Shown one piece after another: positions 1-64,000 of a stretch of 64,000 nt of DNA (positions within the stretch are counted from its first letter, which is position 1; each line of letters opens with the position of its first letter). A program made the translations under genes and the position numbers. The notes under the pieces were generated by a model. That model searched no databases. It was not told where the DNA came from and was given only the letters and a program-made list of their open reading frames with translations. Source of the DNA: Glycomyces sp. TRM65418. Its GTDB lineage: Bacteria; Actinomycetota; Actinomycetes; Mycobacteriales; Micromonosporaceae. The stretch is from NCBI RefSeq assembly GCF_019710475.1, contig NZ_JAJFAX010000002.1, positions 434,001-498,000 of the forward strand, read 5' to 3'.

Positions 1-1367
1 CGCAGATCGAGCCGAAGGTCCTCGTCGCCGTCGACGGCTACCGGTACGGCTCGAAGACGATCGACCGCACCGCCGACCTCAAGCGCGTGGTGCGGGGCCT
101 CGAAGGCCTGGGCGCGGTCGTCACGCTGCCCTACATCGGCTCCGAGGACGTCGAGGGCGAGACCTGGGACCGCTTCTGCGCCTACGACGAGGGCGTCGCG
201 TTCGAGCCGCTCACGTTCGACCACCCGCTGTACATCCTGTACTCCTCGGGCACCACGGGCCTGCCGAAGGCGATCGTCCACTCCCACGGCGGCATGGCGA
301 TCGAGCACGCCAAGATGCACGCCCTCCACCACGACCTCGGCGTCGGCGACCGGTTCTTCTGGTACTCCACCACGGGCTGGATGATGTGGAACTACCTCGT
401 GTCCGCGCCGATCGTCGGCGCGGGCGTGGTCCTGTTCGACGGGGCCCCGGACCCGGCCGGCATGTGGCGCCTCGCGGAGGAGTCGGGCACGACGTTCTTC
501 GGGACGAGCGCGCCCTTCCTCATGGCCTGCCGCTCGCGGGGGATCAAGCCCAAAGAGGAGGCGGACCTGTCGAAGGTCCGCGGCATCGGCTCGACCGGCG
601 CGCCGCTGCCGGCGGTCGGCTTCGACTACGTGTACGAACAGATCAGCCCGACCGCGCAGCTCCAGTCGCTCTCGGGCGGCACCGACCTGTGCACCGGGTT
701 CATCGGCGGGGCGCCGACGGTGCCGGTGTGGCGCGGCGAGCTGTCGTGCCGCTGCCTCGGCGCGGACGTCCAGTCCTTCGATCCCGAGGGGCGGCCGGGG
801 ATCGGCCGCGAAGGCGAACTGGTGATCGCCTCGCCGATGCCGTCGATGCCCGTGGGCCTGTGGGGCGATCCGCTCAAGCACCGCTACCGCGACACCTATC
901 TCACCGACTTCCCCGGGATCTGGCGGCACGGCGACTGGATCACCATCTCCGAGCGCGGCTCGGCGGTCATCTCCGGGCGCAGCGACGCGACCCTGAACCG
1001 CGGCGGCGTGCGCATGGGCACCGCCGAGTTCTATGCGGTGGTCGAGGCCGTCGAAGGCGTCGCGGACTCGCTCGTGGTGCACCTGGACGAGGGCCAGGAC
1101 CGCCTGCTGCTGTACGTCGTCTGCTCGGAGGGCGTGGAGCTCGACGAGGACCTGCGGCGGCGGATCACGGCGGGGCTGCGCGAGCAGCTGTCGCCGCGGC
1201 ACGTGCCCGACGAGGTGCGGCAGGTGCCGTCGATTCCCAGGACGTTGAGCGGGAAGAAGGTCGAGGTCCCGGTGAAGAAGATCCTCAAGGGCGTCCGGCC
1301 CGAGGAGGCGATCGCCCGCGACGCCCTCGCGAACCCGGACGCCCTGAAGGCCTTCATGCGGCCTTAG
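1..1367 (+). CDS. Acetoacetyl-CoA synthetase, C-terminal part (truncated by window edge)
   Basis: The reading frame is open from base 3, so the 5' end lies outside the window. It encodes the C-terminal two thirds of an ANL-superfamily adenylate-forming enzyme. The AMP-binding P-loop (YSSGTTGLPK) lies near nt 240-270, the conserved WRHGDW and RSDATLNRGG stretches near nt 920-1005 mark the adenylation hinge, and the C-terminal catalytic lysine region (SGKKVEVPVKKIL) is near nt 1250. The opening residues (VAVDGYRYG) and the hinge wording match acetoacetate-CoA ligase rather than acetyl-CoA synthetase. The family converts acetoacetate, ATP and CoA to acetoacetyl-CoA in the cytosol, for ketone-body or PHB-related carbon use. 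No partner gene follows. Family assignment is firm; exact substrate is inferred from similarity. Confidence 0.88.
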   Translation, partial: QIEPKVLVAVDGYRYGSKTIDRTADLKRVVRGLEGLGAVVTLPYIGSEDVEGETWDRFCAYDEGVAFEPLTFDHPLYILYSSGTTGLPKAIVHSHGGMAIEHAKMHALHHDLGVGDRFFWYSTTGWMMWNYLVSAPIVGAGVVLFDGAPDPAGMWRLAEESGTTFFGTSAPFLMACRSRGIKPKEEADLSKVRGIGSTGAPLPAVGFDYVYEQISPTAQLQSLSGGTDLCTGFIGGAPTVPVWRGELSCRCLGADVQSFDPEGRPGIGREGELVIASPMPSMPVGLWGDPLKHRYRDTYLTDFPGIWRHGDWITISERGSAVISGRSDATLNRGGVRMGTAEFYAVVEAVEGVADSLVVHLDEGQDRLLLYVVCSEGVELDEDLRRRITAGLREQLSPRHVPDEVRQVPSIPRTLSGKKVEVPVKKILKGVRPEEAIARDALANPDALKAFMRP

Positions 1368-1713
1368 GCGGGATGCCGGTACGCGGGTGCCGCACGTGGT
1401 TCGGGGTCAGGCGCGAGGCGTGTGCGGCGCGTGCGGTGCCTGAGTGACGAGGGGCGCTCAATAACCCGATTTCCTTCTGCGGCAAGGGAATTCAGTTAGG
1501 TGTGTGCCCGATCGCAGCCACCCGGTAGTTAGTATGTTTCGTGTCGCCCCGGTCGGTTTCCCCCGTAGCCGCCGGGGCGGCCCTGTGTCCGCGGACCGCT
1601 GCCCGCGCCGGCGAGGGCAGCGCTCGCCGCACGCCGCGATCGCGCTTGCCGGACCCGGGAGCGGCGGGTCGCGACCGCCGGTGCGCCCTCGCCGCTGTGC
1701 TCCAATAGTCGGC
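1368..1713. other. Intergenic region with possible promoter and hairpin
   Basis: No convincing gene is seen. A TAGTAT hexamer near nt 1530 could be a -10 element. Shortly after it, CGCCCCGG (1545-1552) and CCGGGGCG (1572-1579) are perfect inverted arms with a 19-nt loop. The reading frame of the next gene is open through much of this stretch, but the codons lack the usual third-position GC bias and carry no domain, so I treat it as leader. Confidence 0.35.
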
Positions 1714-2379
1714 GTGACTGACGAGGAGACCGCGCCCGGCGCGGCCGACGACGCGATCGCCCCCGAATCGGTGGGCGTCGGCCCCTGGGAGGGCCCGTGG
1801 CCGGCCGACGAGCGCTACGACCCGGACCTGCTGCGGCTCGGCGACCGCCGCAACGTCGTGGACGAATACCGGTACTGGCGCCGCGAGGCGATCGTGGCCG
1901 ACCTCGACGCGCGCCGCCACGACTTCCACGTCGCCATCGAGAACTGGCAGCACGACTTCAACATCGGCACCGTCGTGCGCAACGCGAACGCGTTCCTCGC
2001 CCGCACCGTCCACATCGTCGGCAAGCGGCGCTGGAACCGGCGCGGCGCGATGGTCACCGACCGCTACCAGCACGTCGAGCACCACGCCACGGTCGAGGAC
2101 TTCGTCGCCTGGGCCGAGGCCGAGGGCCTCGCCGTCGTCGGCGTCGACAACCTGCCCGGCTCGGTCCCGATCGAGACGACCCCGCTGCCGCGCAACGCGG
2201 TCCTGGTCTTCGGCCAAGAGGGCCCCGGCCTGTCCGCGCCCGTGCGCGAGGTCTGCACGATGGTCTGCTCGATCAGCCAGTTCGGATCGACCCGCTCGAT
2301 CAACGCCGGCGTCGCCAGCGGGATCGCCATGCACGCGTGGGTGAGAGAACACGTGTTCGGACAGCGCCCCGCGGGATAG
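1714..2379 (+). CDS. TrmH/SpoU-family RNA 2'-O-methyltransferase
   Basis: A 221-residue protein with the three SPOUT motifs in order: N-x-GT-VRN near residues 88-95, LVFGQEGPGLS near 168-178, and the knot-forming SISQFGSTRSINAGVA segment near 190-205. The family uses S-adenosylmethionine to methylate the ribose 2'-OH of tRNA or rRNA through a trefoil-knot dimer. I chose the GTG at 1714 because the frame upstream lacks protein character and the acidic N-terminus begins here; a weak AATAGT lies 4 nt upstream. The conserved HDFNIGTVVRNAN wording suits a TrmH-like enzyme, but the target nucleotide cannot be told from sequence. It is apparently monocistronic. Confidence 0.85.
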   Translation: MTDEETAPGAADDAIAPESVGVGPWEGPWPADERYDPDLLRLGDRRNVVDEYRYWRREAIVADLDARRHDFHVAIENWQHDFNIGTVVRNANAFLARTVHIVGKRRWNRRGAMVTDRYQHVEHHATVEDFVAWAEAEGLAVVGVDNLPGSVPIETTPLPRNAVLVFGQEGPGLSAPVREVCTMVCSISQFGSTRSINAGVASGIAMHAWVREHVFGQRPAG

Positions 2380-2842
2380 CGCGCAAACGTCATGAATCCG
2401 ACGCCTTCAGGGGCTGACGATCGCCGCCGCCGGGTGGCATCCTTGAATGAGGACACATCGAGGGCCGCACCGGAGCGGCCCCCTCCGAATGCGACGTCGC
2501 GCGGCCCGGCCGCGCGTTCGCGTCGATCCCGAACGGCCGGTGTCGGATACCTGACGCTTCCCTAGGGTTCAGAGGACCGATGCGCCTACATTGAGCCAAT
2601 GGAAGACTACTTGCGGTAAGGTTCCGTTGGTACAAGCGAATAGGTAGTTCCGCTGGTAGATAGGCGGAGTCGGGTGAACGTGGAGCCGTCGCGCTCCGCC
2701 GGAGGCCGGCGTCGGCCGCTCGGTTCGCACCGTTGGGGCCCGAATGAAAATTTCAAGCCGAGTCCTGCTCGTACGGTAGACTCGTGCCAGCCTGCGCCAG
2801 ACGAACGATCGGCCAGGACCCTTGACGGGAGGGGTGAGGAAG
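2380..2842. other. Intergenic region before the micro-membrane protein gene
   Basis: No gene is seen. The stretch is somewhat poorer in GC than its neighbours. A short hairpin (2463-2480) lies 80 nt past the methyltransferase stop. A TAGACT hexamer at 2777-2782, about 60 nt upstream of the next start, fits an actinobacterial -10 element; no good -35 is paired with it. Confidence 0.4.
2463..2480 (+). terminator. Weak hairpin after the RNA methyltransferase
   Basis: GGCCGC and GCGGCC form a 6-bp stem with a 6-nt loop and no U-tract. It is a possible but weak terminator. Confidence 0.3.
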
Positions 2843-2998
2843 TTGAAGAAGATTTTGACCTGGGGCGGTCTCGCGTTCCTGGTGTTCTTTGTTGCCTTCA
2901 GGCCGGACGAAGCCAGCGGTGTCGTCAGCTCGCTCGCCGGCGGGATCCTGGATGCCGCCAACGGGTTCGCGGCGTTCTTCACGAACCTCGTGACCTGA
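2843..2998 (+). CDS. Small membrane protein (51 aa), partner of PH-domain protein
   Basis: This short gene reads MKKILTWGGLAFLVFF at its N-terminus, a single hydrophobic helix after two lysines, followed by the RPDEA segment and an amphipathic tail ending in FFTNLVT. I chose TTG 2843 because the purine-rich GGGAGGGG (2827-2834) sits 8 nt upstream; the in-frame GTG at 2834 overlaps that ribosome binding site. Its stop lies 13 nt before the PH-domain gene, so the two are very probably co-transcribed. From memory, similar 50-residue proteins precede PH-domain membrane proteins in other actinobacteria. Function is unknown; a single-pass accessory subunit is plausible. Confidence 0.7.
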   Translation: MKKILTWGGLAFLVFFVAFRPDEASGVVSSLAGGILDAANGFAAFFTNLVT

Positions 2999-3011
2999 CG
3001 ACGGCGGCACC

Positions 3012-3845
3012 ATGACCGGAACCGGTGCAGGCGGCTCGGGGGACGACAAGGACACCGAGCCGCTGGAACCCCCCCATCCCCGCGCCCCCTCGGACAGTCC
3101 CGCCCCGGGCGCCGAATCCCCCACGCGCGAGTTCACCTTCCCGCCCGGGCAGGCGGGCTCGGCTCCGGCGAGCGCCGCGAGCGACATCGACGGCGTCCGC
3201 TTCGACGACAGCATCGGCGGCGGGCTCCTCGCGGGCGTGCGCGCCCCCACCGTCCCCGACGTCCCCTCGCCGATCTCCGCGCGCTACCTGTTCCCGACCG
3301 AGAAGTACCGCGGCGAGTGGCGCCGCCACTGGGTCCACCTCATGCCGTGGTACGTCATCGGGACGCTCGCGACCTTCATCATGGGCCTCGCCTCCGGCAT
3401 GCTCACGAAGTGGGAGTCCGAGAGCCGCGACACCGCGCTGACGGTGACCGTGGTGGCCTGGCTGCTCATCCTCGGCTTCGTCGGCTGGAAGATCCTCGAC
3501 TGGTACATGGACCGCTTCATCCTGACCAACAAGCGGATCATGCTCATCCAAGGGGTCATCACCCGCTCGGTCGCCATGATGCCGCTCGGCCGCGTCACCG
3601 ACATGAAGTACTCGCAGACTCCGATGGGCCGCATGCTCAACTACGGCGAGTTCATCATCGAGTCCGCCGGTCAGGACCAGGCGCTGCGGAACGTCCCGCA
3701 CCTGCCGAACCCGAACGAGCTCTACCTCCAGATGTGCGAGGAGATGTACGAGCCCGAAGCGGTGGACGAGCGCATGGCCGAACCGGAGGAGGACCTCATC
3801 CCCGAGGGGGCCGAAGCGCCCGTGCCGAAGAGCGCCGACGCCTAG
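3012..3845 (+). CDS. PH-domain-containing membrane protein
   Basis: A 277-residue protein. Residues 1-95 are acidic, proline-rich and probably disordered. Two hydrophobic helices follow (about 115-135 and 143-165), then a bacterial PH-like (YdbS/YdbT type, bPH2) domain from about 168 to 245 with the typical DRFILTNKRIMLIQGV and MPLGRVTDMKY strands. The tail is acidic. Proteins of this family sit in the cytoplasmic membrane with the PH domain inside; their ligand is generally unknown. The gene directly follows the 51-residue membrane protein and is closed by a strong hairpin, so the pair forms a small operon. Confidence 0.8.
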   Translation: MTGTGAGGSGDDKDTEPLEPPHPRAPSDSPAPGAESPTREFTFPPGQAGSAPASAASDIDGVRFDDSIGGGLLAGVRAPTVPDVPSPISARYLFPTEKYRGEWRRHWVHLMPWYVIGTLATFIMGLASGMLTKWESESRDTALTVTVVAWLLILGFVGWKILDWYMDRFILTNKRIMLIQGVITRSVAMMPLGRVTDMKYSQTPMGRMLNYGEFIIESAGQDQALRNVPHLPNPNELYLQMCEEMYEPEAVDERMAEPEEDLIPEGAEAPVPKSADA

Positions 3846-3874
3846 CGGGCGACTCCCTCCCGTCACCGCACCGA

Positions 3875-3900
3875 CACCCGCCGACACCGGTCGGCGGGTG
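3875..3900 (+). terminator. Strong hairpin terminator after PH-domain gene
   Basis: CACCCGCCGAC and GTCGGCGGGTG form a perfect 11-bp stem around a 4-nt loop, 30 nt after the stop codon, followed by TTCCGCATT. Confidence 0.8.
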
Positions 3901-3969
3901 TTCCGCATTCCGGCCATGACGTCCGTCGCGGTACCGGATGCCGGGACCCACGGGGTGGCACCTACTTCG

Positions 3970-3975
3970 TATACT
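3970..3975 (+). promoter_or_regulatory. Candidate -10 element of the SigE-family sigma factor gene
   Basis: TATACT matches a consensus -10 hexamer and stands out in the GC-rich background, about 118 nt upstream of the sigma-factor start. No convincing -35 lies 16-18 nt upstream. Confidence 0.4.
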
Positions 3976-4092
3976 CGTCTTCTACCGACCCTCGGTTGCC
4001 GATGACACCCATCTTTTGGCAGAATTCCGCCCTGCGGGGCAACCGTCCACCGAGGGTATGTCGTCTGTTGTTCGACCCCCCCAGGGAGACGC

Positions 4093-4638
4093 GTGAGCGA
4101 GATCAAATCGTCCCAGGACGAGGAGTTCCGCGAGTACGTGGCGGCACGCTCTGCCGCGCTGCATCGAGCGGCGTATCTCCTGACGGGGAACTGGGCGACA
4201 GCGGAGGACCTGGTGCAGACGACCTTGACGAAGACCTACCTGGCGTGGAGCCGGATCAGGACGACTGATTCGGTCGACGCCTATGCCCGTCGCATCCTCT
4301 ACAACACCAACGCCTCCTGGTGGCGCAAGCGGTCGAACCGCGAGAAGCCCACCGAAGTCTTCGAAGACCGCCCCGACTTCTCCCGCGATTTCACCGAGCA
4401 TTCGGCGGTGCGCGACGCCATGTGGCGCCACATCGCCGCGCTCCCCAAGCGCCAGCGCGCGGTGCTCGTCCTCCGCTACTACGAGAACCGCTCCGACCAG
4501 CAGATCGCCGATATTCTCGGCATCTCGGTCGGCACCGTGAAGAGCCAGGCCTCCCGCGCGCTCGCGGGAATGCGCAAGCGCCTGGGGACTCCGTCGGCGG
4601 CGCTCGGGCTGGCGATGGAACCGCGGGAGGCGGCGTGA
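4093..4638 (+). CDS. RNA polymerase sigma factor, SigE/ECF-type
   Basis: A 181-residue ECF-type sigma factor with only regions 2 and 4. Region 2 spans about residues 12-80 (YLLTGNWATAEDLVQTTLTK), region 4 about 115-170 with the helix-turn-helix DQQIADILGISVGTVKSQ. The wording EFREYVAARSAALHRAAYLL is typical of the actinobacterial SigE-family (SigE of Streptomyces/Micromonospora annotation). The GTG start is preceded by GGGAGA. Its stop overlaps the start of the next gene in a GTGA arrangement, implying translational coupling to a membrane protein that may act as its regulator. It recruits RNA polymerase to an unknown regulon, probably envelope-related. Confidence 0.9.
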   Translation: MSEIKSSQDEEFREYVAARSAALHRAAYLLTGNWATAEDLVQTTLTKTYLAWSRIRTTDSVDAYARRILYNTNASWWRKRSNREKPTEVFEDRPDFSRDFTEHSAVRDAMWRHIAALPKRQRAVLVLRYYENRSDQQIADILGISVGTVKSQASRALAGMRKRLGTPSAALGLAMEPREAA

Positions 4639-5816
4639 GCGACGACATCGAGGCCCTCCTGCGCAGCGGAATGGCCGAGCGAGTCGACGCAGCGCCCGTC
4701 TTCGACGACCCCGGTCTGGCCGACGCGGCCATCGCGGGAGCCGTGCGGATCCGGAAGCGCCGACGCGTCGGCGCGGCCGCGAGCGGCGCGGGCCTGCTCG
4801 TGCTCGGCGCCGCGGCCTTCGTGTGGCATCCGTGGCTGACGCCCGACAAGGAGGGCGACGGCACGCTCGCGGCGGACACGAGCCCCGCGGAGGCGCAGAA
4901 CGAGCTCGGCATGGAGTTCGTGGTCGAGGACGAGGGCGGCGCCTTCGAGGTGATCAACCCGGACGGCGCGGTCGTCCCCTTGGGGGACGAGCAGCCGCAG
5001 AGCGTCTTCCGGCTCGCCGACGCCTACGTCGCCGAGAACGAGGGCGCGGTGTGGACCACCGCTCTCGACGGCGGCGAGGGGTGGCGCTTCGAGAAGGCCG
5101 ATCCGGGGATGACCTACCTCAAGGTCAATGCGGCCGGCGACGCGTTCGCGATGGCCACGCCCAACGCGGCCTACACCATGGAGGAGTACACCCTCCTCAA
5201 CGCGAGCGAGGCCGCGGCCGACGACGCGGAACTCCAATCGACCACGTTCGTGACCAGCGTCGAGGCCACGCTCGTCACCTGGGACGCGTCCACCGCGGTG
5301 TTCACCACGGACCTGTACCGGGCCTCGGGCGGCGAGGCCGGCTCCACGTGGTACTTCAACGAGGAGTACGACCTCGGCTTGGAGTCGGTGGCCGCCGCGG
5401 GCTTCGACGCCGCGGTCCTCGTCGACCGCACCGACCCGAACTACGTCTGCGTGGCCGACATGGATCCGGGCGGCGGCATGGCCAGTGCCACCGAGGAGTG
5501 CGGCCCGGCCGAGAGCGCCCCGGTGGAGGAGTACCTCGCCGTGGCCTCCGGCGGCCAGAGCGATCCGATCGAGGCCAGCATGAGCGTCCAGTCCTTGATC
5601 TACGAGGAGGCCGTTCCGCTGGCCGACGCCGAGCTGGGGGAGTACGAGCCCGCGTTCGTCGACGCCGTGGAGTACTGGACCGATCCGCTGAGCCGCTGGC
5701 AGATCGCCAATACCGGTCGGACCTGGCTGCTGCTGGAGAACCTCGACGGCGAACCGGTGCTGTCGGAACTGGAGCCTCCCCCGGGGACCCTGATGCCGGT
5801 GCTGAGCTACACCTAA
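4635..5816 (+). CDS. Single-pass membrane protein coupled to the sigma factor (putative anti-sigma-type sensor)
   Basis: A 393-residue protein starting at GTG 4635, overlapping the sigma-factor stop by 4 nt. Residues 1-42 are cytosolic and acidic, then a basic RIRKRRR stop-transfer patch precedes one transmembrane helix (about 45-63). The remaining ~330 residues are an acidic extracytoplasmic domain rich in beta-type segments and containing a Cys pair (YVCVAD and EECGPA). Topology and coupling fit a sigma-factor partner, but I see no zinc-binding HxxxCxxC anti-sigma motif, so anti-sigma activity is inference from context. The C-terminal domain is not one I recognise. Confidence 0.65.
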   Translation: MSDDIEALLRSGMAERVDAAPVFDDPGLADAAIAGAVRIRKRRRVGAAASGAGLLVLGAAAFVWHPWLTPDKEGDGTLAADTSPAEAQNELGMEFVVEDEGGAFEVINPDGAVVPLGDEQPQSVFRLADAYVAENEGAVWTTALDGGEGWRFEKADPGMTYLKVNAAGDAFAMATPNAAYTMEEYTLLNASEAAADDAELQSTTFVTSVEATLVTWDASTAVFTTDLYRASGGEAGSTWYFNEEYDLGLESVAAAGFDAAVLVDRTDPNYVCVADMDPGGGMASATEECGPAESAPVEEYLAVASGGQSDPIEASMSVQSLIYEEAVPLADAELGEYEPAFVDAVEYWTDPLSRWQIANTGRTWLLLENLDGEPVLSELEPPPGTLMPVLSYT

Positions 5817-5869
5817 CACGAGTGCTCGAATCCTGGGATGTGACCTGACGGGCTTGACATACTCGCTGC

Positions 5870-6511
5870 GTGGGTGGACTCGAATACTTGCTGACCGTGA
5901 TGGTGACGCTCTTCGTCATCATGGACCCGCCGGGGATCGTGCCGATCTATCTGGCGCTCACCGGGACGATGGACCGGCGGGAGCGCAACCGCGCCGCGCT
6001 GCAGGCGACCCTGCTGTCCCTGGGCGTGATCTCGCTGTTCGCGCTGCTCGGTCAGCAGATCATCAACTACCTCCACATCGACCTGGAGGCGCTGCAGGGC
6101 GCGGGCGGGCTGCTGCTGCTCCTGGTCAGCCTCCAGCTGCTGACGGGCAAGGCGGACGAGCCGTCCGACGCGGCGACCTCGAACATTGCGCTCGTGCCGC
6201 TGGGCACGCCGCTGCTGGCCGGGCCGGGCGCGATCGTGGCGGTGATCCTGTTCGTCCAGCAGGCGCCGTCGAGTATGGACTACATGTGGATCGCGATCGC
6301 GATCGTCGTCATCCACCTCGCGATCTACCTGGTGATGCGCTTCTCGGGATTCTTGGTGAAGGTATTGCGGCGCGGGGGGATCGAGGTCCTCACGCGGATC
6401 GCGGGCGTCCTGCTGGCCGCGATCGCGGTGCAGTTGATCGCGGACGCCGTCATGGGCTACGTGCTACTCTTCGAAAGCTCTGCTGGGGCTATCGCCTGGG
6501 GATCACTTTAG
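5870..6511 (+). CDS. MarC/UPF0056-family membrane protein
   Basis: A 213-residue integral membrane protein with about six hydrophobic helices. The N-terminal VIMDPPGIVPIYLALTG and the internal PLGTPLLAGPGAIVAVI half-repeat are diagnostic of MarC. Family members were named after multiple antibiotic resistance, but that role was not upheld and transport function is unproven. The start is GTG 5870. A CATACT hexamer (5858-5863) ends 6 nt before it and overlaps a TTGACA, so the message may be leaderless. It is followed after 14 nt by the DUF2231 gene and may share its transcript. Confidence 0.85.
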   Translation: MGGLEYLLTVMVTLFVIMDPPGIVPIYLALTGTMDRRERNRAALQATLLSLGVISLFALLGQQIINYLHIDLEALQGAGGLLLLLVSLQLLTGKADEPSDAATSNIALVPLGTPLLAGPGAIVAVILFVQQAPSSMDYMWIAIAIVVIHLAIYLVMRFSGFLVKVLRRGGIEVLTRIAGVLLAAIAVQLIADAVMGYVLLFESSAGAIAWGSL

Positions 6512-6525
6512 GGTTCAATTAACTT

Positions 6526-7074
6526 ATGACGACGATTCTCGATCTCCCCCTGCATCCCCTGGCGGTGCACCTGCCCATCGTCCTGGTCGGCCTCCTGGTG
6601 CTGGGCGGGCTCGCCTATCTCCTGGTGCCGCCGCTGCGCCGGTTCCTCGGCTGGGCCGTCGCGGCCCTGGTCCTGGTCGCGCCCCTGGCCGCCTGGGGGA
6701 CGGTGTGGAGCGGCGAGCAGCTGGCGAACCACCTCTACCCGGACGGCTGGTCCGAGGGGGTCCAGCGGCACTACGACAACGGCCGGGCGCTCCTGTGGAC
6801 GCTCGTCGCACTGGTCCCGGTGTGGATGTTCTTCGCCGGGCTCGACCGCGGCCGCCGGGCCGCGCTGCGGCGGGGCGAGGGCGCCCCGGCGCCCGCCGCC
6901 GGCGAGGACGGCGAGGCGGCCCCGGCCGCGGATCCGGCGGCGACCGGACGCAAGATCCTCATGTTCATCGTCGGCCTGGTGGCGCTGGCGCTGCTGGGGC
7001 TGGCGGGCTGGTTCCTGTTCCAGGCCGGCCACACGGGCGCCGAGATGGTCTGGGGAGGGACCGTCCAGCAGTAG
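6526..7074 (+). CDS. DUF2231 membrane protein
   Basis: A 182-residue membrane protein with four hydrophobic helices. The opening LHPLAVHLPIVLVGL and closing HTGAEMVWGG contain the histidines typical of DUF2231, a family suggested to bind haem or metals in the membrane. A loop of alanine, proline and glutamate (residues ~120-145) separates helices 3 and 4. The gene lies 14 nt after marC-like and ends at a strong hairpin. Function is not established. Confidence 0.8.
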   Translation: MTTILDLPLHPLAVHLPIVLVGLLVLGGLAYLLVPPLRRFLGWAVAALVLVAPLAAWGTVWSGEQLANHLYPDGWSEGVQRHYDNGRALLWTLVALVPVWMFFAGLDRGRRAALRRGEGAPAPAAGEDGEAAPAADPAATGRKILMFIVGLVALALLGLAGWFLFQAGHTGAEMVWGGTVQQ

Positions 7075-7090
7075 GCGCGCAAGCGAAGAC

Positions 7091-7122
7091 GGCCCCCGCC
7101 GGGCGGAAGCCCGGCGGGGGCC
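7091..7122. terminator. Bidirectional terminator hairpin
   Basis: GGCCCCCGCCGGGC and its exact complement form a 14-bp stem with a GGAA loop between two convergent genes. It can serve both strands. Confidence 0.85.
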
Positions 7123-7168
7123 GTTCGTGCATGCGGGAGGCGGCCGAAGGCCGTCGGCGGGGGCCGGT

Positions 7169-7405
7169 TCAGCCCTGGAGGAGCCCGACGATGAGGACGG
7201 TGAACATGAGCGCCACCGCGACGAGGGTGGTCCAGTGCGTGAAGAGGCGCGCGCGCTGCTCGGCCGCGTCGATGGCGGCGTGGTCCTGAAGCGGCAGCCG
7301 ACGCGGCTCGACGGGCAGCGCCACCGCCTCGACCCGCCAGCCCGGAGGCGGCGGCACGTTGACGGGCGGCCCCTCGTACCCCACGCGGTCGCTCCCCTCG
7401 CTCAT
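7169..7405 (-). CDS. Small C-tail-anchored membrane protein (78 aa), unknown
   Basis: The N-terminal 55 residues are proline-rich then charged (DHAAIDAAEQRARLFTHWT), and the last 22 are one hydrophobic helix ending in GLLQG, giving a tail-anchored layout. The start is well placed: TAGGCT (7412-7417 on the complement) ends 6 nt before the ATG, so the transcript is probably leaderless. It is convergent with the DUF2231 gene across the 7091-7122 hairpin. I do not recognise the family. Confidence 0.6.
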   Translation of the reverse strand: MSEGSDRVGYEGPPVNVPPPPGWRVEAVALPVEPRRLPLQDHAAIDAAEQRARLFTHWTTLVAVALMFTVLIVGLLQG

Positions 7406-7648
7406 GCGAAAAGCCTAACGCCGCGAAGCGGCGGCCGGAAGGCGGCGCCCGAGGCCGTGGGCGGTGGTCCACGGCGCTGTTCGAGGCCGCGTCGCACCGG
7501 CCGTTCACGCACGCGCCGTGGCGGCGTTCGCACCCGCTGGGGGCGCTGGAGATCCGCATCGGAGGGCGGGGCGATACGCGGACCGGGGAGCGGGCCTCGC
7601 CTCGTGCGCGGACCCCCGAATCGACCGCGCCCCGTGGGCCCGACGACG

Positions 7649-7696
7649 ACGCCGTGGCCGGTGGTCCCTCGATCGAGGGACCACCGGCCACGGCGT
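7649..7696. terminator. 48-nt perfect palindrome downstream of the DEAD-box helicase
   Basis: Bases 7649-7672 are the exact reverse complement of 7673-7696, with CGATCG at the centre. As RNA this gives a stem of about 22 bp with a 4-nt loop. It lies 56 nt beyond the helicase stop on the minus strand, so a termination or mRNA 3'-end-protecting role is likely. The surrounding gap (7406-7751) holds no gene. Confidence 0.75.
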
Positions 7697-7707
7697 TCGA
7701 ACGGTTC

Positions 7708-7729
7708 GCGGGCGGCGCTCGCCGCCCGC
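7708..7729 (-). terminator. Second hairpin immediately after the helicase gene
   Basis: GCGGGCGGCG and CGCCGCCCGC are inverted arms separated by 2 nt, between the helicase stop and the long palindrome. The two stem-loops would stack in the helicase 3' UTR. Confidence 0.55.
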
Positions 7730-7751
7730 GGGGCGGCGGTGCCGGCGCTGC

Positions 7752-9389
7752 TTATTCCTGGCCGGACTGGCGGTCGTTGCCGCCGGTGGGGCGGCGGCGA
7801 CGGCGGCGTCGGCGGGCCGGGGCGTCGCCTTCGGCGCCGCCCTCGGCGCGCGGGGCGCTCTCCGCAGCGGCCTTCGGGGCCTTCGCCCCGGTGCCTTCGG
7901 CGCCGTCGCCTTCGGTGCGGATGCGCCGGCGCTGGCGGGTGCGCGTGGGAGCGGGCTCGCCGCTCTCGCCTTCGGACGCCGTGCGCTCACCGCGAGCGGA
8001 CTCGCCGCGACCGCCGGAGCGGCCCTGACGGTCGCCCGCGCCGCGGCCTCGACCGCGATCGCTGCGGCCCCGGCCCTTGCCGCGGCCGTGACCGCGGCTG
8101 TCGCCCTCGACGTTCTCCTCGCGCTCCGCGCTCAGACCGTCCCGCTTGCGCTGGTCGCTCGGCAGCGCCGACGGCGCGCCTTCGGGGATGTCCAGGTCGG
8201 TGTAGAGGTGGTCGGAGGTGTGGTAGGTCTCCACCGGGTCGCCCAGGTCCAGGTTGTTGGCCTTGACGATGATCTTCCAGCGCGGCAGGTCCTCCCAGGT
8301 CAGGAAGGTCACCGCGATGCCGGTCGCGCCCGCGCGGCCGGTGCGGCCGATGCGGTGCACGTACGAGTCGGCGTCTTCGGGCGCGTCGTAGTTGATGACG
8401 TGCGTGATGTCCGGGACGTCGATGCCGCGGGCGGCCACGTCGGTCGCCACCAGGACGTCGATCTTCCCGGAGCGGAAGGCACGGAGGGCCCGCTCGCGGG
8501 CGTTCTGGCCCAGGTCGCCGTGGACCGAGCCGACCGCGAAGCCGCGGAAGTCCAGTTCGTCGGCGAGTTTCTGCGCGGCGCGCTTGGTGCGGCAGAACAT
8601 GATCGTCAGACCGCGGCCGCGGGCCTGGAGGATCCGGGCGGTGACCTCGACCTTGTTGAGCGCGTGGGTCATGTAGACCAGCTGCCGGGTGTTGTTCGCG
8701 GCCTCCTGGTCGGGGCCGGTCACGTCGGCGGCGACGGTCACGGGCCGGTGCATGTGCCGGCGCGACAGCGACATGATGGTGTCGGGCATCGTCGCCGAGA
8801 ACAGCATGGTCTGGCGCTCCGTGGGAAGGAGCTTGAGGATCTTCTCGACGTCCTCGGAGAACCCGAGGTCGAGCATCCGGTCGGCCTCGTCGAGCACGCA
8901 GTGCGCGATCTGGTCGAGCTTGATGTGCTTGGACTTGTACAGGTCGAGCAGCCGCCCGGGGGTGCCGACGATGATGTCGACCCCGGACTTGAGCGCGTCG
9001 ACCTGGGGCTCGTAGGCGCGGCCGCCGTAGATCGGCAGGACCCGGATGCCGCGGGTCTTGCCCGCGTCCTCGAGGTCGCGCGCCACCTGCAGGCCCAGCT
9101 CGCGGGTCGGGACCAGGATCAGCGCCTGCGGCTTGCCGTCGGCGCCCTCCTCCGCGGAGGTGATCTGGTCGATGATCGGCAGGCCGAACCCGAAGGTCTT
9201 GCCGGTGCCGGTGGGGGCGCGGCCGATGATGTCGGAACCGCGGAGGGCGATGGGGATCGCGTACTCCTGGATGGCGAAGGCCCGTTCGATGCCAAGCGCT
9301 GCAAGCGCTTCGACGGTCTCTTCGCGGACACCCAGCTGGGCGAAGGTCGGCCCGTCGTTGACGGCCCGCTCGTTGTTCACTTCGTTCAC
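7752..9389 (-). CDS. DEAD-box RNA helicase (RhlE/DeaD type)
   Basis: A protein of about 545 residues. Visible motifs in order: Q-motif region FAIQEYAIPIAL, Walker A APTGTGKT, VLDEADRML, SAT in LFSATMP, and HRIGRTGRAG. The last ~150 residues are low-complexity arginine-, glycine- and glutamate-rich (RGRGRGAGDRQG), typical of RNA-binding tails of actinobacterial RhlE-like helicases. It unwinds RNA using ATP and is usually linked to ribosome assembly and cold adaptation. Three GTG codons 9 nt apart (9398, 9389, 9380) are possible starts; I chose 9389 because a GAGG lies 8 nt upstream. It is divergent from the ferritin-like gene, as in M. tuberculosis rhlE/Rv3210c. Confidence 0.9.
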   Translation of the reverse strand: MNEVNNERAVNDGPTFAQLGVREETVEALAALGIERAFAIQEYAIPIALRGSDIIGRAPTGTGKTFGFGLPIIDQITSAEEGADGKPQALILVPTRELGLQVARDLEDAGKTRGIRVLPIYGGRAYEPQVDALKSGVDIIVGTPGRLLDLYKSKHIKLDQIAHCVLDEADRMLDLGFSEDVEKILKLLPTERQTMLFSATMPDTIMSLSRRHMHRPVTVAADVTGPDQEAANNTRQLVYMTHALNKVEVTARILQARGRGLTIMFCRTKRAAQKLADELDFRGFAVGSVHGDLGQNARERALRAFRSGKIDVLVATDVAARGIDVPDITHVINYDAPEDADSYVHRIGRTGRAGATGIAVTFLTWEDLPRWKIIVKANNLDLGDPVETYHTSDHLYTDLDIPEGAPSALPSDQRKRDGLSAEREENVEGDSRGHGRGKGRGRSDRGRGRGAGDRQGRSGGRGESARGERTASEGESGEPAPTRTRQRRRIRTEGDGAEGTGAKAPKAAAESAPRAEGGAEGDAPARRRRRRRRPTGGNDRQSGQE

Positions 9390-9857
9390 TCTGTTCACCT
9401 CGTGGCGGAGGACGTCACCAGATCCGGGGAACTCGGCGCCACATTTAGTCTCGTCATACAGCGGCGACGACCGCCGGATTCGGGAAGTCGCCGCTTCGCA
9501 GGAGCGGCCCGACGCATGGCGTCGGTACCGCATGAGGACCGCTCTCGCACCGCCGAACGCTCGTCCGGCGAGTGCTTCGCCGTCTGGCGAGCGGTTCGCC
9601 TGAGCCGTTCGTCGAGGGGACTGCCACCTGGTGGCCGCGGTCGCTCTTCGTCCATCGTACGCTCCCGGGACCCGATCGTCTCGGCACGCCGTCCCGGACC
9701 TGGGACACGGCACCTGAGCACCGCCTGGGAGCAGGCCCCGAAGTGGCCGGTATCACCCGTTCGAGGGGCGTCCACCTGGGAAGACGTGCCGCCCGGCGGG
9801 CCGGGGGGCGGGCCCGCGAAGGCGAGGGGCGCTCCGGGCCAGTGGTAACCTGCCCCC
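9390..9857. other. Divergent promoter region between helicase and ferritin-like gene
   Basis: No gene is supported; open frames here lack protein character. On the minus strand TAAATG and TATGAC hexamers near 9440-9460 are possible helicase -10 elements. On the plus strand TAACCT (9846-9851) ends 6 nt before the next GTG start. Confidence 0.45.
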
Positions 9858-10550
9858 GTGTCCGAGACAACTGACCCCGCCGCCGGCAACGACGGCCCGG
9901 CGTCCGCCGCCGCGGCCCCCAGCCGCGAAGCCGTCATCGATCTCCTTGGGCTGCTTGCCCTCGGCGAGCTGCTCGCGTTCGAACGGATGGTCTTCGACGC
10001 GCGGCTGGCCCCCGATCTCGGCCGCAGGGCCGCCCTCTCCGAGGCGGCCGTGGGTGAGATTCGCAACTACCGCCTCCTGGCCGACCGGCTCACCGCGCTC
10101 GGCGCCGACCCCGCCGAGGCGATGGCCCCCTTCAAAGAGGCCTTCCGCTCCTTCGACGCCTCCACCTCGCCGCGCGACTGGCTCGAAGCGCTCGTGAAGG
10201 TGTACCTCGGCGACGCGGTCGCCGACGACTTCTTCCGCGCCGTCTCGGTCGGGCTCGAGCCGGAGGACCGGCTCCTCATCGAGACCGTCCTCGCCGAGAC
10301 CGGCGCCTCCGACCTCGCCGCCGAGGAGATCCGCGCCGCCGTCGAGGCCGACCCGCCCGTCACCGGGCGGCTGTCGCTGTGGGCGCGGCGGCTCGTCGGC
10401 GAGGGCATCAACCGGGCCCAGGGCGTGGCCGCCGCGAACGAGCGGCTCACCGGGATCATCCTCGGCGACGGCGGCTCCCTCGACTCCCTGCTGCGCCGCC
10501 TCACCCGCGCGCATCAGGACCGCATGAAATCCGTGGGCCTGAACAACTGA
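9858..10550 (+). CDS. Ferritin-like fold protein (MiaE-like), actinobacterial conserved
   Basis: A 230-residue, largely helical protein. The pattern of four long helices with ELLAFERMVFDA near residue 35 and EIRNYRLLADRL near 65 matches the ferritin-like proteins annotated as tRNA hydroxylase (MiaE)-like in actinobacteria. The di-iron ligands are not all evident, so enzymatic activity is uncertain. TAACCT 6 nt upstream of GTG 9858 indicates leaderless transcription. The divergent helicase neighbour is the same as for Rv3210c of M. tuberculosis. Confidence 0.7.
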   Translation: MSETTDPAAGNDGPASAAAAPSREAVIDLLGLLALGELLAFERMVFDARLAPDLGRRAALSEAAVGEIRNYRLLADRLTALGADPAEAMAPFKEAFRSFDASTSPRDWLEALVKVYLGDAVADDFFRAVSVGLEPEDRLLIETVLAETGASDLAAEEIRAAVEADPPVTGRLSLWARRLVGEGINRAQGVAAANERLTGIILGDGGSLDSLLRRLTRAHQDRMKSVGLNN

Positions 10551-10646
10551 GGGCCCTCGCCGCAAGCGGTGTTACCGAATCGAGATGAATCGACCGCAAC
10601 TGGACCCTTCGCTCCACGCGTCTTGGGGGCGGAGGAGGACACAAAC

Positions 10647-11915
10647 ATGCGGCTCACGAAAAGCCATGTCGTCAGCGGGGTGCTCGCTCTCGCGCTGCTA
10701 GGTGCGACGGGTACCGCCTGGTACTTCGCGGCGCAGGCGCGCACCCCGGCGCAGCGCGCCGAGGCGACGGCCGAACCCGACGACAGTGTGATCACCGTCC
10801 GGGTGGACCAGGACCAGCTGATCGACACGCTCGAATTCGACGCGGTGCTCGACCGCACCGGTGACTTCCCCGTGCAGGCCCCGGCCGCGCCCGAAGGGGT
10901 CGCGACCGCGCTCGCCTCGAAGATCCCGGTGAAGACCGGCGACGAGGTGCGGGCCGGGACGGTCCTGCTGGAGGTGTCCGGACGCCCGATGATCGCCCTG
11001 GAAGGGGCCGTGCCCGCGTACCGGGACCTCCAGGAGGGCGACACCGGACCCGACGTGGAGCAGCTCCAGCTGGCGCTCCAGCAGATCTACGGGACCCCCG
11101 AGACGGGGACCTTCGACTCGCGCACCGCCTCGGACCTGAAGAAGCTCTACGACCACGCCGGATACGACCACCCCGTGAAGAGCGAGGAGGTCGCCGGCGA
11201 GAACACCGGCGGCGACGAGACCGGGGGCGGGGAGGAAGGCGGGGACGAGCCGCCCGCCGGCGGCGCCCAGACCACCACGGTCGAGCGCGTCGCGCTCCCC
11301 GCTTCGGAGGTCGTGTTCCTGCCGGACCTGCCGATGCAGGTCGGCAAGATCGAGGCCAAGCAGTCCGCGCCCGTCGAGGGCACCGTCATGACCCTCGCCT
11401 CCGGGGACTGGAAGCTGGAGGCCAAGCTCGACGAGACGACCGCCTCGGAGCTGAACAAGCTCGGCGAGGACGCCGAACTCGAATTCGGCGACGGCCCCAT
11501 GGAAGGCCAGGAGGTCGGCGCCTTCGAGCTGGAGACGCGCGAAGAGCAGGGCGAGTCCAACGAGTGGGAGGGCGAGGAGGCGCCGACGGTCGAGGTCACC
11601 TACGCCGTCTTCGCGTTCGACGCCGACAGCATCGAGGGCATCGACGACCTCGCCCCCGGCGAGGAGCAGGAGCTCACCCTCGTGCGCGCCCGCTCGGCCG
11701 AGGACGCGCTCATCGTCCCGCTCTCGGCGCTGTGGACCGACGGCGAGGGCCGGACCATGCTCACCGTCCTCGAAGGCGACGCCCGCGTCGAACGGCACGT
11801 CGAGGTCACCGTGAGCCTGCGCCATCAAGGGCGCGGCGTCGTGGAGGCCGTCGACGGCGAGCTCGCCGAGGGCGACGAGGTCGTGATCGCCTGGCGCGAC
11901 CGGGGCAACGGCTGA
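10647..11915 (+). CDS. Membrane-anchored adaptor protein with peptidoglycan-binding-like domain
   Basis: A 422-residue protein with an uncleaved N-terminal anchor (about residues 8-28). Next come a short barrel-sandwich hybrid segment (residues ~50-115, IPVKTGDEVRAGTVLLEVSG), a PGBD-type helical segment (DTGPDVEQLQLALQQIYG), a long acidic Gly/Glu linker near residue 190, and a C-terminal adaptor domain. This order is typical of efflux periplasmic-adaptor-like proteins paired with MacB/FtsX permeases in Gram-positives. ATG 10647 follows GGAGGAGG. Its stop overlaps the permease start (TGATG), so the two are translationally coupled. Confidence 0.75.
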   Translation: MRLTKSHVVSGVLALALLGATGTAWYFAAQARTPAQRAEATAEPDDSVITVRVDQDQLIDTLEFDAVLDRTGDFPVQAPAAPEGVATALASKIPVKTGDEVRAGTVLLEVSGRPMIALEGAVPAYRDLQEGDTGPDVEQLQLALQQIYGTPETGTFDSRTASDLKKLYDHAGYDHPVKSEEVAGENTGGDETGGGEEGGDEPPAGGAQTTTVERVALPASEVVFLPDLPMQVGKIEAKQSAPVEGTVMTLASGDWKLEAKLDETTASELNKLGEDAELEFGDGPMEGQEVGAFELETREEQGESNEWEGEEAPTVEVTYAVFAFDADSIEGIDDLAPGEEQELTLVRARSAEDALIVPLSALWTDGEGRTMLTVLEGDARVERHVEVTVSLRHQGRGVVEAVDGELAEGDEVVIAWRDRGNG

Positions 11916-13273
11916 TGGCCCGCAAACGCCGGCCCGAGACCGACACCGAGATGCTCGACTACGTCGCGGCGCCCGGTGAGCCGGTCGAGGCCGAACCGGT
12001 CGGACGCCGGGCCCGCCGAGCCGCCGAGAAGGCCGCGAAGGCCGAGCGCAAGGCCGCCCAGGCCCCGCTCGCGAGCTCGAAACGCCAGGGTCGCTTCGGC
12101 ATCCGCAGCATGGGCATCGCCTACGAGGCGTTCCAGTCCCTGCGCGGACGCTCCATGCGCACCTGGATGACCGCGATCGGCATCGCCCTCGGCATCGCCG
12201 CCACCGTCGCCACCGTGGGCCTCTCGTCCACTTCCGCCGCCGCGATCGCCGAACGCTTCGACGCCACCGAGGCCACCCAGGTCACCGTCTCCTTCTCCAA
12301 CAACATGCGCGACGCCGGATTCGCGCCCACATTGGAGTCCTCGGAGCGGGTGCGGGGCATCAACGGCGTCGTCGACGCCGGGGTCTTCTGCGCCTCAGGG
12401 GAAGAGCGCGCCGCCTCCCGCACCGAGTCCCAGGACTACGTGCGCGACGTCCCGGTCTTCGGCATGGAGCCGGGCGCGATGGACGCGTTCGGCTTCGAGT
12501 TCACCCAGGGCGCGGCCTTCGACGCCGGCCACGTCGCCCGCGACGACCGCGTCGCCGTGGTCGACGAGTCCGCCGCCCGCGACCTCGGGTTCTCCTCGCT
12601 CGACGGCGGCCCGATGATCTACCTCGACGGCCTGGAGTACGCCCTGGTCGGCATCTACCGCGCCCCCGAAGGGGAGGCGAAGCTCACCGGCGCCGTCGTC
12701 ATCCCGCCGACACCGTGCATGGACGCCGACGCGACGTACGGCGCGGCCGAGGTGTTCATCCGCACCGACCTCGGCGCGGCCGACAAGGTCGCCGACACCG
12801 CCCCGACCGCGGTCTTCCCCGAAAGCCCCGAGAACCTCTCGGTGTCCAAGCCCTCGGACCTGCGCAGCTTCCGCAAAGGCGTCGAGAACGAGATGCAGGC
12901 CCTCCTGCTCGGCCTCGCGGCCGTCTCGCTCGTGATCGGCGCGGTCTCGGTCTCCAACACCGCGCTCGTCTCGGTCATGGAGCGCCGCAGCGAGATCGGC
13001 CTGCGCCGGGCCGTGGGCGCCGCCCGCCGGGCCGTCGCCATGCAGTTCGTGTGGGAGTCCACGCTCATCGGGCTCATCGGCGGCCTCTTCGGCACCGTGC
13101 TGGGCGTGAACGTCACCGCGCTCGTCTCGCTCTACCGCGACTGGCAGATCGTGTTCGAACCCGGCCTGTTCGCGGCCGGGCCGATCATCGGCGCCGTCGT
13201 CGGCGTCGTCGCCGGGGTCTACCCCGCGTGGCGCGCCAGCCGCATCCCGCCGGCGGTCACCCTCCGGGCCTGA
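11915..13273 (+). CDS. ABC transporter permease, MacB/FtsX type
   Basis: A 452-residue protein: a long basic, alanine-rich cytosolic N-terminus (1-65), first helix near 80-105 (TAIGIALGIAATVATVG), an extracytoplasmic MacB-like domain (~110-320) with two cysteines, then three helices. The FtsX signature ERRSEIGLRRAVGAARR is near residue 365, and the C-terminus ends in YPAWRASRIPPAVTLRA, both typical of MacB-family permeases. It would work with an ATPase to expel peptides or lipids by mechanotransmission. No ATPase gene lies beside it; one must be supplied elsewhere. Confidence 0.88.
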   Translation: MARKRRPETDTEMLDYVAAPGEPVEAEPVGRRARRAAEKAAKAERKAAQAPLASSKRQGRFGIRSMGIAYEAFQSLRGRSMRTWMTAIGIALGIAATVATVGLSSTSAAAIAERFDATEATQVTVSFSNNMRDAGFAPTLESSERVRGINGVVDAGVFCASGEERAASRTESQDYVRDVPVFGMEPGAMDAFGFEFTQGAAFDAGHVARDDRVAVVDESAARDLGFSSLDGGPMIYLDGLEYALVGIYRAPEGEAKLTGAVVIPPTPCMDADATYGAAEVFIRTDLGAADKVADTAPTAVFPESPENLSVSKPSDLRSFRKGVENEMQALLLGLAAVSLVIGAVSVSNTALVSVMERRSEIGLRRAVGAARRAVAMQFVWESTLIGLIGGLFGTVLGVNVTALVSLYRDWQIVFEPGLFAAGPIIGAVVGVVAGVYPAWRASRIPPAVTLRA

Positions 13274-13290
13274 CGTTCGTTAGTCCTCGC

Positions 13291-13932
13291 GTGAACCTCG
13301 CCGAGGACGCCAGGGACCTGTTCCTGCCCGCCGCCTGCGCCTCCTGCCGGAGCGCGCCGGCGGCGGGCGGCGGTCTGTGCGCCGAGTGCGCCGCCGACCT
13401 GCTCACGCTGCGCCCGGTCCTCGCGACCCCGCTGCACGCGGCGCCGCCCGTCGTCGCGGGCGGCCGCTACGCCGGGGCGCTCGCCGAGGCTCTCAACGAG
13501 TACAAGGAACGCGCCCGCCGCGAACTCGCCCCCGTGCTCGGAACGGTCCTGGGGCGGGCGCTGGCGGTCGTCGCCGCCGAGTTCCCGGACGCCGTGCTCG
13601 TCCCGATCCCGCCCACGCGCGCCGCCCGCCGCGCCCGCGGCTTCGACCACGTCGCGGCCGCCTGCGCGGGACTGGGGGCGCTGCGCCCGTGCCTGCGCGC
13701 CGCGCCCCGGCCCGACTCGGTGGGCCTGACGCCCGCGCAGCGCGCCGCCGCGGCCGAGCGGAGCCTGCGCCCACGCGCGCGACGCACGGCGGCCCTCGCG
13801 GCCGCCGGACGACCGGCGATCCTCGTGGACGACATCGTGACGACCGGCGCGACGCTCGCCGCCGCGGCCGCCCTCCTGCGCGACGCGGGCGTCCCGGTCC
13901 CCGCGGCCGTGGTCGTCGCCGCCGCCGCATGA
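13291..13932 (+). CDS. ComF-family phosphoribosyltransferase-like protein
   Basis: A 213-residue protein. The N-terminus has a zinc-ribbon-like CxxC and CxxC pair (CASC, CAEC) and the C-terminus has the PRPP-binding loop ILVDDIVTTGATL. ComF proteins are linked to DNA uptake or processing in competent bacteria; in actinobacteria the gene commonly precedes hpf, as here. The GTG start lies 17 nt after the permease stop. It is alanine- and arginine-rich even for this genome. Confidence 0.85.
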   Translation: MNLAEDARDLFLPAACASCRSAPAAGGGLCAECAADLLTLRPVLATPLHAAPPVVAGGRYAGALAEALNEYKERARRELAPVLGTVLGRALAVVAAEFPDAVLVPIPPTRAARRARGFDHVAAACAGLGALRPCLRAAPRPDSVGLTPAQRAAAAERSLRPRARRTAALAAAGRPAILVDDIVTTGATLAAAAALLRDAGVPVPAAVVVAAAA

Positions 13933-14342
13933 GCGGGACGCCAGAGGTTCATGTGGCGGAGGCGGCGGGTATCCCTGCGAATGTCGCCAATGCGACAGGA
14001 CGAAACCGTTGGGGGCGGACGAATCCGAAACGTCATCTCGATTCCCGTGAATGTCGCGCACACGCGCCCTGAAGCGTTGGAGAATTCCCCGTAGCCGAAG
14101 GGTCGACTTTCGGTGACCGAAGGGATAGTCTCGAAATCTCAGATCGGTAACGAGACGACAGAGGCCAGATGGCCCAAAGGTGAACGCCCCCAGTTCCAGC
14201 GGTGCGCGAACCCGAGTCGTCCCATCCGTGAGAGGAGGTCGCTCCATCCGCCGTACCGGATCGCCGGCTCCGGAAACCCAGCACGCAGAACTACGTCAGC
14301 ATCACCGCCGTATCCCGCGGGATGCACCTGGGAGGTTCAGAG
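13933..14342. other. Leader region upstream of hpf
   Basis: There is no gene. A TAGTCT hexamer near 14126 preceded by a small palindrome (TCGGTGACCGA, ~14109-14119) is a candidate promoter, leaving a 5' UTR of about 200 nt. GGAGG (14331-14335) is the hpf ribosome binding site. I see no recognisable riboswitch. Confidence 0.45.
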
Positions 14343-15014
14343 GTGGACATCGTCGTCAAGGGCCGCAACGTGGAAGTTCCCGACCACTACCGCGAGCTCG
14401 TCGAGGAGAAGATCGAATCCAAGATCGCGAAATACCTCGCCCGTTACGACGGGGAAGCGATCGATATCGACGTCGAGCTCTATCACGAGCCCAACCCCCG
14501 CCAGAACGACCACGCCCAGCGCGTTGAGATCACGTGCCGCCCGAAGGGGGCGGTGATGCGCGCCGAGGCGTGCGCGGGGGACTTCCGGTCCGCGTTCGAG
14601 CTGGCGGTGACCAAGCTCGGACACCAGCTCCGCAAGAACTCCGACCGCAAGCGGGTCCACCGCGGCGGCACGAAGGCGCCGATGTCGGTCGCCGAGGCCA
14701 CCGCGAACGGCCGGGGCGCCGCCAAGGGGGCGCTGCTGCTCGAAGAGCGCGGCGCGAACGGCTCGACCGCCGAGGCCCGCTTCATCTCCGAGGACGTCGA
14801 CCACTTCGACGGACTCGTCGAGGATCACCTGCCGGGCCGGATCGTGCGCGAGAAGATCCACCCGGGCGAGCCGATGACCGTCGACGACGCGCTGCAGAAC
14901 ATGGAGCTGGTCGGCCACGACTTCTACCTGTTCCACGACAAGGAGAGCGGGCGCCCGTCCGTCGTGTACCGCCGCCGGGCCTTCGACTACGGCCTGCTGC
15001 GGCTGGACCTCTGA
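14343..15014 (+). CDS. hpf: Ribosome hibernation promoting factor, long form
   Basis: A 223-residue protein with an N-terminal S30AE/YfiA domain (1-105: DIVVKGRNVEVPDHYRELV, EITCRPKGAVMRAEA), a linker, and a C-terminal dimerisation domain (~155-223: VREKIHPGEPMTVDDALQ, GHDFYLFHDKESG). Long HPF dimerises 70S ribosomes to 100S in stationary phase. I chose GTG 14343 because GGAGG sits 7 nt upstream; the in-frame ATG at 14322 lacks a ribosome binding site. In many actinobacteria the gene lies between comF and secA, as here, with minus-strand genes intervening. Confidence 0.93.
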   Translation: MDIVVKGRNVEVPDHYRELVEEKIESKIAKYLARYDGEAIDIDVELYHEPNPRQNDHAQRVEITCRPKGAVMRAEACAGDFRSAFELAVTKLGHQLRKNSDRKRVHRGGTKAPMSVAEATANGRGAAKGALLLEERGANGSTAEARFISEDVDHFDGLVEDHLPGRIVREKIHPGEPMTVDDALQNMELVGHDFYLFHDKESGRPSVVYRRRAFDYGLLRLDL

Positions 15015-15101
15015 CCCTGGACCGCGGTGCCCGCGGGCGCCCGCGAACGAAGGGACTTTCCTCTTCGGTCCGGATGCTTTGAGGGGTGGCATTCGGACCG
15101 G

Positions 15102-15133
15102 CCGAGGCCCCGGGCTCGCGCCCGGGGCCTCGG
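15102..15133. terminator. Bidirectional terminator between hpf and the L,D-transpeptidase gene
   Basis: CCGAGGCCCCGGG and its exact complement form a 13-bp stem with a 6-nt loop between converging genes. Confidence 0.85.
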
Positions 15134-15145
15134 TTCGTCTCCGCT

Positions 15146-16300
15146 CTAGAGGGCCGAGCCCTCTTTCCACTCGTCGAAGGACATGACCCAGTAGCCCCAG
15201 CCGTTGTCCCACGGCATCTCGCGCGGGGAGCCGACGACGTCGACGGGGTCGCCGCGCTGGGCGATCTCGTAGAACCACTTGGCGTCCTCGTTGCTGGCGT
15301 TGACGCAGCCGTGCGAGAGGTTCGCCGAGCCCAGGCTGCCGTTCCAGGGCGCCCCGTGGACGAACTCGCCGGTGGCGTTGATGCGGGTGGCCCACTGGAC
15401 GTCGGTCGAGTAGTAGCCCTCGTCGCCCTCCTCGCGGCCGGGGGAGACCATGGTCTTGTCGGCGAACTTCTCCATCACCAGGTGCACGCCGGTGGCGGTG
15501 TAGTACTCCCACTCGGCGCCCGAGCCGCCGCTGATCGGCAGCTCCTTGGCGACCTCGCCGTCGATCTCGACGGTCATGGTGTGCGTCTCCAGGTCGACGA
15601 ACGACAGGTTCGCCTCGCCGATGACCATCTCGGCGGTGTGGTCCTCGCCGCCCCACGTGTCGTCGCCGAGGAACTCGCCCTCGAAGTCCGCGGTGAACGT
15701 CACGGTCTGGTGCGGCTCCCAGTACTCCTTGGTCCGGTAGATGACCTGGGAGTCGCTGATCCACCGCCAGGCGCCCTCGTGGCCCTTCTCGGACTCGACC
15801 AGCAGCCGCTGCTCGACGGCGGTGCGGTCGGGGGCGTCCTCGGTGAACGTGACGATGATCGGGGCGCCCACGCCGACCTCCTCGCCCTCCAGGACGGGCG
15901 TGACGTCGGCGACGGCGAAGCCCGAGCTCTCACGGGCCTCGGTGGTGAACTGCTGCTCGAACTCGGTGACGGTGCCGTCGGTGCTGACGGCCTTGGCGCT
16001 CACCGTGTGCGTGGCCCCGGCGTCGAGGACGCCCTCGGAGGTCCAGCTGGTCAGGTCCTCCGAGAACGACCCCTCGATCGTCTCGGAGCGGTCGGAGGTC
16101 ACGTTGACCTCTTCGAGGATGCCGTCCACCACGGTCAGGGTGAACGGTGCGGTCGGGTCGTGGGCTTCGGCGGCGGCGTCCATCGCCACCTCGGGGACGA
16201 TCGGCGCCGGCGTGAACGTCCCCGTCTGGGGCGCGCCACAGGCCGCCACGGCGAGCAGCAGGGACAGCACCGCCAAGGCACGCACGGGCATGAGCTTCAA
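15146..16300 (-). CDS. L,D-transpeptidase lipoprotein (Ig-like plus YkuD domains)
   Basis: A 384-residue lipoprotein. A signal peptide with lipobox VAAC places the acylated cysteine at residue 21. Two bacterial Ig-like domains (~40-230) precede a YkuD catalytic domain with the HGAPWNGSLGSANLSHGCVN signature; the nucleophile is Cys332. It forms 3-3 cross-links in peptidoglycan and is related to mycobacterial Ldt enzymes. I chose TTG 16300 because GGAGG lies 8 nt upstream; ATG 16291 and GTG 16336 are alternatives. It is anchored on the outer face of the cytoplasmic membrane. Confidence 0.92.
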   Translation of the reverse strand: MKLMPVRALAVLSLLLAVAACGAPQTGTFTPAPIVPEVAMDAAAEAHDPTAPFTLTVVDGILEEVNVTSDRSETIEGSFSEDLTSWTSEGVLDAGATHTVSAKAVSTDGTVTEFEQQFTTEARESSGFAVADVTPVLEGEEVGVGAPIIVTFTEDAPDRTAVEQRLLVESEKGHEGAWRWISDSQVIYRTKEYWEPHQTVTFTADFEGEFLGDDTWGGEDHTAEMVIGEANLSFVDLETHTMTVEIDGEVAKELPISGGSGAEWEYYTATGVHLVMEKFADKTMVSPGREEGDEGYYSTDVQWATRINATGEFVHGAPWNGSLGSANLSHGCVNASNEDAKWFYEIAQRGDPVDVVGSPREMPWDNGWGYWVMSFDEWKEGSAL

Positions 16301-16375
16301 AGGGGGTTCCTCCACAGGGCGAAGTGACGGGATCACTATATCCTCGACGCCCGGTACCCCCCTTGAGGTTGCACG

Positions 16376-17365
16376 TCAGCCGCCATTTAGCGAAGCCCAC
16401 AGCAGCGTGTCCCGGCGGCGGCCCGCGAGGGTGGGCAGACCGCCCCGTTCGACCCCTTCGAGGCGAAACCCGGCACGACGCAGCACCGCCTGCGACGCGG
16501 TGTTGTGGACGTCGGTCCCGGCCCAGACGCGGCCCAGGCCGACCTCGTCGAACGCCCAGCGCCGGACCAGCGTCACCGCGCGGGTCGCGTACCCGCGCCC
16601 GCGGGCCCCGGGCCGCAGGTCGTACCCGATCATGCCGGTCCCGACGATCGGCGCGACGTCGTAGAGCCCGATCGTGCCCTGGTAGCCGGCGCCGTCGTCG
16701 ATGACCATGAGGGCGCTGCGCCCGCGCAGCCAGTCGACCGCGGCGCGCCACTCGCAGACCTCGCGGGCCTCCTCCCGGCTCGGCGGCAGCGGCAGGGCCG
16801 CCCCGGCGTACACCTCCGGGTCGGACCGATGGCGCAGATGCGCCTCGAAGTCCTCGGGAGCCAAGGGCCGCAACGCGATCGTGCCGTCGTCGAGCGTCCC
16901 GCCCGGCAGGTCGGGCAGGGTCCGGGGCGCGGGTCCCGGCCCGTCGCCGGGCAGGAGGCCGAGCATGAGCGCCTCGGTGCCGTCCCAGGCGCCGGCGCGC
17001 GCGACGCCGCCGTCGGGACGGAAGCCGGCCTGCATCGCCGCGCGGATCGCGGCCTGCGCGCGCACCGGCGGACGGGCTTCGATGCGCCTGGCGCCGGAAG
17101 CGAAGACGCTCGGGGCCGCGGCCCGGAGCATCGCCGCCGCCAGGCGCTTGCCGCGCCGCTCGGGGGCGACCCAGAACCGGACGCCCACGACGCCGGGCCC
17201 GGCGGCGCTCCCGCCGACGTCGTCGAAGGCGAGCGCGCCCCAGACGGTCTCGTCCTCGGGTCCGACCGCGACCGCGTGGGGTTCGAACCCGCAGTCGACC
17301 TTCGTCTCGGCAGCGGCGGTGCGCAGCGTGAACGTCGTCGTCTCGACGGGCCCGTGAAAGTGCAC
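16376..17365 (-). CDS. Tandem GNAT N-acetyltransferase
   Basis: A 329-residue protein with two GNAT folds. The first (1-150) has the degenerate acetyl-CoA loop APERRGKRLAAAML; the second (~160-325) has the intact ARGRGYATRAVTL loop and the C-terminal NTASQAVLRRAGF typical of RimJ/RimL-like enzymes. The N-terminal half probably lost catalysis. The GTG start at 17365 follows TTGTCT by 6 nt, suggesting a leaderless message. Substrate is unknown. Confidence 0.8.
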   Translation of the reverse strand: MHFHGPVETTTFTLRTAAAETKVDCGFEPHAVAVGPEDETVWGALAFDDVGGSAAGPGVVGVRFWVAPERRGKRLAAAMLRAAAPSVFASGARRIEARPPVRAQAAIRAAMQAGFRPDGGVARAGAWDGTEALMLGLLPGDGPGPAPRTLPDLPGGTLDDGTIALRPLAPEDFEAHLRHRSDPEVYAGAALPLPPSREEAREVCEWRAAVDWLRGRSALMVIDDGAGYQGTIGLYDVAPIVGTGMIGYDLRPGARGRGYATRAVTLVRRWAFDEVGLGRVWAGTDVHNTASQAVLRRAGFRLEGVERGGLPTLAGRRRDTLLWASLNGG

Positions 17366-17476
17366 GCACTCAGACAAGCAGGGCCGACACCGCCGCGTCA
17401 ACCGTTCGCGATACCCGATTTGCCGGGAGGTGTCACGTGATGCGGCGTTTCGGACGGCGAATCGGTTCCGCCGGCC

Positions 17477-18595
17477 CTAGCCCAGCTCCTCCGGGAAGAG
17501 GCTCCCGAACCAGGAGTCCACGCGGCCGTCCGCGCCGTGCCGGATCCTCCGGCGCACGCCCTCGACGGTGAAGCCGGTCTTCTCCGCGACGCGACGCGAG
17601 GCCTCGTTGCCGACGACCGCGCGCCACTCGATCCGCTCCAGGCCCAGCTCCTCGAAGCCCAGGCGGCACAGCCGCCGCGCCGCGGCGGTGGCCCAGCCAC
17701 GGCCGCGCGCCCAGGGCGCGCAGTAATAGCCCAGCTCGGCCTCGCCCGGGGCCCGCAGCAGGAGCTCGACCGAGCCGCAGTACCGGTCCGACTCGTCGGC
17801 GAGCACGAAGAGCACGGTCTCGCCGCGGTCCCAGCGTCGGCGGCTCGCGCCGAACCACCAGTCGGCGTCCGCGCGCGTGTAGCCGCGCGGCAGGTCCACC
17901 CATCGCTGCGTCAGCGCGTCGGCGCAGGTCGCGGTCAGGTCGTCGAGGTCCTGCTCCCGCAGCTCCCGCAGCCGCAGGCCCGCCGCGCCGGTCTCCAGCT
18001 CCCGCCGCTCGGCCATGAAGAACCCGGCCTGGCGCTTGAGGATCCCGTAGTGCTCGGGCGGGTCGTCGGGGCCGCGGAGCTCGCCGGGGAGGATGCCGCC
18101 GACCCAGCAGTCGCGGGAGACGCCGCGCTGGTGGACGCCGTGGCGGGCGACGCCCTCGACGGTGAAGCCGGTGCGGATCGCCGCGAGGCGCGAGGCGTGG
18201 TTGCCGACGATGGCGTCCCACGCGATGCGCTGGGCGCCCAGCTCCGCGAACCCGAAGTCCACGGCCGAGCGGATCGCCCGCTGGGCGACGCCGCGGCCCC
18301 GCGCCCACGGCGCGGTCACGTAGGTGATGGTCATCTCCGAGGGGAAGGACTTCGTGAGCGCCATCGAGCCGACCAGGACGCCGTCCTCCTCCACCGCCCA
18401 GCGCGGGTTGCCGCCGTTCCAGTGCCGCACCTGGAGCGACACGAACCGGTCACGGGCCGGACCGCTCCACGGCAGCGGCATCACCAGGTAGCGCTCGATG
18501 AGCGGATCGGCGTAGATGCGGGCCAGATCGGCCATGTGCCGCTGCTCCCACTCCACGAGTCGCAGGCCGTCGGCTTCGAGGGTGACGGGTTCCAT
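17477..18595 (-). CDS. Tandem GNAT N-acetyltransferase, second copy
   Basis: A 372-residue protein with two RimJ/RimL-like GNAT domains (about 1-185 and 186-372). Both halves keep the acetyl-CoA motif (APWARGRGVAQRAI and APWARGRGWATAAA) and the LGAQRIAWDAIVGN/LGLERIEWRAVVGN segment, so it is a clear internal duplication. It lies just upstream of the other tandem GNAT gene on the same strand but the two differ in domain type. ATG 18595 has CACAAT 8 nt upstream. It is divergent from secA. Substrate is unknown. Confidence 0.82.
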   Translation of the reverse strand: MEPVTLEADGLRLVEWEQRHMADLARIYADPLIERYLVMPLPWSGPARDRFVSLQVRHWNGGNPRWAVEEDGVLVGSMALTKSFPSEMTITYVTAPWARGRGVAQRAIRSAVDFGFAELGAQRIAWDAIVGNHASRLAAIRTGFTVEGVARHGVHQRGVSRDCWVGGILPGELRGPDDPPEHYGILKRQAGFFMAERRELETGAAGLRLRELREQDLDDLTATCADALTQRWVDLPRGYTRADADWWFGASRRRWDRGETVLFVLADESDRYCGSVELLLRAPGEAELGYYCAPWARGRGWATAAARRLCRLGFEELGLERIEWRAVVGNEASRRVAEKTGFTVEGVRRRIRHGADGRVDSWFGSLFPEELG

Positions 18596-18713
18596 AGGCA
18601 ACGATTGTGCCCCACCGGCGGCGCTCGGGGCCAGCTGCCGACTACGCGTACTATTGACCGGGAAATCCACCCTGATTATCAGGCCGAGACGTTGCTGTGG
18701 GAGCTGATCTTCC

Positions 18714-21614
18714 GTGTCGTTGTTCGAGAAGGTACTGCGAGCCGGCGAGGGCCGTGCACTCAAGCGGCTCAACGCGATCGCCGACGCGATCGACTCCCTG
18801 GAAGACGAGTTCAAGACGCTGACCGACGCGGAGCTCCGCGCGCTCACCGACGAGTTCCGGGAGCGCCTGAAGGACGGCGAGACCACCGACGACCTGCTGC
18901 CGGAGGCATTCGCCACGGTGCGCGAGGCTGCGGACCGGGTCCGCGGGATGCGGCACTATCACGTGCAGCTCATGGGCGGCGCCGCCCTGCACCAGGGCAA
19001 CATCGCCGAGATGAAGACCGGTGAGGGCAAGACCCTGGTCTCCACGCTCCCGGTGTACCTGAACGGGCTCACCGGCAAAGGCGTCCACCAGGTCACCGTC
19101 AACGACTACCTGGTGCGACGCGACGCGGAGTGGATGGGCGAGATCCACCGCTTCCTCGGCCTCACCGTCGGCGTCGTGCTCCCGGGCGAGGGCTCGGAGA
19201 AGCACCGCGAGGCCTACGCCTGCGACGTCACGTACTCCACGAACAACGAGCTCGCGTTCGACTACCTGCGCGACAACATGACCAGTTCGGCCGACAACCT
19301 GGTGCAGCGCGGCCACCACTTCGCGCTCGTCGACGAGGTCGACTCGATCCTGGTGGACGAGGCCCGGACGCCGATCATCATCTCCGGCCCGGCCGACCAC
19401 ACCCCGCGCTGGTACAAGGAGTTCGCGGACATCGTGCGCTCGATGAAGCGCGACGAGCACTACGAGGTCGACGAGGGCAAGCGCACCATCGCGATCACCG
19501 AGGCCGGCGTCGCCCGCGTCGAGGACCGTCTGGGCATCGAGAACCTCTACGACTCGGTGAACACGCCGCTGGTCGGCTACCTCAACAACGCGATCAAGGC
19601 GCAGGAGCTGTTCGAGAAGAACCGCGAGTACATCGTCTCCGAGGACAAGGAAGTCCTCATCGTCGACGAGTTCACCGGCCGCGTGCTGCCGGGCCGACGC
19701 TTCAACGAGGGCATCCACCAGGCCATCGAGGCGAAGGAAAAGGTGGACATCAAGCAGGAGAACCAGACCTTCGCGACGACCACCCTGCAGAACTACTTCC
19801 GCATGTACGACAAGATCGCGGGCATCACCGGTACGGCCCAGACCGAGGCCGCCGAGTTCCACCGCGTCTACGGCATGGGCGTGATCCCGATCCCGACGAA
19901 CCGGCCGATGGTCCGCAAGGACCAGTCGGACGTCATCTACAAGACCGAGGAAGCGAAGTTCCAGGCGGTCGTGGACGACATCGCCGAGCGCCACGAGATC
20001 GGCCAGCCGGTCCTCGTCGGCACCGTCTCGGTCGAGAAGTCGGAGATGCTCTCGCGCCTGCTGAAGAAGCGCGGCATCCCGCACAACGTGCTCAACGCGA
20101 AGAACCACGCGCGCGAGGCCGACATCATCGCCCAGGCGGGCAAGCGCGGCGCGGTCACCGTGGCCACCAACATGGCCGGCCGAGGCACCGACATCATGCT
20201 CGGCGGCAACCCCGAGTACCTGGCCGCCGCCGACCTGCGGGCCCGCGGGGTCGACGAGGCCGACGAGGAGACCTACGCGGCCGCCTGGGAAGAGGCCCTC
20301 ACGAAGTTCGAGGAGACCTGCAAGGCCGAGGCCGAGGAGGTCAAGGACGCGGGCGGCCTGTACGTGCTCGGCACCGAGCGGCACGAGTCGCGCCGCATCG
20401 ACAACCAGCTGCGCGGTCGCGCCGGCCGCCAGGGCGACCCGGGCGAGTCGCGGTTCTACCTGTCGCTCTCGGACGACCTGATGAAGCGGTTCAACGCGGA
20501 CGCGGTGCGCGCCATGATGAACCGGCTGCGGGTGCCCGACGACGTCCCGATCGTCTCGAAGCTCGTGACCCGCCAGATCGAGTCGGCGCAGTCGCAGATC
20601 GAGGGCCACAACGCGGAGATCCGCAAGAACGTCCTCAAGTACGACGAGGTCATGAACCGCCAGCGCACGGTCATCTACGACGAGCGGCGCAAGGTGCTGG
20701 GCGGCGAGGACGTCTCCGAGCAGATCGGGCACTTCATCGACGACACGCTCGAGGCCTACGTCGCGGGCGCGACGGCCGACCGCTACGCCGACGACTGGGA
20801 CCTGGACGAGCTGTGGAGCGCGTTCAAGCAGCTCTACCCGATCCAGATCGACCACAAGGAGCTCGTCGAGGAGGCCGGCGGCATCGAGGAGCTCGACGCC
20901 GAGACGCTCCTGAACGCGGTGAAGGAGGACGCGCACGCGGTCTACGCCGAGCGCGAGAAGGAGTTCGGCGAGGAGATCCTCCGCAAGCTGGAGCGGCGCG
21001 TGCTGCTGCAGACGATCGACCGGAAGTGGCGCGAGCACCTGTACGAGGTGGACTACCTCAAGCAGGGCATCAGCCTGCGGGCGTACGCGCAGCGCGACCC
21101 GGTGATCGAGTACCAGCGCGAGGCCTTCGACATGTTCCAGACGATGCTCGACGGCATCAAGGAGGAGTCGGTCCGGTTCCTCATGAACGCCGAGCTGCGG
21201 CAGAAGACCGAGGGCGCGTCGGGGGAGCCGGAGGCGGAGATCCGCGGCCTGGAGCCGCTGCGCAAGCCGGAGATGCTGCTGCAGTCGGCACCGTCGGTCG
21301 ACGGCGAGGGCGGCGTCAAGCAGGAGCTGACGACCGAGGACGGCTCGGTGTTCAAGCGCCCGCCGAAGCCGGTCCCCGGCCAGAAGCGCGCCGTCAAGCG
21401 CACGCCGGGCGCGGGTTCGAAGGGCGCCGCGAAGGTGGCCCCGAAGTCGGCGCGGGCGAGTGGTCCGCGCAAGGCCGCGACGGCGCCGCCGGCGAAGCAG
21501 GCGAACCCGCAGCAGCGCACCTCGGAGAAGGTGGGCCCGAACGAGCCGTGCCCGTGCGGTTCGGGCAAGAAGTACAAGCGCTGCCACGGCGCTCCCGGCG
21601 CGGCGGCGAACTAG
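18714..21614 (+). CDS. secA: Preprotein translocase ATPase SecA
   Basis: The motor of the Sec pathway, 966 residues. Walker A is MKTGEGKT (residues 100-107); [11 protein letters not shown] marks the Walker B/PPXD border region, [14 protein letters not shown] the second nucleotide-binding domain, and [16 protein letters not shown] the end of motor domain 2. The C-terminus has a lysine/alanine-rich linker and the zinc-binding [14 protein letters not shown] that contacts SecB or ribosomes. Full length fits SecA1. GTG 18714 is preceded by GGGAG. The DUF6912 gene follows after 4 nt. Confidence 0.98.
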
Positions 21615-21618
21615 CGGC

Positions 21619-22086
21619 ATGACGCGCATCTACGTACCCGCGAACGCGGCGATGCTGCGGACGCTGGCCGACACCGGCGAAGTGAAGCCGGTGTCGGCCG
21701 CCCACACCGTGACGGCCTGGCTGCGCCGCGAAGCGCCGGGCGCCGACGTCGAGGACCTGGAGTACACGGCGTTCGCCGACGCCGCGGCGGCGTCGGTCGC
21801 GCTGCTGCCCGGTCAGGAACCGCGGCGCGTGGTGATCTCCGCCGACGTCCCCGACGAGCGCGTGAGCGAGCACGGCGAGGGCACGGGCGCGGACTTCGAC
21901 GGCAGCGTGAAGCTGAAGAAGGTCGCGGCGATCCACATGGACGACGCCGCGGCGGCCCGGGAGATCGCCGCCGAGCTCGAGGCGGAGACCCCGGACCCGG
22001 AGGCGATCGAGGCGAACGTCCTCGACTGGTACGCCCCTTCGGAGCTTCAGGACCTCTTGGCGGCCTTGGGCATCAGCAGCCCGTAG
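21619..22086 (+). CDS. DUF6912 family protein downstream of secA
   Basis: A 155-residue cytosolic protein beginning MTRIYVPANAAMLRTLADTG, the characteristic opening of the actinobacterial family found directly behind secA. It contains RRVVISADVPDE near the middle and an acidic helical end. The ATG is 4 nt after the secA stop, so it is co-transcribed. Its last 40 bases overlap the end of the convergent membrane-protein gene. Function is unknown. Confidence 0.75.
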   Translation: MTRIYVPANAAMLRTLADTGEVKPVSAAHTVTAWLRREAPGADVEDLEYTAFADAAAASVALLPGQEPRRVVISADVPDERVSEHGEGTGADFDGSVKLKKVAAIHMDDAAAAREIAAELEAETPDPEAIEANVLDWYAPSELQDLLAALGISSP

Positions 22087-22943
22087 GCGAGGACGGCGCA
22101 GAACGCGCCCGCGAACATCGCGGTCATCGAGCCGTTGTACTGCCACTGGAAGCTCAGGGCCAGGAACGCCGAGTCGAGCGGCGCGAGCTCGTCCAGGCCG
22201 ACGCCGAGGAGCGCTCCGACGCCGATCTGCGCGATGATCGTGGCGACGAGCCAGATCGCGCCGGGGATCGCCCCGGCGAGCAGGTGCCCGAGGAGCTTCA
22301 CGCCCGACTGCTTGCTGCGCAGGTACAGGAACGCGCACAGGCCGCAGGCGAGCCCGGCCACGAACGGGAGGGCGGTGCCGAGGGCGCCGTACTGGTCGAG
22401 CGGGTCGGAGAACAGGCTCACCGACGAGGCCGCCTCGAACAGGCCGCGCGCGAACATGAAGACCAGGAGCAGCAGGGCGGCGTTGAGCCCGGCGACGACG
22501 ATGACGCTGCGCCGCGGCAGCGAGAAGAGCCCGCCCACGATCGCGGAGCCGAGCAGCACGAGCGCCAGCACGAGCGCGATCGCGGCGTCGACGCTGAAGC
22601 TCGCGTAGGCGATCGCGGCGGCGGCGAGACCGATGACGGTGAAGCCGAGCGCGGCGAGGGCCTTCTGCGGGCCTCGGAGGACCCGCGCGGCGAGGACGCC
22701 CGCGACCGCGCCCGCGAACGCGGCGACGATGATGGGGCTGAACAGGCTGTTCGCCAGGAGCACGACGCCGGTGTCGTCGAGCCCGTCGGCCATGCCGGTG
22801 AGGCGGTAGAGGGAGTAGACGACCCCGCCCAGGGAGAGGACGGCGGCGACGCCGAGCACCGCGAGCGCGATGCGGCCCGGTTGCGGCGTCGCGTCGAGCG
22901 GGGCGTCGGTCTCCTGCGCCGGTGCTTCGTGCGTTTCAGTCAC
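22047..22943 (-). CDS. Polytopic membrane protein, unknown family
   Basis: A 298-residue protein with about eight hydrophobic helices and a short acidic N-terminus (THEAPAQETDAPLDATPQ). Its start (GTG 22943) has TACTCT 6 nt upstream on the minus strand, indicating a leaderless transcript divergent from pruA. I do not recognise the family; residues SKQSGVKLLGHLLAG near 215 mark the one longer cytosolic loop. The 3' end runs 40 nt into the DUF6912 gene from the opposite strand. Confidence 0.65.
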   Translation of the reverse strand: MTETHEAPAQETDAPLDATPQPGRIALAVLGVAAVLSLGGVVYSLYRLTGMADGLDDTGVVLLANSLFSPIIVAAFAGAVAGVLAARVLRGPQKALAALGFTVIGLAAAAIAYASFSVDAAIALVLALVLLGSAIVGGLFSLPRRSVIVVAGLNAALLLLVFMFARGLFEAASSVSLFSDPLDQYGALGTALPFVAGLACGLCAFLYLRSKQSGVKLLGHLLAGAIPGAIWLVATIIAQIGVGALLGVGLDELAPLDSAFLALSFQWQYNGSMTAMFAGAFCAVLAYGLLMPKAAKRS

Positions 22944-23121
22944 CAGCCCAGAGTACGGACCGCGCTGGGAACGGCTACATCACACCGAGCCGTTCTTTGT
23001 TGCCGTCGCACCAGTTCGCGAGGCCTGAACTGTGCGAGGATGGCGGCAGAGCAGCGGATCTTGTAGCCTGGCTATCAAAGCTACTTAATCGAAGCAACCA
23101 TCGAATCAATGGGAGGGCGCG

Positions 23122-24750
<1,629 letters not shown>

Positions 24751-24929
24751 CCGAGGACGCGACGCCAGCGCGGCGGACGGCGACCCGTGCGTTCGCGGTG
24801 GCCGATCGCGTACCGCTCCAGGGCGTTCGCTGCGGCCGGGTGCGGTGAGGCTCGGCGGGTGTTCGCGGTGGTCGGCCGGCGGGCGACACCGCGGCCGACC
24901 GGTCGACCGCTTGCGCGCGGTGGCCGAGG

Positions 24930-24955
24930 GGGCTCGAACCGCGAGGTTCGGGCCC
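24930..24955 (+). terminator. Intrinsic terminator with T-run, abutting the next promoter
   Basis: An 11-bp stem (24930-24940 with 24945-24955, one G-U pair) and a GCGA loop are followed by TTTTA. The T-run overlaps the TATGCT hexamer (24959-24964) that serves the DUF397 gene, so terminator and promoter are fused. Confidence 0.75.
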
Positions 24956-24970
24956 TTTTATGCTTGGGCC

Positions 24971-25294
24971 ATGACGAAGCGTGAGCACCCGCTCAAGGGC
25001 GAGTTCGACACTGCCACCGCCCGTTGGGAACGCACCACCCACGAGGACGGGACCCCGGCCGCGCTCGAGATCGGCTACGCCGACAACGGCCTGGTCGCCC
25101 TGCGCATGGCCGAGGACCCCGACGGCGACATCCTCATCTACACCCCGTCCGAGTGGGAGGCCTTCGTCGAAGGCGTCCGCGACGGCGAGTTCGACCTCGA
25201 GTCCTGGGAGGACGAGCCCATCGTCGAGATCATCGAGGACGACGAGGAAGCGGAGCCGGTGAACCGGGCGGAAGACGCGCCCGCGAGCAAATAA
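24971..25294 (+). CDS. DUF397 domain protein
   Basis: A 107-residue acidic protein. The segment VALRMAEDPDGDILIYTPSE followed by WEAFVEGVRDGEFD is the DUF397 signature. In actinobacteria these small proteins usually pair with an XRE-family regulator and affect differentiation; no such regulator is adjacent here, so this is an orphan copy. An acidic tail of about 35 residues extends past the domain. TATGCT 6 nt before the ATG indicates leaderless transcription. A hairpin terminator follows. Confidence 0.8.
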   Translation: MTKREHPLKGEFDTATARWERTTHEDGTPAALEIGYADNGLVALRMAEDPDGDILIYTPSEWEAFVEGVRDGEFDLESWEDEPIVEIIEDDEEAEPVNRAEDAPASK

Positions 25295-25322
25295 GCCGAG
25301 GCACCGCGAGCCGAAGACCGCA

Positions 25323-25367
25323 CGAACGGCCGCGCCGGCCGGGGAGACCCGGAGGCGCGGCCGTTCG
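25323..25367 (+). terminator. Terminator after DUF397 gene
   Basis: CGAACGGCCGCGCC and its exact complement form a 14-bp stem with a 17-nt loop that can itself pair, followed by GTTTTCC. Confidence 0.8.
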
Positions 25368-25529
25368 GTTTTCCACCATGGTCGGTATGTGCCAACCTCA
25401 AAATCCCGCCGCGCCCGTGTATCCCACCGGACTCGGGGGTCTCTTCCCCGGTGAATGACGTGATTCCCGCCCAGCCCGTGGCGTTCGCGGCATTCCGGGC
25501 TCGAGTGCCTCCCGACCTGCCGGAGCCCG

Positions 25530-25554
25530 CGTGGGACCCCACGTGTGGCACGTG
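25530..25554. promoter_or_regulatory. CACGTG-rich inverted repeat, candidate operator
   Basis: CGTGGG-AC-CCCACG (25530-25543) is a perfect inverted repeat. It overlaps two CACGTG hexamers at 25540-25545 and 25549-25554. Its place 75-100 nt before the subtilase start suggests a binding site for a regulator of the cassette. Confidence 0.35.
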
Positions 25555-25630
25555 GAGGGGAGAATCGATCGCGAAGGATCCCCCTCCTCAGAACAACCGC
25601 ATACCCCCCGAGTCAAGCAGAGGAGCTCCC

Positions 25631-27172
25631 ATGCGACTGGTGTTCGCCGATCACGAACCCCATTTGAAGCCCAATCCACGCCGCGACCACATGAGCGGCG
25701 TCCCTGAGTTGTCCTACTCCACTCTGGACCGACACGGCGGTCGAGTGCTGGCCCCGGGACAGGTCGTCCGCACCCCCGGGCGCCCCGCCCCGGTCGGCAC
25801 CATCTACCGCTACGACCGCCTGCTCGTGGACGGGTCGGTCATCCACGACGCCGAAGCCCGCGAGAAGCTCGAAGGCGCGATCCGCCCGACCGGCATGTCG
25901 CTCGAAAGCCGGGCCGCGAGCGCGATCATTCCGGGCCAGGGCTCGTACCGGGTCCCGGTGTTCAGCAATCACGGCGACCAATCCGCGGTCGATGCCTGGT
26001 CGCTGCTCCAGCGACTGCGCACCGCGAACGACGAGACGATCCTGCCGGACGAACTGCTCGACAAGGTCCGCCTGGAGCACCTCATGATCTGCTCGAAGGG
26101 CGGCCCGGGTGTCGGCAGCGGCGAGCCGCCGATCGGCGATACACGTTCTTTCACACTCGGTCGCATCCCGGTCGACATGGTGAACCCGATGCCCGGCCGC
26201 AGGCAACTGGACCGGCGACTGCGTGTGGCCATCCTGGACACCGGCGTTCCTACGAAGCACCCTGCCTTCGACGTTTCCGATCGCACTGAGCGCGAGGACA
26301 CCTTCGTGGTGGTCGACCACGCGTTCCAAGTCAAGCTCGGTGAGCACTCCGATTCGCCCGCGGCTCCGCTCGACGACCCGTGGGAGGGCCCGGTCCACGA
26401 ACCGACTCTCATCGGCGAGGTCGCCAGCCACTTCGGCCACGGCACCTTCATGACCGGCCTGCTCCGGCAGATGTCGCCAGACGTTCAGGTCTACTCGCTG
26501 CGAGTGGTTCACAACGACGGCCTCGCTTACGAGCACGAGGTCATCGCCGCGCTCCACCACGTGGCCGACCAGGTCGAGGCCGCCCGGCGCGGTGACGCAG
26601 AGGCGTTCGGCATCGATGTGGTCGTTCTGGCGATGGGGTACGTGGACGAGAACCCCGAGGACCAGCCCGGCGGCTGGATCGGGGAAGCGGTCAAACGCCT
26701 CTCCGCCCTCGGCATCCCCGTGGTGGCGGCTGCTGGAAACCAGTCCTCGGACCGGCCGTTCTACCCGGCGGCCTTCGCGGCGCACCCGCAGCTCGAGAAC
26801 GCGGCGCCGATCGTGAGCGTCGGAGCCCTGAACCCGAACCGCCATGTCGCGATGTTCTCGAACGAGGGCTCATGGGTCTCGTGCTACGCCACCGGGGCCG
26901 GGTTGGTGAGCACGTACCCGTGCGAGGCCAAGGGGTCGCGGATGCCTGACCGCCGTGTCAAGTCCACGATCCTTGACCGCCACCGCGAGAGCCACGATCC
27001 CGACGACTTCTCGTCCGGATACGCGGTCTGGAGCGGCACGTCGTTCGCCGCGCCTCTGGCTGCGGCGTTCTTGGTGAACGCGATGGCGGATACCGGCATG
27101 GCCGAGGTGGAAGACGCCATTCAAGCGTCAGCGCGTGCACACGAAGCGTTGAAGCAACTGAAGAACCGCTAG
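25631..27172 (+). CDS. Cytosolic S8 subtilisin-like protease of a CHAT-linked cassette
   Basis: A 513-residue subtilase. The catalytic triad is visible as Asp203 (AILDTGVP), His270 (HFGHGTFMTG) and Ser471 (WSGTSFAAPL), with the oxyanion Asn370 (AAAGNQS). Residues 1-195 form an N-terminal region without signal peptide or membrane helix, containing YRVPVFSNHGDQSAVDAWS and a VRLEHLMIC segment; it may be an inhibitory prodomain or a recognition domain. The lack of an export signal argues for action inside the cell, unusual for subtilases. I chose ATG 25631 because of AGGAG upstream. The stop TAG overlaps the TAGCCT promoter element of the sigma-factor gene. Recalled homologues in other actinobacteria sit beside CHAT proteins. 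Confidence 0.85.
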   Translation: MRLVFADHEPHLKPNPRRDHMSGVPELSYSTLDRHGGRVLAPGQVVRTPGRPAPVGTIYRYDRLLVDGSVIHDAEAREKLEGAIRPTGMSLESRAASAIIPGQGSYRVPVFSNHGDQSAVDAWSLLQRLRTANDETILPDELLDKVRLEHLMICSKGGPGVGSGEPPIGDTRSFTLGRIPVDMVNPMPGRRQLDRRLRVAILDTGVPTKHPAFDVSDRTEREDTFVVVDHAFQVKLGEHSDSPAAPLDDPWEGPVHEPTLIGEVASHFGHGTFMTGLLRQMSPDVQVYSLRVVHNDGLAYEHEVIAALHHVADQVEAARRGDAEAFGIDVVVLAMGYVDENPEDQPGGWIGEAVKRLSALGIPVVAAAGNQSSDRPFYPAAFAAHPQLENAAPIVSVGALNPNRHVAMFSNEGSWVSCYATGAGLVSTYPCEAKGSRMPDRRVKSTILDRHRESHDPDDFSSGYAVWSGTSFAAPLAAAFLVNAMADTGMAEVEDAIQASARAHEALKQLKNR

Positions 27173-27175
27173 CCT
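27170..27175 (+). promoter_or_regulatory. -10 element of the cassette sigma-factor gene, inside the subtilase stop
   Basis: TAGCCT ends 6 nt before ATG 27182. Its first three bases are the subtilase stop codon. The sigma-factor gene may therefore have its own leaderless transcript. Confidence 0.55.
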
Positions 27176-27181
27176 CAAGTC

Positions 27182-27799
27182 ATGAACGTGACTTCGGCTC
27201 ATTCGGTGGCCGCCGTGGATTACGACCGGCGCGCGCAGCTCTATCTGGCTGCGCGCGCCGGCGACGGCACTGCGCAGCAGACCCTCGTCGGCGAGCTCAA
27301 TGAGCTCCTCTGGCGAGCGGCCCGCCGTACGGGACTCGACAGGGAGAGTGCTTCGGACGTCGTGCAGACGGCCTGGCTTCGGCTGTGGCACATCGAGAAA
27401 GAGCTGGAACAGCCTCGAGCGCTGACCAAGTGGTTGCTCACCACCGTCAGCCGAGAAGCCTGGAAGCAGATCGGGCACATGCGACGAGAGCTCGTCGCCG
27501 ATCCGATCGACATCCAGGAGGAAGCGGCCCTCGAGGATATCGAGGACGGCTTCGTCCGTGCTGCCGAGCGAGAGGCCGTGCGTCGTGCCTTCCTCGCCCA
27601 ACCAGAACGGTGCCGGCGACTGCTCGCCTTCGTGGCGACCGTCGCCCGGCCCGATTACGACGTCATCGCCGAGGCACTCGGGATGAAAAGGGGGAGCATC
27701 GGACCCACACGGGGCCGTTGCTTGGACAAACTGAGGAAGACGCTCCTGGACGATCCGTCCTGGGGTGGAGGTGAGGAGCGGGATGAAGATGCGACCTGA
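27182..27799 (+). CDS. ECF-type RNA polymerase sigma factor of the CHAT cassette
   Basis: A 205-residue sigma factor. Region 2 spans about 20-90 (SASDVVQTAWLRLWHIE) and region 4 about 125-185 with the helix-turn-helix DVIAEALGMKRGSIGPTRGR. The GSIGPTRGRCLDKLRK wording belongs to an ECF group that, as I recall, is repeatedly found beside CHAT/subtilase genes. Base composition is noticeably less GC-rich than the flanking core genes. There is no adjacent transmembrane anti-sigma factor; the next, overlapping gene is the best candidate regulator. Probable target: the cassette itself, unproven. Confidence 0.85.
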   Translation: MNVTSAHSVAAVDYDRRAQLYLAARAGDGTAQQTLVGELNELLWRAARRTGLDRESASDVVQTAWLRLWHIEKELEQPRALTKWLLTTVSREAWKQIGHMRRELVADPIDIQEEAALEDIEDGFVRAAEREAVRRAFLAQPERCRRLLAFVATVARPDYDVIAEALGMKRGSIGPTRGRCLDKLRKTLLDDPSWGGGEERDEDAT

Positions 27800-28319
27800 A
27801 TACGAGAGTCAGGGTGAATTCGAGCCATTGGACTCCTGCGACGAGCGGATTCTCGCCGTGATCAACGAGCTGCATCGGCGAGACGACCCGATGCCGGAGG
27901 ACCTCAATGAGCGAGTGCAATTTGCGCTCGAACTCGAAGCCGAACTCGACGCACGGGTGGCGCGCGTTTCGCGCTCCAGTGAACTGGTTCTCACACGTGG
28001 GGACGCTGATCTCATTGTAGGCCAGGGTGATCCAGCGTCGATCACGTTCGACTGCGAAACGGTCACGGTTATGGTCACGCCTCGCCCTTCGGCGCTGCGA
28101 GAGCTGCGCCTTGACGGATGGATAGGTCCTGAGGGCACTTACGAAGTTGAACTCAGAAGTCCGGAGGGTTCGAGAAGGGCTTCGACCGATGAGACCGGTC
28201 GGTTCGTTCTCGAAGGTCTGCCCGACGGTCAGATGTTCCAACTGGTGATCCGGCCGGATGAGACGCTGCAGCGGGAAGGGCTACCGGCGGTCGTCGTGAC
28301 GCCTGCGGTGCGGTTGTAG
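27783..28319 (+). CDS. Small cassette protein with C-terminal beta domain (possible sigma regulator)
   Basis: A 178-residue soluble protein that overlaps the sigma-factor gene by 17 nt; GAGGAG lies 5 nt before ATG 27783 (ATG 27789 is also possible). Residues 1-65 are helical and acidic with DPMPEDLNERVQFALELEAE, a segment I recall as conserved in proteins encoded next to such sigma factors. Residues ~75-178 look like two beta-rich pieces: VTVMVTPRPSALRELRLDGW and a carboxypeptidase-regulatory-like ending (ASTDETGRFVLEGLPDG). There is no catalytic motif and no membrane helix. Translational overlap and position suggest an anti-sigma or adaptor role; this is inference. Confidence 0.7.
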   Translation: MKMRPEYESQGEFEPLDSCDERILAVINELHRRDDPMPEDLNERVQFALELEAELDARVARVSRSSELVLTRGDADLIVGQGDPASITFDCETVTVMVTPRPSALRELRLDGWIGPEGTYEVELRSPEGSRRASTDETGRFVLEGLPDGQMFQLVIRPDETLQREGLPAVVVTPAVRL

Positions 28320-28329
28320 CATGTGAAGA

Positions 28330-30843
28330 ATGCTTCACAGTGCCTGGCGCTTGTTCTCACGTGGGCACCGACTTCAGGGTAGGTGGCGCATCTCCGAGGC
28401 CGCCGAGGTGTTCGATGAGGCGCTGAAGCTGCTGGCGTGGAATCCGTCGGCGCCTCCGGAAGCTGGTACTGCACGGGCGAGACTCACTGCCCGAATTCTC
28501 ATCTCCCGTGCTTTGACATGGACTTACTCGGGTGATGCTCCCGCAGGATTGGCCTTGCTCGACCAGGTGGACCGCTTCGTGGATGAGCGGGATCGCGGAC
28601 TGCTGATGCATCAACGGGCGATGATCCTTCACCAGAACGGGCGGCCGGTAGACGCGCTTGCCTGGTTCGATCTCGCCGAACCGATACTCAGAAAGCACGG
28701 TCCCGACTGGACCTATGCAGGGCTGTTCTTGAACCGTGCGAACGCGTTGAGAGACCTGGGAATACTCGGCAAGGGACTGGAGAACGCGACGAGGGCTCGC
28801 GAACTCTTCGCGAAGCTCGGCCGTCGTCTCAACCAAGTGAAGGCGCAGCATGTGGAAGCGCTCTTGCTGCTCGATTTGGGCGAGGTCGCCAAGGCGCTCG
28901 CAGAATTCGAGGAGGTTCGGGCCCAATACCGAGAGCACGCTCCTGAACTGGAAGCGTTCGTCCACGGTTCCAACGCCGATGCGCTTCTCTATGTGGGTAT
29001 GTATCGGCAATCGGCCGAGCACTGGGCTGAAGCCATAGCTGCCTTGCGTCTGGCGGGCGACCATCGCACAGCGGCGATTTACGAGTATTGGCGCGCGGTC
29101 ACCGCTTTCGAAGACAATCAACTGAAGCTCGCCACCGATTGGGCGAAGCGAGCGATGAATTCTCTCTATGCGCAAGGCAATGAGCCGATGGCCTTCTTGG
29201 CGAGACTCCTGATTCTTCAGGGAGAATTCGACTCGGAGACTGAAGGCCCCGACTTCGCCGACAAGGTGTCCCGCCTTTGCGACGCCCTCGAACAGCGCGG
29301 ATGGACCCTCCGGCTCAAGCAGGCCCGTATTTTGGCTGCTCGGGCCCGCATCAGGGCGCGTGACCTCGAAGGCGTGGAAGTCGCCTTGGCGGATGAGGAG
29401 AGCGGCCCGGGCTACGAGGCGCTGGCCGAGGGTTTGGCCAGGCACCTTGCCAAGGCGGAGCTCGCCAGCGCTCGCGGGTTGGATCCGATTCCCGAACTGA
29501 AAGCAGGCCTCGATCAGCTGGACGAGTACCGAATGGCGTTCGGTTCGGTGGAATTCCAGGCGGGAGTCTCCGCCCTCGGCGTGCAGTTGTCCGGCAAAGG
29601 TTTGATCCACACCACCAATCATGGATCACCTGCGGAGATGCTCTGGTGGAGCGAGCGGTCCCGCGCCCAGGGCCTTCGCATCCCCCCGGTCAAATCGGCG
29701 ACCGAACCTGATGCGCGAGAAGCGCTCGGCCGGCTTCGTCAAGCACGTCAACGACTCTGGGACCTCCAAGTACAAGGTTCGGAAGGGAGCGAAGAACTTG
29801 AGCGGGTCCGCCAACTCGAAGAAGAGATCCGCGCCTACGACCGGACCAAGCCCGGACCTGGAGAGCAGGCCGAGCGCATCGCCCCCGATGCCATCCATGA
29901 CCTGGCGAAAGCCCGTGACACCGTTGTGGTCAGCCTTTACGAGGTCGGCGGCGATGTGCGTGCGATTCTCGCGGGGGGCGACGGCATTCAGCATGTCCGG
30001 CTGATGCAGCTCGAAGCGGCCGTGGAACTTGAACGCCGCATGGGAGCTGACTTGGATGCCCTCGGGAAGCCGTTTCGACTTCCGCCCCGCCTCCAGGCGA
30101 GCGTCGAAGGCTCGCTCCGCCGCAACGCCTCCGCGCTCGCCGAAGGCATCTGGGAGCCCATCGCCGCCTACGTTGGCGACCGCCAGGTGGTCATCGTGCC
30201 GCACAGCCGACTCGCCTGGGTGCCCTGGCCGCTGCTGCCGCAGCTCCGCGGGCGGCCGGTCACGGTCTCGCCTTCGGCCGAGGCATGGTGGCGGGCGGTC
30301 CATCGGAGTGCTGCCACCGGCCCCGCCCTCGTGGCGGCCGGCCCTGCGCTCTCCCGAGCGGGCGGGGAGATCGAGACGATCGCGGGTCTCTACCCGGGGG
30401 CGAATCTCATCACCGCAGATAAGTCCGATCCCGAACTCATCCTACGAGCGCTCGACGGTGCCTCGGTCGCCCACATTGCGGCGCACGGCCACCACGAGCC
30501 CGACAACGTCCTGTTCTCGCGCCTGGACTTCGGTCTCGGTCCGCTCAACGCGTACGAGCTCCTCGGTCTGGACCAGCCGCCCGGGCATGTGGTGCTCTCC
30601 TCGTGCGACCTCGGCCGGTCGACCGTGGCAGTCGGGAACGAGACCCTCGGCTTCACCGCGGCGCTCCTGCACGCCGGTACCTCCACTGTGGTCTCCAGCC
30701 TCGGCCGCGTACCCGACGACATGGCCGCCGAGATGATGATCGAGTACCACCGCCGCTGCGCCGCGGGCGCGACTCCCGCCGAAGCCCTCGCCGCCGTCGG
30801 TGAGCACCGCCCCTGGCATCCCTTCGTCGCGTTCGGCGCCTGA
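28330..30843 (+). CDS. TPR-CHAT caspase-like protease
   Basis: An 837-residue protein. Residues ~1-430 are a helical tetratricopeptide-like array (repeated A-x3-F/W-x2-A patterns such as EAAEVFDEALKLL, DALAWFDLAEPIL). A charged coiled stretch near 470-530 follows, then a CHAT (caspase-HetF associated with TPRs) peptidase domain from ~545. The catalytic dyad is His719 in HIAAHGHH and Cys759 in VVLSSCDLG; the helix TLGFTAALLHAGTSTVVSSL follows as in other CHAT domains. CHAT enzymes are caspase-clan cysteine proteases, some activated by ligands of their TPR part. The start is 10 nt after the previous stop. The TPR half is lower in GC than the CHAT half. Confidence 0.9.
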   Translation: MLHSAWRLFSRGHRLQGRWRISEAAEVFDEALKLLAWNPSAPPEAGTARARLTARILISRALTWTYSGDAPAGLALLDQVDRFVDERDRGLLMHQRAMILHQNGRPVDALAWFDLAEPILRKHGPDWTYAGLFLNRANALRDLGILGKGLENATRARELFAKLGRRLNQVKAQHVEALLLLDLGEVAKALAEFEEVRAQYREHAPELEAFVHGSNADALLYVGMYRQSAEHWAEAIAALRLAGDHRTAAIYEYWRAVTAFEDNQLKLATDWAKRAMNSLYAQGNEPMAFLARLLILQGEFDSETEGPDFADKVSRLCDALEQRGWTLRLKQARILAARARIRARDLEGVEVALADEESGPGYEALAEGLARHLAKAELASARGLDPIPELKAGLDQLDEYRMAFGSVEFQAGVSALGVQLSGKGLIHTTNHGSPAEMLWWSERSRAQGLRIPPVKSATEPDAREALGRLRQARQRLWDLQVQGSEGSEELERVRQLEEEIRAYDRTKPGPGEQAERIAPDAIHDLAKARDTVVVSLYEVGGDVRAILAGGDGIQHVRLMQLEAAVELERRMGADLDALGKPFRLPPRLQASVEGSLRRNASALAEGIWEPIAAYVGDRQVVIVPHSRLAWVPWPLLPQLRGRPVTVSPSAEAWWRAVHRSAATGPALVAAGPALSRAGGEIETIAGLYPGANLITADKSDPELILRALDGASVAHIAAHGHHEPDNVLFSRLDFGLGPLNAYELLGLDQPPGHVVLSSCDLGRSTVAVGNETLGFTAALLHAGTSTVVSSLGRVPDDMAAEMMIEYHRRCAAGATPAEALAAVGEHRPWHPFVAFGA

Positions 30844-30876
30844 CCCGCCCCCGACTTCCTGAGAAGGCCCACCCCG

Positions 30877-32172
30877 ATGACCGCTCCCGAGCCCGACCGC
30901 GACACCGAACCCGAGTCCGGTCGCCGACCCGAGTCGATGTTCCGCAACCCCGATCACCTGAAGCTCTTCACCTCCGTCGGAGCGAGCCAAATCGGCCTCC
31001 AGATCGCGTACTTCTCGATCTCGATCATCGCCGTGGTCGTGCTGGACCTCAGCGAATCCCAGATCGGGGTCCTGTACGCGATGGACCAGATCGCGCTGGT
31101 GCTCTTCGGCCTGCTGGTCGGCGTCTGGGTCGACCGGTTGCGGGACAAGCCGATCATCATCGTCAGCGAGATCTTCAGGGCGGCCGTGATGCTGAGCGTC
31201 CCCGTCGCCTGGGCGCTCGACGCGCTGACCGTCTGGCATGTGTACGCGGCGATGTTCCTGCTCGGCGTGGCCTCGGTGTTCTTCGATGTCGCGCAGGTCA
31301 GCTTCGTGCCCCGGCTGATCGACAACAACAGCCTCACCCGAGGGAATTCGCGGATCCACGGGATCAGGTCGGCCTCCGACACGGGCGGGCCCCTGGCCGC
31401 CGGGCCGCTGGTGTCGCTGCTGACCGCGCCGGTCGCGATCGTCGTGGCGGTGGTGTCGTTCGCCGTGTCGGCCTTCTCGGTCACCCGGATCCAGTACCGC
31501 GAAGAGGAACCCGAACGGGCCGAGAAGCCGCACGTCTGGACCGAGATCGTTCAGGGCGTCAAGTTCATCTTCCACGACATGATCCTGCGGAACATCGCGA
31601 TCGCGAGCGCCTGGTGCAACCTGTCGGTCGGCGCCTTCCAGGCCATGCTCATGGTGTTCCTCATCCGGGAGGCCGGCCAGTCGAGCGAGGTCGCCGGCTT
31701 CATCCTCGCCGGCTCCGGCGCCGGAGGCGTCCTGGGCGCGATGCTGGTCGGCCGTCTCTCGAAGCGGGCGGGCGTCGGCCCGACGGCGATCGCGGCGCTG
31801 GCGGTGTCCGGTCCCGGCATGGCGATCGTCGCCGCTTCCGGTCCCGGTTGGGGCGCTGCGGTGGCGTTCGCCGGGCAGGTGGTGTTCGTGTCCGCGGTCG
31901 TCGTGTTCAACGTGAACGTCATCAGCTACCGCCAGGCGGTCACCCCGGACGACATGCAGGGCCGAGTGGGGGCGACGCAGCGGGTGATCTGCTGGGCGGC
32001 GATGGCGGTCGGCTCGATCCTCGGCGGTTTCACGGGCGATCTCCTCAGCGCCCGGGCCGTGCTCTTGATCGCCGCCGCCATGTTGTGCCTCGGGTTCCTC
32101 CCGCTGTTGCGGACGCCGTTCCGGAGTCTGCGCGCGATTCCCGAAGAGCACGAAGTGCGGGCGAAGCCGTAG
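30877..32172 (+). CDS. MFS transporter, DHA3-type exporter
   Basis: A 431-residue major facilitator protein with about 12 hydrophobic helices and a 25-residue charged N-terminus. The loop GVWVDRLRDKPIIIVSE between helices 2 and 3 is the MFS motif A variant (G-x3-D-R), and SFVPRLIDNNSLTRGNS is typical of the drug/macrolide-type DHA3 group. It starts 33 nt after the CHAT gene on the same strand, with GAGAAGG upstream, so read-through from the cassette is possible. Its GC content resembles core genes. Substrate is unknown. Confidence 0.85.
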   Translation: MTAPEPDRDTEPESGRRPESMFRNPDHLKLFTSVGASQIGLQIAYFSISIIAVVVLDLSESQIGVLYAMDQIALVLFGLLVGVWVDRLRDKPIIIVSEIFRAAVMLSVPVAWALDALTVWHVYAAMFLLGVASVFFDVAQVSFVPRLIDNNSLTRGNSRIHGIRSASDTGGPLAAGPLVSLLTAPVAIVVAVVSFAVSAFSVTRIQYREEEPERAEKPHVWTEIVQGVKFIFHDMILRNIAIASAWCNLSVGAFQAMLMVFLIREAGQSSEVAGFILAGSGAGGVLGAMLVGRLSKRAGVGPTAIAALAVSGPGMAIVAASGPGWGAAVAFAGQVVFVSAVVVFNVNVISYRQAVTPDDMQGRVGATQRVICWAAMAVGSILGGFTGDLLSARAVLLIAAAMLCLGFLPLLRTPFRSLRAIPEEHEVRAKP

Positions 32173-32298
32173 CGATGTGTTGCTGAGCGTCATCCGTCGG
32201 GCACTGGGGAACCGGGTTTCGCGGACAGCACGCCCTGGTCATGGGCTGTCGAGCACCCACTGGGCACCAGTGTGGGCGTCGCACAGTAGGTTCCGAGG

Positions 32299-32727
32299 AT
32301 GAAGGAATCTTGGGACCCGGAAGCCGTCGGGGTGCTGCGTCTGCCGTCCGGCCGTCTCGTGCGCGGGCGCGCGCTCGCCCGGCCGCTGCCCGAGGGCCCC
32401 GACCCGGATTTCGCGCTCCACCTGCTGGGGCACGAGCCGCCGGAGGTCCCTTGGGCGTCCAGGTGGATCCTCTGGCCGGACTTCCGTCTCCCGAACGACA
32501 AGCCCGCCTTCGGGGAGGCCCTCCGGGAGGCCTGGGACCGCGCGGAGACCGAGCGCGTCGAGTTCGCCTGCTACGGCGGCCACGGCCGCACGGGCACCGC
32601 CCTGGCCTGCCTCGCGGTCCTCGACGGCGTGCCGGCCAGGGAAGCGGTCGCCTACGTGCGCGAGCACTACGCCAAGCGGGCGGTGGAGACCCCCTGGCAG
32701 AGCCGCTTCGTCTCCCGTTTCAGCTAG
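32299..32727 (+). CDS. Small protein-tyrosine/dual-specificity phosphatase-like protein
   Basis: A 142-residue protein with the PTP loop C-x5-R visible as CYGGHGRTG (Cys91 to Arg97). The upstream WILWPDFRLPND supplies a possible general-acid aspartate. Family members hydrolyse phosphotyrosine or related phosphomonoesters in the cytosol. TAGGTT (32287-32292) ends 6 nt before the ATG, so transcription is probably independent of the upstream MFS gene and leaderless. A weak hairpin (GGCCGG 32765-32770 with CCGGCC 32781-32786) follows. Confidence 0.78.
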   Translation: MKESWDPEAVGVLRLPSGRLVRGRALARPLPEGPDPDFALHLLGHEPPEVPWASRWILWPDFRLPNDKPAFGEALREAWDRAETERVEFACYGGHGRTGTALACLAVLDGVPAREAVAYVREHYAKRAVETPWQSRFVSRFS

Positions 32728-32992
32728 CGGCCGGAAGGCTGCAGCGGTCTTCGAAGACGGACGCGGCCGGCGCTGAAGGACCGGCCTCGCCTCATGTTCG
32801 TATGTCACCACGGTGCTGCCGGTGAAAGCGCGGATCGGCGAGACGTGCGAGCGGCACGGTCGAGTGCCCGAGAGGACTGCGAATCCCTTTTCCGTGTTCG
32901 ACGGACTCAGGCTGGGAGGCGTTTGCAGCGGCGTTGACATAAGGTGGGGCTCGTAACCCCTCCGGCTAGCGATCCCCCTCTCGAGGTTCCGT

Positions 32993-33712
32993 ATGGCGCA
33001 CCCCGGTCCGCAGCCGCGTCCGACGCGGCGCTGGCTGCCCGTTCTCGTCGTCGTCGCCGCGCTGCTCGTGGTCGGCCTCGCGGCGCAGGGGACGGGACTC
33101 CAGTGGCAGCAGGCCGAACTGCCCGAGGTGACCGGCGGCGGCGAGTCGATCCAACCGGGACTCCAGCCTTCGGAGGAGATGCCCAGCGCACCGGAGGTCC
33201 CGGCCGCGAGCGACGGGTTCTCCTTCCCTCCCTGGGTCTCGTGGCTGATCCTCGCCGTCCTCGTGGGCATCCCGCTGGCGTTCGTGCTGCTGTTCGTCGC
33301 GCGCAAGGTCATGGAATGGCTCATCGACGCCCCGCCGAACAGCGGCGACCCCGATCTCGAACCGCAGTACCTGCACCGCGACTTCACCCTCGTCGAGGAC
33401 GCCGTCAGCGCCGCCCTCGCCGACATGGACCTCGGCACGGACCCGCGCGCGGCCATCATGGCCTGCTGGGTCCATTTCGAGCGGGCCTCGGAAGCGGTCG
33501 GGATCGAACGCGAAACCTCCGACACCCCCTCCGACCTGGTGCGGAAACTGCTCGAACGCCATCAGCTCGACGGGGCCGCGCTCAACCGGCTCTCGGAGGC
33601 CTACCTGCGGGCCCGCTACTCGCCCCACCAGGTCGGCCAGGCCGACCGGGACCGGGCCCGCGACGCGCTCGTCGCGCTCCAGGCGCAGCTCGGCGTCCGG
33701 GAGGGCCGATGA
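32993..33712 (+). CDS. DUF4129 membrane protein, first gene of MoxR/DUF58 operon
   Basis: A 239-residue protein with two hydrophobic helices (about 14-30 and 78-102), an extracytoplasmic Pro/Glu-rich loop, and a cytosolic DUF4129 domain (~125-235: ACWVHFERASEAVGI, TPSDLVRKLLERH). DUF4129 proteins accompany MoxR ATPases and DUF58 proteins. TTGACA at about 32935 may be part of the operon promoter. It overlaps the next gene in an ATGA junction. Confidence 0.82.
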   Translation: MAHPGPQPRPTRRWLPVLVVVAALLVVGLAAQGTGLQWQQAELPEVTGGGESIQPGLQPSEEMPSAPEVPAASDGFSFPPWVSWLILAVLVGIPLAFVLLFVARKVMEWLIDAPPNSGDPDLEPQYLHRDFTLVEDAVSAALADMDLGTDPRAAIMACWVHFERASEAVGIERETSDTPSDLVRKLLERHQLDGAALNRLSEAYLRARYSPHQVGQADRDRARDALVALQAQLGVREGR

Positions 33713-34218
33713 AGGAGTTCCTCGCGCCGTTCGGGCGTCTCAGGCTCTGGCCCGCGGTCGGCGCCGTGGCCGCCGCCGGGTTCTTCTGGGTCCTCGGGCT
33801 GCTGTCGGGCGTCGACTTCTCGCTCTGGCAGCTGGTCCTCCTCGCCCTCGCCGCCCTGCTCGCCAACTCGGTCGTCAACGGGATGCGCGCCGACACCGAG
33901 AAGGCCCCCGAGCTCATCGTCCGCACCGTCAACGAACCGAGCTGGCGGCCCTTCACCGAAGTGAACCGCTGGGAGGACCGGCTCATCTTCGCCGAGGCGA
34001 AGCCCGGTCGCTTCGAGGGCACGAACGCCAAGCGGCAGCTCGTCGAACTCGCCGCCGAGCGGCTGCGGCTGCGCCGCGGCCTCTCGCTCACCGGGCAGCC
34101 CGACGAGTGCCGCGCGCTCCTCGGCGAGCGCACCTTCCAGTTCCTGACCGGGCCCGTACCGGACTGCCCCACCCCCTGGCAGCTCGACGAACACCTGCAA
34201 GCCATCGAGGAGATCTAA
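33709..34218 (+). CDS. Membrane protein of the MoxR operon, unknown
   Basis: A 169-residue protein with two adjacent N-terminal hydrophobic helices (about 12-32 and 36-56) and a cytosolic, arginine-rich C-terminal domain ending in PWQLDEHLQAIEEI. ATG 33709 overlaps the previous stop by 4 nt and its own stop overlaps the next ATG (TAATG), so it is tightly coupled to its neighbours. I do not recognise the family; its role must relate to the MoxR/DUF58 machinery. Confidence 0.75.
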   Translation: MKEFLAPFGRLRLWPAVGAVAAAGFFWVLGLLSGVDFSLWQLVLLALAALLANSVVNGMRADTEKAPELIVRTVNEPSWRPFTEVNRWEDRLIFAEAKPGRFEGTNAKRQLVELAAERLRLRRGLSLTGQPDECRALLGERTFQFLTGPVPDCPTPWQLDEHLQAIEEI

Positions 34219-35234
34219 TGTCCCCAGCACCGAGCGTCAGTCTCGACCAGGTCGCCGACCACGCGAGCGCGGTCCTGAAGTCCGTCCAGTCGGTCATCGT
34301 CGGCAAGGACGAGCCGCTGCGCCTGGTGCTCGCCGGGATCCTCGCGGGCGGACACATCCTCCTCGAAGATCTTCCGGGCCTCGGGAAGACGCTCACGGCG
34401 CGGTGCTTCGCGCAGAGCCTCGGGCTGGACTTCCAGCGGCTCCAGTTCACCCCCGACCTGCTGCCCGCGGACGTCACCGGTTCCCTGCTCTACAACCAGA
34501 AGAGCGGCGAGTTCGTCTACCGCAAGGGGCCGGTGCACACGAACCTGCTGCTCGCCGACGAGATCAACCGGACGCCGCCCAAGACCCAGTCGGCGCTGCT
34601 GGAGGCGATGCAGGAGCGCCAGGTCTCGGTCGAGGGGGAGACGCACCTGCTCCCCGAACCGTTCACGGTGCTCGCCACGTCCAACCCGGTCGAGTTCGAG
34701 GGCACCTACCAGCTGCCCGAGGCGCAGCTCGACCGGTTCCTGCTGCGCGTCTCCTTCGGCTACCCGACGCCGGACGAGGAGTGGGAGGTCCTCCAGCGGC
34801 GCCTCTCCCGCCGGGCCGAGACCGTCGACCTCGCGCCCGTCATCGACGCCGCCACGCTGGTGGGGATGCAGCGGGCGCTGGAGCAGGTCACCGTCGAGGA
34901 CTCGGTCGGCCGCTACATGGTCGCCATCACCGGCGCCACGCGCGGCCATGCGCAGGTGCAGGTCGGCGCGTCACCCCGCGGGTCGCTCGCACTGCTGCTC
35001 GCCTCGCGGGCGCTGGCCGTCCTTTCAGGACGCGACTTCGTGACCCCCGACGACGTGAAGGGCGTCGCGGGCGCGGCCCTGGCCCACCGCATCACCCTCA
35101 AGCCGGAGCTGTGGATGCGCCGCATCGACCCGGCCGCCGTCGTCGCCGACATCTGCCGCGGCGTCGAGGCGCCCCAGACGGTCAAGGACCCCACGTACTC
35201 GGCCGCGAGCGGGGATTCGGCGCGGCGGCCATGA
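34218..35234 (+). CDS. MoxR-type AAA+ ATPase
   Basis: A 338-residue AAA+ protein. Walker A is LEDLPGLGKT near residues 53-62, Walker B LLADEINR near 112-119, sensor 1 ATSNPVEFEGTYQLPEAQLD near 151-170, and the lid contains PSRG-like SPRGSLALLLASRA near 251. MoxR ATPases act as chaperones that assemble or activate partner proteins, commonly with DUF58 proteins as here. Both junctions overlap (TAATG upstream, ATGA downstream). Confidence 0.93.
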   Translation: MSPAPSVSLDQVADHASAVLKSVQSVIVGKDEPLRLVLAGILAGGHILLEDLPGLGKTLTARCFAQSLGLDFQRLQFTPDLLPADVTGSLLYNQKSGEFVYRKGPVHTNLLLADEINRTPPKTQSALLEAMQERQVSVEGETHLLPEPFTVLATSNPVEFEGTYQLPEAQLDRFLLRVSFGYPTPDEEWEVLQRRLSRRAETVDLAPVIDAATLVGMQRALEQVTVEDSVGRYMVAITGATRGHAQVQVGASPRGSLALLLASRALAVLSGRDFVTPDDVKGVAGAALAHRITLKPELWMRRIDPAAVVADICRGVEAPQTVKDPTYSAASGDSARRP

Positions 35235-36589
35235 CACTCGCCGGCGATCCCGCGCTCAAACTGCGCACCGACAATCCGCGTCCGCAGCAGCGGGCGGTCG
35301 CCGAGCCGCCCGTGACGTGGCGGCGCACCACGGCCCTGACGCGGGCGGTCGCACTGGTGGCGGTGTGCCTGCTCGTCGCGGTCGTGTTCGGCCGGGTGGA
35401 CCTCGTGCTCATCGCCGCGCCCTTCGCGATCGGCACCGCGCTGCTGCTCCAGCATCGGCCCACGCGCCCGCCCGAGGCGCGGCTCGTCTCGATGGACGAC
35501 GCCACCAGCGCCGAAGGCGCGACCGCGTCCGCGAGCCTGGTCGTCTTCAATCCCGAGCCGGTCCCGATCACCGCGTTCGTCACCGCCGCGGCCGACCCGT
35601 GGATCGCCCTGCACACCGGCAAAGGCGACTTCGCCGAGCGCATCGGCCCCGAGACGGGACGGGACATGGTCGTCGCCGGGACCGCCCGGCGCTGGGGCGG
35701 CCACCACCTCGGACCCGTCCACGTCCGCTCGATCGCCTGCGGCGGGCTGCTGGAGACCACGGTGCAGCGCCTGCACGGCGCGACCGTGTGGGTCCTGCCG
35801 GTCCCGGACTGGTTCGAGTCGGCCGAGTCGCTGCCGTTCGCGGACGGCGTCACCGGCGTCCACCGGTCCCGGCGCGGCGGCGACTCCGGCGAGCTCGCCG
35901 AGGTGCGCCTCTACCAGCCGGGGGACCGGCTGCGGCGGATCGACTGGCGCACGTCGATGCGCAGCCAGGACCTCTACGTCAACGCCACCCTGTCCGAACG
36001 CGACACCGACGTGACCTTGATCCTCGACCTGCAGGTCGAAGCAGGGGTCTCCGGCGGCGTCGAAGGCGCGGCGTCGATCGCCGACCTCACCGTGCGCGCG
36101 GCCGGCGCCGTGGCCTCCCACTACGCCCTCCAAGGCGACCGGGTCTCGTGCATCGAGTTCGGCGCGCGCGGCCGCCGGATGCGCCCGGGGACGGGCAGGC
36201 GGCACGCCGCCGCGACGCTCCGCTGGCTCGCCTCGGTCGACATGCCGCCCGATCCGCTCCCGCCGTCGCCCGAGATGCTCCGGCGCCAACTCGCCGGGCA
36301 GCGCAGCCTGAACGTCGTGTTCACGCCGCTGCTGACCGACCGCTCGGTCGCGCTCATCGCCGCGATCGCCCGCGCCGGCCGGCCGGTGCTGTGCGTCGAC
36401 ACGCTGCCGCCGCACCTCGCCCCGCCCGCGCGGACGCATTGGACGCCCGCCGCGGAGCGCCTGTGGCGGCTCTCGCGCGACAACACCGTCATGGAGCTGC
36501 GGGACCTCGGCGTCGCCGTGGAGCCGTGGAAGGGCTCCGCTTCGCTCGACAACGTGCTCGCCGAACTGAACCGGAGGCGCTACCGATGA
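35231..36589 (+). CDS. DUF58 domain protein
   Basis: A 452-residue protein with two N-terminal membrane helices (about 38-75) and the DUF58 core YQPGDRLRRIDWRTSMRSQD near residue 232. A von Willebrand A-like domain follows (DVTLILDLQVE, MIDAS-type DLQ). DUF58 proteins are probable MoxR clients, often tied to envelope assembly. ATG 35231 overlaps the MoxR stop by 4 nt, and the stop overlaps the first of two 33-nt mini-ORFs. Confidence 0.88.
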   Translation: MTLAGDPALKLRTDNPRPQQRAVAEPPVTWRRTTALTRAVALVAVCLLVAVVFGRVDLVLIAAPFAIGTALLLQHRPTRPPEARLVSMDDATSAEGATASASLVVFNPEPVPITAFVTAAADPWIALHTGKGDFAERIGPETGRDMVVAGTARRWGGHHLGPVHVRSIACGGLLETTVQRLHGATVWVLPVPDWFESAESLPFADGVTGVHRSRRGGDSGELAEVRLYQPGDRLRRIDWRTSMRSQDLYVNATLSERDTDVTLILDLQVEAGVSGGVEGAASIADLTVRAAGAVASHYALQGDRVSCIEFGARGRRMRPGTGRRHAAATLRWLASVDMPPDPLPPSPEMLRRQLAGQRSLNVVFTPLLTDRSVALIAAIARAGRPVLCVDTLPPHLAPPARTHWTPAAERLWRLSRDNTVMELRDLGVAVEPWKGSASLDNVLAELNRRRYR

Positions 36590-36618
36590 GCATCCTTGAC
36601 GAAGTTCGGGAGGCATAA
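36586..36618 (+). CDS. Mini-ORF 1 (10 codons, MSILDEVREA), tandem repeat copy 1
   Basis: An ATG overlapping the DUF58 stop (ATGA) opens a 10-codon frame ending in TAA. GGGAGG inside it lies 5 nt before the second mini-ORF's ATG. It may be a translated relay or merely duplicated start-region DNA; translation is not shown. Confidence 0.4.
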   Translation: MSILDEVREA

Positions 36619-36651
36619 ATGAGCATCCTTGACGAAGCTTGCGAGTCATAA
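36619..36651 (+). CDS. Mini-ORF 2 (10 codons, MSILDEACES), tandem repeat copy 2
   Basis: This 33-nt copy starts directly after the TAA of the first and shares its first 20 bases plus most of the rest. Its TAA abuts the ATG of the next membrane-protein gene. The internal purine run is degraded to GCGAG. Probably a tandem duplication retained for translational coupling. Confidence 0.4.
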   Translation: MSILDEACES

Positions 36652-37266
36652 ATGAGCGATGTCCAGCGCGGCCTCGTCCAGGCCCTCGCCGAGGGCGCCC
36701 GGCACCGCCTCCGGGCCGGCAGGCGCGGCGGGCTCTCGTGGGCCCGGCGCGTCGCCCCCGGGCCGGTCCTGCTGCGGCTCGCGGTCGCGCTGCCGCTGTT
36801 CCTCGCCGCCGAGCTCGCCGTCCCGTCCGAGTGGGCCGCGGCCGCGGGCTACATCGCCGCCGCGGCGCTCTTCGCGGCCGCGGCCGCACTGCTGCCGGGC
36901 GGGATCGCGCCCACCGCGGCGATCCTGTTCGTCATCGTCGCCTGGCTGCTCAACGGCGCTCTCAACGAAGGCGACCCCTCCCTGTGGACGGCCGCCGCCC
37001 TGGCGTGCCTGCTGTACACCGCCCACTCGGCCGCCACGGTGACGCAGCGGTTCCGAACGACTACCGCAATGGACGGTGAGATCATGCACACCTGGGGTCG
37101 CCACCTGGGGCTCGTGCTCGCGTCGACAGTGGCCCTCGCCGGTACCCTGGCCCTGTTCACCGCGTATTTCACCGGACTCGCCGCTGGACTCGTCGCCGCC
37201 GCCGGCATCGTGGCCGCGGTCACCGTGATCTACGTCCTCGCGCGTTCACTACACAAGAACCCCTGA
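36652..37266 (+). CDS. Polytopic membrane protein, last gene of MoxR/DUF58 operon
   Basis: A 204-residue protein with a basic amphipathic N-terminus (HRLRAGRRGGLSWARR) and about six hydrophobic helices. A cytosolic loop with TQRFRTTTAMDGEIMHTWGR separates the two halves. ATG 36652 follows the second mini-ORF without a gap. It is possibly a membrane scaffold for the DUF58/DUF4129 proteins. The family is not recognised. The NADH dehydrogenase gene starts 20 nt after its stop. Confidence 0.72.
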   Translation: MSDVQRGLVQALAEGARHRLRAGRRGGLSWARRVAPGPVLLRLAVALPLFLAAELAVPSEWAAAAGYIAAAALFAAAAALLPGGIAPTAAILFVIVAWLLNGALNEGDPSLWTAAALACLLYTAHSAATVTQRFRTTTAMDGEIMHTWGRHLGLVLASTVALAGTLALFTAYFTGLAAGLVAAAGIVAAVTVIYVLARSLHKNP

Positions 37267-37286
37267 GTAAGGCCAGAATTGAACGC

Positions 37287-38687
37287 GTGAAACGTATAGC
37301 CGTGATAGGTGCCGGTCACGTCGGTTTTTACGTTGCCGAACGCTTGAGCAAGCTGCTGAAGGGCGACATCAAGCGCGGTCAAGTTGAACTGATGGTCATC
37401 GACCCCAACCAGCACATGACCTACCAGCCGTTCCTGCCCGAGGCGGCTGCTGGCTCCATCTCCCCGCGACACGGTGTTGTGCCGCTCCGACAGGCCCTCA
37501 AGCACTGCACCATCCTCACCGGTGCGGTCACCGAGATCAAGCACGCCGAGCGCAAGCTCACCGTGCAGCCTTTCGCCGGTCCCACCCGCGAGGTCGAGTA
37601 CGACGAGGTCATCGTCGCCCCCGGCTCCGTCTCCCGGCCCCTGCCCATCCCCGGTCTGGCCGACACGGCCATCGGCATCAAGTCGATGGGCGAGGCCATC
37701 TGGCTGCGCAACCACGTGCTCCAGCGCTTCGACATCGCCGCCACGACCGAGGACCCGGACGTGCGCCGCAAGGCCCTCACGTTCCTCACCGTCGGCGGCG
37801 GCTTCGCCGGCGCCGAGACCCTCGGCGAGCTCGAGGACCTCACGGCGAACATCGTGAAGAACTACCCGATGCTCGACGCCTCCGAGATCAAGTGGTACCT
37901 CGTCGAGTACGCGAACAAGATCCTGCCCGAGGTGGGTCCGGAGATGGGCGCGTACGCCGCCCGCCAGCTCACCCGGCGTGGCGTCGACATCCGCCTCGGC
38001 ACCACCCTCAAGTCCTGCGAGGGCGGCCACGTCGTCCTCACCGACGGTGAGGAGTTCGACTCCGACACCATCATCTGGACCGCCGGGGTCATGCCGCACC
38101 CGCTCATCAAGCAGTCCGACCTGCCGGTCGGCCCCCGGGGCCACCTCGAGTGCAACACGCGCCTCCAGGTCGCCACGGGCGTCGAGGCCGGCACCGACAC
38201 CGTCGGCGAAGTCGTGGAAGGCGCCTGGGGCGCCGGCGACTCCACCCAGGTGCCGGACACCTCGGACTTCCCGATGGACTGGTGCTCGCCCTCGGCGCAG
38301 CACGCCGTCCGCCAGGCCCGCATCCTCGCCGACAACGTGTACGCCAAGCACGTCGGCCGCGAACTCAAGCCGTACGAGCACAAGTACATCGGCTCGGTCG
38401 CCGGCCTCGGCCTGTACAAGGGCGTCGCCAACACCTACGGCTTCAAGGCCAAGGGCCTGCTCGCATGGCTCATGCACCGCGGCTACCACCTGTCGCGCGT
38501 GCCCGGCACCGGCCGCAAGGGCCGCATCCTCGCGGACTGGATCGTCGGCTTCTTCACGAAGCGCGAAATGGTCCAGCTCGGTGAAATTCAGGCAGGGCGC
38601 GAACCCTTCGAGGCCATCGCCGCTGGCACCGACCCCGCACGTGCCGCCAAGCCCGAGCCCGCGGAGGCCGTCAAGTCCGTCGGTTAG
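37287..38687 (+). CDS. Type II NADH dehydrogenase-like FAD/NAD(P) oxidoreductase
   Basis: A 466-residue two-dinucleotide-binding flavoprotein. The FAD site is IAVIGAGHVGFYVAE at the N-terminus, the NADH site is FLTVGGGFAGAETLGEL near residue 170, and a second FAD motif with WGAGDSTQVP is near 314. The C-terminal part with GLLAWLMHRGYHLSRVPG is the amphipathic membrane-association region of NDH-2. It passes electrons from NADH to menaquinone without pumping protons. GTG 37287 has CAGAAT 7 nt upstream. A 14-bp hairpin ends the gene. Confidence 0.88.
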   Translation: MKRIAVIGAGHVGFYVAERLSKLLKGDIKRGQVELMVIDPNQHMTYQPFLPEAAAGSISPRHGVVPLRQALKHCTILTGAVTEIKHAERKLTVQPFAGPTREVEYDEVIVAPGSVSRPLPIPGLADTAIGIKSMGEAIWLRNHVLQRFDIAATTEDPDVRRKALTFLTVGGGFAGAETLGELEDLTANIVKNYPMLDASEIKWYLVEYANKILPEVGPEMGAYAARQLTRRGVDIRLGTTLKSCEGGHVVLTDGEEFDSDTIIWTAGVMPHPLIKQSDLPVGPRGHLECNTRLQVATGVEAGTDTVGEVVEGAWGAGDSTQVPDTSDFPMDWCSPSAQHAVRQARILADNVYAKHVGRELKPYEHKYIGSVAGLGLYKGVANTYGFKAKGLLAWLMHRGYHLSRVPGTGRKGRILADWIVGFFTKREMVQLGEIQAGREPFEAIAAGTDPARAAKPEPAEAVKSVG

Positions 38688-38697
38688 TCGTTACAGT

Positions 38698-38731
38698 TAG
38701 AGCACCACGGGAGTCCACCCGTGGTGCTCTA
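38698..38731 (+). terminator. Terminator after NDH-2 gene
   Basis: TAGAGCACCACGGG and its exact complement form a 14-bp stem with a 6-nt loop, 11 nt past the stop, then GCCTTTA. Confidence 0.85.
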
Positions 38732-38754
38732 GCCTTTAGCGAGGTGGAAAACTG

Positions 38755-39450
38755 GTGTCCATGAGAGCACGTGTACTCGTCGTTGACGACGACCCGGCCC
38801 TGGCGGAGATGCTCGGCATCATCCTCCGGACCGAAGGCTTCACCCCCACCTTCGTCACCGACGGGGAGAAGGCGCTCGCCGCGTTCAAGGAGCACCGGCC
38901 CGACATCGTCCTGCTCGACCTCATGCTCCCGGGCATGAGCGGCATCGACGTCGCCAAGGCGATCCGCGGCGAATCGGGCGTGCCCATCGTCATGCTCACC
39001 GCCAAGTCGGACACCGTCGACATCGTCCTCGGCCTCGAATCGGGCGCCGACGACTACATCGTCAAGCCCTTCAAGCCCAAGGAGCTGGTCGCCCGCATCC
39101 GCGCGCGCCTGCGCCGCGGCGACGACGTCACGCCCGAGCGCCTGGAGATCGGCAAGCCCGGCCTCCAGGTCCAGATCGACGTGCCCGCCCACCAGGTCAC
39201 CCTCAACGGCGCCGAAGTCAAGCTCACGCCGCTCGAATTCGACCTGCTCGTGGCCCTCGCCCGCAAGCCCCGCCAGGTCTTCACCCGGCAGGTGCTCCTG
39301 GAGCAGGTCTGGGGCTACCGGCACTCGGCCGACACGCGCCTGGTGAACGTCCACGTCCAGCGCCTGCGCGCGAAGATCGAGCCCGACCCCGAGCGCCCCC
39401 AGCTCATCCAGACCGTGCGCGGCGTCGGGTACAAAGCCGGATTGGGCTAG
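38755..39450 (+). CDS. mtrA: Response regulator MtrA
   Basis: A 231-residue OmpR/PhoB-family regulator. The receiver domain has acidic residues Asp11-13 and phosphoacceptor Asp55 (IVLLDLMLPG), then the conserved Thr and Lys in MLTAKSD and IVKPFKPKEL. The winged-helix output domain has LTPLEFDLLVALARKPRQVF and ADTRLVNVHVQRLRAKIE, wording specific for MtrA. GTG 38755 is chosen because GGTGGA lies 6 nt upstream; ATG 38761 is in frame. MtrA controls cell-wall, division and osmotic genes. It forms an operon with mtrB and lpqB by overlapping codons. Confidence 0.96.
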   Translation: MSMRARVLVVDDDPALAEMLGIILRTEGFTPTFVTDGEKALAAFKEHRPDIVLLDLMLPGMSGIDVAKAIRGESGVPIVMLTAKSDTVDIVLGLESGADDYIVKPFKPKELVARIRARLRRGDDVTPERLEIGKPGLQVQIDVPAHQVTLNGAEVKLTPLEFDLLVALARKPRQVFTRQVLLEQVWGYRHSADTRLVNVHVQRLRAKIEPDPERPQLIQTVRGVGYKAGLG

Positions 39451-41081
39451 TGAAACCGGATCAGAGCCGGCCTCGCCCGAGGCCGGTGTGGCTGCGTCGC
39501 CTCGGCCAAGGCGCCGCCCGCGTCGCGGACCGCGTCTCGCGACCGCTGATCGAACGGTTCGCCGCCTCGCTGCAACTGCGGGTCGTCGCCTCCACCCTGA
39601 TCGCGTCCACGATCCTCGTCCTCATCTTCAGCTTCGTGGTGGCCGGGTCGGTGACCTCGGGCCTGCTCGACGAACGCCAGGACACGGCCGTCGACGAGAC
39701 CGGGAACGCCGCCGAGCGCGCCGCCGAGCAGCTGGGCACCTACTCCTCCTCCTCGGACACCGCGCTCGCCACCACCCTGCAGCAGATCGCGAACGAGCTG
39801 GCCGAGGACCCCGCGTACGCGCCGTACATCATGCTGCGCACCGCCGACGGCGACGTGACCAAGACGCACCCGATCGCCGGCGACGTCCGGTCGAGCGACG
39901 ACCTCCAAGCGGCCGTCGCCGACCGGAAGGTCGCGAGCCAGTACGCGGACTTGGACGTCGAGGGCGACGGCGACTTCCTGCCGTACCTGGTCGTCGGCTC
40001 CTACATCGACGTCGGCATCGGGTACGAGATCTACGCGTTCTACCCGCTGGAGTCGCAGCAGGACGCCATCAGCCTCCTGCGCACCAACCTCGCTCTGGCC
40101 GGGGTCGCCCTCGTCCTGCTCCTCGGCGTCATCGCCGCGCTCGTGACACGGCTGGTCGTCACGCCCGTGCGGGAGGCCGCCCGCACCTCGCAGCGCCTCG
40201 CCGCAGGCCTCCTCCACGAACGCATGGAAGTGCGCGGCTCCGACGACCTCGCCCGCCTCGCCGGATCCTTCAACCTCATGGCCGAGAACCTCCAGAGCCA
40301 GATCCGCCGCCTCGAAGAGATGTCGATGATGCAGCGGCGCTTCACCTCCGACGTCTCCCACGAGCTGCGCACCCCGCTCGCGACCATCCGCATGGCCGCG
40401 GACCTGCTCTACGACAACCGCGACGACTTCGACCCGGTCACCAAGCGCTCCATCGAACTCCTCCAGCACGAGATCGACCGGTTCGAGGACCTGCTTCAGG
40501 AGCTGCTCGAGATCTCCCGCTTCGACTCCGGGTTCGCGTCGCTCGAAGTGGACGCCGTCGACGTCGGCCGCATCGCCGAGGACGTCGTGACCGGCCTGTC
40601 CCGCCTCGCGGGCGAATGCGGCGTCGAGGTCACCGTGGAGAAGCCGCCCCGCCGCGTCATCGCCGAGGTCGACCCCCGGCGCGTGCAGCGCATCCTGCGC
40701 AACCTCGTCTCCAACGCGATCGAGCACGCCGAAGGCCGACCCGTCGAGATCCGCGTCGCCGAGAGCGACACGGCCGTCGCCGTCGCCGTCCGCGACCACG
40801 GGGTCGGCCTCAAACCCGGCCACGCCGACCGCGTCTTCGACCGGTTCTGGCGCGCCGACCCCTCCCGCAACCGCAAGACCGGCGGGACCGGCCTCGGCCT
40901 CGCCATCAGCCTCGAAGACGCCAAGCTCCACTCCGGGACCCTCAAGGCCGCCGGCGAACCCGGCAAGGGCACGCTGTTCGTGCTCACCCTCCCGCTGCAG
41001 GCCGGCAACCGGGTCATCACCTCGCCGATCCCCCTGCGCTTCGAGGAACCGAAGGAGGCACCGCATGCGACGCAGGACTAG
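39450..41081 (+). CDS. mtrB: Sensor histidine kinase MtrB
   Basis: A 543-residue kinase. The first membrane helix is ~45-70, an extracytoplasmic sensor domain ~71-205, the second helix ~208-235, followed by HAMP. The dimerisation box is DVSHELRTPLATIRMA with His304, then N-box NLVSNAIEHAEG and G-box GGTGLGLAIS. It phosphorylates MtrA. GTG 39450 overlaps the last base of the mtrA stop. Its own end overlaps lpqB by 17 nt. Confidence 0.96.
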   Translation: MKPDQSRPRPRPVWLRRLGQGAARVADRVSRPLIERFAASLQLRVVASTLIASTILVLIFSFVVAGSVTSGLLDERQDTAVDETGNAAERAAEQLGTYSSSSDTALATTLQQIANELAEDPAYAPYIMLRTADGDVTKTHPIAGDVRSSDDLQAAVADRKVASQYADLDVEGDGDFLPYLVVGSYIDVGIGYEIYAFYPLESQQDAISLLRTNLALAGVALVLLLGVIAALVTRLVVTPVREAARTSQRLAAGLLHERMEVRGSDDLARLAGSFNLMAENLQSQIRRLEEMSMMQRRFTSDVSHELRTPLATIRMAADLLYDNRDDFDPVTKRSIELLQHEIDRFEDLLQELLEISRFDSGFASLEVDAVDVGRIAEDVVTGLSRLAGECGVEVTVEKPPRRVIAEVDPRRVQRILRNLVSNAIEHAEGRPVEIRVAESDTAVAVAVRDHGVGLKPGHADRVFDRFWRADPSRNRKTGGTGLGLAISLEDAKLHSGTLKAAGEPGKGTLFVLTLPLQAGNRVITSPIPLRFEEPKEAPHATQD

Positions 41082-42792
41082 TCTCGCCGCCGCGACCGCG
41101 ATCGGCACCGTCTGGGCCCTCTCGGCGTGCGGCATCCCCACGGGCAGGGCGCCCGACGTCATCGGCGACGCCCCCACGGACTTCGACCAGTCCTCCGGGG
41201 TGAGCCCCGAGTCCTTCGACCCGACCGAGGACGCCGCGGTCACGGTCGCCAACTTCTACAAGGCCGCCGCCGGCGACCCCGCCAGCCGCGACGACCGCCT
41301 GCAGCGCTTCACCGCCAGCGAGGACGAGCAGTTCTCCGGCCCCGGCGACGGCATCCGCCTCCTCGACGACCTCGCGTTCTCCATCGAGGACGCGGGGGCC
41401 CTCGAGTCGGCCACGGTCACCGTCACCGGTTCGGTCGTCGGCATATACCGCGAAGACGGAACGGTCCGCGTGCCCCCGACCTCGACCGACTACAGCGAGA
41501 TCTTCACCCTCCAGCGTGACGGCGTCGGCGACACCTGGGAGATGACCACCCTTCCCACGCAGGTCGCGCTGGACTACGACTACTTCACCGCGTCCTACGA
41601 GCAGGCGCCGCTGTACTTCCAGGCGGGAGAGGCCGAACTCCTCGTCCCCGACCTGCGGTGGATCTACGGCGACCTCAACGCCGGCACCCGCCGGAAGCTC
41701 CTCCTCGACTGGCTCGTCCTCGGCCCCTCGGAATTCGCCAAGCAGGCCGCGGGCAACGCGATCCCGCCCAGCACCGTCGGCAAGATCGCAGAACAGGACG
41801 GCGTCCTCCAGGTCGACCTCTCGCTCGGCGCGGAGGTCGAGGACGACGTCGCGGACGCCATCGCCGCCGAAGTCGCCTGGAGCCTCGGCCTCGACGGCGA
41901 GTTCGTGCTCACCGCCGACGGCGAGGAGCGGGCCCGGGGCACCCGCATGGACTGGCGCGACTGGAACGCGATTCCCGCGGAACTGCCCGAGACCGCCTAC
42001 TTCATCGCCGAAGAGACCGTGTGGCAGTACACGAGCGACGAAGGGGTCACCAGGACCGACGCGGACCACCCGTGGGTCGGGTTCACCATGCCCGGCCTCC
42101 GGCAGGTCGCGGTCGGATCAGGCGGCCGGATCGCCGCGATCACCGCGGGCTCCGGCGGCGAGGTCCTCCAGACGGGAGACGCGGTGACCGGCGTGCGTCC
42201 CGTCAGCGGCGTCGACGGGGCGCTCACCGACCCGCAGTGGCTCGGCGACGGCACCGTGATCGTCGTCGACGACGGCGTGCCGATCGCGGTGGTGCCGCGG
42301 ACGGGCACGATCCAGCCCCTCGCCGCGGGGGACCAGGTGACCGCGCTGGCGCTCTCGGCCGACGGCCGGCGCCTGGCCTACGTCGAGGACGGCCTCGCAT
42401 GGGTCGCCCCGCTGTTCCTGGACGCGGACGGGAACATCTCCGCCGGCCAGTCGGAGCCGGTCGGCACGGGCATCGAGGACGTGTCGGACGTGGCCTGGAG
42501 CTCGGAGAACTTCCTGTGGGTCGCGGGGAACCGCGAGGACTACAAGCTGTTCAACGTGGCGATCGACAACTCGCGGATCGAACCGCAGGCGGGGACCGTG
42601 GCGTTCCCGCCGATCACGGAGATCGCCGCCAACCCGGCCGAGCCCGTGGGGTCGAGCCTGCCCCGCGGCGAACCGGTGATCATCGTGGCGAACTCGACGC
42701 TGTACCGGGTCTTCACGACCCCGGACGAGGTGCTGAACGGCGACGTCCCCGTCTCGGGATCGGCCCCGTTCACCGTGCTGCAGGCGCGGTAG
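41065..42792 (+). CDS. lpqB: Lipoprotein LpqB
   Basis: A 575-residue lipoprotein with lipobox LSAC, acylated Cys22. It contains a GerMN-like domain (~150-270, NAGTRRKLLLDWLVLGPS) and a C-terminal beta-propeller-like LpqB domain. LpqB interacts with the MtrB sensor domain and modulates MtrA signalling in mycobacteria. AAGGAGG precedes ATG 41065, inside the end of mtrB. Arrangement and length fit the family. Confidence 0.94.
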   Translation: MRRRTSLAAATAIGTVWALSACGIPTGRAPDVIGDAPTDFDQSSGVSPESFDPTEDAAVTVANFYKAAAGDPASRDDRLQRFTASEDEQFSGPGDGIRLLDDLAFSIEDAGALESATVTVTGSVVGIYREDGTVRVPPTSTDYSEIFTLQRDGVGDTWEMTTLPTQVALDYDYFTASYEQAPLYFQAGEAELLVPDLRWIYGDLNAGTRRKLLLDWLVLGPSEFAKQAAGNAIPPSTVGKIAEQDGVLQVDLSLGAEVEDDVADAIAAEVAWSLGLDGEFVLTADGEERARGTRMDWRDWNAIPAELPETAYFIAEETVWQYTSDEGVTRTDADHPWVGFTMPGLRQVAVGSGGRIAAITAGSGGEVLQTGDAVTGVRPVSGVDGALTDPQWLGDGTVIVVDDGVPIAVVPRTGTIQPLAAGDQVTALALSADGRRLAYVEDGLAWVAPLFLDADGNISAGQSEPVGTGIEDVSDVAWSSENFLWVAGNREDYKLFNVAIDNSRIEPQAGTVAFPPITEIAANPAEPVGSSLPRGEPVIIVANSTLYRVFTTPDEVLNGDVPVSGSAPFTVLQAR

Positions 42793-42812
42793 GGCCCGCA
42801 GCGGCAGACGCA

Positions 42813-42839
42813 AGGCCCGGAGCGGGCTGCTCCGGGCCT
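42813..42839. terminator. Terminator between lpqB and DUF3107 gene
   Basis: AGGCCCGGAGC and its exact complement form an 11-bp stem with a 5-nt loop, 20 nt after lpqB, between converging genes. Confidence 0.75.
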
Positions 42840-42851
42840 CTGCTGTACTCC

Positions 42852-43010
42852 TGATCAGGCGTCGCCGTGCGGCCCGCCCGGGCCTTCGCAGGCTCAGGCG
42901 TGGACGGCGCCCTTGCGCTTCACCGTTCGACGCTTCCGCGGCTCAGGCGTCGACGGCGCCGCGCTTCTCGTTCACCGCTCGGGCCTTCGCAGGCTCAGGC
43001 GTCGACGGTG
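42852..43010. repeat. Tandem degenerate copies of the DUF3107 gene 3' end
   Basis: CTCAGGCGTCGACGG occurs at 42994-43008 (inside the gene end), 42942-42956, and with one change at 42893-42907; a partial copy is at 42854-42867. Spacing is 52, 49 and about 39 nt. GGGCCTTCGCAGG precedes the copies at ~42880 and ~42981. On the minus strand each copy carries the GACGCCTGA gene ending. Confidence 0.75.
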
Positions 43011-43222
43011 AAGCCGACCGATCGGACGTTCGTCGCGGCGATCTCGACGTAGGCGATCTTCTCGACCGGGACGATCACCTGGCGACCCTTCTCATCCTCG
43101 AGCCGAAGGACCCCGCCGTTCTCGACGGCCTGGTCGATCGTCTCGGACAGGTCCTTCGGCGACAGCTTGCTCTCCAACACCAGTTCGCGTGGGGCGTACT
43201 GGACACCGATCTTGACCTCCAC
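42995..43222 (-). CDS. DUF3107 family protein
   Basis: A 75-residue protein with MEVKIGVQYAPRELVLES at the start and VEKIAYVEIAATNVRSVGF near the end, the signature of actinobacterial DUF3107 (Rv3208A/TB9.4 family). It is a small, soluble, mixed alpha/beta protein without known function. The GTG start follows GAGGAGGG. The upstream TetR gene on the same strand is its conserved neighbour. Its 3' end is duplicated downstream. Confidence 0.9.
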   Translation of the reverse strand: MEVKIGVQYAPRELVLESKLSPKDLSETIDQAVENGGVLRLEDEKGRQVIVPVEKIAYVEIAATNVRSVGFTVDA

Positions 43223-43405
43223 GGGCCCTCCTCAATCGAAATACTCTGACGTCTAGACGGATGCAAGACTACTCGCGGGGGCCGCCGGGGTCCGGCACCG
43301 CGCAGTGCGCCGATAGCGAACGGGGCGCGGCGGCACCGTGGTCTGTTTCACGTTCGCGAAGCGGCGCCGGTCGCGAGCGGTCGACTCGGCAGGGCTCCCG
43401 CCTCC

Positions 43406-44185
43406 TCAGCGTTCCTCGGCTTCGCCTCGCGGGCTGTGCTCGTGCTCCCCTGGCTCGGCTTCGCCTCGCGGGCTGAGCTCATGCTCCCCTGGCTCGGCTT
43501 CGCCTCGCGGGCTGTGCTCATGCTCCCCTGGCTCGGCTTCGCCTCGCGGGCTGAGCTCATGCTCCCCTGGCTCGGCTTCGCCTCGCGGGAAGTGCGAAAT
43601 CCCGCGCCACGCGAGGGCGCTCATGAGCTGCACGGCCTCGTCCTTCGGGATGGCGCGGCCCGAGGCGATCCACTTCCTCGCGGCGACCTCGGCGTTCCCG
43701 AGGAGGCCGGTCGCCAGGAGTTCGGCGCGGGCCTTGTCGACGTGGGTGTCGGCCATGATCGTGTCGGCCATCGCCGCCACGCAGTCGGCCTCCATCTTCA
43801 GCACCCGCTCCGACACCTCGGGGTCGTTGCGCTGGTCGGACTCGAAGACGAGCCGGAACGCCTCGCCCTGGGCGTCCACGAAGTCGAAGTAGGCGCGCAT
43901 GGCCCGGTTGACCCGCTCCTTGTTGTCCTCAGTAGAGTCGAGGGCGTGCCGCACCTGTTCGACCAGCTCGGCCGCTCGACCGTCGAGCAGCGCCAGGTAG
44001 AGCTCCAGCTTCGACGTGAAGTGCTGGTACAGCACGGGTTTCGAGACCCCGGCGTTCTCGGCGATGTCGTCCATCGAGGTGCTGTGGTAGCCCTTGGACA
44101 CGAAGACGTCCTGCGCGGCCTGCAGCAACTGTGCCCGGCGTTCGCTTCTGGGCAGTCGGACCCGGCCCTCACCAGCGCTGTTCAC
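43406..44185 (-). CDS. TetR-family regulator with repeat-built C-terminal tail
   Basis: A 259-residue regulator. The helix-turn-helix lies at ~12-58 (LLQAAQDVFVSKGYHSTSMD, VSKPVLYQHFTSKLELYLAL), and the ligand domain runs to about residue 200 (ALAWRGISHFP). The family normally stops there. This protein continues with four 13-residue units of the form SPRGEAEPGEHE(L/H) and ends RGEAEER. I chose GTG 44185 because a GAGG lies about 7 nt upstream; GTG 44209 is an alternative. Rv3208 of M. tuberculosis is the positional equivalent, next to DUF3107. Confidence 0.88.
   Translation of the reverse strand: MNSAGEGRVRLPRSERRAQLLQAAQDVFVSKGYHSTSMDDIAENAGVSKPVLYQHFTSKLELYLALLDGRAAELVEQVRHALDSTEDNKERVNRAMRAYFDFVDAQGEAFRLVFESDQRNDPEVSERVLKMEADCVAAMADTIMADTHVDKARAELLATGLLGNAEVAARKWIASGRAIPKDEAVQLMSALAWRGISHFPRGEAEPGEHELSPRGEAEPGEHEHSPRGEAEPGEHELSPRGEAEPGEHEHSPRGEAEER
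43415..43589. repeat. 39-nt tandem repeats encoding the TetR tail
   Basis: CTCGGCTTCGCCTCGCGGG recurs at 43415, 43454, 43493, 43532 and 43571, giving four full 39-nt units and a partial fifth. Units alternate between GGCTGTGCT and GGCTGAGCT, so two units may have been duplicated together. The length keeps the reading frame. Confidence 0.92.
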
Positions 44186-44240
44186 CTCGGCACCTCTCTT
44201 CGGCACATGTCGGTCATCCGTCAGTGGCCCGCTCTTGCGA

Positions 44241-44267
44241 CCTGAACGAAGTTTACGGAAACCTGAA
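44241..44267. promoter_or_regulatory. Candidate TetR operator between divergent genes
   Basis: CCTGAA occurs at 44241-44246 and 44262-44267, 21 nt apart, flanking GTTT-ACGG-AAAC (44251-44262). It lies between the TetR start and the divergent gene, where TetR proteins commonly autoregulate. Confidence 0.3.
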
Positions 44268-44361
44268 TACAGTCTCCCAGCGTACGGGGGCGACAAACGC
44301 GGGTTCGAGTCACTGGCCGCGCCACGGTACCTTGAGGGCGGGAATATGAAGGAGTTGTCTA

Positions 44362-46353
44362 GTGGTGTATGACCAGAACCGACCGGATGAGCCGCAGCGT
44401 CCGAGCGGGGAGGACCGGCCCGCTCGCAGGCGCATCGGCAGGTCGTGGGGCCCGCCCGCCGACGAGGCTCCCGAGGCCGCCGAGGAGTCCCGGCAGGGGA
44501 CGGGCCAGGCGCCCGAGCAGTACCGCTTCGATCCGGATCGGGGACGCCGCCACCGCTACAGCGAGGACCCCACCGGGCAGGTCCCGAACGTGCCGGTCGA
44601 GATCGCCGAGACCGGCCCGATGGTCCCGGCCACCCGCCGCCCCTCGCCCGGCGACCAGTTCGAGCCGATCCCGCCCGCACCGCAGCAATCTCAAGGCCCC
44701 CAAGGATTCCCGTCCGAGCAAGCGCAGCAGCAGTCGCAGTTCGCGCCGCCAGGGGCGAACCATGAACACAGCGCGCCTCCCGGCGTGAACCAGGAGTACA
44801 GCGCGCCTCCTGGAACGAATCAGGAGTACAGCGCACCTCCCGGAACGAACCAGGAGCACGGCGCGATGCCGGGCGCGAACCAGCAGTACAGCCCCCCGCA
44901 GCAGCACCCCGGATACAGCGCCCCGCCGATGCCCGGCGACTACGCCGCCCCGCAGCAGCAACCGAACCAGGGGCCGCCGCAGCCGAACCAGGAGTTCGCG
45001 CCCCCCGGCGGGAACCAGGACTACGGCGTCCCGCAGCAGGACCAGAACGCCCCCGCGCAGCAGTTCTACAGCGCTCCGCAGCAGGCCATGCCGAGCGCGC
45101 CGCCCGCCAACCAGCAGTTCGCCCCGCCGGGGGCGAACCGTGAGCGCGGCGCCGCGCCAGGGGCGAATCAGGAGTACAGCGCACCGCCCGGAGCGAACCG
45201 TGAGCACGGCGCGCCGCCGGGCGGCAACCGGGAACCGGTCGCCGACCAGCAGTACAGTGCGCCGCCGGCCGCTCAGCGCGAGTTCAGCGCCCCGCCCGCC
45301 GTTCGCCCCGAACGCCACGCGCCGCCCGCCGACCAGCACCACAGTGCGCCGCCCCCGCCCGCCGCGCCTCAGGAGACCCCGGCACCGCCCGCGGCGCCGG
45401 ACGTGAACCAGGAGCACTCGCAGGGCCGCGGTCCGGCCCAGCCGCCGCACACCGGCCCCATCGAGGTCCCGCCGCGGCCCGCCGCGACGCCGCCCCCGAA
45501 CGGGCCCGGCCCGCAGGCCCAGGTCTCCGTCGCCGAGCAGCAGACCGAGCAGTTCCCGGTCCAGCCACCGCCGCCGGTCACGGAGGTCTCGCCCCCGGCG
45601 GTCCCGAGTCCGCCCGTGACCGAGCAGGCCCCGCTGCGCTCGTCGCCGCGGAACCGGCCGCCGATCGCCGAGCCCACGCCTCCCGCGACCGTAGAGAAAG
45701 ACGTGAACGACCCCGAATCCGCGCGCCTCGTCGAGGCCGTCCGCCAGGTCCCCGGCGTCCGCGACGCCTTCCACGTGACCGCCCCCGACGGCGCCTCCAG
45801 TCTGCGCCTCGAACTCGAGGACGGGGTCGACCCCGACGAGGTCCACGCCGTCGTCTCGGCCGTGGTCGCCGAGCAGCGCGCCGTCGAGCCCGGCCCGCAG
45901 TCCTCCGACGAGCCCGGCGAGGAGCTCCACGGCCAGGTGGAGTCGCCCTCCACCGACGTCGAGGTCGCGAACATCGGGCCGGTCGAACTGCGCCGCGTCG
46001 AGATCGAGTCCGCCGGCCTCGAAGCCGAGGTCAGCGTCACCCTCGCGCTCGGCGACACCGAGTCCACCGGCAAGGTGGCCGTCCCGCCGATCGACTGGCA
46101 CATCCACCACGCCGCCGCGGCCGCGACCGTGGAGGCCCTGCGTCCGCGGCTCGGCGAGAGCGACGTCCGCGTCGAGGTCGAGCACGCGTCGATCGTCCCC
46201 ACTGGACCGGTGAAGACCGCCGTCGTCGTCATCCTGTGGCTCGACGGCCGCTCCGTGCGCCGCCTCTCGGGGGCCTCCGTGGTCACGGCCGAGCGTTCCC
46301 GTGCGGTGGTTTCGGCTACATTGGGCGCGCTGGCGGGCGAAGTGTCACACTAG
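44362..46353 (+). CDS. Large low-complexity protein with SAPPG-NQEY repeats and C-terminal conserved domain
   Basis: A 663-residue protein. Residues ~25-115 are charged; ~115-430 are built from irregular 10-12-residue units such as SAPPGTNQEY, rich in Pro, Gln, Asn and Tyr; ~440-663 form a folded region (LVEAVRQVPGVRDAFHVTAP, and later TAVVVILWLDGRSVRRLSGA) resembling a paired beta-alpha domain. There is no signal peptide or membrane helix. GTG 44362 follows GAAGGAG; TACCTT near 44327 is a possible -10. I do not recognise the family. The disordered part may mediate multivalent binding. Confidence 0.75.
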   Translation: MVYDQNRPDEPQRPSGEDRPARRRIGRSWGPPADEAPEAAEESRQGTGQAPEQYRFDPDRGRRHRYSEDPTGQVPNVPVEIAETGPMVPATRRPSPGDQFEPIPPAPQQSQGPQGFPSEQAQQQSQFAPPGANHEHSAPPGVNQEYSAPPGTNQEYSAPPGTNQEHGAMPGANQQYSPPQQHPGYSAPPMPGDYAAPQQQPNQGPPQPNQEFAPPGGNQDYGVPQQDQNAPAQQFYSAPQQAMPSAPPANQQFAPPGANRERGAAPGANQEYSAPPGANREHGAPPGGNREPVADQQYSAPPAAQREFSAPPAVRPERHAPPADQHHSAPPPPAAPQETPAPPAAPDVNQEHSQGRGPAQPPHTGPIEVPPRPAATPPPNGPGPQAQVSVAEQQTEQFPVQPPPPVTEVSPPAVPSPPVTEQAPLRSSPRNRPPIAEPTPPATVEKDVNDPESARLVEAVRQVPGVRDAFHVTAPDGASSLRLELEDGVDPDEVHAVVSAVVAEQRAVEPGPQSSDEPGEELHGQVESPSTDVEVANIGPVELRRVEIESAGLEAEVSVTLALGDTESTGKVAVPPIDWHIHHAAAAATVEALRPRLGESDVRVEVEHASIVPTGPVKTAVVVILWLDGRSVRRLSGASVVTAERSRAVVSATLGALAGEVSH

Positions 46354-46358
46354 GACAC

Positions 46359-47348
46359 ATGAAACGGGCACGTCTCGCGGAGGCGGGCGGGGTTCGGAAT
46401 CCGACCCGCCCGCACCCGCCGTGGCCCGGCATCGAACACCAGCTCAGCCGCCGTCGGCTGTTCATCCGGCACACCCCGCCGACCGCGCCGAACGCCGAGC
46501 CCGCCGTGTTCGTCCACGGGCTCGGGGGCTCCGCGCAGAACTGGACGGACCTCGCCGACGCGCTCTCCGACCGCCTCGCGGTCGACGCGGTCGACCTGCC
46601 GGGCTTCGGCCAATCGGCCCCCGCGCCGCGCGTCACCATCCCGCTACTGGCGCAGGACGTCGCCGCCTGGATCGTCGAGTCCGGCCGCGGCCCGGTCCAT
46701 CTCGCGGGCCACTCCCTCGGCGGGGCCGTCTCGGTCTATCTCGCCGCCACCCGCCCGGGCCTCGTGCGCACCCTCACGCTCGTGTCGCCCGCGATGCCGT
46801 TCGCGAACCCGCGCCGCTCGCACCAGTCGCGGTTCGTGCCGATGCTCGCGGTCCCGAACATGGCCCGCATCGCCGACCGGCTCATGCGCGGCCGCACCCC
46901 CGAGCAGGTCGTGAACGACATCTACCTCGGCACCTGGGCCGACCCGACGCGCGTCCACCCGCAGCGCCGCCGCGAGGCGATCTCCGAGGCCCGCCGCCGA
47001 CTGGCGGTCCCGTGGAACTCCAGCGCCTACATCCAGACCTACCGGGGGCTCATGGCCTCCTTCTTCCAGTCGTTCGTGCCCGGCACGCACTCGCTGTGGC
47101 GGCTCGCCAAGAAGATCGCATGCCCCACGCTCGTCATCTGGGGCAAGCAGGACAAGGTGATCGACGTCCGCCTCGCCCCGCCCACGGCGCTGGCCATCCC
47201 CGACTCGCGGCTGCTCATCCTCAACCGCACCGGCCACGTGGCGATGATGGAGCACCCGCACACCGTGGCGCGCGCGATGGTCGCCCTGCTCGACGACGCC
47301 AGCGAGGTCGAACCGGACACGGCGGACGACGCTCTGTCCGTGATGTGA
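46359..47348 (+). CDS. Alpha/beta hydrolase
   Basis: A 329-residue hydrolase. The oxyanion region is FVHGLGGSAQNW, the nucleophile elbow GHSLGG, the acid in WGKQDKVID, and the catalytic His in NRTGHVAMMEHP. The fold is that of C-C hydrolases and lipases; substrate is unknown. ATG 46359 is 5 nt after the previous stop, and CACACT 7 nt upstream could give a leaderless message. It keeps the order hydrolase-DUF3152-moeZ common in actinobacteria. Confidence 0.85.
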   Translation: MKRARLAEAGGVRNPTRPHPPWPGIEHQLSRRRLFIRHTPPTAPNAEPAVFVHGLGGSAQNWTDLADALSDRLAVDAVDLPGFGQSAPAPRVTIPLLAQDVAAWIVESGRGPVHLAGHSLGGAVSVYLAATRPGLVRTLTLVSPAMPFANPRRSHQSRFVPMLAVPNMARIADRLMRGRTPEQVVNDIYLGTWADPTRVHPQRRREAISEARRRLAVPWNSSAYIQTYRGLMASFFQSFVPGTHSLWRLAKKIACPTLVIWGKQDKVIDVRLAPPTALAIPDSRLLILNRTGHVAMMEHPHTVARAMVALLDDASEVEPDTADDALSVM

Positions 47349-47417
47349 ACACGAACGGGGCCACACCGACCTCCGGGGTTGAGCCCCTCAGGCCTTCGTC
47401 TGTCCTAGACTCGCCGT

Positions 47418-48272
47418 GTGACTGAGGGACGGGTGGGACGGCTGCAACGCAACCGCAGGCTCCGCAAACGGCGGCGCCTCGTGTTCTTCGCCATCCTGAT
47501 CCTCATGGCGGGCACGGGGCTGTACTTCGCCCTCGGCGCCGCCGACGCCGAGAAGCCCCAGGCCTTCGACCAGGACGAGCGGATCCCGCCCACGACCGTC
47601 GCCGATCCGTCCCCTTCGGACATCGCTTCCGCGGAGGCTCCGGCCGAGACGCAGGCGACGCCGCCGCTGTACTTCTCCGGCACCGGCACCTGGACCTACG
47701 CCGAGCCGGTGAGCGCCGCGGTCGTCGGCTCCGCCGGGACGCTCCTGACGTACAACGTCGCGGTCGAGGACGGGCTCGCGCTCGACGCGGCCGAGTTCGG
47801 CGCGTTCGTCCACGCGACCCTCGCGGACCCGCGCTCCTGGACCGCCGGGGGCGGCTGGCGCTTCGAGCAGGTCGGGGAGGGCGGCAACGCCGACTTCACG
47901 GTCTACCTCGCCAGCCCCGAGCAGCGCGCGCTGCTCTGCGGCTCGCAGAACACGACGGTCTCGTGCCGCAACGGCGACAACGTCGTCATCAACTCGGCCC
48001 GCTGGATCACCGGCGTCGAGCACTGGGACGGCACGCTCGACGCCTACCGGCAGTACGCCGTGAACCACGAAGTGGGCCACCGGCTCGGCCACGGCCACGA
48101 GGTCTGCCCTCAAGACGGCGCGCTCTCGCCGGTGATGGCCCAGCAGACCTATCAGCTCGCCGGCTGCGTCGGCAACGCCTGGCCCTACCCGGACGGCACG
48201 ACCTACGTCTCCGGCCCGGTCGGGGACTACGGCGGCCCGGACCTCCCTCCGGACGACTTCGTCGACCGCTGA
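47418..48272 (+). CDS. DUF3152 membrane-anchored zincin-like protein
   Basis: A 284-residue protein with a basic N-terminus, one transmembrane helix (~22-42), a linker, and an extracytoplasmic DUF3152 domain. The domain keeps an HExxH-type metal site, NHEVGHRLGHGHEVC, and cysteines likely to form disulphides. It is therefore a probable secreted-side metalloprotease, equivalent to Rv3207c. TAGACT 6 nt before GTG 47418 is one of the clearest leaderless starts in the window. Confidence 0.88.
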   Translation: MTEGRVGRLQRNRRLRKRRRLVFFAILILMAGTGLYFALGAADAEKPQAFDQDERIPPTTVADPSPSDIASAEAPAETQATPPLYFSGTGTWTYAEPVSAAVVGSAGTLLTYNVAVEDGLALDAAEFGAFVHATLADPRSWTAGGGWRFEQVGEGGNADFTVYLASPEQRALLCGSQNTTVSCRNGDNVVINSARWITGVEHWDGTLDAYRQYAVNHEVGHRLGHGHEVCPQDGALSPVMAQQTYQLAGCVGNAWPYPDGTTYVSGPVGDYGGPDLPPDDFVDR

Positions 48273-48289
48273 CCGCAGGAGTCCCGGAA

Positions 48290-48310
48290 CGTGGGACGAA
48301 CCGTCCCACG
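48290..48310 (+). terminator. Terminator after DUF3152 gene
   Basis: CGTGGGACG and CGTCCCACG form a 9-bp stem with an AAC loop, 18 nt after the stop. Confidence 0.65.
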
Positions 48311-48378
48311 CGGGTGAAGAACCGCACACCGCGCTTCCCGGTGGAATATCCAGCCAGTGGACATGCATTATTGACCAT

Positions 48379-49557
48379 ATGAGTTTGCCGCCGCTGGTCG
48401 AACCAGCCTCAGAGCTGTCGGTCGACGAGGTGCGCCGCTATTCGCGCCACCTCATCATCCCCGACGTCGCCATGGACGGTCAGAAACGACTCAAGAACGC
48501 CAAGGTGCTCTGTGTGGGCGCGGGCGGCCTCGGGTCCCCCGCGTTGATGTACCTGGCAGCCGCCGGGGTCGGCACGATCGGCATCGCCGAGTTCGACACC
48601 GTCGACGAGTCGAACCTCCAGCGCCAGATCATCCACGGCCAGTCCGACGTCGGCCGCCCCAAGGCCGAGTCCGCCGCCGACTCGATCCGCGAGATCAACC
48701 CGTACGTCGACGTCGTCATCCACAACACGGTGCTCGACAACGACAACGTGTTCGAGATCTTCGAGCAGTACGACCTCATCGTCGACGGCACCGACAACTT
48801 CGCCACGCGCTACATGGTGAACGACGCCGCCGTGCTGCTCGGGAAGCCGTACGTTTGGGGCTCGATCTACCGCTTCGACGGCCAGGCCTCGGTCTTCTGG
48901 GCCGACCAGGGCCCGTGCTACCGCTGCCTCTACCCCGAGCCCCCGCCGCCCGGCATGGTGCCGAGCTGCGCCGAGGGCGGCGTCCTCGGGGTGCTGTGCG
49001 CCTCGATCGGCTCCATCCAGGTCACCGAGGCCATCAAGCTCCTCACCGGCGTCGGCGACCCGCTCGTCGGCTCGCTCATGGTCTACGACGCGCTGGAGAT
49101 GACCTACCGCAAGATCAAGGTCCGCAAGGACCCGAACTGCGCGGTCTGCGGCCCGAACGCCACCGTCAAGGAGCTCATCGACTACGAGGACTTCTGCGGT
49201 TCGGTCACCGACGAGGCCGCCGAGGCCGTCATCGGCTCCACGATCACCGCCCGCGAACTGGAGACGTGGATCAAGGAAGGCCGCGACATCGACCTCATCG
49301 ACGTGCGCGAGCCCGCCGAGTACGAGATCGTGCGCATCCCCGGTTCGCGGCTGATCCCCAAGGGCGAGATCGTCTCCGGCGCCGCGCTGGCCGATCTGCC
49401 GACCGAGCGCCAGGCCGTGTTCTACTGCAAGGCGGGCGTCCGCTCCGCCGAGGCGCTGGCCGCGGCGAAGGCCGCCGGTCTGAAGAACGCGGTCCACGTG
49501 CAGGGCGGCGTGCTCGGCTGGATCAACCAGGTCGACCCGAGCCTGCCGACGTACTAG
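48379..49557 (+). CDS. moeZ: Adenylyltransferase/sulfurtransferase MoeZ
   Basis: A 392-residue two-domain enzyme. The E1-like adenylation domain (1-270) has LCVGAGGLGSPALMYLA and the zinc cysteines CYRC and CAVCG. The rhodanese domain (~285-390) has the persulphide Cys350 in YCKAGVRS. It adenylates and thiocarboxylates ubiquitin-like sulphur carriers for molybdopterin, cysteine or thioquinolobactin-type pathways. CATTAT ends 7 nt before ATG 48379. A 15-bp hairpin follows. Confidence 0.95.
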   Translation: MSLPPLVEPASELSVDEVRRYSRHLIIPDVAMDGQKRLKNAKVLCVGAGGLGSPALMYLAAAGVGTIGIAEFDTVDESNLQRQIIHGQSDVGRPKAESAADSIREINPYVDVVIHNTVLDNDNVFEIFEQYDLIVDGTDNFATRYMVNDAAVLLGKPYVWGSIYRFDGQASVFWADQGPCYRCLYPEPPPPGMVPSCAEGGVLGVLCASIGSIQVTEAIKLLTGVGDPLVGSLMVYDALEMTYRKIKVRKDPNCAVCGPNATVKELIDYEDFCGSVTDEAAEAVIGSTITARELETWIKEGRDIDLIDVREPAEYEIVRIPGSRLIPKGEIVSGAALADLPTERQAVFYCKAGVRSAEALAAAKAAGLKNAVHVQGGVLGWINQVDPSLPTY

Positions 49558-49569
49558 AGCAATGCGAGC

Positions 49570-49602
49570 GAGGGGCGTGCGGCCGACGGCCGCACGCCCC
49601 TC
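49570..49602 (+). terminator. Terminator after moeZ
   Basis: GAGGGGCGTGCGGCC and its exact complement form a 15-bp stem with a GAC loop, 12 nt past the stop. Confidence 0.88.
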
Positions 49603-49713
49603 GGCGTGCTTTGCGTTGCTTCGTGGCCCTATGAGATTTCCGACTCCGATCGATCGGACTTTCCGTTCCTGGGGCGTTGACTCGCACTCGACCGGTTCCG
49701 TAGCCTCGCAGGA

Positions 49714-50607
49714 ATGATCCGCAAAAGCGAACCGTCCTCTCGCCGCTTGACTCCCAGCCGCCGCAATCTGCTGCGGTTCGGCGTGCCCGCCGTCGTGCTC
49801 GCGGGCGCGGGCGCGGCCACCACGGTCGCCGCGAACGCCGAGGAGCTGGGCCTGCCCTTCTTCGGGCCCTCCCGCGAGGAACTCGAAGCCGACCTCACGA
49901 CCCGGATCGACGCGTACCTCGCGGACACCGGCACGAAGGTCGAGGCGTCCGTGGCCGTCGAGCGCGGGGAGCGCCGCCTGGACTACAACCCCGGCCGGAC
50001 CCACATCACCGCCTCCATCGTCAAAGTGGAGATTCTGGCGATGGTCCAGGAGTACTGGGGGGCGGTCGACGCGATCCCCGAGGACCACCGGGAACTGCTG
50101 CACCTCATGATCACCGAGTCGAAGAACCGCGCGGCGACGACGCTCTACAACTACCTCGGCGGCGTGGACGCGCTCGTGGCCGCGCACGCCCGGTACGGCC
50201 TCCAGGACACGACGCCCGACGCGGAGGGCCGCTGGGGCGTGGGCTGGTCGAGCGCTTCGGACCAGCTGATCCTGACCGACCTCGCCCTCTTCAGCGACCG
50301 CGGCGTCCTCGACGCCGAGCAGGTGGACCTGAGCCGGGAGCTCATGGGCGGCGTGATCGAGGAGCAGGCGTGGGGCGTCTCGGCCGCGGCCGCGGAAGGC
50401 GAGACGGTCTGGCTCAAGAACGGCTGGGACGTCGAGTCGCAGCTGGACGGGCTGTGGGTGGTGAACTCGATCGGTGTCCTGGGCGGCGAGGGCGGCGAGC
50501 CGGTGAAGATGGCCGTCCTCACGAGCGGTGCGGTCGACGACGTGGAGGGCATCCCGATCGTCGAGGCGATCGCCGAGATCGCCCGCGACGTCGTCGAGAC
50601 GGAGTAG
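49714..50607 (+). CDS. Beta-lactamase-fold serine hydrolase, exported
   Basis: A 297-residue protein. The N-terminus has a twin-arginine stretch (SRRNLLRFG) before a hydrophobic helix, suggesting Tat export. The SxxK motif is Ser101-Ile-Val-Lys104, the second motif Ser136-Lys-Asn138 and the third KNGW near residue 235, so the class A beta-lactamase/DD-peptidase fold is complete. Substrate is uncertain because the third motif is KNG rather than KTG. TAGCCT 7 nt before the ATG indicates leaderless transcription. Confidence 0.82.
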   Translation: MIRKSEPSSRRLTPSRRNLLRFGVPAVVLAGAGAATTVAANAEELGLPFFGPSREELEADLTTRIDAYLADTGTKVEASVAVERGERRLDYNPGRTHITASIVKVEILAMVQEYWGAVDAIPEDHRELLHLMITESKNRAATTLYNYLGGVDALVAAHARYGLQDTTPDAEGRWGVGWSSASDQLILTDLALFSDRGVLDAEQVDLSRELMGGVIEEQAWGVSAAAAEGETVWLKNGWDVESQLDGLWVVNSIGVLGGEGGEPVKMAVLTSGAVDDVEGIPIVEAIAEIARDVVETE

Positions 50608-50611
50608 CCGC

Positions 50612-50647
50612 GAAAGCGGCCCGGACCTCTCGGTCCGGACCGCTTTC
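50612..50647. terminator. Terminator between serine hydrolase and sahH
   Basis: A 15-bp stem with a single C-A mismatch and a TCTC loop starts 5 nt after the stop, between convergent genes. Confidence 0.8.
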
Positions 50648-50724
50648 CCTCGTCTCGCAACGGCGGCGCCGCGGCAGTGGGCCGTCGGCTCCGTTCAATG
50701 CCTACTGCGCCGCGGTCGCTTCGC

Positions 50725-52170
<1,446 letters not shown>

Positions 52171-52264
52171 GGTTGAAATGCTACGCGCCGCGCCGGTCGC
52201 CCTCGAAGTACGACGTCGGTGGCGGGGGACACGGAAAAATATCCACGGGGATCCGTGATTCGAC

Positions 52265-52292
52265 TTGACACCGTCGGGGCTGTGGGTAATAT
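52265..52292 (+). promoter_or_regulatory. Near-consensus sigma-70 promoter
   Basis: TTGACA (52265-52270) and TAATAT (52287-52292) are separated by 16 nt. Such a close match to consensus is exceptional in this GC-rich window. Transcription would start near 52299 on the plus strand, with no gene until 52486. Confidence 0.7.
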
Positions 52293-52298
52293 TGCAGA

Positions 52299-52417
52299 TA
52301 CACAGCGTCACGGAGGTGCGGGGATCCACAGGGTCCCGAACCATCGCCGATGACGCGGGGGAATACCAAACCGGGGGGAGTGCCGGGCGGTCTGGGGTGG
52401 CCGCCCGGCACATTTTT
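52299..52417 (+). ncRNA. Candidate small RNA or attenuator leader (~120 nt)
   Basis: The stretch runs from the predicted start of a near-consensus promoter to a hairpin with a T-run. It contains a probable internal hairpin (CGGGGATCC with GGTCCCG, ~52319-52339). I match it to no riboswitch or sRNA family I know. It could act as a free sRNA, or as a conditional leader of the GNAT gene 70 nt downstream. Confidence 0.5.
52380..52416 (+). terminator. Intrinsic terminator with T5 run, no coding gene upstream
   Basis: GTGCCGGGCGG and its exact complement form an 11-bp stem with a 10-nt loop (52380-52411), followed by ATTTTTG. It is the best canonical Rho-independent terminator in the window. Confidence 0.85.
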
Positions 52418-52485
52418 GCGCGCTGCACACCCTCGCCCGAAAACGGTTTGCGTCCGGTCTCGAAGTGCGGGACGGTACGGGGGAC

Positions 52486-53517
52486 ATGAGTGACATCGAC
52501 ATCATCCCGATCGATCCCCTCGACGCCGAAGTCGTCGGGGCGTGGATCGCCATGCAGAACGCCGTCATCGCGCACGACCGGCCCGGCGACGCGCCCTACA
52601 GCCCGTCGCATCAGCGGCTCCGCCTCCTGCTCCATGCATCGGCGGTCGACGTCGAGCGCTACGCCGCCCGCCTCGACGGCGTCCTGGTCGGCAGCGTCGA
52701 ACTGGTCTTCTACCTCACGGACAACCAGCACCTCGTGAGCGTCGAACTCGAGGTGCACCCGGACTGCCGCCGCCGCGGCGTCGGCACCCGCCTCGTCGAG
52801 TTCGTCGAGCAGCGCGCCGCCGAACGCGGCCGCGACACCCTCCTGGCCGGCGTCGCCGAATCCGTCGAGGGCGGGCCGGCCTTCGACCACGCCGGCCGCG
52901 AGTTCGCCAAGGCCCGCGGGTACGCGTCCGTGGACAACGAGATCCACCGCCGCAACGACCTCTTCGCCGTCGAGGACGACGACCTCGCGAAGCTGTACGC
53001 CGACGCGTGGGCCAAGGCCGCCGGGTACGAGCTGATCCAGTGGGTCAACCACGCCCCGGACGACATCGTCGAGGGCATCGCCGCGATGCGCGCCCGCATG
53101 TACACCGACCCGCCGATGGGCGAGGAACTGGACATCCGACCGGCCGTCTACGACGTCGCCCGGGTCCGCGACGAGGAGCGCGTGCGCGCCGACCGGGGCG
53201 AGCTCCAGCTCGCCGCCGCCGTCCGCCACGTCGAGTCCGGCGAGGTCGCCGGCCTCACCGACATCCTGGTCCCGCCCGGCAGCGAAACGCACGCGGGTCA
53301 GAACGACACCATTGTGGACCCCTCCCACCGCGGCAGGCGCCTCGGGACGATCCTCAAGATCGCCAACCAGCGGCTCCTGCGCGAGTACCGGCCGAAGCTC
53401 CGGTACGTGCACACCTGGAACGCCGAGTCGAACGCCCACATGATCGCCATCAACGAAGCCGTCGGCTACCGCCGCCTGTGCCGCGACATCGACGTGCAGA
53501 AGAAGCTCACGAAGTAA
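52486..53517 (+). CDS. Tandem GNAT N-acetyltransferase
   Basis: A 343-residue protein with two GNAT domains. The N-terminal one (1-165) has [20 protein letters not shown], the C-terminal one (~185-343) has [20 protein letters not shown] and ends with [19 protein letters not shown]. The pair resembles mycothiol-synthase-like double GNATs in layout but lacks evidence for that reaction. ATG 52486 was chosen since the conserved domain begins there. It lies behind the candidate attenuator, so its expression may be conditional. Confidence 0.8.
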
Positions 53518-53542
53518 CGAGATTCCCGCGTTGCAGATGGGA

Positions 53543-53578
53543 ACCGGCCCGACCGCGCACATCAGCGGTCGGGCCGGT
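53543..53578. terminator. Bidirectional terminator between GNAT gene and manA
   Basis: ACCGGCCCGACCGC and its exact complement form a 14-bp stem with an 8-nt loop between convergent genes. Confidence 0.85.
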
Positions 53579-53593
53579 CTTCGTTCGGAGCGA

Positions 53594-54742
53594 TCAGGCG
53601 CTGGCGATGAACAGCTCGCCCTCGCCCGAGACCACCAGCGGCCCGGCGCTGCCAGCCGAGAACGCCGCGCGGCCGGGGGACAGGGCCACCTCGCCGCGGT
53701 CGTCGGCGACGGTGACGCTCCCGCCGGTGCTCAGGCAGATCTTCGGCCCGTCGACGGCGAGGGTCTGCGTGTCGCCGCGGAGCTCGACGCGCCGCAGCGC
53801 GAAGTCGTCGATCGGGACCGGCCACGAGCGCACGGGCCCGTCGTCCTCGATGCGCGCCCGCGGCTCGTCCATCGCGCGGAAGTCCAGGACCCGCAGCAGC
53901 TCCGGCACGTCCACGCGCTTGTTCGTGAGGCCCCCGCGCAGCACGTTGTCGCTGGCGGCCATGACCTCCACGCCGAAGCCCTTGAGGTAGGCGTGGAGGT
54001 TGCCCGCCGGCATGTAGACGCCCTCGCCGGGCTGGAGGGTGATGTGGTTGAGCAGCAGGCTCACCAGGACGCCCGGGTCGTCGGGGTAGGACCGGGCCAG
54101 GTTCACCAGGTCGGCGGCGTCCTGCGTGTCCACGTCCGAGGCCGCCTTCGCGGCGGCGTCGATGATGCCGCGGCACTCCTCGCGCCCCAGGCCCAGCAGG
54201 TCCGGGACGGCCCGGCGCAGTCCGGCCTTCGGGTCGCGCAGCGTGCGCACCAGCGGCTCTAGCTCGGTGACGCCGAGCGCCTCGATGTCGGCGGCGGCCG
54301 CGAGCGGCTCGCGGAAGCCGCACATCGCGCGGAACTCGGTGAGCGCCACCAGCAGTTCGGGCTTGTGGTTGTCGTCCACGTAGTTGCGGTAGGCCGCGTC
54401 GATGCCGATGCGCAGCTCGCGCTGGTGGCCCGAGTGGGCCTGCCGCGAGTTGGGGTGCGCCTGGAGCGACAGCGGCTTGTCGGCGGCGAGCAGCTTCAGC
54501 AGGAACGGCAGCCGCGGGCCGAAGCGGTCGAGCGCCCGCCGGCCGAGCATGTCCGCCGGGGCCGAGGCGATCGCGTCGTCCAGGGGACGGCCGTCGTGGA
54601 GGGTCGAAGGGGCGTTGTGGTGCGCGCCGAACCACTCCTCCGCCTCGGGAAGGTCGGCGGGGACCTCGCGGCCCTGCAACCTGGCCAGATCGACCTGCGA
54701 TCCCCACGCGTAGTTGCGGATGACGCCGTAGAGCCCGTGCAC
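53594..54742 (-). CDS. manA: Mannose-6-phosphate isomerase, class I
   Basis: A 382-residue type I phosphomannose isomerase. Zinc ligands lie in [12 protein letters not shown] and the HKPELLVAL segment; the cupin core continues with [20 protein letters not shown] and [13 protein letters not shown], the family signature. It interconverts fructose-6-phosphate and mannose-6-phosphate, the first step toward GDP-mannose. GTG 54742 follows GAGGAGGG. A hairpin separates it from the SIS gene, so it is probably transcribed separately from manB. Confidence 0.95.
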
Positions 54743-54846
54743 CGCCCCTCCTCACTGTTCGGGTTGAAGGCCTCAACTCTATCGGTTCGGCCCGCGCGCC
54801 CCGTTACCCCGGCCCGTCCCCCGCAAGCGTGCGCCCGACAGCGGGA

Positions 54847-54877
54847 CGGCCGCGGACGGCGTCGCCGTCCGCGGCCG
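54847..54877 (-). terminator. Terminator after the SIS-domain gene
   Basis: CGGCCGCGGACGGC and its exact complement form a 14-bp stem with a GTC loop, 30 nt beyond the SIS gene stop on the minus strand. Confidence 0.8.
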
Positions 54878-54905
54878 CGAACCACTTGCGGGCCTTCAAT
54901 TGTCG

Positions 54906-56099
54906 TCAGTCGGAGCCGAGGGCCGCGTCCTTCATCTCGGAGACGGCCGGGACGCGCATCGGGTCGAGGCCGTGCGCGAGCGCCAGGTACACCGACGCGA
55001 AGTCGGGGACGGCGATGAGCGAGGCGAGCCGCTCCAGCGAGCAGCCGCCTTCGGCCGGGAGCACGTCGCAGCGGACGCCGCGCCGGGAGGCGAGGTCGGC
55101 CACGGCGTCGGCGCGGCGCGTGTCGGGCTTGGGCCCGGTGTCGTCGCCGTCGAGGCCGTCGTCGCGCATGAGGACGATCCGCAGCCGCGTCAGCTCGTCG
55201 TCCTCGGGGTCGGCGAAGATGTCCGTCTGCCCCTCGGCGAGCGAGCCGAACACGCCGTCGAGGAGGCCGACGCGGCCGCGCCCGACCTCGCCGAGTTCGC
55301 CGGAGACCACCGGGTAGCGGGAGTTCGCGGCGAGCATGTCGCCGAAGCGGCGGGCGGCCACGCCCGCGAGCGGGCTCGAACCCCAGATGACGGGGATCGA
55401 ACCGGCCAGGTTCATCGCCAGTTCCTTCGCCGGGTTCACGTACGCGTCGGCGTCCGGGCGGCAGCGCTCGGCGTCCTCGTCGAGCCGGCGCGCGGTCTCG
55501 GCGATGTCGGCCTCGACGAGGTTCACCAGGCCGAGTTCCCTCGCGGCCAGCAGGACCGGGACCGCGAGCGCCCACAGGCTGAGCCGGGCGGGGGCGCGGC
55601 GCGGGACCGCCACGAACGAGGCGCGCGCCCGTTCGGCGACCGCCTGGAGTTCGGAGTCGGGCGCGCCGATGGCGACCAGGCGCGCGCCGCGGCGGGCGGC
55701 GGCCTCGGCGGCGGCGAGCGCCTCCGGGCTGCGACCCGAGGCCGAGACGGCGATGACCACGTCCGCCGCGCCCACCCAGCCGGGGACGCCGGCGGAGCGG
55801 TGCCCGAGGATCGGGACGGGGCAGCGGGGCCCGGCCACGGTGGCGAGGATGTCGCCCGTGCGGGCGGCGGTGCCGACGCCCGCGACGACGACCGCTCTGG
55901 GGCGGCCCTCCTCGGCGAGCGCGCCGAGCCCGGCGTCGGCGGCGAGCGCCGCCGATTCGCGCAGCTGCGGTCCGGCAGAGGCGAGCGCCCACAGGGCGCC
56001 GCCGGGGCGGATCGACTCGCTCAGATCGCCTTCGATGCGGCGCTCGTCGGCGAGCCGGTCGCCCGTGATCCCGGCGAGGCCGTCTTCCTCAAGACCCAT
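54906..56099 (-). CDS. SIS-domain phosphosugar isomerase-like protein (Rv3256c type)
   Basis: A 397-residue protein with two SIS (sugar isomerase) subdomains. The first has VVVAGVGTAARTGDILA and ADVVIAVSASGRSPEALAAA, the phosphate-binding serine loop; the second has IPVIWGSSPLAGVAARRFGD and a C-terminal VYLALAHGLDPMRVPAV. Bifunctional phosphoglucose/phosphomannose isomerases have this layout. Its constant position between manA and manB suggests a role in mannose phosphate supply. ATG 56099 follows AAGGAGGG by 8 nt. Confidence 0.85.
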   Translation of the reverse strand: MGLEEDGLAGITGDRLADERRIEGDLSESIRPGGALWALASAGPQLRESAALAADAGLGALAEEGRPRAVVVAGVGTAARTGDILATVAGPRCPVPILGHRSAGVPGWVGAADVVIAVSASGRSPEALAAAEAAARRGARLVAIGAPDSELQAVAERARASFVAVPRRAPARLSLWALAVPVLLAARELGLVNLVEADIAETARRLDEDAERCRPDADAYVNPAKELAMNLAGSIPVIWGSSPLAGVAARRFGDMLAANSRYPVVSGELGEVGRGRVGLLDGVFGSLAEGQTDIFADPEDDELTRLRIVLMRDDGLDGDDTGPKPDTRRADAVADLASRRGVRCDVLPAEGGCSLERLASLIAVPDFASVYLALAHGLDPMRVPAVSEMKDAALGSD

Positions 56100-56234
56100 G
56101 CTGTGTGTCCCTCCTTGGCCTGGCGCCGGCCGGTTGCACTCCGGGGCCGCACTTCGGTGCGCCCCTTCTGATCGCCTGAAAGCGGGGGCTCGTCGACGTC
56201 TCGGCTGGCGAGTGTCGCCGAGGGTGTCGCCGTC

Positions 56235-56408
56235 CTACTCGGGTCCGTCGAGGAGCATCACGGGGATGCCGTCCTCGACGCGGAAGACCTTCGCGCACTC
56301 CGAGCAGGTGAGCGCGTTGTCCTCGCGGTCGTACGCGAGCGGGGCGTGGTGGGGTTCGGGGCAGCGCAGCAGTTCCAGGAGGACTGGCTTGGGCGCGGTG
56401 GCGGGCAT
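56235..56408 (-). CDS. Trm112-family small zinc-ribbon protein (57 aa)
   Basis: A 57-residue protein: MPATAPKPVLLELLRCPE at the start, then LTCSECAKVFRVEDGIPVML. Cys16, Cys35 and Cys38 form three of the usual four zinc ligands; a histidine pair (residues 20-21) stands where the second cysteine is normally found. Trm112-like proteins activate methyltransferases in eukaryotes and archaea; in actinobacteria the gene sits between manB and the SIS gene, as here. It starts 3 nt after the manB stop and is shorter than most annotation cut-offs. Confidence 0.85.
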   Translation of the reverse strand: MPATAPKPVLLELLRCPEPHHAPLAYDREDNALTCSECAKVFRVEDGIPVMLLDGPE

Positions 56409-56411
56409 GGG

Positions 56412-57791
56412 CTAGTTCCTTACGGTGCGGAGGATGTCGTCGCGCAGTCGCTCCATCGAGGCCTTGTCGGGGCCCTCGACGTTGAGGCGCAGCAGCGGTT
56501 CGGTGTTGGACGGGCGCAGGTTCGCCCAGGAGCCGTCTTCGAGCGAGACGGTGAGGCCGTCGAGGCGGTCGATCGTGACGTCCTCGTCGGCTTCGAAGCG
56601 GGCGGCGACCTCCTCGATCTTCGCGCGGGGGTCGTCGACCTCCGAGTTGATCTCGCCGGAGGGCGCGTAGCGGACGAACTCGTCGGCCAGGTCCGAGGCG
56701 CTGCGGTCGCTCTCGCCGACGGCGGCGAGGACGTGCATGGCCGCGAGCATCCCGGTGTCGGCGAACCAGAAGTCCCGGAAGTAGTAGTGCCCGGAGTGCT
56801 CGCCGCCGAAGACCGCGTCCTCCTCGGCCATGACGGCCTTGATGTAGGAGTGGCCGACGCGGGTGCGCAGCGGGCGGCCGCCGTGCTCGGCGACGATCTC
56901 GGGCACGGCCTTGGAGCAGATCAGGTTGTGGCAGATCGCGCTGCCGGGGTGCTTGGCGAGTTCGCGGGTCGCGATGAGCGCGGTGATCGCGGACGGCGTG
57001 ATGGGCTCGCCCTGGGCGTCGACGACGAAGCAGCGGTCGGCGTCGCCGTCGAAGGCCAGGCCGAGGTCCGCGCCGACTTCCTTGACCCGGGCCTGGAGGT
57101 CGACGATGTTCGCCGGTTCGAGCGGGTTGGCCTCGTGGTTGGGGAAGGTCCCGTCGAGTTCGAAGTAGAGCGGGTCGATCTCCAGGGGGAGGCCGGGGAG
57201 GAGCTGGTCCCCGAGGACGGCGGGGACGGTGTGGCCGCCCATGCCGTTGCCGGCGTCCACGACGATCTTGAGCGGGCGGATCTTGGAGAGGTCGACCAGT
57301 TCGCGCATGTAGTCGGCGTACGCCGCGAGGAAGTCCTCCCGGGAGACCGTTCCCGGCTCGTCCGCGGCGGGGGCCGGCTCGCCGTCGAGGATGGCCTGGG
57401 CGCGGTCGCGGATGTCGGCGAGGCCGGTGTCGAGGCCGATGGGGCGCGCCGCCGGGAGGCACATCTTCAGGCCGTTGTACTCGGCCGGGTTGTGGCTGGC
57501 GGTGAACATCGCGCCGGCGACGTTCCGCTGCCCGGCGATGAAGTAGAGCATGTCGGTCGAGCAGAGCCCGGCCTCGATGACGTTCGCGCCCGCGCGGGTC
57601 GCGCCGCGCGCGAAGGCCTCGGCGAAGCCGGGGCCCGAGTCGCGCATGTCATGGCCGACCGCCCAGGTCCGCTCGCCGGTCACGGCGACGGCCGCGGCCC
57701 CTATGGCCTCCATGACCTCCGCGGTGAGTTGCGAACCGACGAGTCCGCGCACGTCGTAGGCCTTCACGAAATCGCTGAGCTTCGGAGCCAC
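56412..57791 (-). CDS. manB: Phosphomannomutase/phosphoglucomutase
   Basis: A 459-residue alpha-D-phosphohexomutase. The phosphoserine is Ser99 in FTASHNPAEYNG; the metal loop is AFDGDADRCFVVD near residue 240, the sugar loop GGEHSGHYYFRDFW near 325, and the phosphate loop RPSNTEPLLRLNVEG near 428. It converts mannose-6-phosphate to mannose-1-phosphate between ManA and ManC. GTG 57791 follows AAGGCGG. It forms an operon with the Trm112-like and SIS genes. Confidence 0.96.
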   Translation of the reverse strand: MAPKLSDFVKAYDVRGLVGSQLTAEVMEAIGAAAVAVTGERTWAVGHDMRDSGPGFAEAFARGATRAGANVIEAGLCSTDMLYFIAGQRNVAGAMFTASHNPAEYNGLKMCLPAARPIGLDTGLADIRDRAQAILDGEPAPAADEPGTVSREDFLAAYADYMRELVDLSKIRPLKIVVDAGNGMGGHTVPAVLGDQLLPGLPLEIDPLYFELDGTFPNHEANPLEPANIVDLQARVKEVGADLGLAFDGDADRCFVVDAQGEPITPSAITALIATRELAKHPGSAICHNLICSKAVPEIVAEHGGRPLRTRVGHSYIKAVMAEEDAVFGGEHSGHYYFRDFWFADTGMLAAMHVLAAVGESDRSASDLADEFVRYAPSGEINSEVDDPRAKIEEVAARFEADEDVTIDRLDGLTVSLEDGSWANLRPSNTEPLLRLNVEGPDKASMERLRDDILRTVRN

Positions 57792-57888
57792 TCAGATGCC
57801 GCCTTTCCGCAGTGTCGGAACCGGTCGGGGCGCCGTCTCGTCCGCGGTTCGCAAGCTTCGCCGCGGGCGTGCCGTCCCCGAGACGAGA

Positions 57889-58323
57889 CTAGCGCTGTAG
57901 GTCCTCGTCGCCGGACACCACCCGGAGGTGACGCCTCGCACCGATCTGCGGGGCGGCGGGGCGGTGGCCTTGGCGCTGAGACGGATCGGGGCCGTCGTAC
58001 CGGGCGCCGCCGATCGCGGGGGCTTCGGGCGGTTCGACCTCGTGCCGTTCGCCGACGGCGGCTTCGCGGACGGCGTTGGCCAGCGCGACCAGGTCGTCGT
58101 CGGTGGGCATGGGCACCGCGTAGTCCCCTTGGTGGCGGACCAGCTCCCAGCCGTGGGGCACGGTGAGGCGCCGGGCGTGCGCATCACACAGGTCATAGCT
58201 GTGGGGCTCCCGCGTCGTCGAGAGCGGGCCGACCACAGCCGTCGAATCCGAATAGATGTACGTCAAAGTGGCCACCGCAGGCTGGCGGCAGCCGTTCCGG
58301 GAGCAACGCCGATCCGACCTCAC
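57889..58323 (-). CDS. DUF3499 family protein
   Basis: A 144-residue protein. RRCSRNGCRQPAVATLTYIY and HSYDLCDAHARRLTVPHGWE form the actinobacterial DUF3499 signature, with cysteine pairs suggesting zinc binding. The C-terminal 60 residues are polar and probably disordered. It corresponds to Rv3258c, also beside manB. TAGTTT ends 6 nt before GTG 58323, so the message is probably leaderless. It is divergent from the metallopeptidase-like gene. Confidence 0.88.
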   Translation of the reverse strand: MRSDRRCSRNGCRQPAVATLTYIYSDSTAVVGPLSTTREPHSYDLCDAHARRLTVPHGWELVRHQGDYAVPMPTDDDLVALANAVREAAVGERHEVEPPEAPAIGGARYDGPDPSQRQGHRPAAPQIGARRHLRVVSGDEDLQR

Positions 58324-58444
58324 CCCACGAAACTACCACCCGCGGTGGTGAAGTCAGCGGCGCTGAACAGTGCTGGGAGGGGGATTCGCGCCATTGGGGA
58401 TCGCGCGGACCGAAATCGTCGGACGCGGAGGCTAAGGTGGCCCC

Positions 58445-58876
58445 ATGCGCAGAGATCGACACGGACGGGGGATGCGGGGTCCGTTGGCGCCGGGCGCGCT
58501 GCCGCTGCGGCGCACGCCTGTCGAGCAGTTCGACGCGTTGGTGATGGACTCGGTGGTGGCGATCGAGCGGCGTCTCTCCGAGTCGCTGGGCTCGAAGTTC
58601 ACCGATCTGCGGCACATCGAGTTCGCGGTGGACGAGGTGCCGCCGGAGACGCAGGCGTACGACGCGGACATCGTGGAGGAGCGCGGGGTGCCGCTCTCGA
58701 AGCTGTACCCGGCGCAGCCGGGCACGGTCGCGTCCTCGCCGCGGATCGTGCTGTACCGCAGGCCGATCGAGCTGCGCGCCGAGAGCAGGGCCGAGGCGGA
58801 GGCGCTGGTGCGTTCCGTTCTGGCCGAGCAGTTGGCCTCGTTGCTGAATCTGCCGCCGGAGGAGCTGGAGTTCTGA
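58445..58876 (+). CDS. Metallopeptidase-family protein with degenerate active site (Rv3259 type)
   Basis: A 143-residue protein. RTPVEQFDALVMDSVVAIER, FAVDEVPP and RIVLYRRPIELRAES match the minimal zincin family found divergent from DUF3499 in actinobacteria. The HExxH position reads VRSVLAEQLASLL, without either histidine, so zinc-dependent catalysis is unlikely. TAAGGT 6 nt before the ATG indicates leaderless transcription. It corresponds to Rv3259 by neighbourhood. Confidence 0.82.
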   Translation: MRRDRHGRGMRGPLAPGALPLRRTPVEQFDALVMDSVVAIERRLSESLGSKFTDLRHIEFAVDEVPPETQAYDADIVEERGVPLSKLYPAQPGTVASSPRIVLYRRPIELRAESRAEAEALVRSVLAEQLASLLNLPPEELEF

Positions 58877-58969
58877 GGCTGGTTCGCCTCTTGTTCGAAG
58901 CGGACCGTGTCGTACCGACCGGTTGGTTTTCAACCGAGGGGCCCGGCGGGACGAACCGGGAATATCCCG

Positions 58970-59074
<105 letters not shown>

Positions 59075-59083
59075 CACGGCGAA

Positions 59084-59109
59084 GGGGCGGGACTTCGCTG
59101 GCCCGCCCC
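59084..59109. terminator. Hairpin between repeat block and whiB
   Basis: GGGGCGGG and CCCGCCCC form an 8-bp stem with a 10-nt loop, 31 nt past the whiB stop on the minus strand. Confidence 0.6.
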
Positions 59110-59139
59110 CTGCTCGATTCGCTCGTAGGGATGTGTTCG

Positions 59140-59646
59140 TTATGCGGCGACCGGGATGCGCTCCTGCACCGCCGGTTCCTCCACCAGTTCGCCGACCGGC
59201 ACGCCCCTGCGGGCGCCGATCAGATCGTCCATCAGTCCCACTTGGTTCCCCAGTCCGGCTCCGACCAGGACCGGTTCGGCGTGGCGCTGTTCCGCCGCGA
59301 AGACGGTCTCCGCGGGCAGCGCGGGGTTGATCATCGGGCTCGGCATGCACACCACCACCGGCATGCGCTCAGTGCGACGCCGTGCGGCCTCGCGCGCCTG
59401 GCGCTTGATCTTGCGGCGCTCCCGTTCCGAGAGCCCGCCCCAGATGCCGAACCGCTCATCGTGGTCGAGTGCGTACTGCAGACAGTTCTCTTTGACCTCG
59501 CACCGCGCGCAGATGCGTTTCGCATCCCGCGTGGAACCCCCTTTTTCGGGGAAGAACGCCTCCGGATCGGTCTGCGCGCACAATGCGCGAGCCTGCCACT
59601 CCGGAACGTTACCCAACAGGTCGGCCAAGTAGTCACGGCCGTCCAT
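59140..59646 (-). CDS. whiB2: WhiB-family iron-sulphur transcription factor with C-terminal extension
   Basis: A 168-residue protein. The [4Fe-4S] ligands are Cys23, Cys46, Cys49 and Cys55, the beta-turn is GIWGGLSERERR, and the basic DNA-binding helix KIKRQAREAARRR follows. Length to this point (~95 residues) is normal for WhiB2/WhmD, a septation and sporulation regulator; the neighbourhood matches Rv3260c. About 70 further residues, hydrophobic and acidic (e.g. LVGAGLGNQVGLMDDLIGAR), are unusual. ATG 59646 follows GAGGAGGC by 8 nt. Confidence 0.92.
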   Translation of the reverse strand: MDGRDYLADLLGNVPEWQARALCAQTDPEAFFPEKGGSTRDAKRICARCEVKENCLQYALDHDERFGIWGGLSERERRKIKRQAREAARRRTERMPVVVCMPSPMINPALPAETVFAAEQRHAEPVLVGAGLGNQVGLMDDLIGARRGVPVGELVEEPAVQERIPVAA

Positions 59647-59984
59647 ATGCGTCCGCCTCCTCGTTCGCGCACCGGAAACCCGGTGCTCCCCCCTTGCAAT
59701 CACTTGCGCGGCATCGGCATGCGGACTCGGGACTCCGGGTCGGACGCGTCCCCTCCCCTGAAAACGCGTACGGCCCAGCTGCGGACGCGCCGGTCGCCCG
59801 CTGTGTCGCTCGGTCCTGCATTGCTGTGCTTCTCTAAGAAGCCCGGTGCCCGCGGGCGGCCTGAAGATGGGGCCGCACCGCCATACTCATCTCTATGGAC
59901 GATGAGTGTTCATCGCTATTCGATAACGGTTCGATATCAGACGATAGCGCACAGTGATCTGGATGATGGAAGGACCCCTCAGAC
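59647..59984. other. whiB upstream region
   Basis: No gene is seen. The first 200 nt upstream of whiB are ordinary GC-rich DNA. The distal part (59880-59960) is AT-richer and holds the symmetric and direct repeats described separately. No riboswitch is recognised. Confidence 0.5.
59885..59936. promoter_or_regulatory. Cluster of inverted and direct repeats, candidate whiB operators
   Basis: ACTCATC (59885-59891) pairs with GATGAGT (59901-59907); CGATGA (59900-59905) pairs with TCATCG (59910-59915). TTCGATA occurs at 59919 and 59930, exactly 11 bp apart, so both lie on one DNA face. Confidence 0.45.
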
Positions 59985-60515
59985 TCACGCTTGTGGGGGA
60001 CTTGTCTTGACAGGTTCCGAATTAGAGGATCGCTCGCGCTTTCCGCTCCATCGAGTGAAGACGAGGCCGATGACGGCCAGCGTCAACCACACCGTGTCGA
60101 GCACGAGTCGCTCTGCGGCGGCGCGGGTGTCGATGAAGACCTGTCCTTCCTCAACCAGTTGCCTGGGCTCGTCGAATCCGTACCGTGCTGCCGATATCGC
60201 CAGCAGTACACCGATAACGAGATAGGCGACGTAGACGAGACGGGTCAGGCGGGCTATCACCCGTCCGGGTCGCGTGTCGGGCGCGAGGAGGGCGGCGAGG
60301 GCGGGGAGCGCGACCGGCAGGACCGAGAAGAGCGTGCTGCGGGCCTCGTCGGAGAAGCCGAGGCCGGCGGCGCGGCGCAGGGAGTCGTCGCGCGGGTCGA
60401 TCCCGAAACCGAACAGCCATTGGGACACCGCGACCGCGATGACCGCTGCGGCGCAGGCGAGGAGGAGGGCGGCGATCACGGAGCGCCGTCGTGGAGCGAG
60501 CTGCATGGCGGCCAT
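59985..60515 (-). CDS. Four-helix membrane protein coupled to manC, unknown
   Basis: A 176-residue protein with about four hydrophobic helices (near 15-35, 62-78, 90-110 and 138-155) and a polar tail ending SEPVKTSPPQA. ATG 60515 overlaps the manC stop (TAATG), suggesting translational coupling. ATG 60506 is also possible and has TGTAAT 7 nt upstream, so a separate leaderless transcript cannot be excluded. The family is not recognised. Confidence 0.65.
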   Translation of the reverse strand: MAAMQLAPRRRSVIAALLLACAAAVIAVAVSQWLFGFGIDPRDDSLRRAAGLGFSDEARSTLFSVLPVALPALAALLAPDTRPGRVIARLTRLVYVAYLVIGVLLAISAARYGFDEPRQLVEEGQVFIDTRAAAERLVLDTVWLTLAVIGLVFTRWSGKRERSSNSEPVKTSPPQA

Positions 60516-61597
60516 TACACCAGATCGGTTCGATTCGCCTGCTTGAGTTCCTCGACCAGGGCCTTGACCTCTTGGGCACGGTCCCTGGGGCACACCAGGA
60601 GGGCGTCCGGGGTGTCGACGATGATGAGGTCGTCCACGCCGAGGGCGGCGACGAGCCGGCCGGCCGCCGGGACGACGACGTTGCGCTTGGCCTCGGTCAG
60701 GATCGCCTCGCCCGAGCCGCGCACGACGACGTTGCCGACCTTGTCGGCGGCCTTGAGGACCTGGCCGAGGGTGTCGTAGTCGCCCACGTCGTGCCAGTCG
60801 AAGTCGCCGGGGACGACGCCGACCTTGCCGGCGGCGGCGGCGGGTTCCATGACGGCGTAGTCGATCGAGATCTTCTCGAGGGTCGGCCACAGCTGGGAGA
60901 ACAGGGCCTCGCGGCCGGGCGAGTCCCACGCGGCGGCGAGGGTGCGCACGGCGTCGTGGAGGGCGGGGCGGTGGCGGGCGAGCTCGGCGAGGAACACGTC
61001 GACGCGCCAGACGAACATGCCGGCGTTCCACAGGTAGTTGCCGGCCGAGACGTACTCGACCGCCGAGACCTGGTCGGGCTTCTCCACGAACGCGTCGAGC
61101 TGGTAGCCCGGGCCGATCGGGGCGCCGAGGCGCAGGTAGCCGAAGCCGATGTCGGGGCCGGTCGGGTTGATGCCGATGGTCATGAGCAGGCCGGTGGCGG
61201 CCAGTTCCATCGCGCGCTCGACGGTCTTGGCGAAGGCCCCGCCGTCCTGCACGAGGTGGTCGGCCGCGAAGGAGCCCATGACGGCGGTCGGGTCGCGCTC
61301 GGCGATGACGGCGGCGGCCAGGCTGATCGCGGCCGCCGAGTCCCGCGGGGAGGGCTCGACCAGGATGTTGTCCCCGGGCACGTCGGGGAGCTGGCGGGCC
61401 ACGTCGACGGCGTGGGCCGCGCCGGTGACCACATAGACGCGGTCGGGGTCGGACAGGAGCCGGACCCGGTCCACGGTCGATTGCAGCAGCGAGGACTCGG
61501 TGCCGGTGAGGGGCAGCAGGAATTTGGGTCGTTGCGCACGAGACAGGGGCCAGAGTCGGGTTCCGGAACCGCCTGCAGGGACCACCGCGTGAAGCAT
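60515..61597 (-). CDS. manC: Mannose-1-phosphate guanylyltransferase
   Basis: A 360-residue nucleotidyltransferase. The pyrophosphorylase signature AGGSGTRLWPLSR is at residues 8-20, then RPKFLLPL, and the sugar-binding FVEKPDQVSA plus NYLWNAGMFVWR. The C-terminal DFDWHDVGDYDTLG completes the family. It makes GDP-mannose from mannose-1-phosphate and GTP, the last step after ManA and ManB. There is no fused isomerase domain. It corresponds to Rv3264c. Confidence 0.95.
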   Translation of the reverse strand: MLHAVVPAGGSGTRLWPLSRAQRPKFLLPLTGTESSLLQSTVDRVRLLSDPDRVYVVTGAAHAVDVARQLPDVPGDNILVEPSPRDSAAAISLAAAVIAERDPTAVMGSFAADHLVQDGGAFAKTVERAMELAATGLLMTIGINPTGPDIGFGYLRLGAPIGPGYQLDAFVEKPDQVSAVEYVSAGNYLWNAGMFVWRVDVFLAELARHRPALHDAVRTLAAAWDSPGREALFSQLWPTLEKISIDYAVMEPAAAAGKVGVVPGDFDWHDVGDYDTLGQVLKAADKVGNVVVRGSGEAILTEAKRNVVVPAAGRLVAALGVDDLIIVDTPDALLVCPRDRAQEVKALVEELKQANRTDLV

Positions 61598-61814
61598 GCC
61601 AACAGTCTTTCATGCCGTTCCCACGTGCCCGTTCACCGCCTTCGACGGGGCCGCCGGGGTGACGCGGCCGTAGCGCGGGCGTGAAGAATGCGGCAACTTC
61701 GGCGATTCCTGCCCCCTTTCGCGCGGCCGGTGCTCGCCCATGCGGGTGGATACCGTTTGCTCGACGGAGGTCGGCCCGGCAGACTGGAGCCGATCTCGAT
61801 CGTGAGGAGACTGC

Positions 61815-63905
61815 ATGTCCATCCGCTTCGACGAAGCCGCCCTCGCCTGGCACCTCACCGGGCCCGGCCTCTCGTACGTCGTCGGCGTCCAGGACGGGCT
61901 GCCCCGTCAGCTCTATTGGGGCCCCGCGATCCCGGACGGGGCCGTCGCCTCGCTGGCGCGGGAATGGCGGGAGGCGTACTCGTTCGACGACCGGCTCCAC
62001 ACCGGCGCGGAGCTGCTCGGCGAACTCGGACCCCAGTTCGCGACGCCGTCCCTCCAACTGCGGCATCCCGACGGCGCCAAGGGCTTCGACTGGCACTACC
62101 GCGACCACGCCATCGAGGAGGGCGACGCCGGCGGCGACCGCCTCGCGATCGTCTTCACCGACCGGGACCTCACCCTGACGCTGCACTACCGGCTGTGGGA
62201 CACCGGCGTGCTCGACCGCTGGGCCTCGATCGACGCGGGCGCGCCCGTCGAGGTCACCCGGTTCGACTCGGCCGCATGGACCCTCCCGCACTGGGGCGAC
62301 TACCGGCTCTCGCACCTGAGCGGCGAATGGGCGGGGGAGTGGCAGCTGCGGCGCGTCCCGCTGCCCGTGGGCGAGACCGCGATCGGCTCCCGGCGCGGCA
62401 ACACCAGCCACCAGGCCAACCCCTGGACCGCGGTGGACGACGGCACCGCCACCGAGACGAGCGGCCACGTCTACTCGACGAACCTCGCGTGGTCGGGCTC
62501 GTGGCGGGTCATGCTGCGCCGCTCCCCGCAAGGGCGCGTGACGATCACCGGCGGCGCCGGCCACGAGGGCCTGCGCTGGACCCTCCGCGAGGGCGAGACC
62601 TGGACGACCCCGGTCTCCTCCGGGCTGTGGACCGACACGGGCTTCGGCGGGGCCTCCCGCGCCTGGCACGAGCACCTGCGCCGCCACGTCATGCCCACGC
62701 CGGAAGAAGACGCCCCGGTCCTGTTCAACTCCTGGGAGGCCGTGTTCTTCGACGTGTCCGAGGAGAAGCAGCTCCCGCTCGTCGAACTGGCCGCGCGGGT
62801 CGGCTGCGAGCAGTTCGTCATCGACGACGGCTGGTTCGGCAAGCGGCTCGCCGACAACGCCGGCCTCGGCGACTGGTGGCCCAACCCCGACCGGTTCCCG
62901 AACGGCCTGAAGCCGCTCATCGACGCCGTGCACGCCAAGGGCATGACGTTCGGCATCTGGGTCGAGCCGGAGATGGTCAACCCCGACTCCGACCTCTACC
63001 GGGCGCACCCCGACTGGGTCCTCAACCAGCAGGGGCGCGACCGCACCGAGCTGCGCACCCAGCTCGTCCTCGACTACGGCCGCCCCGAGGTCGCCGAATG
63101 GGCCTTCGCCTGGCTCGACAAGCTCTTGAGCGACAACGACATCGACTACGTCAAGTGGGACCACAACCGGCCCTTCACCGAGGTCGGCCGCCCCGGGGCC
63201 GAGGACCCCGACCGCGCCTACTTCGAGCACGTCGAGGCCGTCTACGCGCTGAAAGAGCGCCTGCGCGCGGCCCACCCACGGGTGCGCATCGAAGGCTGCG
63301 CCGGCGGCGCCGCCCGGGTCGACCCCGGCATCCTGCGCTACGTCGACCAGGTGTGGACCTCGGACAACACCGACGCGGGCGACCGCGTCAACATCCAGTA
63401 CGGCTTCGGCCAGGCCTATCCGGCGCGCGCCATGGGCACCTGGATCACCGACGAGCCCACCGGGTTCAACCACCGGACCACCTCGATGCGGTTCCGCTTC
63501 CAGGTCGCCAGTGCCGGGGTGCTCGCGGTGGGCGGCAACCTCACCGAGTGGTCCGAGGCCGAGCTCGACGAGGCCGCCGAGCATGTGGCGTACTACAAGC
63601 GGCTGCGGCCGGTCGTGCAGCACGGCGTGCAGTACCGGCTCGGCGATCCCGAGCGCGAACCGCTGACGGGCGTCCAGTACGTGCGCGGGGACCAGATCGC
63701 GGTGCTGGCGTTCAAGACCCCGTGGCACTGCAACCGGCCGCTGCCGCCGCTGCGGCCCGAGGGGATCGCGGCGGACTCGCGCTGGGAGGACGAGGACACC
63801 GGCGAGACCCATTGGGGCGCGACCCTGAACGCGCTCGGCCTGCCGCTGCGATGGGGGAACGCGGATTGGGACTCGGCGATCCTTCGACTGCGTCGAGTGG
63901 CTTAG
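61815..63905 (+). CDS. Alpha-galactosidase, glycoside hydrolase family 36
   Basis: A 696-residue GH36 enzyme: an N-terminal beta-sandwich (1-310), a (beta/alpha)8 barrel (~315-610) and a C-terminal beta domain. The nucleophile is Asp449 in DYVKWDHNR and the acid/base Asp517 in VWTSDNTDAGDR; EQFVIDDGWFG and FGIWVEPEMVNPDSDLYR are further signatures. No signal peptide is present, so it is cytosolic and would hydrolyse imported alpha-galactosides such as melibiose or raffinose. GAGGAG precedes the ATG. No transporter gene lies beside it in the window. Confidence 0.95.
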   Translation: MSIRFDEAALAWHLTGPGLSYVVGVQDGLPRQLYWGPAIPDGAVASLAREWREAYSFDDRLHTGAELLGELGPQFATPSLQLRHPDGAKGFDWHYRDHAIEEGDAGGDRLAIVFTDRDLTLTLHYRLWDTGVLDRWASIDAGAPVEVTRFDSAAWTLPHWGDYRLSHLSGEWAGEWQLRRVPLPVGETAIGSRRGNTSHQANPWTAVDDGTATETSGHVYSTNLAWSGSWRVMLRRSPQGRVTITGGAGHEGLRWTLREGETWTTPVSSGLWTDTGFGGASRAWHEHLRRHVMPTPEEDAPVLFNSWEAVFFDVSEEKQLPLVELAARVGCEQFVIDDGWFGKRLADNAGLGDWWPNPDRFPNGLKPLIDAVHAKGMTFGIWVEPEMVNPDSDLYRAHPDWVLNQQGRDRTELRTQLVLDYGRPEVAEWAFAWLDKLLSDNDIDYVKWDHNRPFTEVGRPGAEDPDRAYFEHVEAVYALKERLRAAHPRVRIEGCAGGAARVDPGILRYVDQVWTSDNTDAGDRVNIQYGFGQAYPARAMGTWITDEPTGFNHRTTSMRFRFQVASAGVLAVGGNLTEWSEAELDEAAEHVAYYKRLRPVVQHGVQYRLGDPEREPLTGVQYVRGDQIAVLAFKTPWHCNRPLPPLRPEGIAADSRWEDEDTGETHWGATLNALGLPLRWGNADWDSAILRLRRVA

Positions 63906-64000
63906 CGAATCCCATCACTAAGTGCAAACAGGACAAATAAGGAGAGCGGCGGTGCTGGATCGCGCGTGAGGCGCCTCTCGGTCATCGCGCCGGTACGCGA
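63906..64000. other. Window end, possible start of next gene
   Basis: AAGGAGAG at about 63940 and GTG codons at 63952 and 63966 are seen; the second opens a frame (VRRLSVIAPVR) that runs off the window. Too little is present to name a gene. Confidence 0.25.

Follow-up and report, generated by a model that had tools for sequence, protein, structure and literature searches.

The window analyzed here, 64,000 nucleotides of the soil bacterium Glycomyces sp. TRM65418 (contig NZ_JAJFAX010000002.1, positions 434,001 to 498,000), contains a cassette of four open reading frames (ORFs) on the forward (+) strand, with intact catalytic residues. The first gene (25631-27172) encodes a 513-amino-acid S8 subtilase, SUB, which starts with an ATG after GAGGAG and matches PF00082 Peptidase_S8 at 7e-21; the codons of its catalytic triad lie at 26237-26239 (Asp203), 26438-26440 (His270) and 27041-27043 (Ser471). 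It is followed by the genes for an ECF-type sigma factor, SIG (27182-27799; PF04542 Sigma70_r2, 2e-7), a small protein, SML (27783-28319; 178 amino acids from an ATG after GAGGAG), and a TPR-CHAT protease, CHAT (28330-30843; Pfam CHAT, 6.9e-28), whose catalytic codons are found at 30484-30486 (His719) and 30604-30606 (Cys759). An alternative GTG start at 27765 is possible for SML. A hydropathy script applied to SUB gave a maximum of 1.36 over 19 residues and hence no anchor. The ORFs of the window confirmed the gene order and common strand proposed in an earlier, sequence-only reading, and the catalytic residues named there also held up: the SUB triad is kept in 142 of 142 relatives (143 loci in total), and the CHAT dyad in all 158 of the 167 loci outside Glycomyces that could be aligned at both columns.

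Comparative genomics showed the cassette to be conserved as a unit. Among 296 Actinomycetia genomes, 99 contained both SML and TPR-CHAT, 5 CHAT only, 2 SML only and 190 neither. The sequence-only reading had proposed asking whether the families co-occur above chance, and their linkage far exceeds it: in 76 of the 99 genomes with both, SML and CHAT are no more than 10 kb apart, where a rough formula predicts about 0.5. SIG and SML are the tightest pair of the cassette: in 79 of 80 class loci, SIG precedes SML by about 0.5 kb. Of the 80 named loci, 79 have SML, 68 have CHAT and 58 have SUB, and a trypsin-like or papain-like gene takes the place of SUB in 8 of the 22 loci without it. CHAT and SUB form a divergent pair in 19 of the 20 genomes in which CHAT lies away from SML. 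SIG-SML and SUB-CHAT act as two modules that are co-retained even if unlinked. No ORF combined two of the four cassette profiles. Among the genes called up to 7 kb from SML at 112 loci, no families other than the four of the cassette reached at least 17 taxon labels, the next cluster reaching 5, and neither Cas7-11 nor CRISPR was found among these recurrent neighbors.

A predicted promoter of SIG was identified upstream of SUB at 25418-25445 (+ strand), with TGTATC at 25418-25423, a 17-bp spacer and CTCTT at 25441-25445. The TGTATC hexamer is identical in the alignment of the window with 20 congeners. The exact element TGTATC-N17-CTCTT precedes the cassette in 21 of the 22 Glycomyces genomes, which contain just two further copies at other places, and the reversed control gave 1 match. 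Outside Glycomyces, 98 of 174 loci have a near match (a score of at least 9 of 11 against the element) 5' of the gene that opens the cassette, compared to 3% of random windows; the remaining 76 loci had none there. The spacing of 17 was enriched (25 SUB and 18 SIG sites at a score of at least 10), with spacings of 14-16 yielding 0-1. The element also precedes 11 of the 12 trypsin-like genes beside the cassette (score of at least 9) and all 4 of the papain-like ones (score of at least 10). From these sequence patterns, the prediction that SIG autoregulates its own operon from TGTATC-N17-CTCYT is well supported. Given the conservation of the cassette promoter, the earlier suggestion that the cassette is induced appears likely, in the form of autoregulation.

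A wide regulon of SIG was also considered and found to be unsupported. The pattern TGTATCWS-N15-CTCYT, which misses the Glycomyces sites (TGTATCC or TGTATCT there), matched 77 times in the 296 genomes and so did not exceed its reversed control (about 90 by hand sum), and a sensible downstream gene was found at only two of 20 fetched sites, SIG at one and an S8 gene at the other. By hand count, 19 of the 77 matches lie within 10 kb of the place of SML or CHAT; only the position of such matches is informative, their total number is not. Between the promoter and SUB lies a conserved untranslated leader of about 185 nt (25446-25630, + strand), delineated by the alignment of 21 Glycomyces sequences. 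We do not propose a structured RNA for it: its sequence is conserved, but its consensus fold in the Glycomyces alignment is weak (8 pairs, one with a two-sided change), and Rfam gave a single match on the cassette, outside the leader and below its cut-off. As single-base indels occur in congeners, a leader peptide was dismissed on visual inspection. The SUB frame itself stays open further 5' to a GTG at 25451, in a stretch where congeners have stops and single-base indels.

SIG matched TIGR02937 (sigma70-ECF) at 8.1e-15 over residues 32-188 and ECF sigma factors of the PDB at 7e-10, and it has regions 2 and 4 only, as expected of an ECF sigma factor; its region-4 motif GSIGPTRGRCL is nearly invariant in 16 aligned relatives. 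We refer to SIG as ECF54-like, an assignment made by gene context and not by a sequence test. The ECF54 passages of a published review, which cites Casas-Pastor 2021 and Huang 2015 for the group, describe actinobacterial ECF sigma factors with carboxypeptidase, subtilase and CHAT domains in their context and list the group under proteolysis, without an anti-sigma factor (PMC8999054). Subtilase and CHAT genes and a candidate for the "carboxypeptidase" are likewise found here. Since the cassette corresponds to this published context, its existence was already known; the co-occurrence, the promoter, the architecture of SML with its Arg and the separase-like model of CHAT are new here. The passages on ECF54 describe neither an anti-sigma factor nor a mechanism (PMC8999054), whereas our analysis interprets the "carboxypeptidase" as a candidate anti-sigma factor with two domains and a putative cleavage site, and an autoregulatory promoter and additional protease targets are predicted. 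Apart from this review, the portions of the literature covered here link CHAT to sigma factors only for type III-E CRISPR.

In an AlphaFold2 model (pLDDT 78), SML consists of a helical hairpin (helices 18-34 and 41-54), a disordered linker (65-82) and a beta-sandwich (87-178) that fold comparison identified as FN3-like. The linker contains Arg72, which the alignment shows to be present in 172 of 175 non-Glycomyces homologues, followed by G, S, A or T in 166 of these 172; its column is one of four invariant columns across 48 diverse SMLs. A near-invariant Arg in a modelled disordered linker would be the type of site needed if a protease relieves inhibition, and Arg72/Gly73 (27996-28001, + strand) is therefore our candidate cleavage site. 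Arg72 could instead be a docking or structural residue. Foldseek with the whole of SML gave no significant match at 0.001 or less, and SML has no recognized anti-sigma domain. Mean-field direct coupling between SIG and SML yielded no outlying pair, and coevolution by mutual information was no stronger than in within-clade shuffles. A coupling cluster between SIG columns 112-144 and the N-terminal part of SML failed the latter test, contributing 4 of the top 60 pairs compared to 4-5 in the shuffles. A sigma factor gene followed by that of its inhibitor is the typical order of sigma/anti-sigma pairs. SML is considered a candidate anti-sigma factor on the basis of its adjacency to SIG and its modelled architecture.

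CHAT is predicted to consist of helical repeats (residues ~1-430) and a separase-like protease region (~430-837). Its model superimposes on the catalytic region of separase with an rmsd of 2.6 Å over 301 residues and has the clan CD fold with a His/Cys dyad, as expected for a separase-like protease; the sequence match is weak (separin, E 0.1). CHAT proteases are common, and separase cleaves after Arg. Unlike separase, CHAT is bacterial and has no cohesin. In the parts of the literature covered, cellular substrates have been assigned only to CRISPR-linked CHAT proteases.

The type III-E CASP/Craspase system, as described in the portions of the reports covered, comprises the TPR-CHAT protease Csx29, the ECF inhibitor Csx30 and CASP-sigma, and cleavage of Csx30 relieves the inhibition (PMC10028731, PMC11106740). 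Like the cassette, it has a TPR-CHAT protein with a His/Cys dyad, a soluble protein made up of two domains, and an ECF sigma factor for which sites exist at the locus that encodes it. In our reading, the cassette would work like Csx29-Csx30-CASP-sigma without the CRISPR part. CHAT is not a recognizable member of the Csx29 family (NF041237, E 0.011, 14.6 bits vs. a cut-off of 300). SML matched no NCBIfam model at E 1, in a library not confirmed to include a Csx30 model, and no Csx30-like fold was among the matches listed in its fold search. According to the same portions, Csx30 has about 565 residues, compared to the 178 of SML, and is cut at non-conserved sites (A|S, L|D, M|K) in its C-terminal domain (PMC10028731, PMC11106740), in contrast to the conserved linker Arg that is the candidate site here. 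As with the membrane-bound anti-sigma factors of the RseA/RsiW type, which are subject to regulated proteolysis, an ECF sigma factor would be set free once its inhibitor is cleaved; unlike those inhibitors, SML appears soluble and, by eye, lacks a zinc anti-sigma motif, and the candidate protease is a cytosolic CHAT from the same operon.

We propose that the cassette acts as an ECF-sigma switch that is triggered by a protease and amplifies itself, with CHAT cutting SML after Arg72 and freeing SIG, a reading to which we give about an even chance. At rest, soluble SML would hold the ECF54-type SIG via its N-terminal helical domain. A signal read by the TPR repeats would turn on the CHAT protease, and cleavage after Arg72, suggested by conservation, model and fold, would part the sigma-holding domain from the FN3-like domain. 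Freed SIG would then direct transcription from TGTATC-N17-CTCYT, both of the operon that encodes it and, in other lineages, of additional genes for cytosolic proteases. The result would be a burst of proteases, most commonly the subtilase. The sequence-only reading had also allowed SUB to be the regulator. Because SUB lies behind the sigma promoter, is absent in some lineages and pairs with CHAT rather than SIG when the cassette is split, it is better read as an output or as a partner of CHAT.

Several other explanations bear on the same observations. The published proposal for ECF54 would have the proteases act on SIG itself and keep it low, with no anti-sigma factor and with the "carboxypeptidase" as one of the proteases, consistent with the listing in the passages cited above (PMC8999054). 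It seems improbable: SML is the sole family member that could be this "carboxypeptidase," yet its relatives match CarboxypepD_reg, a regulatory-like beta-sandwich, at 7e-5 to 1e-3, below the Pfam cut-off, and its modelled sandwich is FN3-like and non-enzymatic. Moreover, SIG and SML are the tightest pair, and the proteases themselves lie downstream of the sigma promoter. It is similarly doubtful that another cassette protease, subtilase or trypsin-like, cuts SML at Arg72 and that CHAT is a downstream effector. An Arg would suit trypsin-like enzymes equally well, and orphan SIG-SML pairs, whose loci lack CHAT, retain it too; however, SUB is missing from 22 of the 80 named loci compared to 12 for CHAT, several lineages keep SIG-SML-CHAT without a subtilase, and trypsin-like genes accompany the cassette at 12 loci only. 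We also find it unlikely that SML acts positively, as a partner or as a substrate in signalling, and leaves SIG uninhibited, with the Arg serving for docking or the freed FN3-like domain being active. The absence of a recognized anti-sigma domain and of a SIG-SML coevolution signal above the shuffles would fit such a role, but a lone near-invariant Arg in modelled disorder, followed by a small residue, has the pattern of a cleavage site, and the SIG-SML gene order matches that of sigma/anti-sigma pairs.

The sequence-only reading had further raised a stress or death programme and the role of some CHAT proteins in defence. In an explanation along these lines, the cassette would serve against phages or for suicide, with CHAT and the subtilase killing the infected cell. 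Established defence systems do employ CHAT proteases, Craspase among them, as stated in the part of that report covered (PMC10028731), but the distribution of the cassette makes such a role very improbable. The cassette is found in 22 of 22 Glycomyces genomes searched and, in one family, at a fixed genomic position with identical flanking genes, unlike the patchy, mobile distribution of described antiphage systems. Plasmid and phage collections are nearly devoid of it, with one record each: a chromosome-sized plasmid of 11.85 Mb and an unannotated 7.5-kb "Bacteriophage sp." The single PADLOC match, to GajA over the TPR part (9e-4, 16 bits), appears to be due to chance.

For a CHAT protease, the locus supplies a specific candidate substrate (SML), bond (Arg72-Gly73) and output (a defined promoter), in organisms that are easy to handle in the laboratory, so that ECF54, long listed as "proteolysis-regulated," is now directly testable. 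More tentatively, and with somewhat less confidence than in the switch itself, we suggest a CRISPR-free chromosomal pathway in about one third of the 296 Actinomycetia genomes, in which a separase-like, Arg-specific protease would cut a soluble anti-sigma factor at a conserved Arg and set off a self-amplifying burst of cytosolic proteases from several unrelated clans (S8, trypsin-like and papain-like), with Craspase as its CRISPR-controlled relative. If this is true, Craspase-like protease-to-sigma signalling would be a widespread actinobacterial pathway rather than a CRISPR oddity, and separase-type enzymes would be tied to bacterial transcription.

The near-identical named relatives of the window place it in the genus Glycomyces. 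The cassette on its forward strand consists of the genes for a subtilase (SUB, 25631-27172), an ECF-type sigma factor (SIG, 27182-27799), a small protein (SML, 27783-28319), which overlaps the sigma factor gene, and a TPR-CHAT protein (CHAT, 28330-30843). The catalytic residues named in the sequence-only reading were upheld: the CHAT His719/Cys759 dyad was kept in 158/158 non-Glycomyces loci with these columns aligned (167 loci in all), and the subtilase triad Asp203/His270/Ser471 in 142/142 (143 in all). At locus L055 the CHAT gene was found as two overlapping ORFs, likely because of a frameshift or assembly error. A second, more distant CHAT protein is encoded outside the window on the same contig (G000:C12:137758-138141, 39.7 bits, 730-aa frame). 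An MFS-type transporter gene, judged from its N-terminal part, occupies 30877-32172 on the same strand and starts 33 nt past CHAT. Similar genes are found near the cassette in several other Glycomyces and at three loci of another family, and the transporter gene may therefore be co-transcribed with the cassette.

The earlier proposal that the four genes form one conserved unit was borne out by gene-family recurrence and by co-occurrence, and at the level of sequence the set behaves as a unit. SML was present in 33 of 61 relatives' genomes (22/22 within the genus), and all four genes stood together in 20 congeners and in 11 of 12 loci of more distant relatives, the twelfth (L044) being cut by a contig end. 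The first SML profile detected 79 of 296 evenly drawn Actinomycetia genomes. At the 80 (of 85) SML places that were then examined, SIG lay ~0.5 kb upstream in 79 (the exception being L134), and CHAT lay within 8 kb in 57, one of them weak. When the genes called up to 7 kb from SML at 112 loci were compared all against all, only four families spread widely across taxon labels (SIG 19, SUB 18, CHAT 18 and SML 17), while the next reached 5. With a wider SML profile (101/296 genomes) and a CHAT profile (104/296), both were found in 99 genomes, CHAT only in 5 (four weak matches), SML only in 2 and neither in 190 (phi 0.95; the nominal p value is inflated by kinship among genomes). At the genus level, each was found in 51/115. 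The sole match in the plasmid collection was NZ_LT559118.1, a Nonomuraea record whose length of 11.85 Mb is that of a chromosome. A relative of SML with 38% identity also occurs in the phage record MT838002.1 (1714-2130), a 7.5-kb unannotated 'Bacteriophage sp.' faecal record that is possibly a mislabelled bacterial contig.

SML and CHAT were >10 kb apart or unlinked in 23 of the 99 genomes holding both. In 20 genomes in which the two were not near each other, a divergently transcribed subtilase adjoined CHAT in 19, and the remaining locus (L188) was at a contig end. Twenty CHAT places drawn from 19 of the 26 genomes first scored without SML had, with the wider profile, SML nearby in 19 and SIG nearby in 18. 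SIG-SML-CHAT without subtilase was seen in some lineages. The named loci reached through SIG, i.e., the best 80 of 272 relatives, contained SML in 79, CHAT in 68 and SUB in 58. These pairings and counts therefore suggest two modules, in which SIG and SML form the regulatory pair and SUB goes with CHAT.

Upstream of the cassette, the element TGTATC, 17 bp, CTCTT was common to the window and 20 congeners, with TGTATC identical in all 21. The exact element was found at the cassette in 21/22 Glycomyces genomes and elsewhere in these genomes twice (one match for the reversed control). At the 204 loci examined outside Glycomyces, a spacing of 17 gave 25 sites with 10/11 matches or better upstream of SUB, 18 upstream of SIG, one upstream of SML and none upstream of CHAT, and spacings of 14-16 gave 0-1 sites. 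A score of at least 9 was found upstream of the first cassette gene in 98/174 loci, compared to 3% of random windows from the same loci, and was missing from this region in the other 76. The consensus is [TC]GTATC[AT]G-N15-CTC[CT]T. Such an element is the trace that an autoregulating ECF factor would be expected to leave. Across the 296 genomes, exact matches to the pattern showed no excess (77, vs. a hand-summed ~90 for the reversed control), and thus no wide regulon is claimed; by hand count, 19 of the 77 had an SML or CHAT place no more than 10 kb away. The ~185-nt leader before the subtilase (25446-25630) is conserved across Glycomyces and contains inverted-repeat-like blocks (GGAGGGGA ... 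TCCCCCTCC); its consensus RNA fold was weak.

The element also precedes other genes near the cassette. Trypsin-like genes at 12 cassette loci had a score of at least 9 ahead of 11; their products contained GDSGS in 12/12 and TN[FW]HV in 11/12, with a weak match to Pfam Trypsin_2 (0.051), and those of L269 and L276 carry long EPFT repeat tails. Papain-like genes at four loci (PF00112, 3.2e-35 for the one protein run) had a score of at least 10 ahead of all four. The catalytic Cys is replaced by Ser in three of them (L268, L271 and L279), each with the element ahead, and is kept in L284. A LuxR-type regulator was near the cassette at nine loci, with the element ahead in seven (L141, L146, L147, L148, L150, L153 and L158); in these seven, which have an AAA-like domain and sit several kb from the cassette, the element lies 34-71 bp ahead of the predicted start. 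A trypsin-like or papain-like gene was commoner where the subtilase was missing (8/22 vs. 8/58 loci; p 0.03), a weak sign that the three kinds of protease may stand in for each other.

A role in defence, which the sequence-only reading had raised, is unlikely given the distribution of the cassette, including the presence of SML in every one of the 22 Glycomyces genomes. In the mechanism proposed below, the cassette would work in a similar way to Csx29-Csx30-CASP-sigma of type III-E CRISPR (PMC10028731). The cassette is not a member of that system, however, because its CHAT protein gave no Csx29 family score, CRISPR genes are absent from its recurrent neighbours, and the candidate cut site is conserved in SML but variable in the CRISPR-linked counterpart (PMC11106740). 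The gene set was already noticed as the context of ECF54, a sigma factor group listed as lacking an anti-sigma factor in PMC8999054.

The unit, its two modules, the predicted promoter and the conserved Arg72 of the SML linker can be read from the sequence data, as can the folds in the form of models; coevolution tests did not help. We propose that the TPR part of CHAT would sense a signal, that CHAT would then cut SML at Arg72, and that this cut would free the sigma factor otherwise held by SML, which may result in an autoregulated burst of proteases.

What the first reader, a model, noticed from the sequence alone, without database searches (positions are those of the whole stretch)
25631..30843. 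Four-gene cassette: cytosolic subtilase, ECF-type sigma factor, small beta-rich protein and TPR-CHAT protease
Two proteases of unrelated clans (subtilase triad Asp203/His270/Ser471; CHAT dyad His719/Cys759) flank a sigma factor and an overlapping small protein with no membrane anchor. All four are on one strand with short or overlapping junctions. CHAT proteins are known caspase relatives, and some act as ligand-activated proteases in defence. I recall similar gene sets in other actinobacteria, but know of no described function. Inference: the TPR part senses a signal, proteolysis (CHAT or subtilase with its ~195-residue N-terminal region) relieves the small protein's hold on the sigma factor, and the cassette or a stress/death programme is induced.
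Basis: partly seen in the sequence, partly recalled or inferred. Interest (0 to 1): 0.85.

Follow-up and report, generated by a model that had tools for sequence, protein, structure and literature searches.

The report
Caspase-like switch controlling a sigma factor
A soil actinomycete carries four neighbouring genes, two different proteases plus a transcription switch and its probable lock, that recur together across many actinobacteria and look like a CRISPR-free version of the CRISPR-guided caspase circuit; how they work is inferred, not shown.

Summary
The four genes are real, at the stated coordinates, in a Glycomyces genome, and far from a chance grouping. With the small protein alone as bait, the sigma gene is its same-strand neighbour in 79 of 79 named-genome loci with room to show it, TPR-CHAT lies nearby in 66 of 66 and the subtilase in 56 of 66. 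In a 394-genome draw, 91 of 95 genomes with the small protein also have TPR-CHAT.

New: (1) TGTATC, a likely -10 element, heads the operon in 76 of 151 loci against 4.06 expected; (2) the small protein is modelled as two helices, a disordered linker and an Ig/FN3-like domain, and the variable linker holds one conserved Arg (R72; 118 of 119); (3) the TPR-CHAT model resembles Csx29 and separase.

Best reading: activated TPR-CHAT cuts the small protein at R72, freeing the sigma factor, which switches on its own operon, subtilase included. It works like Csx29-Csx30-CASP-sigma but is not a member: the genome has no RAMP or Cas1 match. Sigma binding, cleavage, trigger and subtilase target are untested.

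The parts
25400..25424 (+). predicted promoter of the cassette: AAAATC, 12 nt, TGTATC (25418-25423), C
   Evidence: TGTATC invariant in 15 of 15 aligned Glycomyces-type rows; within 600 nt of the first cassette gene in 76 of 151 loci against 4.06 expected; strict pattern has two distinct sites in the own 5.09 Mb genome, this being one, with 2 matches of the reversed control
25631..27172 (+). subtilase (S8), 513 aa, triad D203/H270/S471, no signal peptide evident
27182..27799 (+). ECF-type sigma factor, 205 aa
27783..28319 (+). small protein, 178 aa, predicted soluble anti-sigma factor and protease substrate: helices 18-34 and 41-64, disordered 63-82, beta-sandwich 87-178
27996..27998 (+). codon of Arg72, predicted P1 residue of the cleavage site in the linker
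   Evidence: weighted conservation 0.99 in 202 homologues; 118 of 119 in a second, wider set
28330..30843 (+). TPR-CHAT cysteine protease, 837 aa
30484..30486 (+). codon of catalytic His719
   Evidence: 130 of 130 loci
30604..30606 (+). codon of catalytic Cys759
   Evidence: 130 of 130 loci

Best explanation
The cassette is a cytosolic, CRISPR-independent protease-to-transcription switch. At rest the small protein holds the ECF sigma factor through its N-terminal helices (inferred). A signal read by the TPR superhelix activates TPR-CHAT (inferred; trigger unknown). TPR-CHAT cuts the small protein after Arg72, in the linker between the helices and the Ig/FN3-like domain (predicted from conservation and models). 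The freed sigma factor transcribes from the TGTATC promoter at the operon head (conservation of the element shown, its use by this sigma factor inferred), giving positive feedback and raising the subtilase, the likely output enzyme (inferred).
Against: No binding, cleavage or expression data. R72 is also kept in sequences whose locus shows no TPR-CHAT: the split genomes (TPR-CHAT found in trans) and 9 of 18 stretches from other classes of the phylum, where I did not search in trans. A conserved Arg could serve sigma binding. The acid I read as the S1 residue (E680) is also present in the aligned Csx29 sequences. Half of the loci lack TGTATC and the -35 is weak. 26 of 117 genomes with TPR-CHAT have no small protein at the threshold. 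The N-terminal helices matched no anti-sigma domain in the listed rows, which barely test them.
Confidence: 0.55

Rival explanations
1. The subtilase, not TPR-CHAT, cuts the small protein; TPR-CHAT acts upstream by releasing the subtilase from its N-terminal region, so the order is CHAT, subtilase, sigma factor.
For: The subtilase has a 196-residue N-terminal region and, in many relatives, a repeat-rich linker just before the catalytic domain; in some the repeats contain R-G or R-S (PFTRG, PYTRG, AVRSPF).
Against: Five of seven tested genomes lack an S8 relative at E 1e-20 but keep the Arg and TPR-CHAT; most repeats have no Arg (PATEG, PFMKG, PYTQP, GHPITGG, GYGDGV).
Confidence: 0.15
2. The module is a cell-death or anti-phage device: the switch raises the subtilase, which destroys cell proteins as an executioner.
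For: Two catalytically conserved proteases. In Cellulomonas-type loci a divergent trypsin-like gene with PFTEP repeats stands in place of S8 (Pfam match in L123, L124, L129), with TGTATC before it in L124 and L129, and before a similar repeat gene without Pfam match in L122, so other proteases join the predicted regulon.
Against: No PADLOC match of weight, no relative in viral contigs, in 22 of 22 genomes of the genus, housekeeping neighbours. No toxicity data. This is compatible with the best explanation and differs only in the output.
Confidence: 0.25
3. The small protein is not an inhibitor but a positive partner or adaptor of the sigma factor, and R72 is a contact residue, not a cleavage site.
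For: R72 is conserved also where no TPR-CHAT is seen locally.
Against: The linker is predicted disordered and its length on both sides of R72 varies by 15 and 12 residues, odd for a fixed contact; TPR-CHAT nearly always accompanies the small protein.
Confidence: 0.2

Closest known systems
Csx29 (TPR-CHAT) / Csx30 / CASP-sigma of type III-E CRISPR (Craspase; PMC10028731, passages read)
   Different: No RAMP or Cas1 match in the whole genome; small protein 178 aa without detectable match to PDB Csx30, against Csx30 of 565 residues cut at 427-429 in a loop of its C-terminal domain; subtilase partner; Csx29 model 14.6 bits against cut-off 300
DdvA, listed in the PDB as a transmembrane anti-sigma factor with a CHAT domain (8rot, 8rw5)
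   Same: Closest solved sequence to our CHAT domain (E 5.2e-10) and a CHAT/anti-sigma combination
   Different: By its title one transmembrane protein; here CHAT and the predicted anti-sigma factor are separate. I read no paper on it (one search found only one paper that mentions it)
Separase
   Different: Eukaryotic, cuts cohesin; sequence match negligible (E 0.98)
Protease-controlled anti-sigma factors such as RseA and RsiW
   Same: Anti-sigma factor removed by proteolysis to free a sigma factor (as told in PMC10028731)
   Different: RseA is cut in the membrane by DegS; here all four products look cytosolic

Membership tests
Type III-E CRISPR protease arm (Csx29/Csx30/CASP-sigma) | TPR-CHAT protease with His/Cys dyad | tested here: met
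Type III-E CRISPR protease arm (Csx29/Csx30/CASP-sigma) | Score above the curated Csx29 model cut-off | tested here: not met
   NF041237 14.6 bits against 300
Type III-E CRISPR protease arm (Csx29/Csx30/CASP-sigma) | Cas7-11 / CRISPR parts in the genome | tested here: not met
   RAMP PF03787 and Cas1 PF01867: no match in the own genome, controls ring in 4 and 9 of 14; no Rfam match in the window
Type III-E CRISPR protease arm (Csx29/Csx30/CASP-sigma) | Csx30 homologue | tested here: inconclusive
   No Csx30 among PDB sequences at E up to 1; remote homology not excluded
Type III-E CRISPR protease arm (Csx29/Csx30/CASP-sigma) | Protease cuts the sigma inhibitor on a trigger | not testable with these tools
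   needs purified proteins
CHAT peptidases (PF12770) | Domain score over cut-off and conserved dyad | tested here: met
   98.4 bits against 24; 130 of 130
Subtilases (PF00082) | Domain score over cut-off and conserved triad | tested here: met
   75.2 bits against 21.8
ECF sigma factors (TIGR02937) | Score over cut-off | tested here: met
   54.8 bits against 42.9; solved ECF sigma factors match, best CnrH E 9.7e-11
Zinc-binding anti-sigma factors | HxxxCxxC motif (motif recalled, no call) | tested here: not met
   Absent in the translated sequence, which has two isolated Cys
Soluble anti-sigma factors in general | Binds and inhibits its sigma factor | not testable with these tools
   Gene overlap and strict pairing only
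Known anti-phage systems (PADLOC-DB 2.0.0) | Match to a system model | tested here: not met
   Only GajA, 16.1 bits on the TPR part

The most novel reading that the evidence does not exclude
An apoptosis-like two-tier protease circuit of the actinobacteria: a caspase/separase-like initiator cuts a soluble anti-sigma factor at one conserved Arg, and the freed sigma factor amplifies the circuit and an executioner protease (subtilase, or trypsin-like in Cellulomonas). Stand-alone modules of this kind would be the source from which CRISPR type III-E recruited its caspase arm.
Probability: 0.25. Interest if true: 0.92.

Novelty: new variant of a known kind. Interest (0 to 1): 0.78.

Why it matters
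Few bacterial caspase-like CHAT proteases have a known substrate (my recollection, no call). Here a likely substrate, a predicted cut site and a transcriptional output are named for a module whose small protein is found in 95 of 394 sampled Actinomycetes genomes (a lower bound, nine candidates scored per genome) and in other classes of the phylum. It makes directly testable whether caspase-type control of sigma factors exists outside CRISPR, and offers an outgroup for how Craspase arose.

Tried and rejected
Unproductive or rejected: (1) Rfam on the window, no match. (2) PADLOC GajA match judged spurious. (3) Subtilase linker repeats as CHAT sites: some carry R-G or R-S, most do not; kept as unexplained. 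(4) 'TGA inside' flags in TPR-CHAT of six genomes: in the one read in frame the stop lies before the gene (the second sequence translated there was out of frame and says nothing; four not looked at). (5) Regulon search: own genome, 3 overlapping matches at two distinct sites, the second before a peroxiredoxin-like gene, 2 for the reversed control; 11 other genomes, three matches in three genomes, control none; two lie at the sigma promoters already seen and the third appears to. No wider regulon is claimed. (6) A regex check of triads gave false misses through wrong frames; replaced by profile alignment. (7) D796 as S1 acid: His in 4 of 41. (8) No Csx30 match by sequence; no anti-sigma domain among the listed fold matches, which span about residues 79-178. 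(9) sigma-70 promoter and terminator scans at chance level. (10) Recurrent neighbours are housekeeping or lineage genes. (11) Paper searches on CHAT with sigma factors, subtilases or carboxypeptidase-like domains listed only the Craspase paper as relevant (searches show 20 of 28 and 20 of 2,066); PMC7826278 (ECF classification) is not held, so the ECF group was not assigned. (12) Plasmid collection: one record with the small protein, of chromosome size.

Rows left out. One search kept the best 80 of 103 relatives. One search counts loci with at least 800 nt upstream (sigma) or at least 4 kb both sides (CHAT, S8): 20 of 21 Glycomyces, 46 of 59 others, 51 of 60 of the class draw. In the class draw sigma was adjacent in 58 of 58, CHAT and S8 each in 42 of 51, and the nine misses have neither locally; one locus (L219) shows no small protein there. 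Of ten S8-less named loci, six were listed gene by gene. Flanks were fetched for 60 places and for 18 of the 22 genomes outside the class. In those 18 stretches the sigma profile hits 16, CHAT 9, S8 8. A3 contains one frame-broken row (L033). The promoter alignment has 15 rows (window plus 14; seven loci left out because my script did not find the start; L064 and L070 with mis-set starts); one search covers all 21. The one sequence of 119 without R at column 72 (L081) has an Arg three residues on and may be misaligned.
Full report
What is there. The window lies in a Glycomyces genome (nearest named relatives are Glycomyces; window = G000:C12:434001-498000). Four genes sit head to tail on the + strand: subtilase 25631-27172, ECF-type sigma factor 27182-27799, small protein 27783-28319, TPR-CHAT protease 28330-30843. 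Domain scores pass curated cut-offs for the subtilase, the sigma factor and CHAT; the small protein has only a weak carboxypeptidase-regulatory-like match. An MFS transporter follows 33 nt after TPR-CHAT, but in four of five other Glycomyces-type stretches read (L046, L048-L050; present in L047) no MFS relative follows, so I leave it out.

Is it more than chance? Yes. A profile of the small protein alone (A1) found 103 loci in named genomes, 80 kept. Among 21 Glycomyces-type loci the sigma gene is the same-strand neighbour in 21 of 21, and TPR-CHAT and S8 are present in 20 of 20 with enough flank; among 59 loci of other genera the figures are 58 of 58, 46 of 46 and 36 of 46. In a draw of 394 Actinomycetes genomes 95 have the small protein (a lower bound, nine candidates scored per genome). 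Flanks taken for 60 places show the sigma gene adjacent in 58 of 58 and TPR-CHAT and S8 each in 42 of 51 with room. The same draw searched with the TPR-CHAT profile at E 1e-60 gives 117 genomes: 91 have both, 4 only the small protein, 26 only TPR-CHAT, 273 neither (Fisher p about 1e-59, not corrected for kinship; two candidates scored per genome). Eleven genomes whose sigma/small pair stands alone were searched: 11 of 11 have TPR-CHAT elsewhere, ten nearly full length, one partial in a 75%-complete genome; in the ten read it lies beside a divergent S8-family gene. So the families stay linked even when the operon is broken in two.

Outside the class the picture is looser. A phylum draw finds the small protein in 30 of 396 genomes at E 1e-6, 22 of them outside the class. 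In 18 stretches fetched from these, the sigma profile hits 16, CHAT 9, S8 8; I did not search the other nine genomes for TPR-CHAT in trans. Two of the genomes hold repeated small-protein/CHAT/S8 units with one sigma-factor hit in the 19.9 kb read (L253, L254).

Both proteases look active. CHAT H719 and C759 hold in 130 of 130 loci; S8 H270, N370 and S471 in 126 of 127 with one gap, D203 in 109 of 127 with 18 gaps and no substitution.

Promoter. Upstream of the subtilase, 15 aligned Glycomyces-type rows share A/T-rich bases, then TGTATC. TGTATC lies within 600 nt upstream of the first cassette gene in 21 of 21 Glycomyces-type loci and 55 of 130 others, 76 of 151 in all, against 4.06 expected from each locus's own frequency. 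It also stands before the divergent repeat-rich genes of L122, L124 and L129, trypsin-like by Pfam in L124 and L129, and before other genes near distant copies. In the own genome the strict pattern has two distinct sites, the cassette being one; the reversed control matches twice. I infer that the sigma factor drives its own operon; a wider regulon is not shown.

Known or new. Craspase is the nearest in kind: Csx29 cuts Csx30, which binds and inhibits CASP-sigma (PMC10028731, abstract and passages). Ours differs: no RAMP or Cas1 match in the genome, a much smaller protein without detectable match to Csx30, a predicted Arg site in the main linker, a subtilase partner, and a Csx29-model score far below cut-off. 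DdvA (PDB 8rot), titled a transmembrane anti-sigma factor and holding a CHAT domain, shows that the two roles meet elsewhere. Library searches listed only the Craspase paper as relevant; subscription papers and preprints are not held, so novelty in print is not certain. I file it as a new variant of protease-controlled sigma signalling.

Limits. 

Noticed in passing
S8 linkers of L040, L041, L043, L104, L203, L205, L218, L247 and others: Many subtilases of the family carry short tandem repeats (GNPYTRG, GSPATEG, PFMKG, PYTQP, GHPITGG, GYGDGV, AVRSPF) at one place just before the catalytic domain; trypsin-like genes of Cellulomonas loci carry PFTEP repeats. Role unexplained.
   Followed up: partly
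window 25425-25630: The leader of about 205 nt between the predicted promoter and the subtilase start has blocks conserved among Glycomyces; no Rfam match.
   Followed up: no
window 25631-30843: Third-position GC of the cassette genes (0.67-0.84) is low against 38 other genes of the window (median 0.94) although the small gene is in 22 of 22 genomes of the genus.
   Followed up: partly
L253, L254 (G776:C77, G544:C7): Clustered copies: three small-protein, two CHAT and two S8 hits with one sigma hit in L253; two CHAT and two S8 hits with one sigma hit in L254.
   Followed up: no
L195, L196, L200: Large genes that look like P-loop/LuxR-type regulators carry TGTATC about 35-58 nt upstream beside distant copies of the module; no domain search was run on them.
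   Followed up: no
G000:C12:137758-138141 (L002): A second, weaker CHAT match (39.7 bits) in the same genome; context not resolved.
   Followed up: partly
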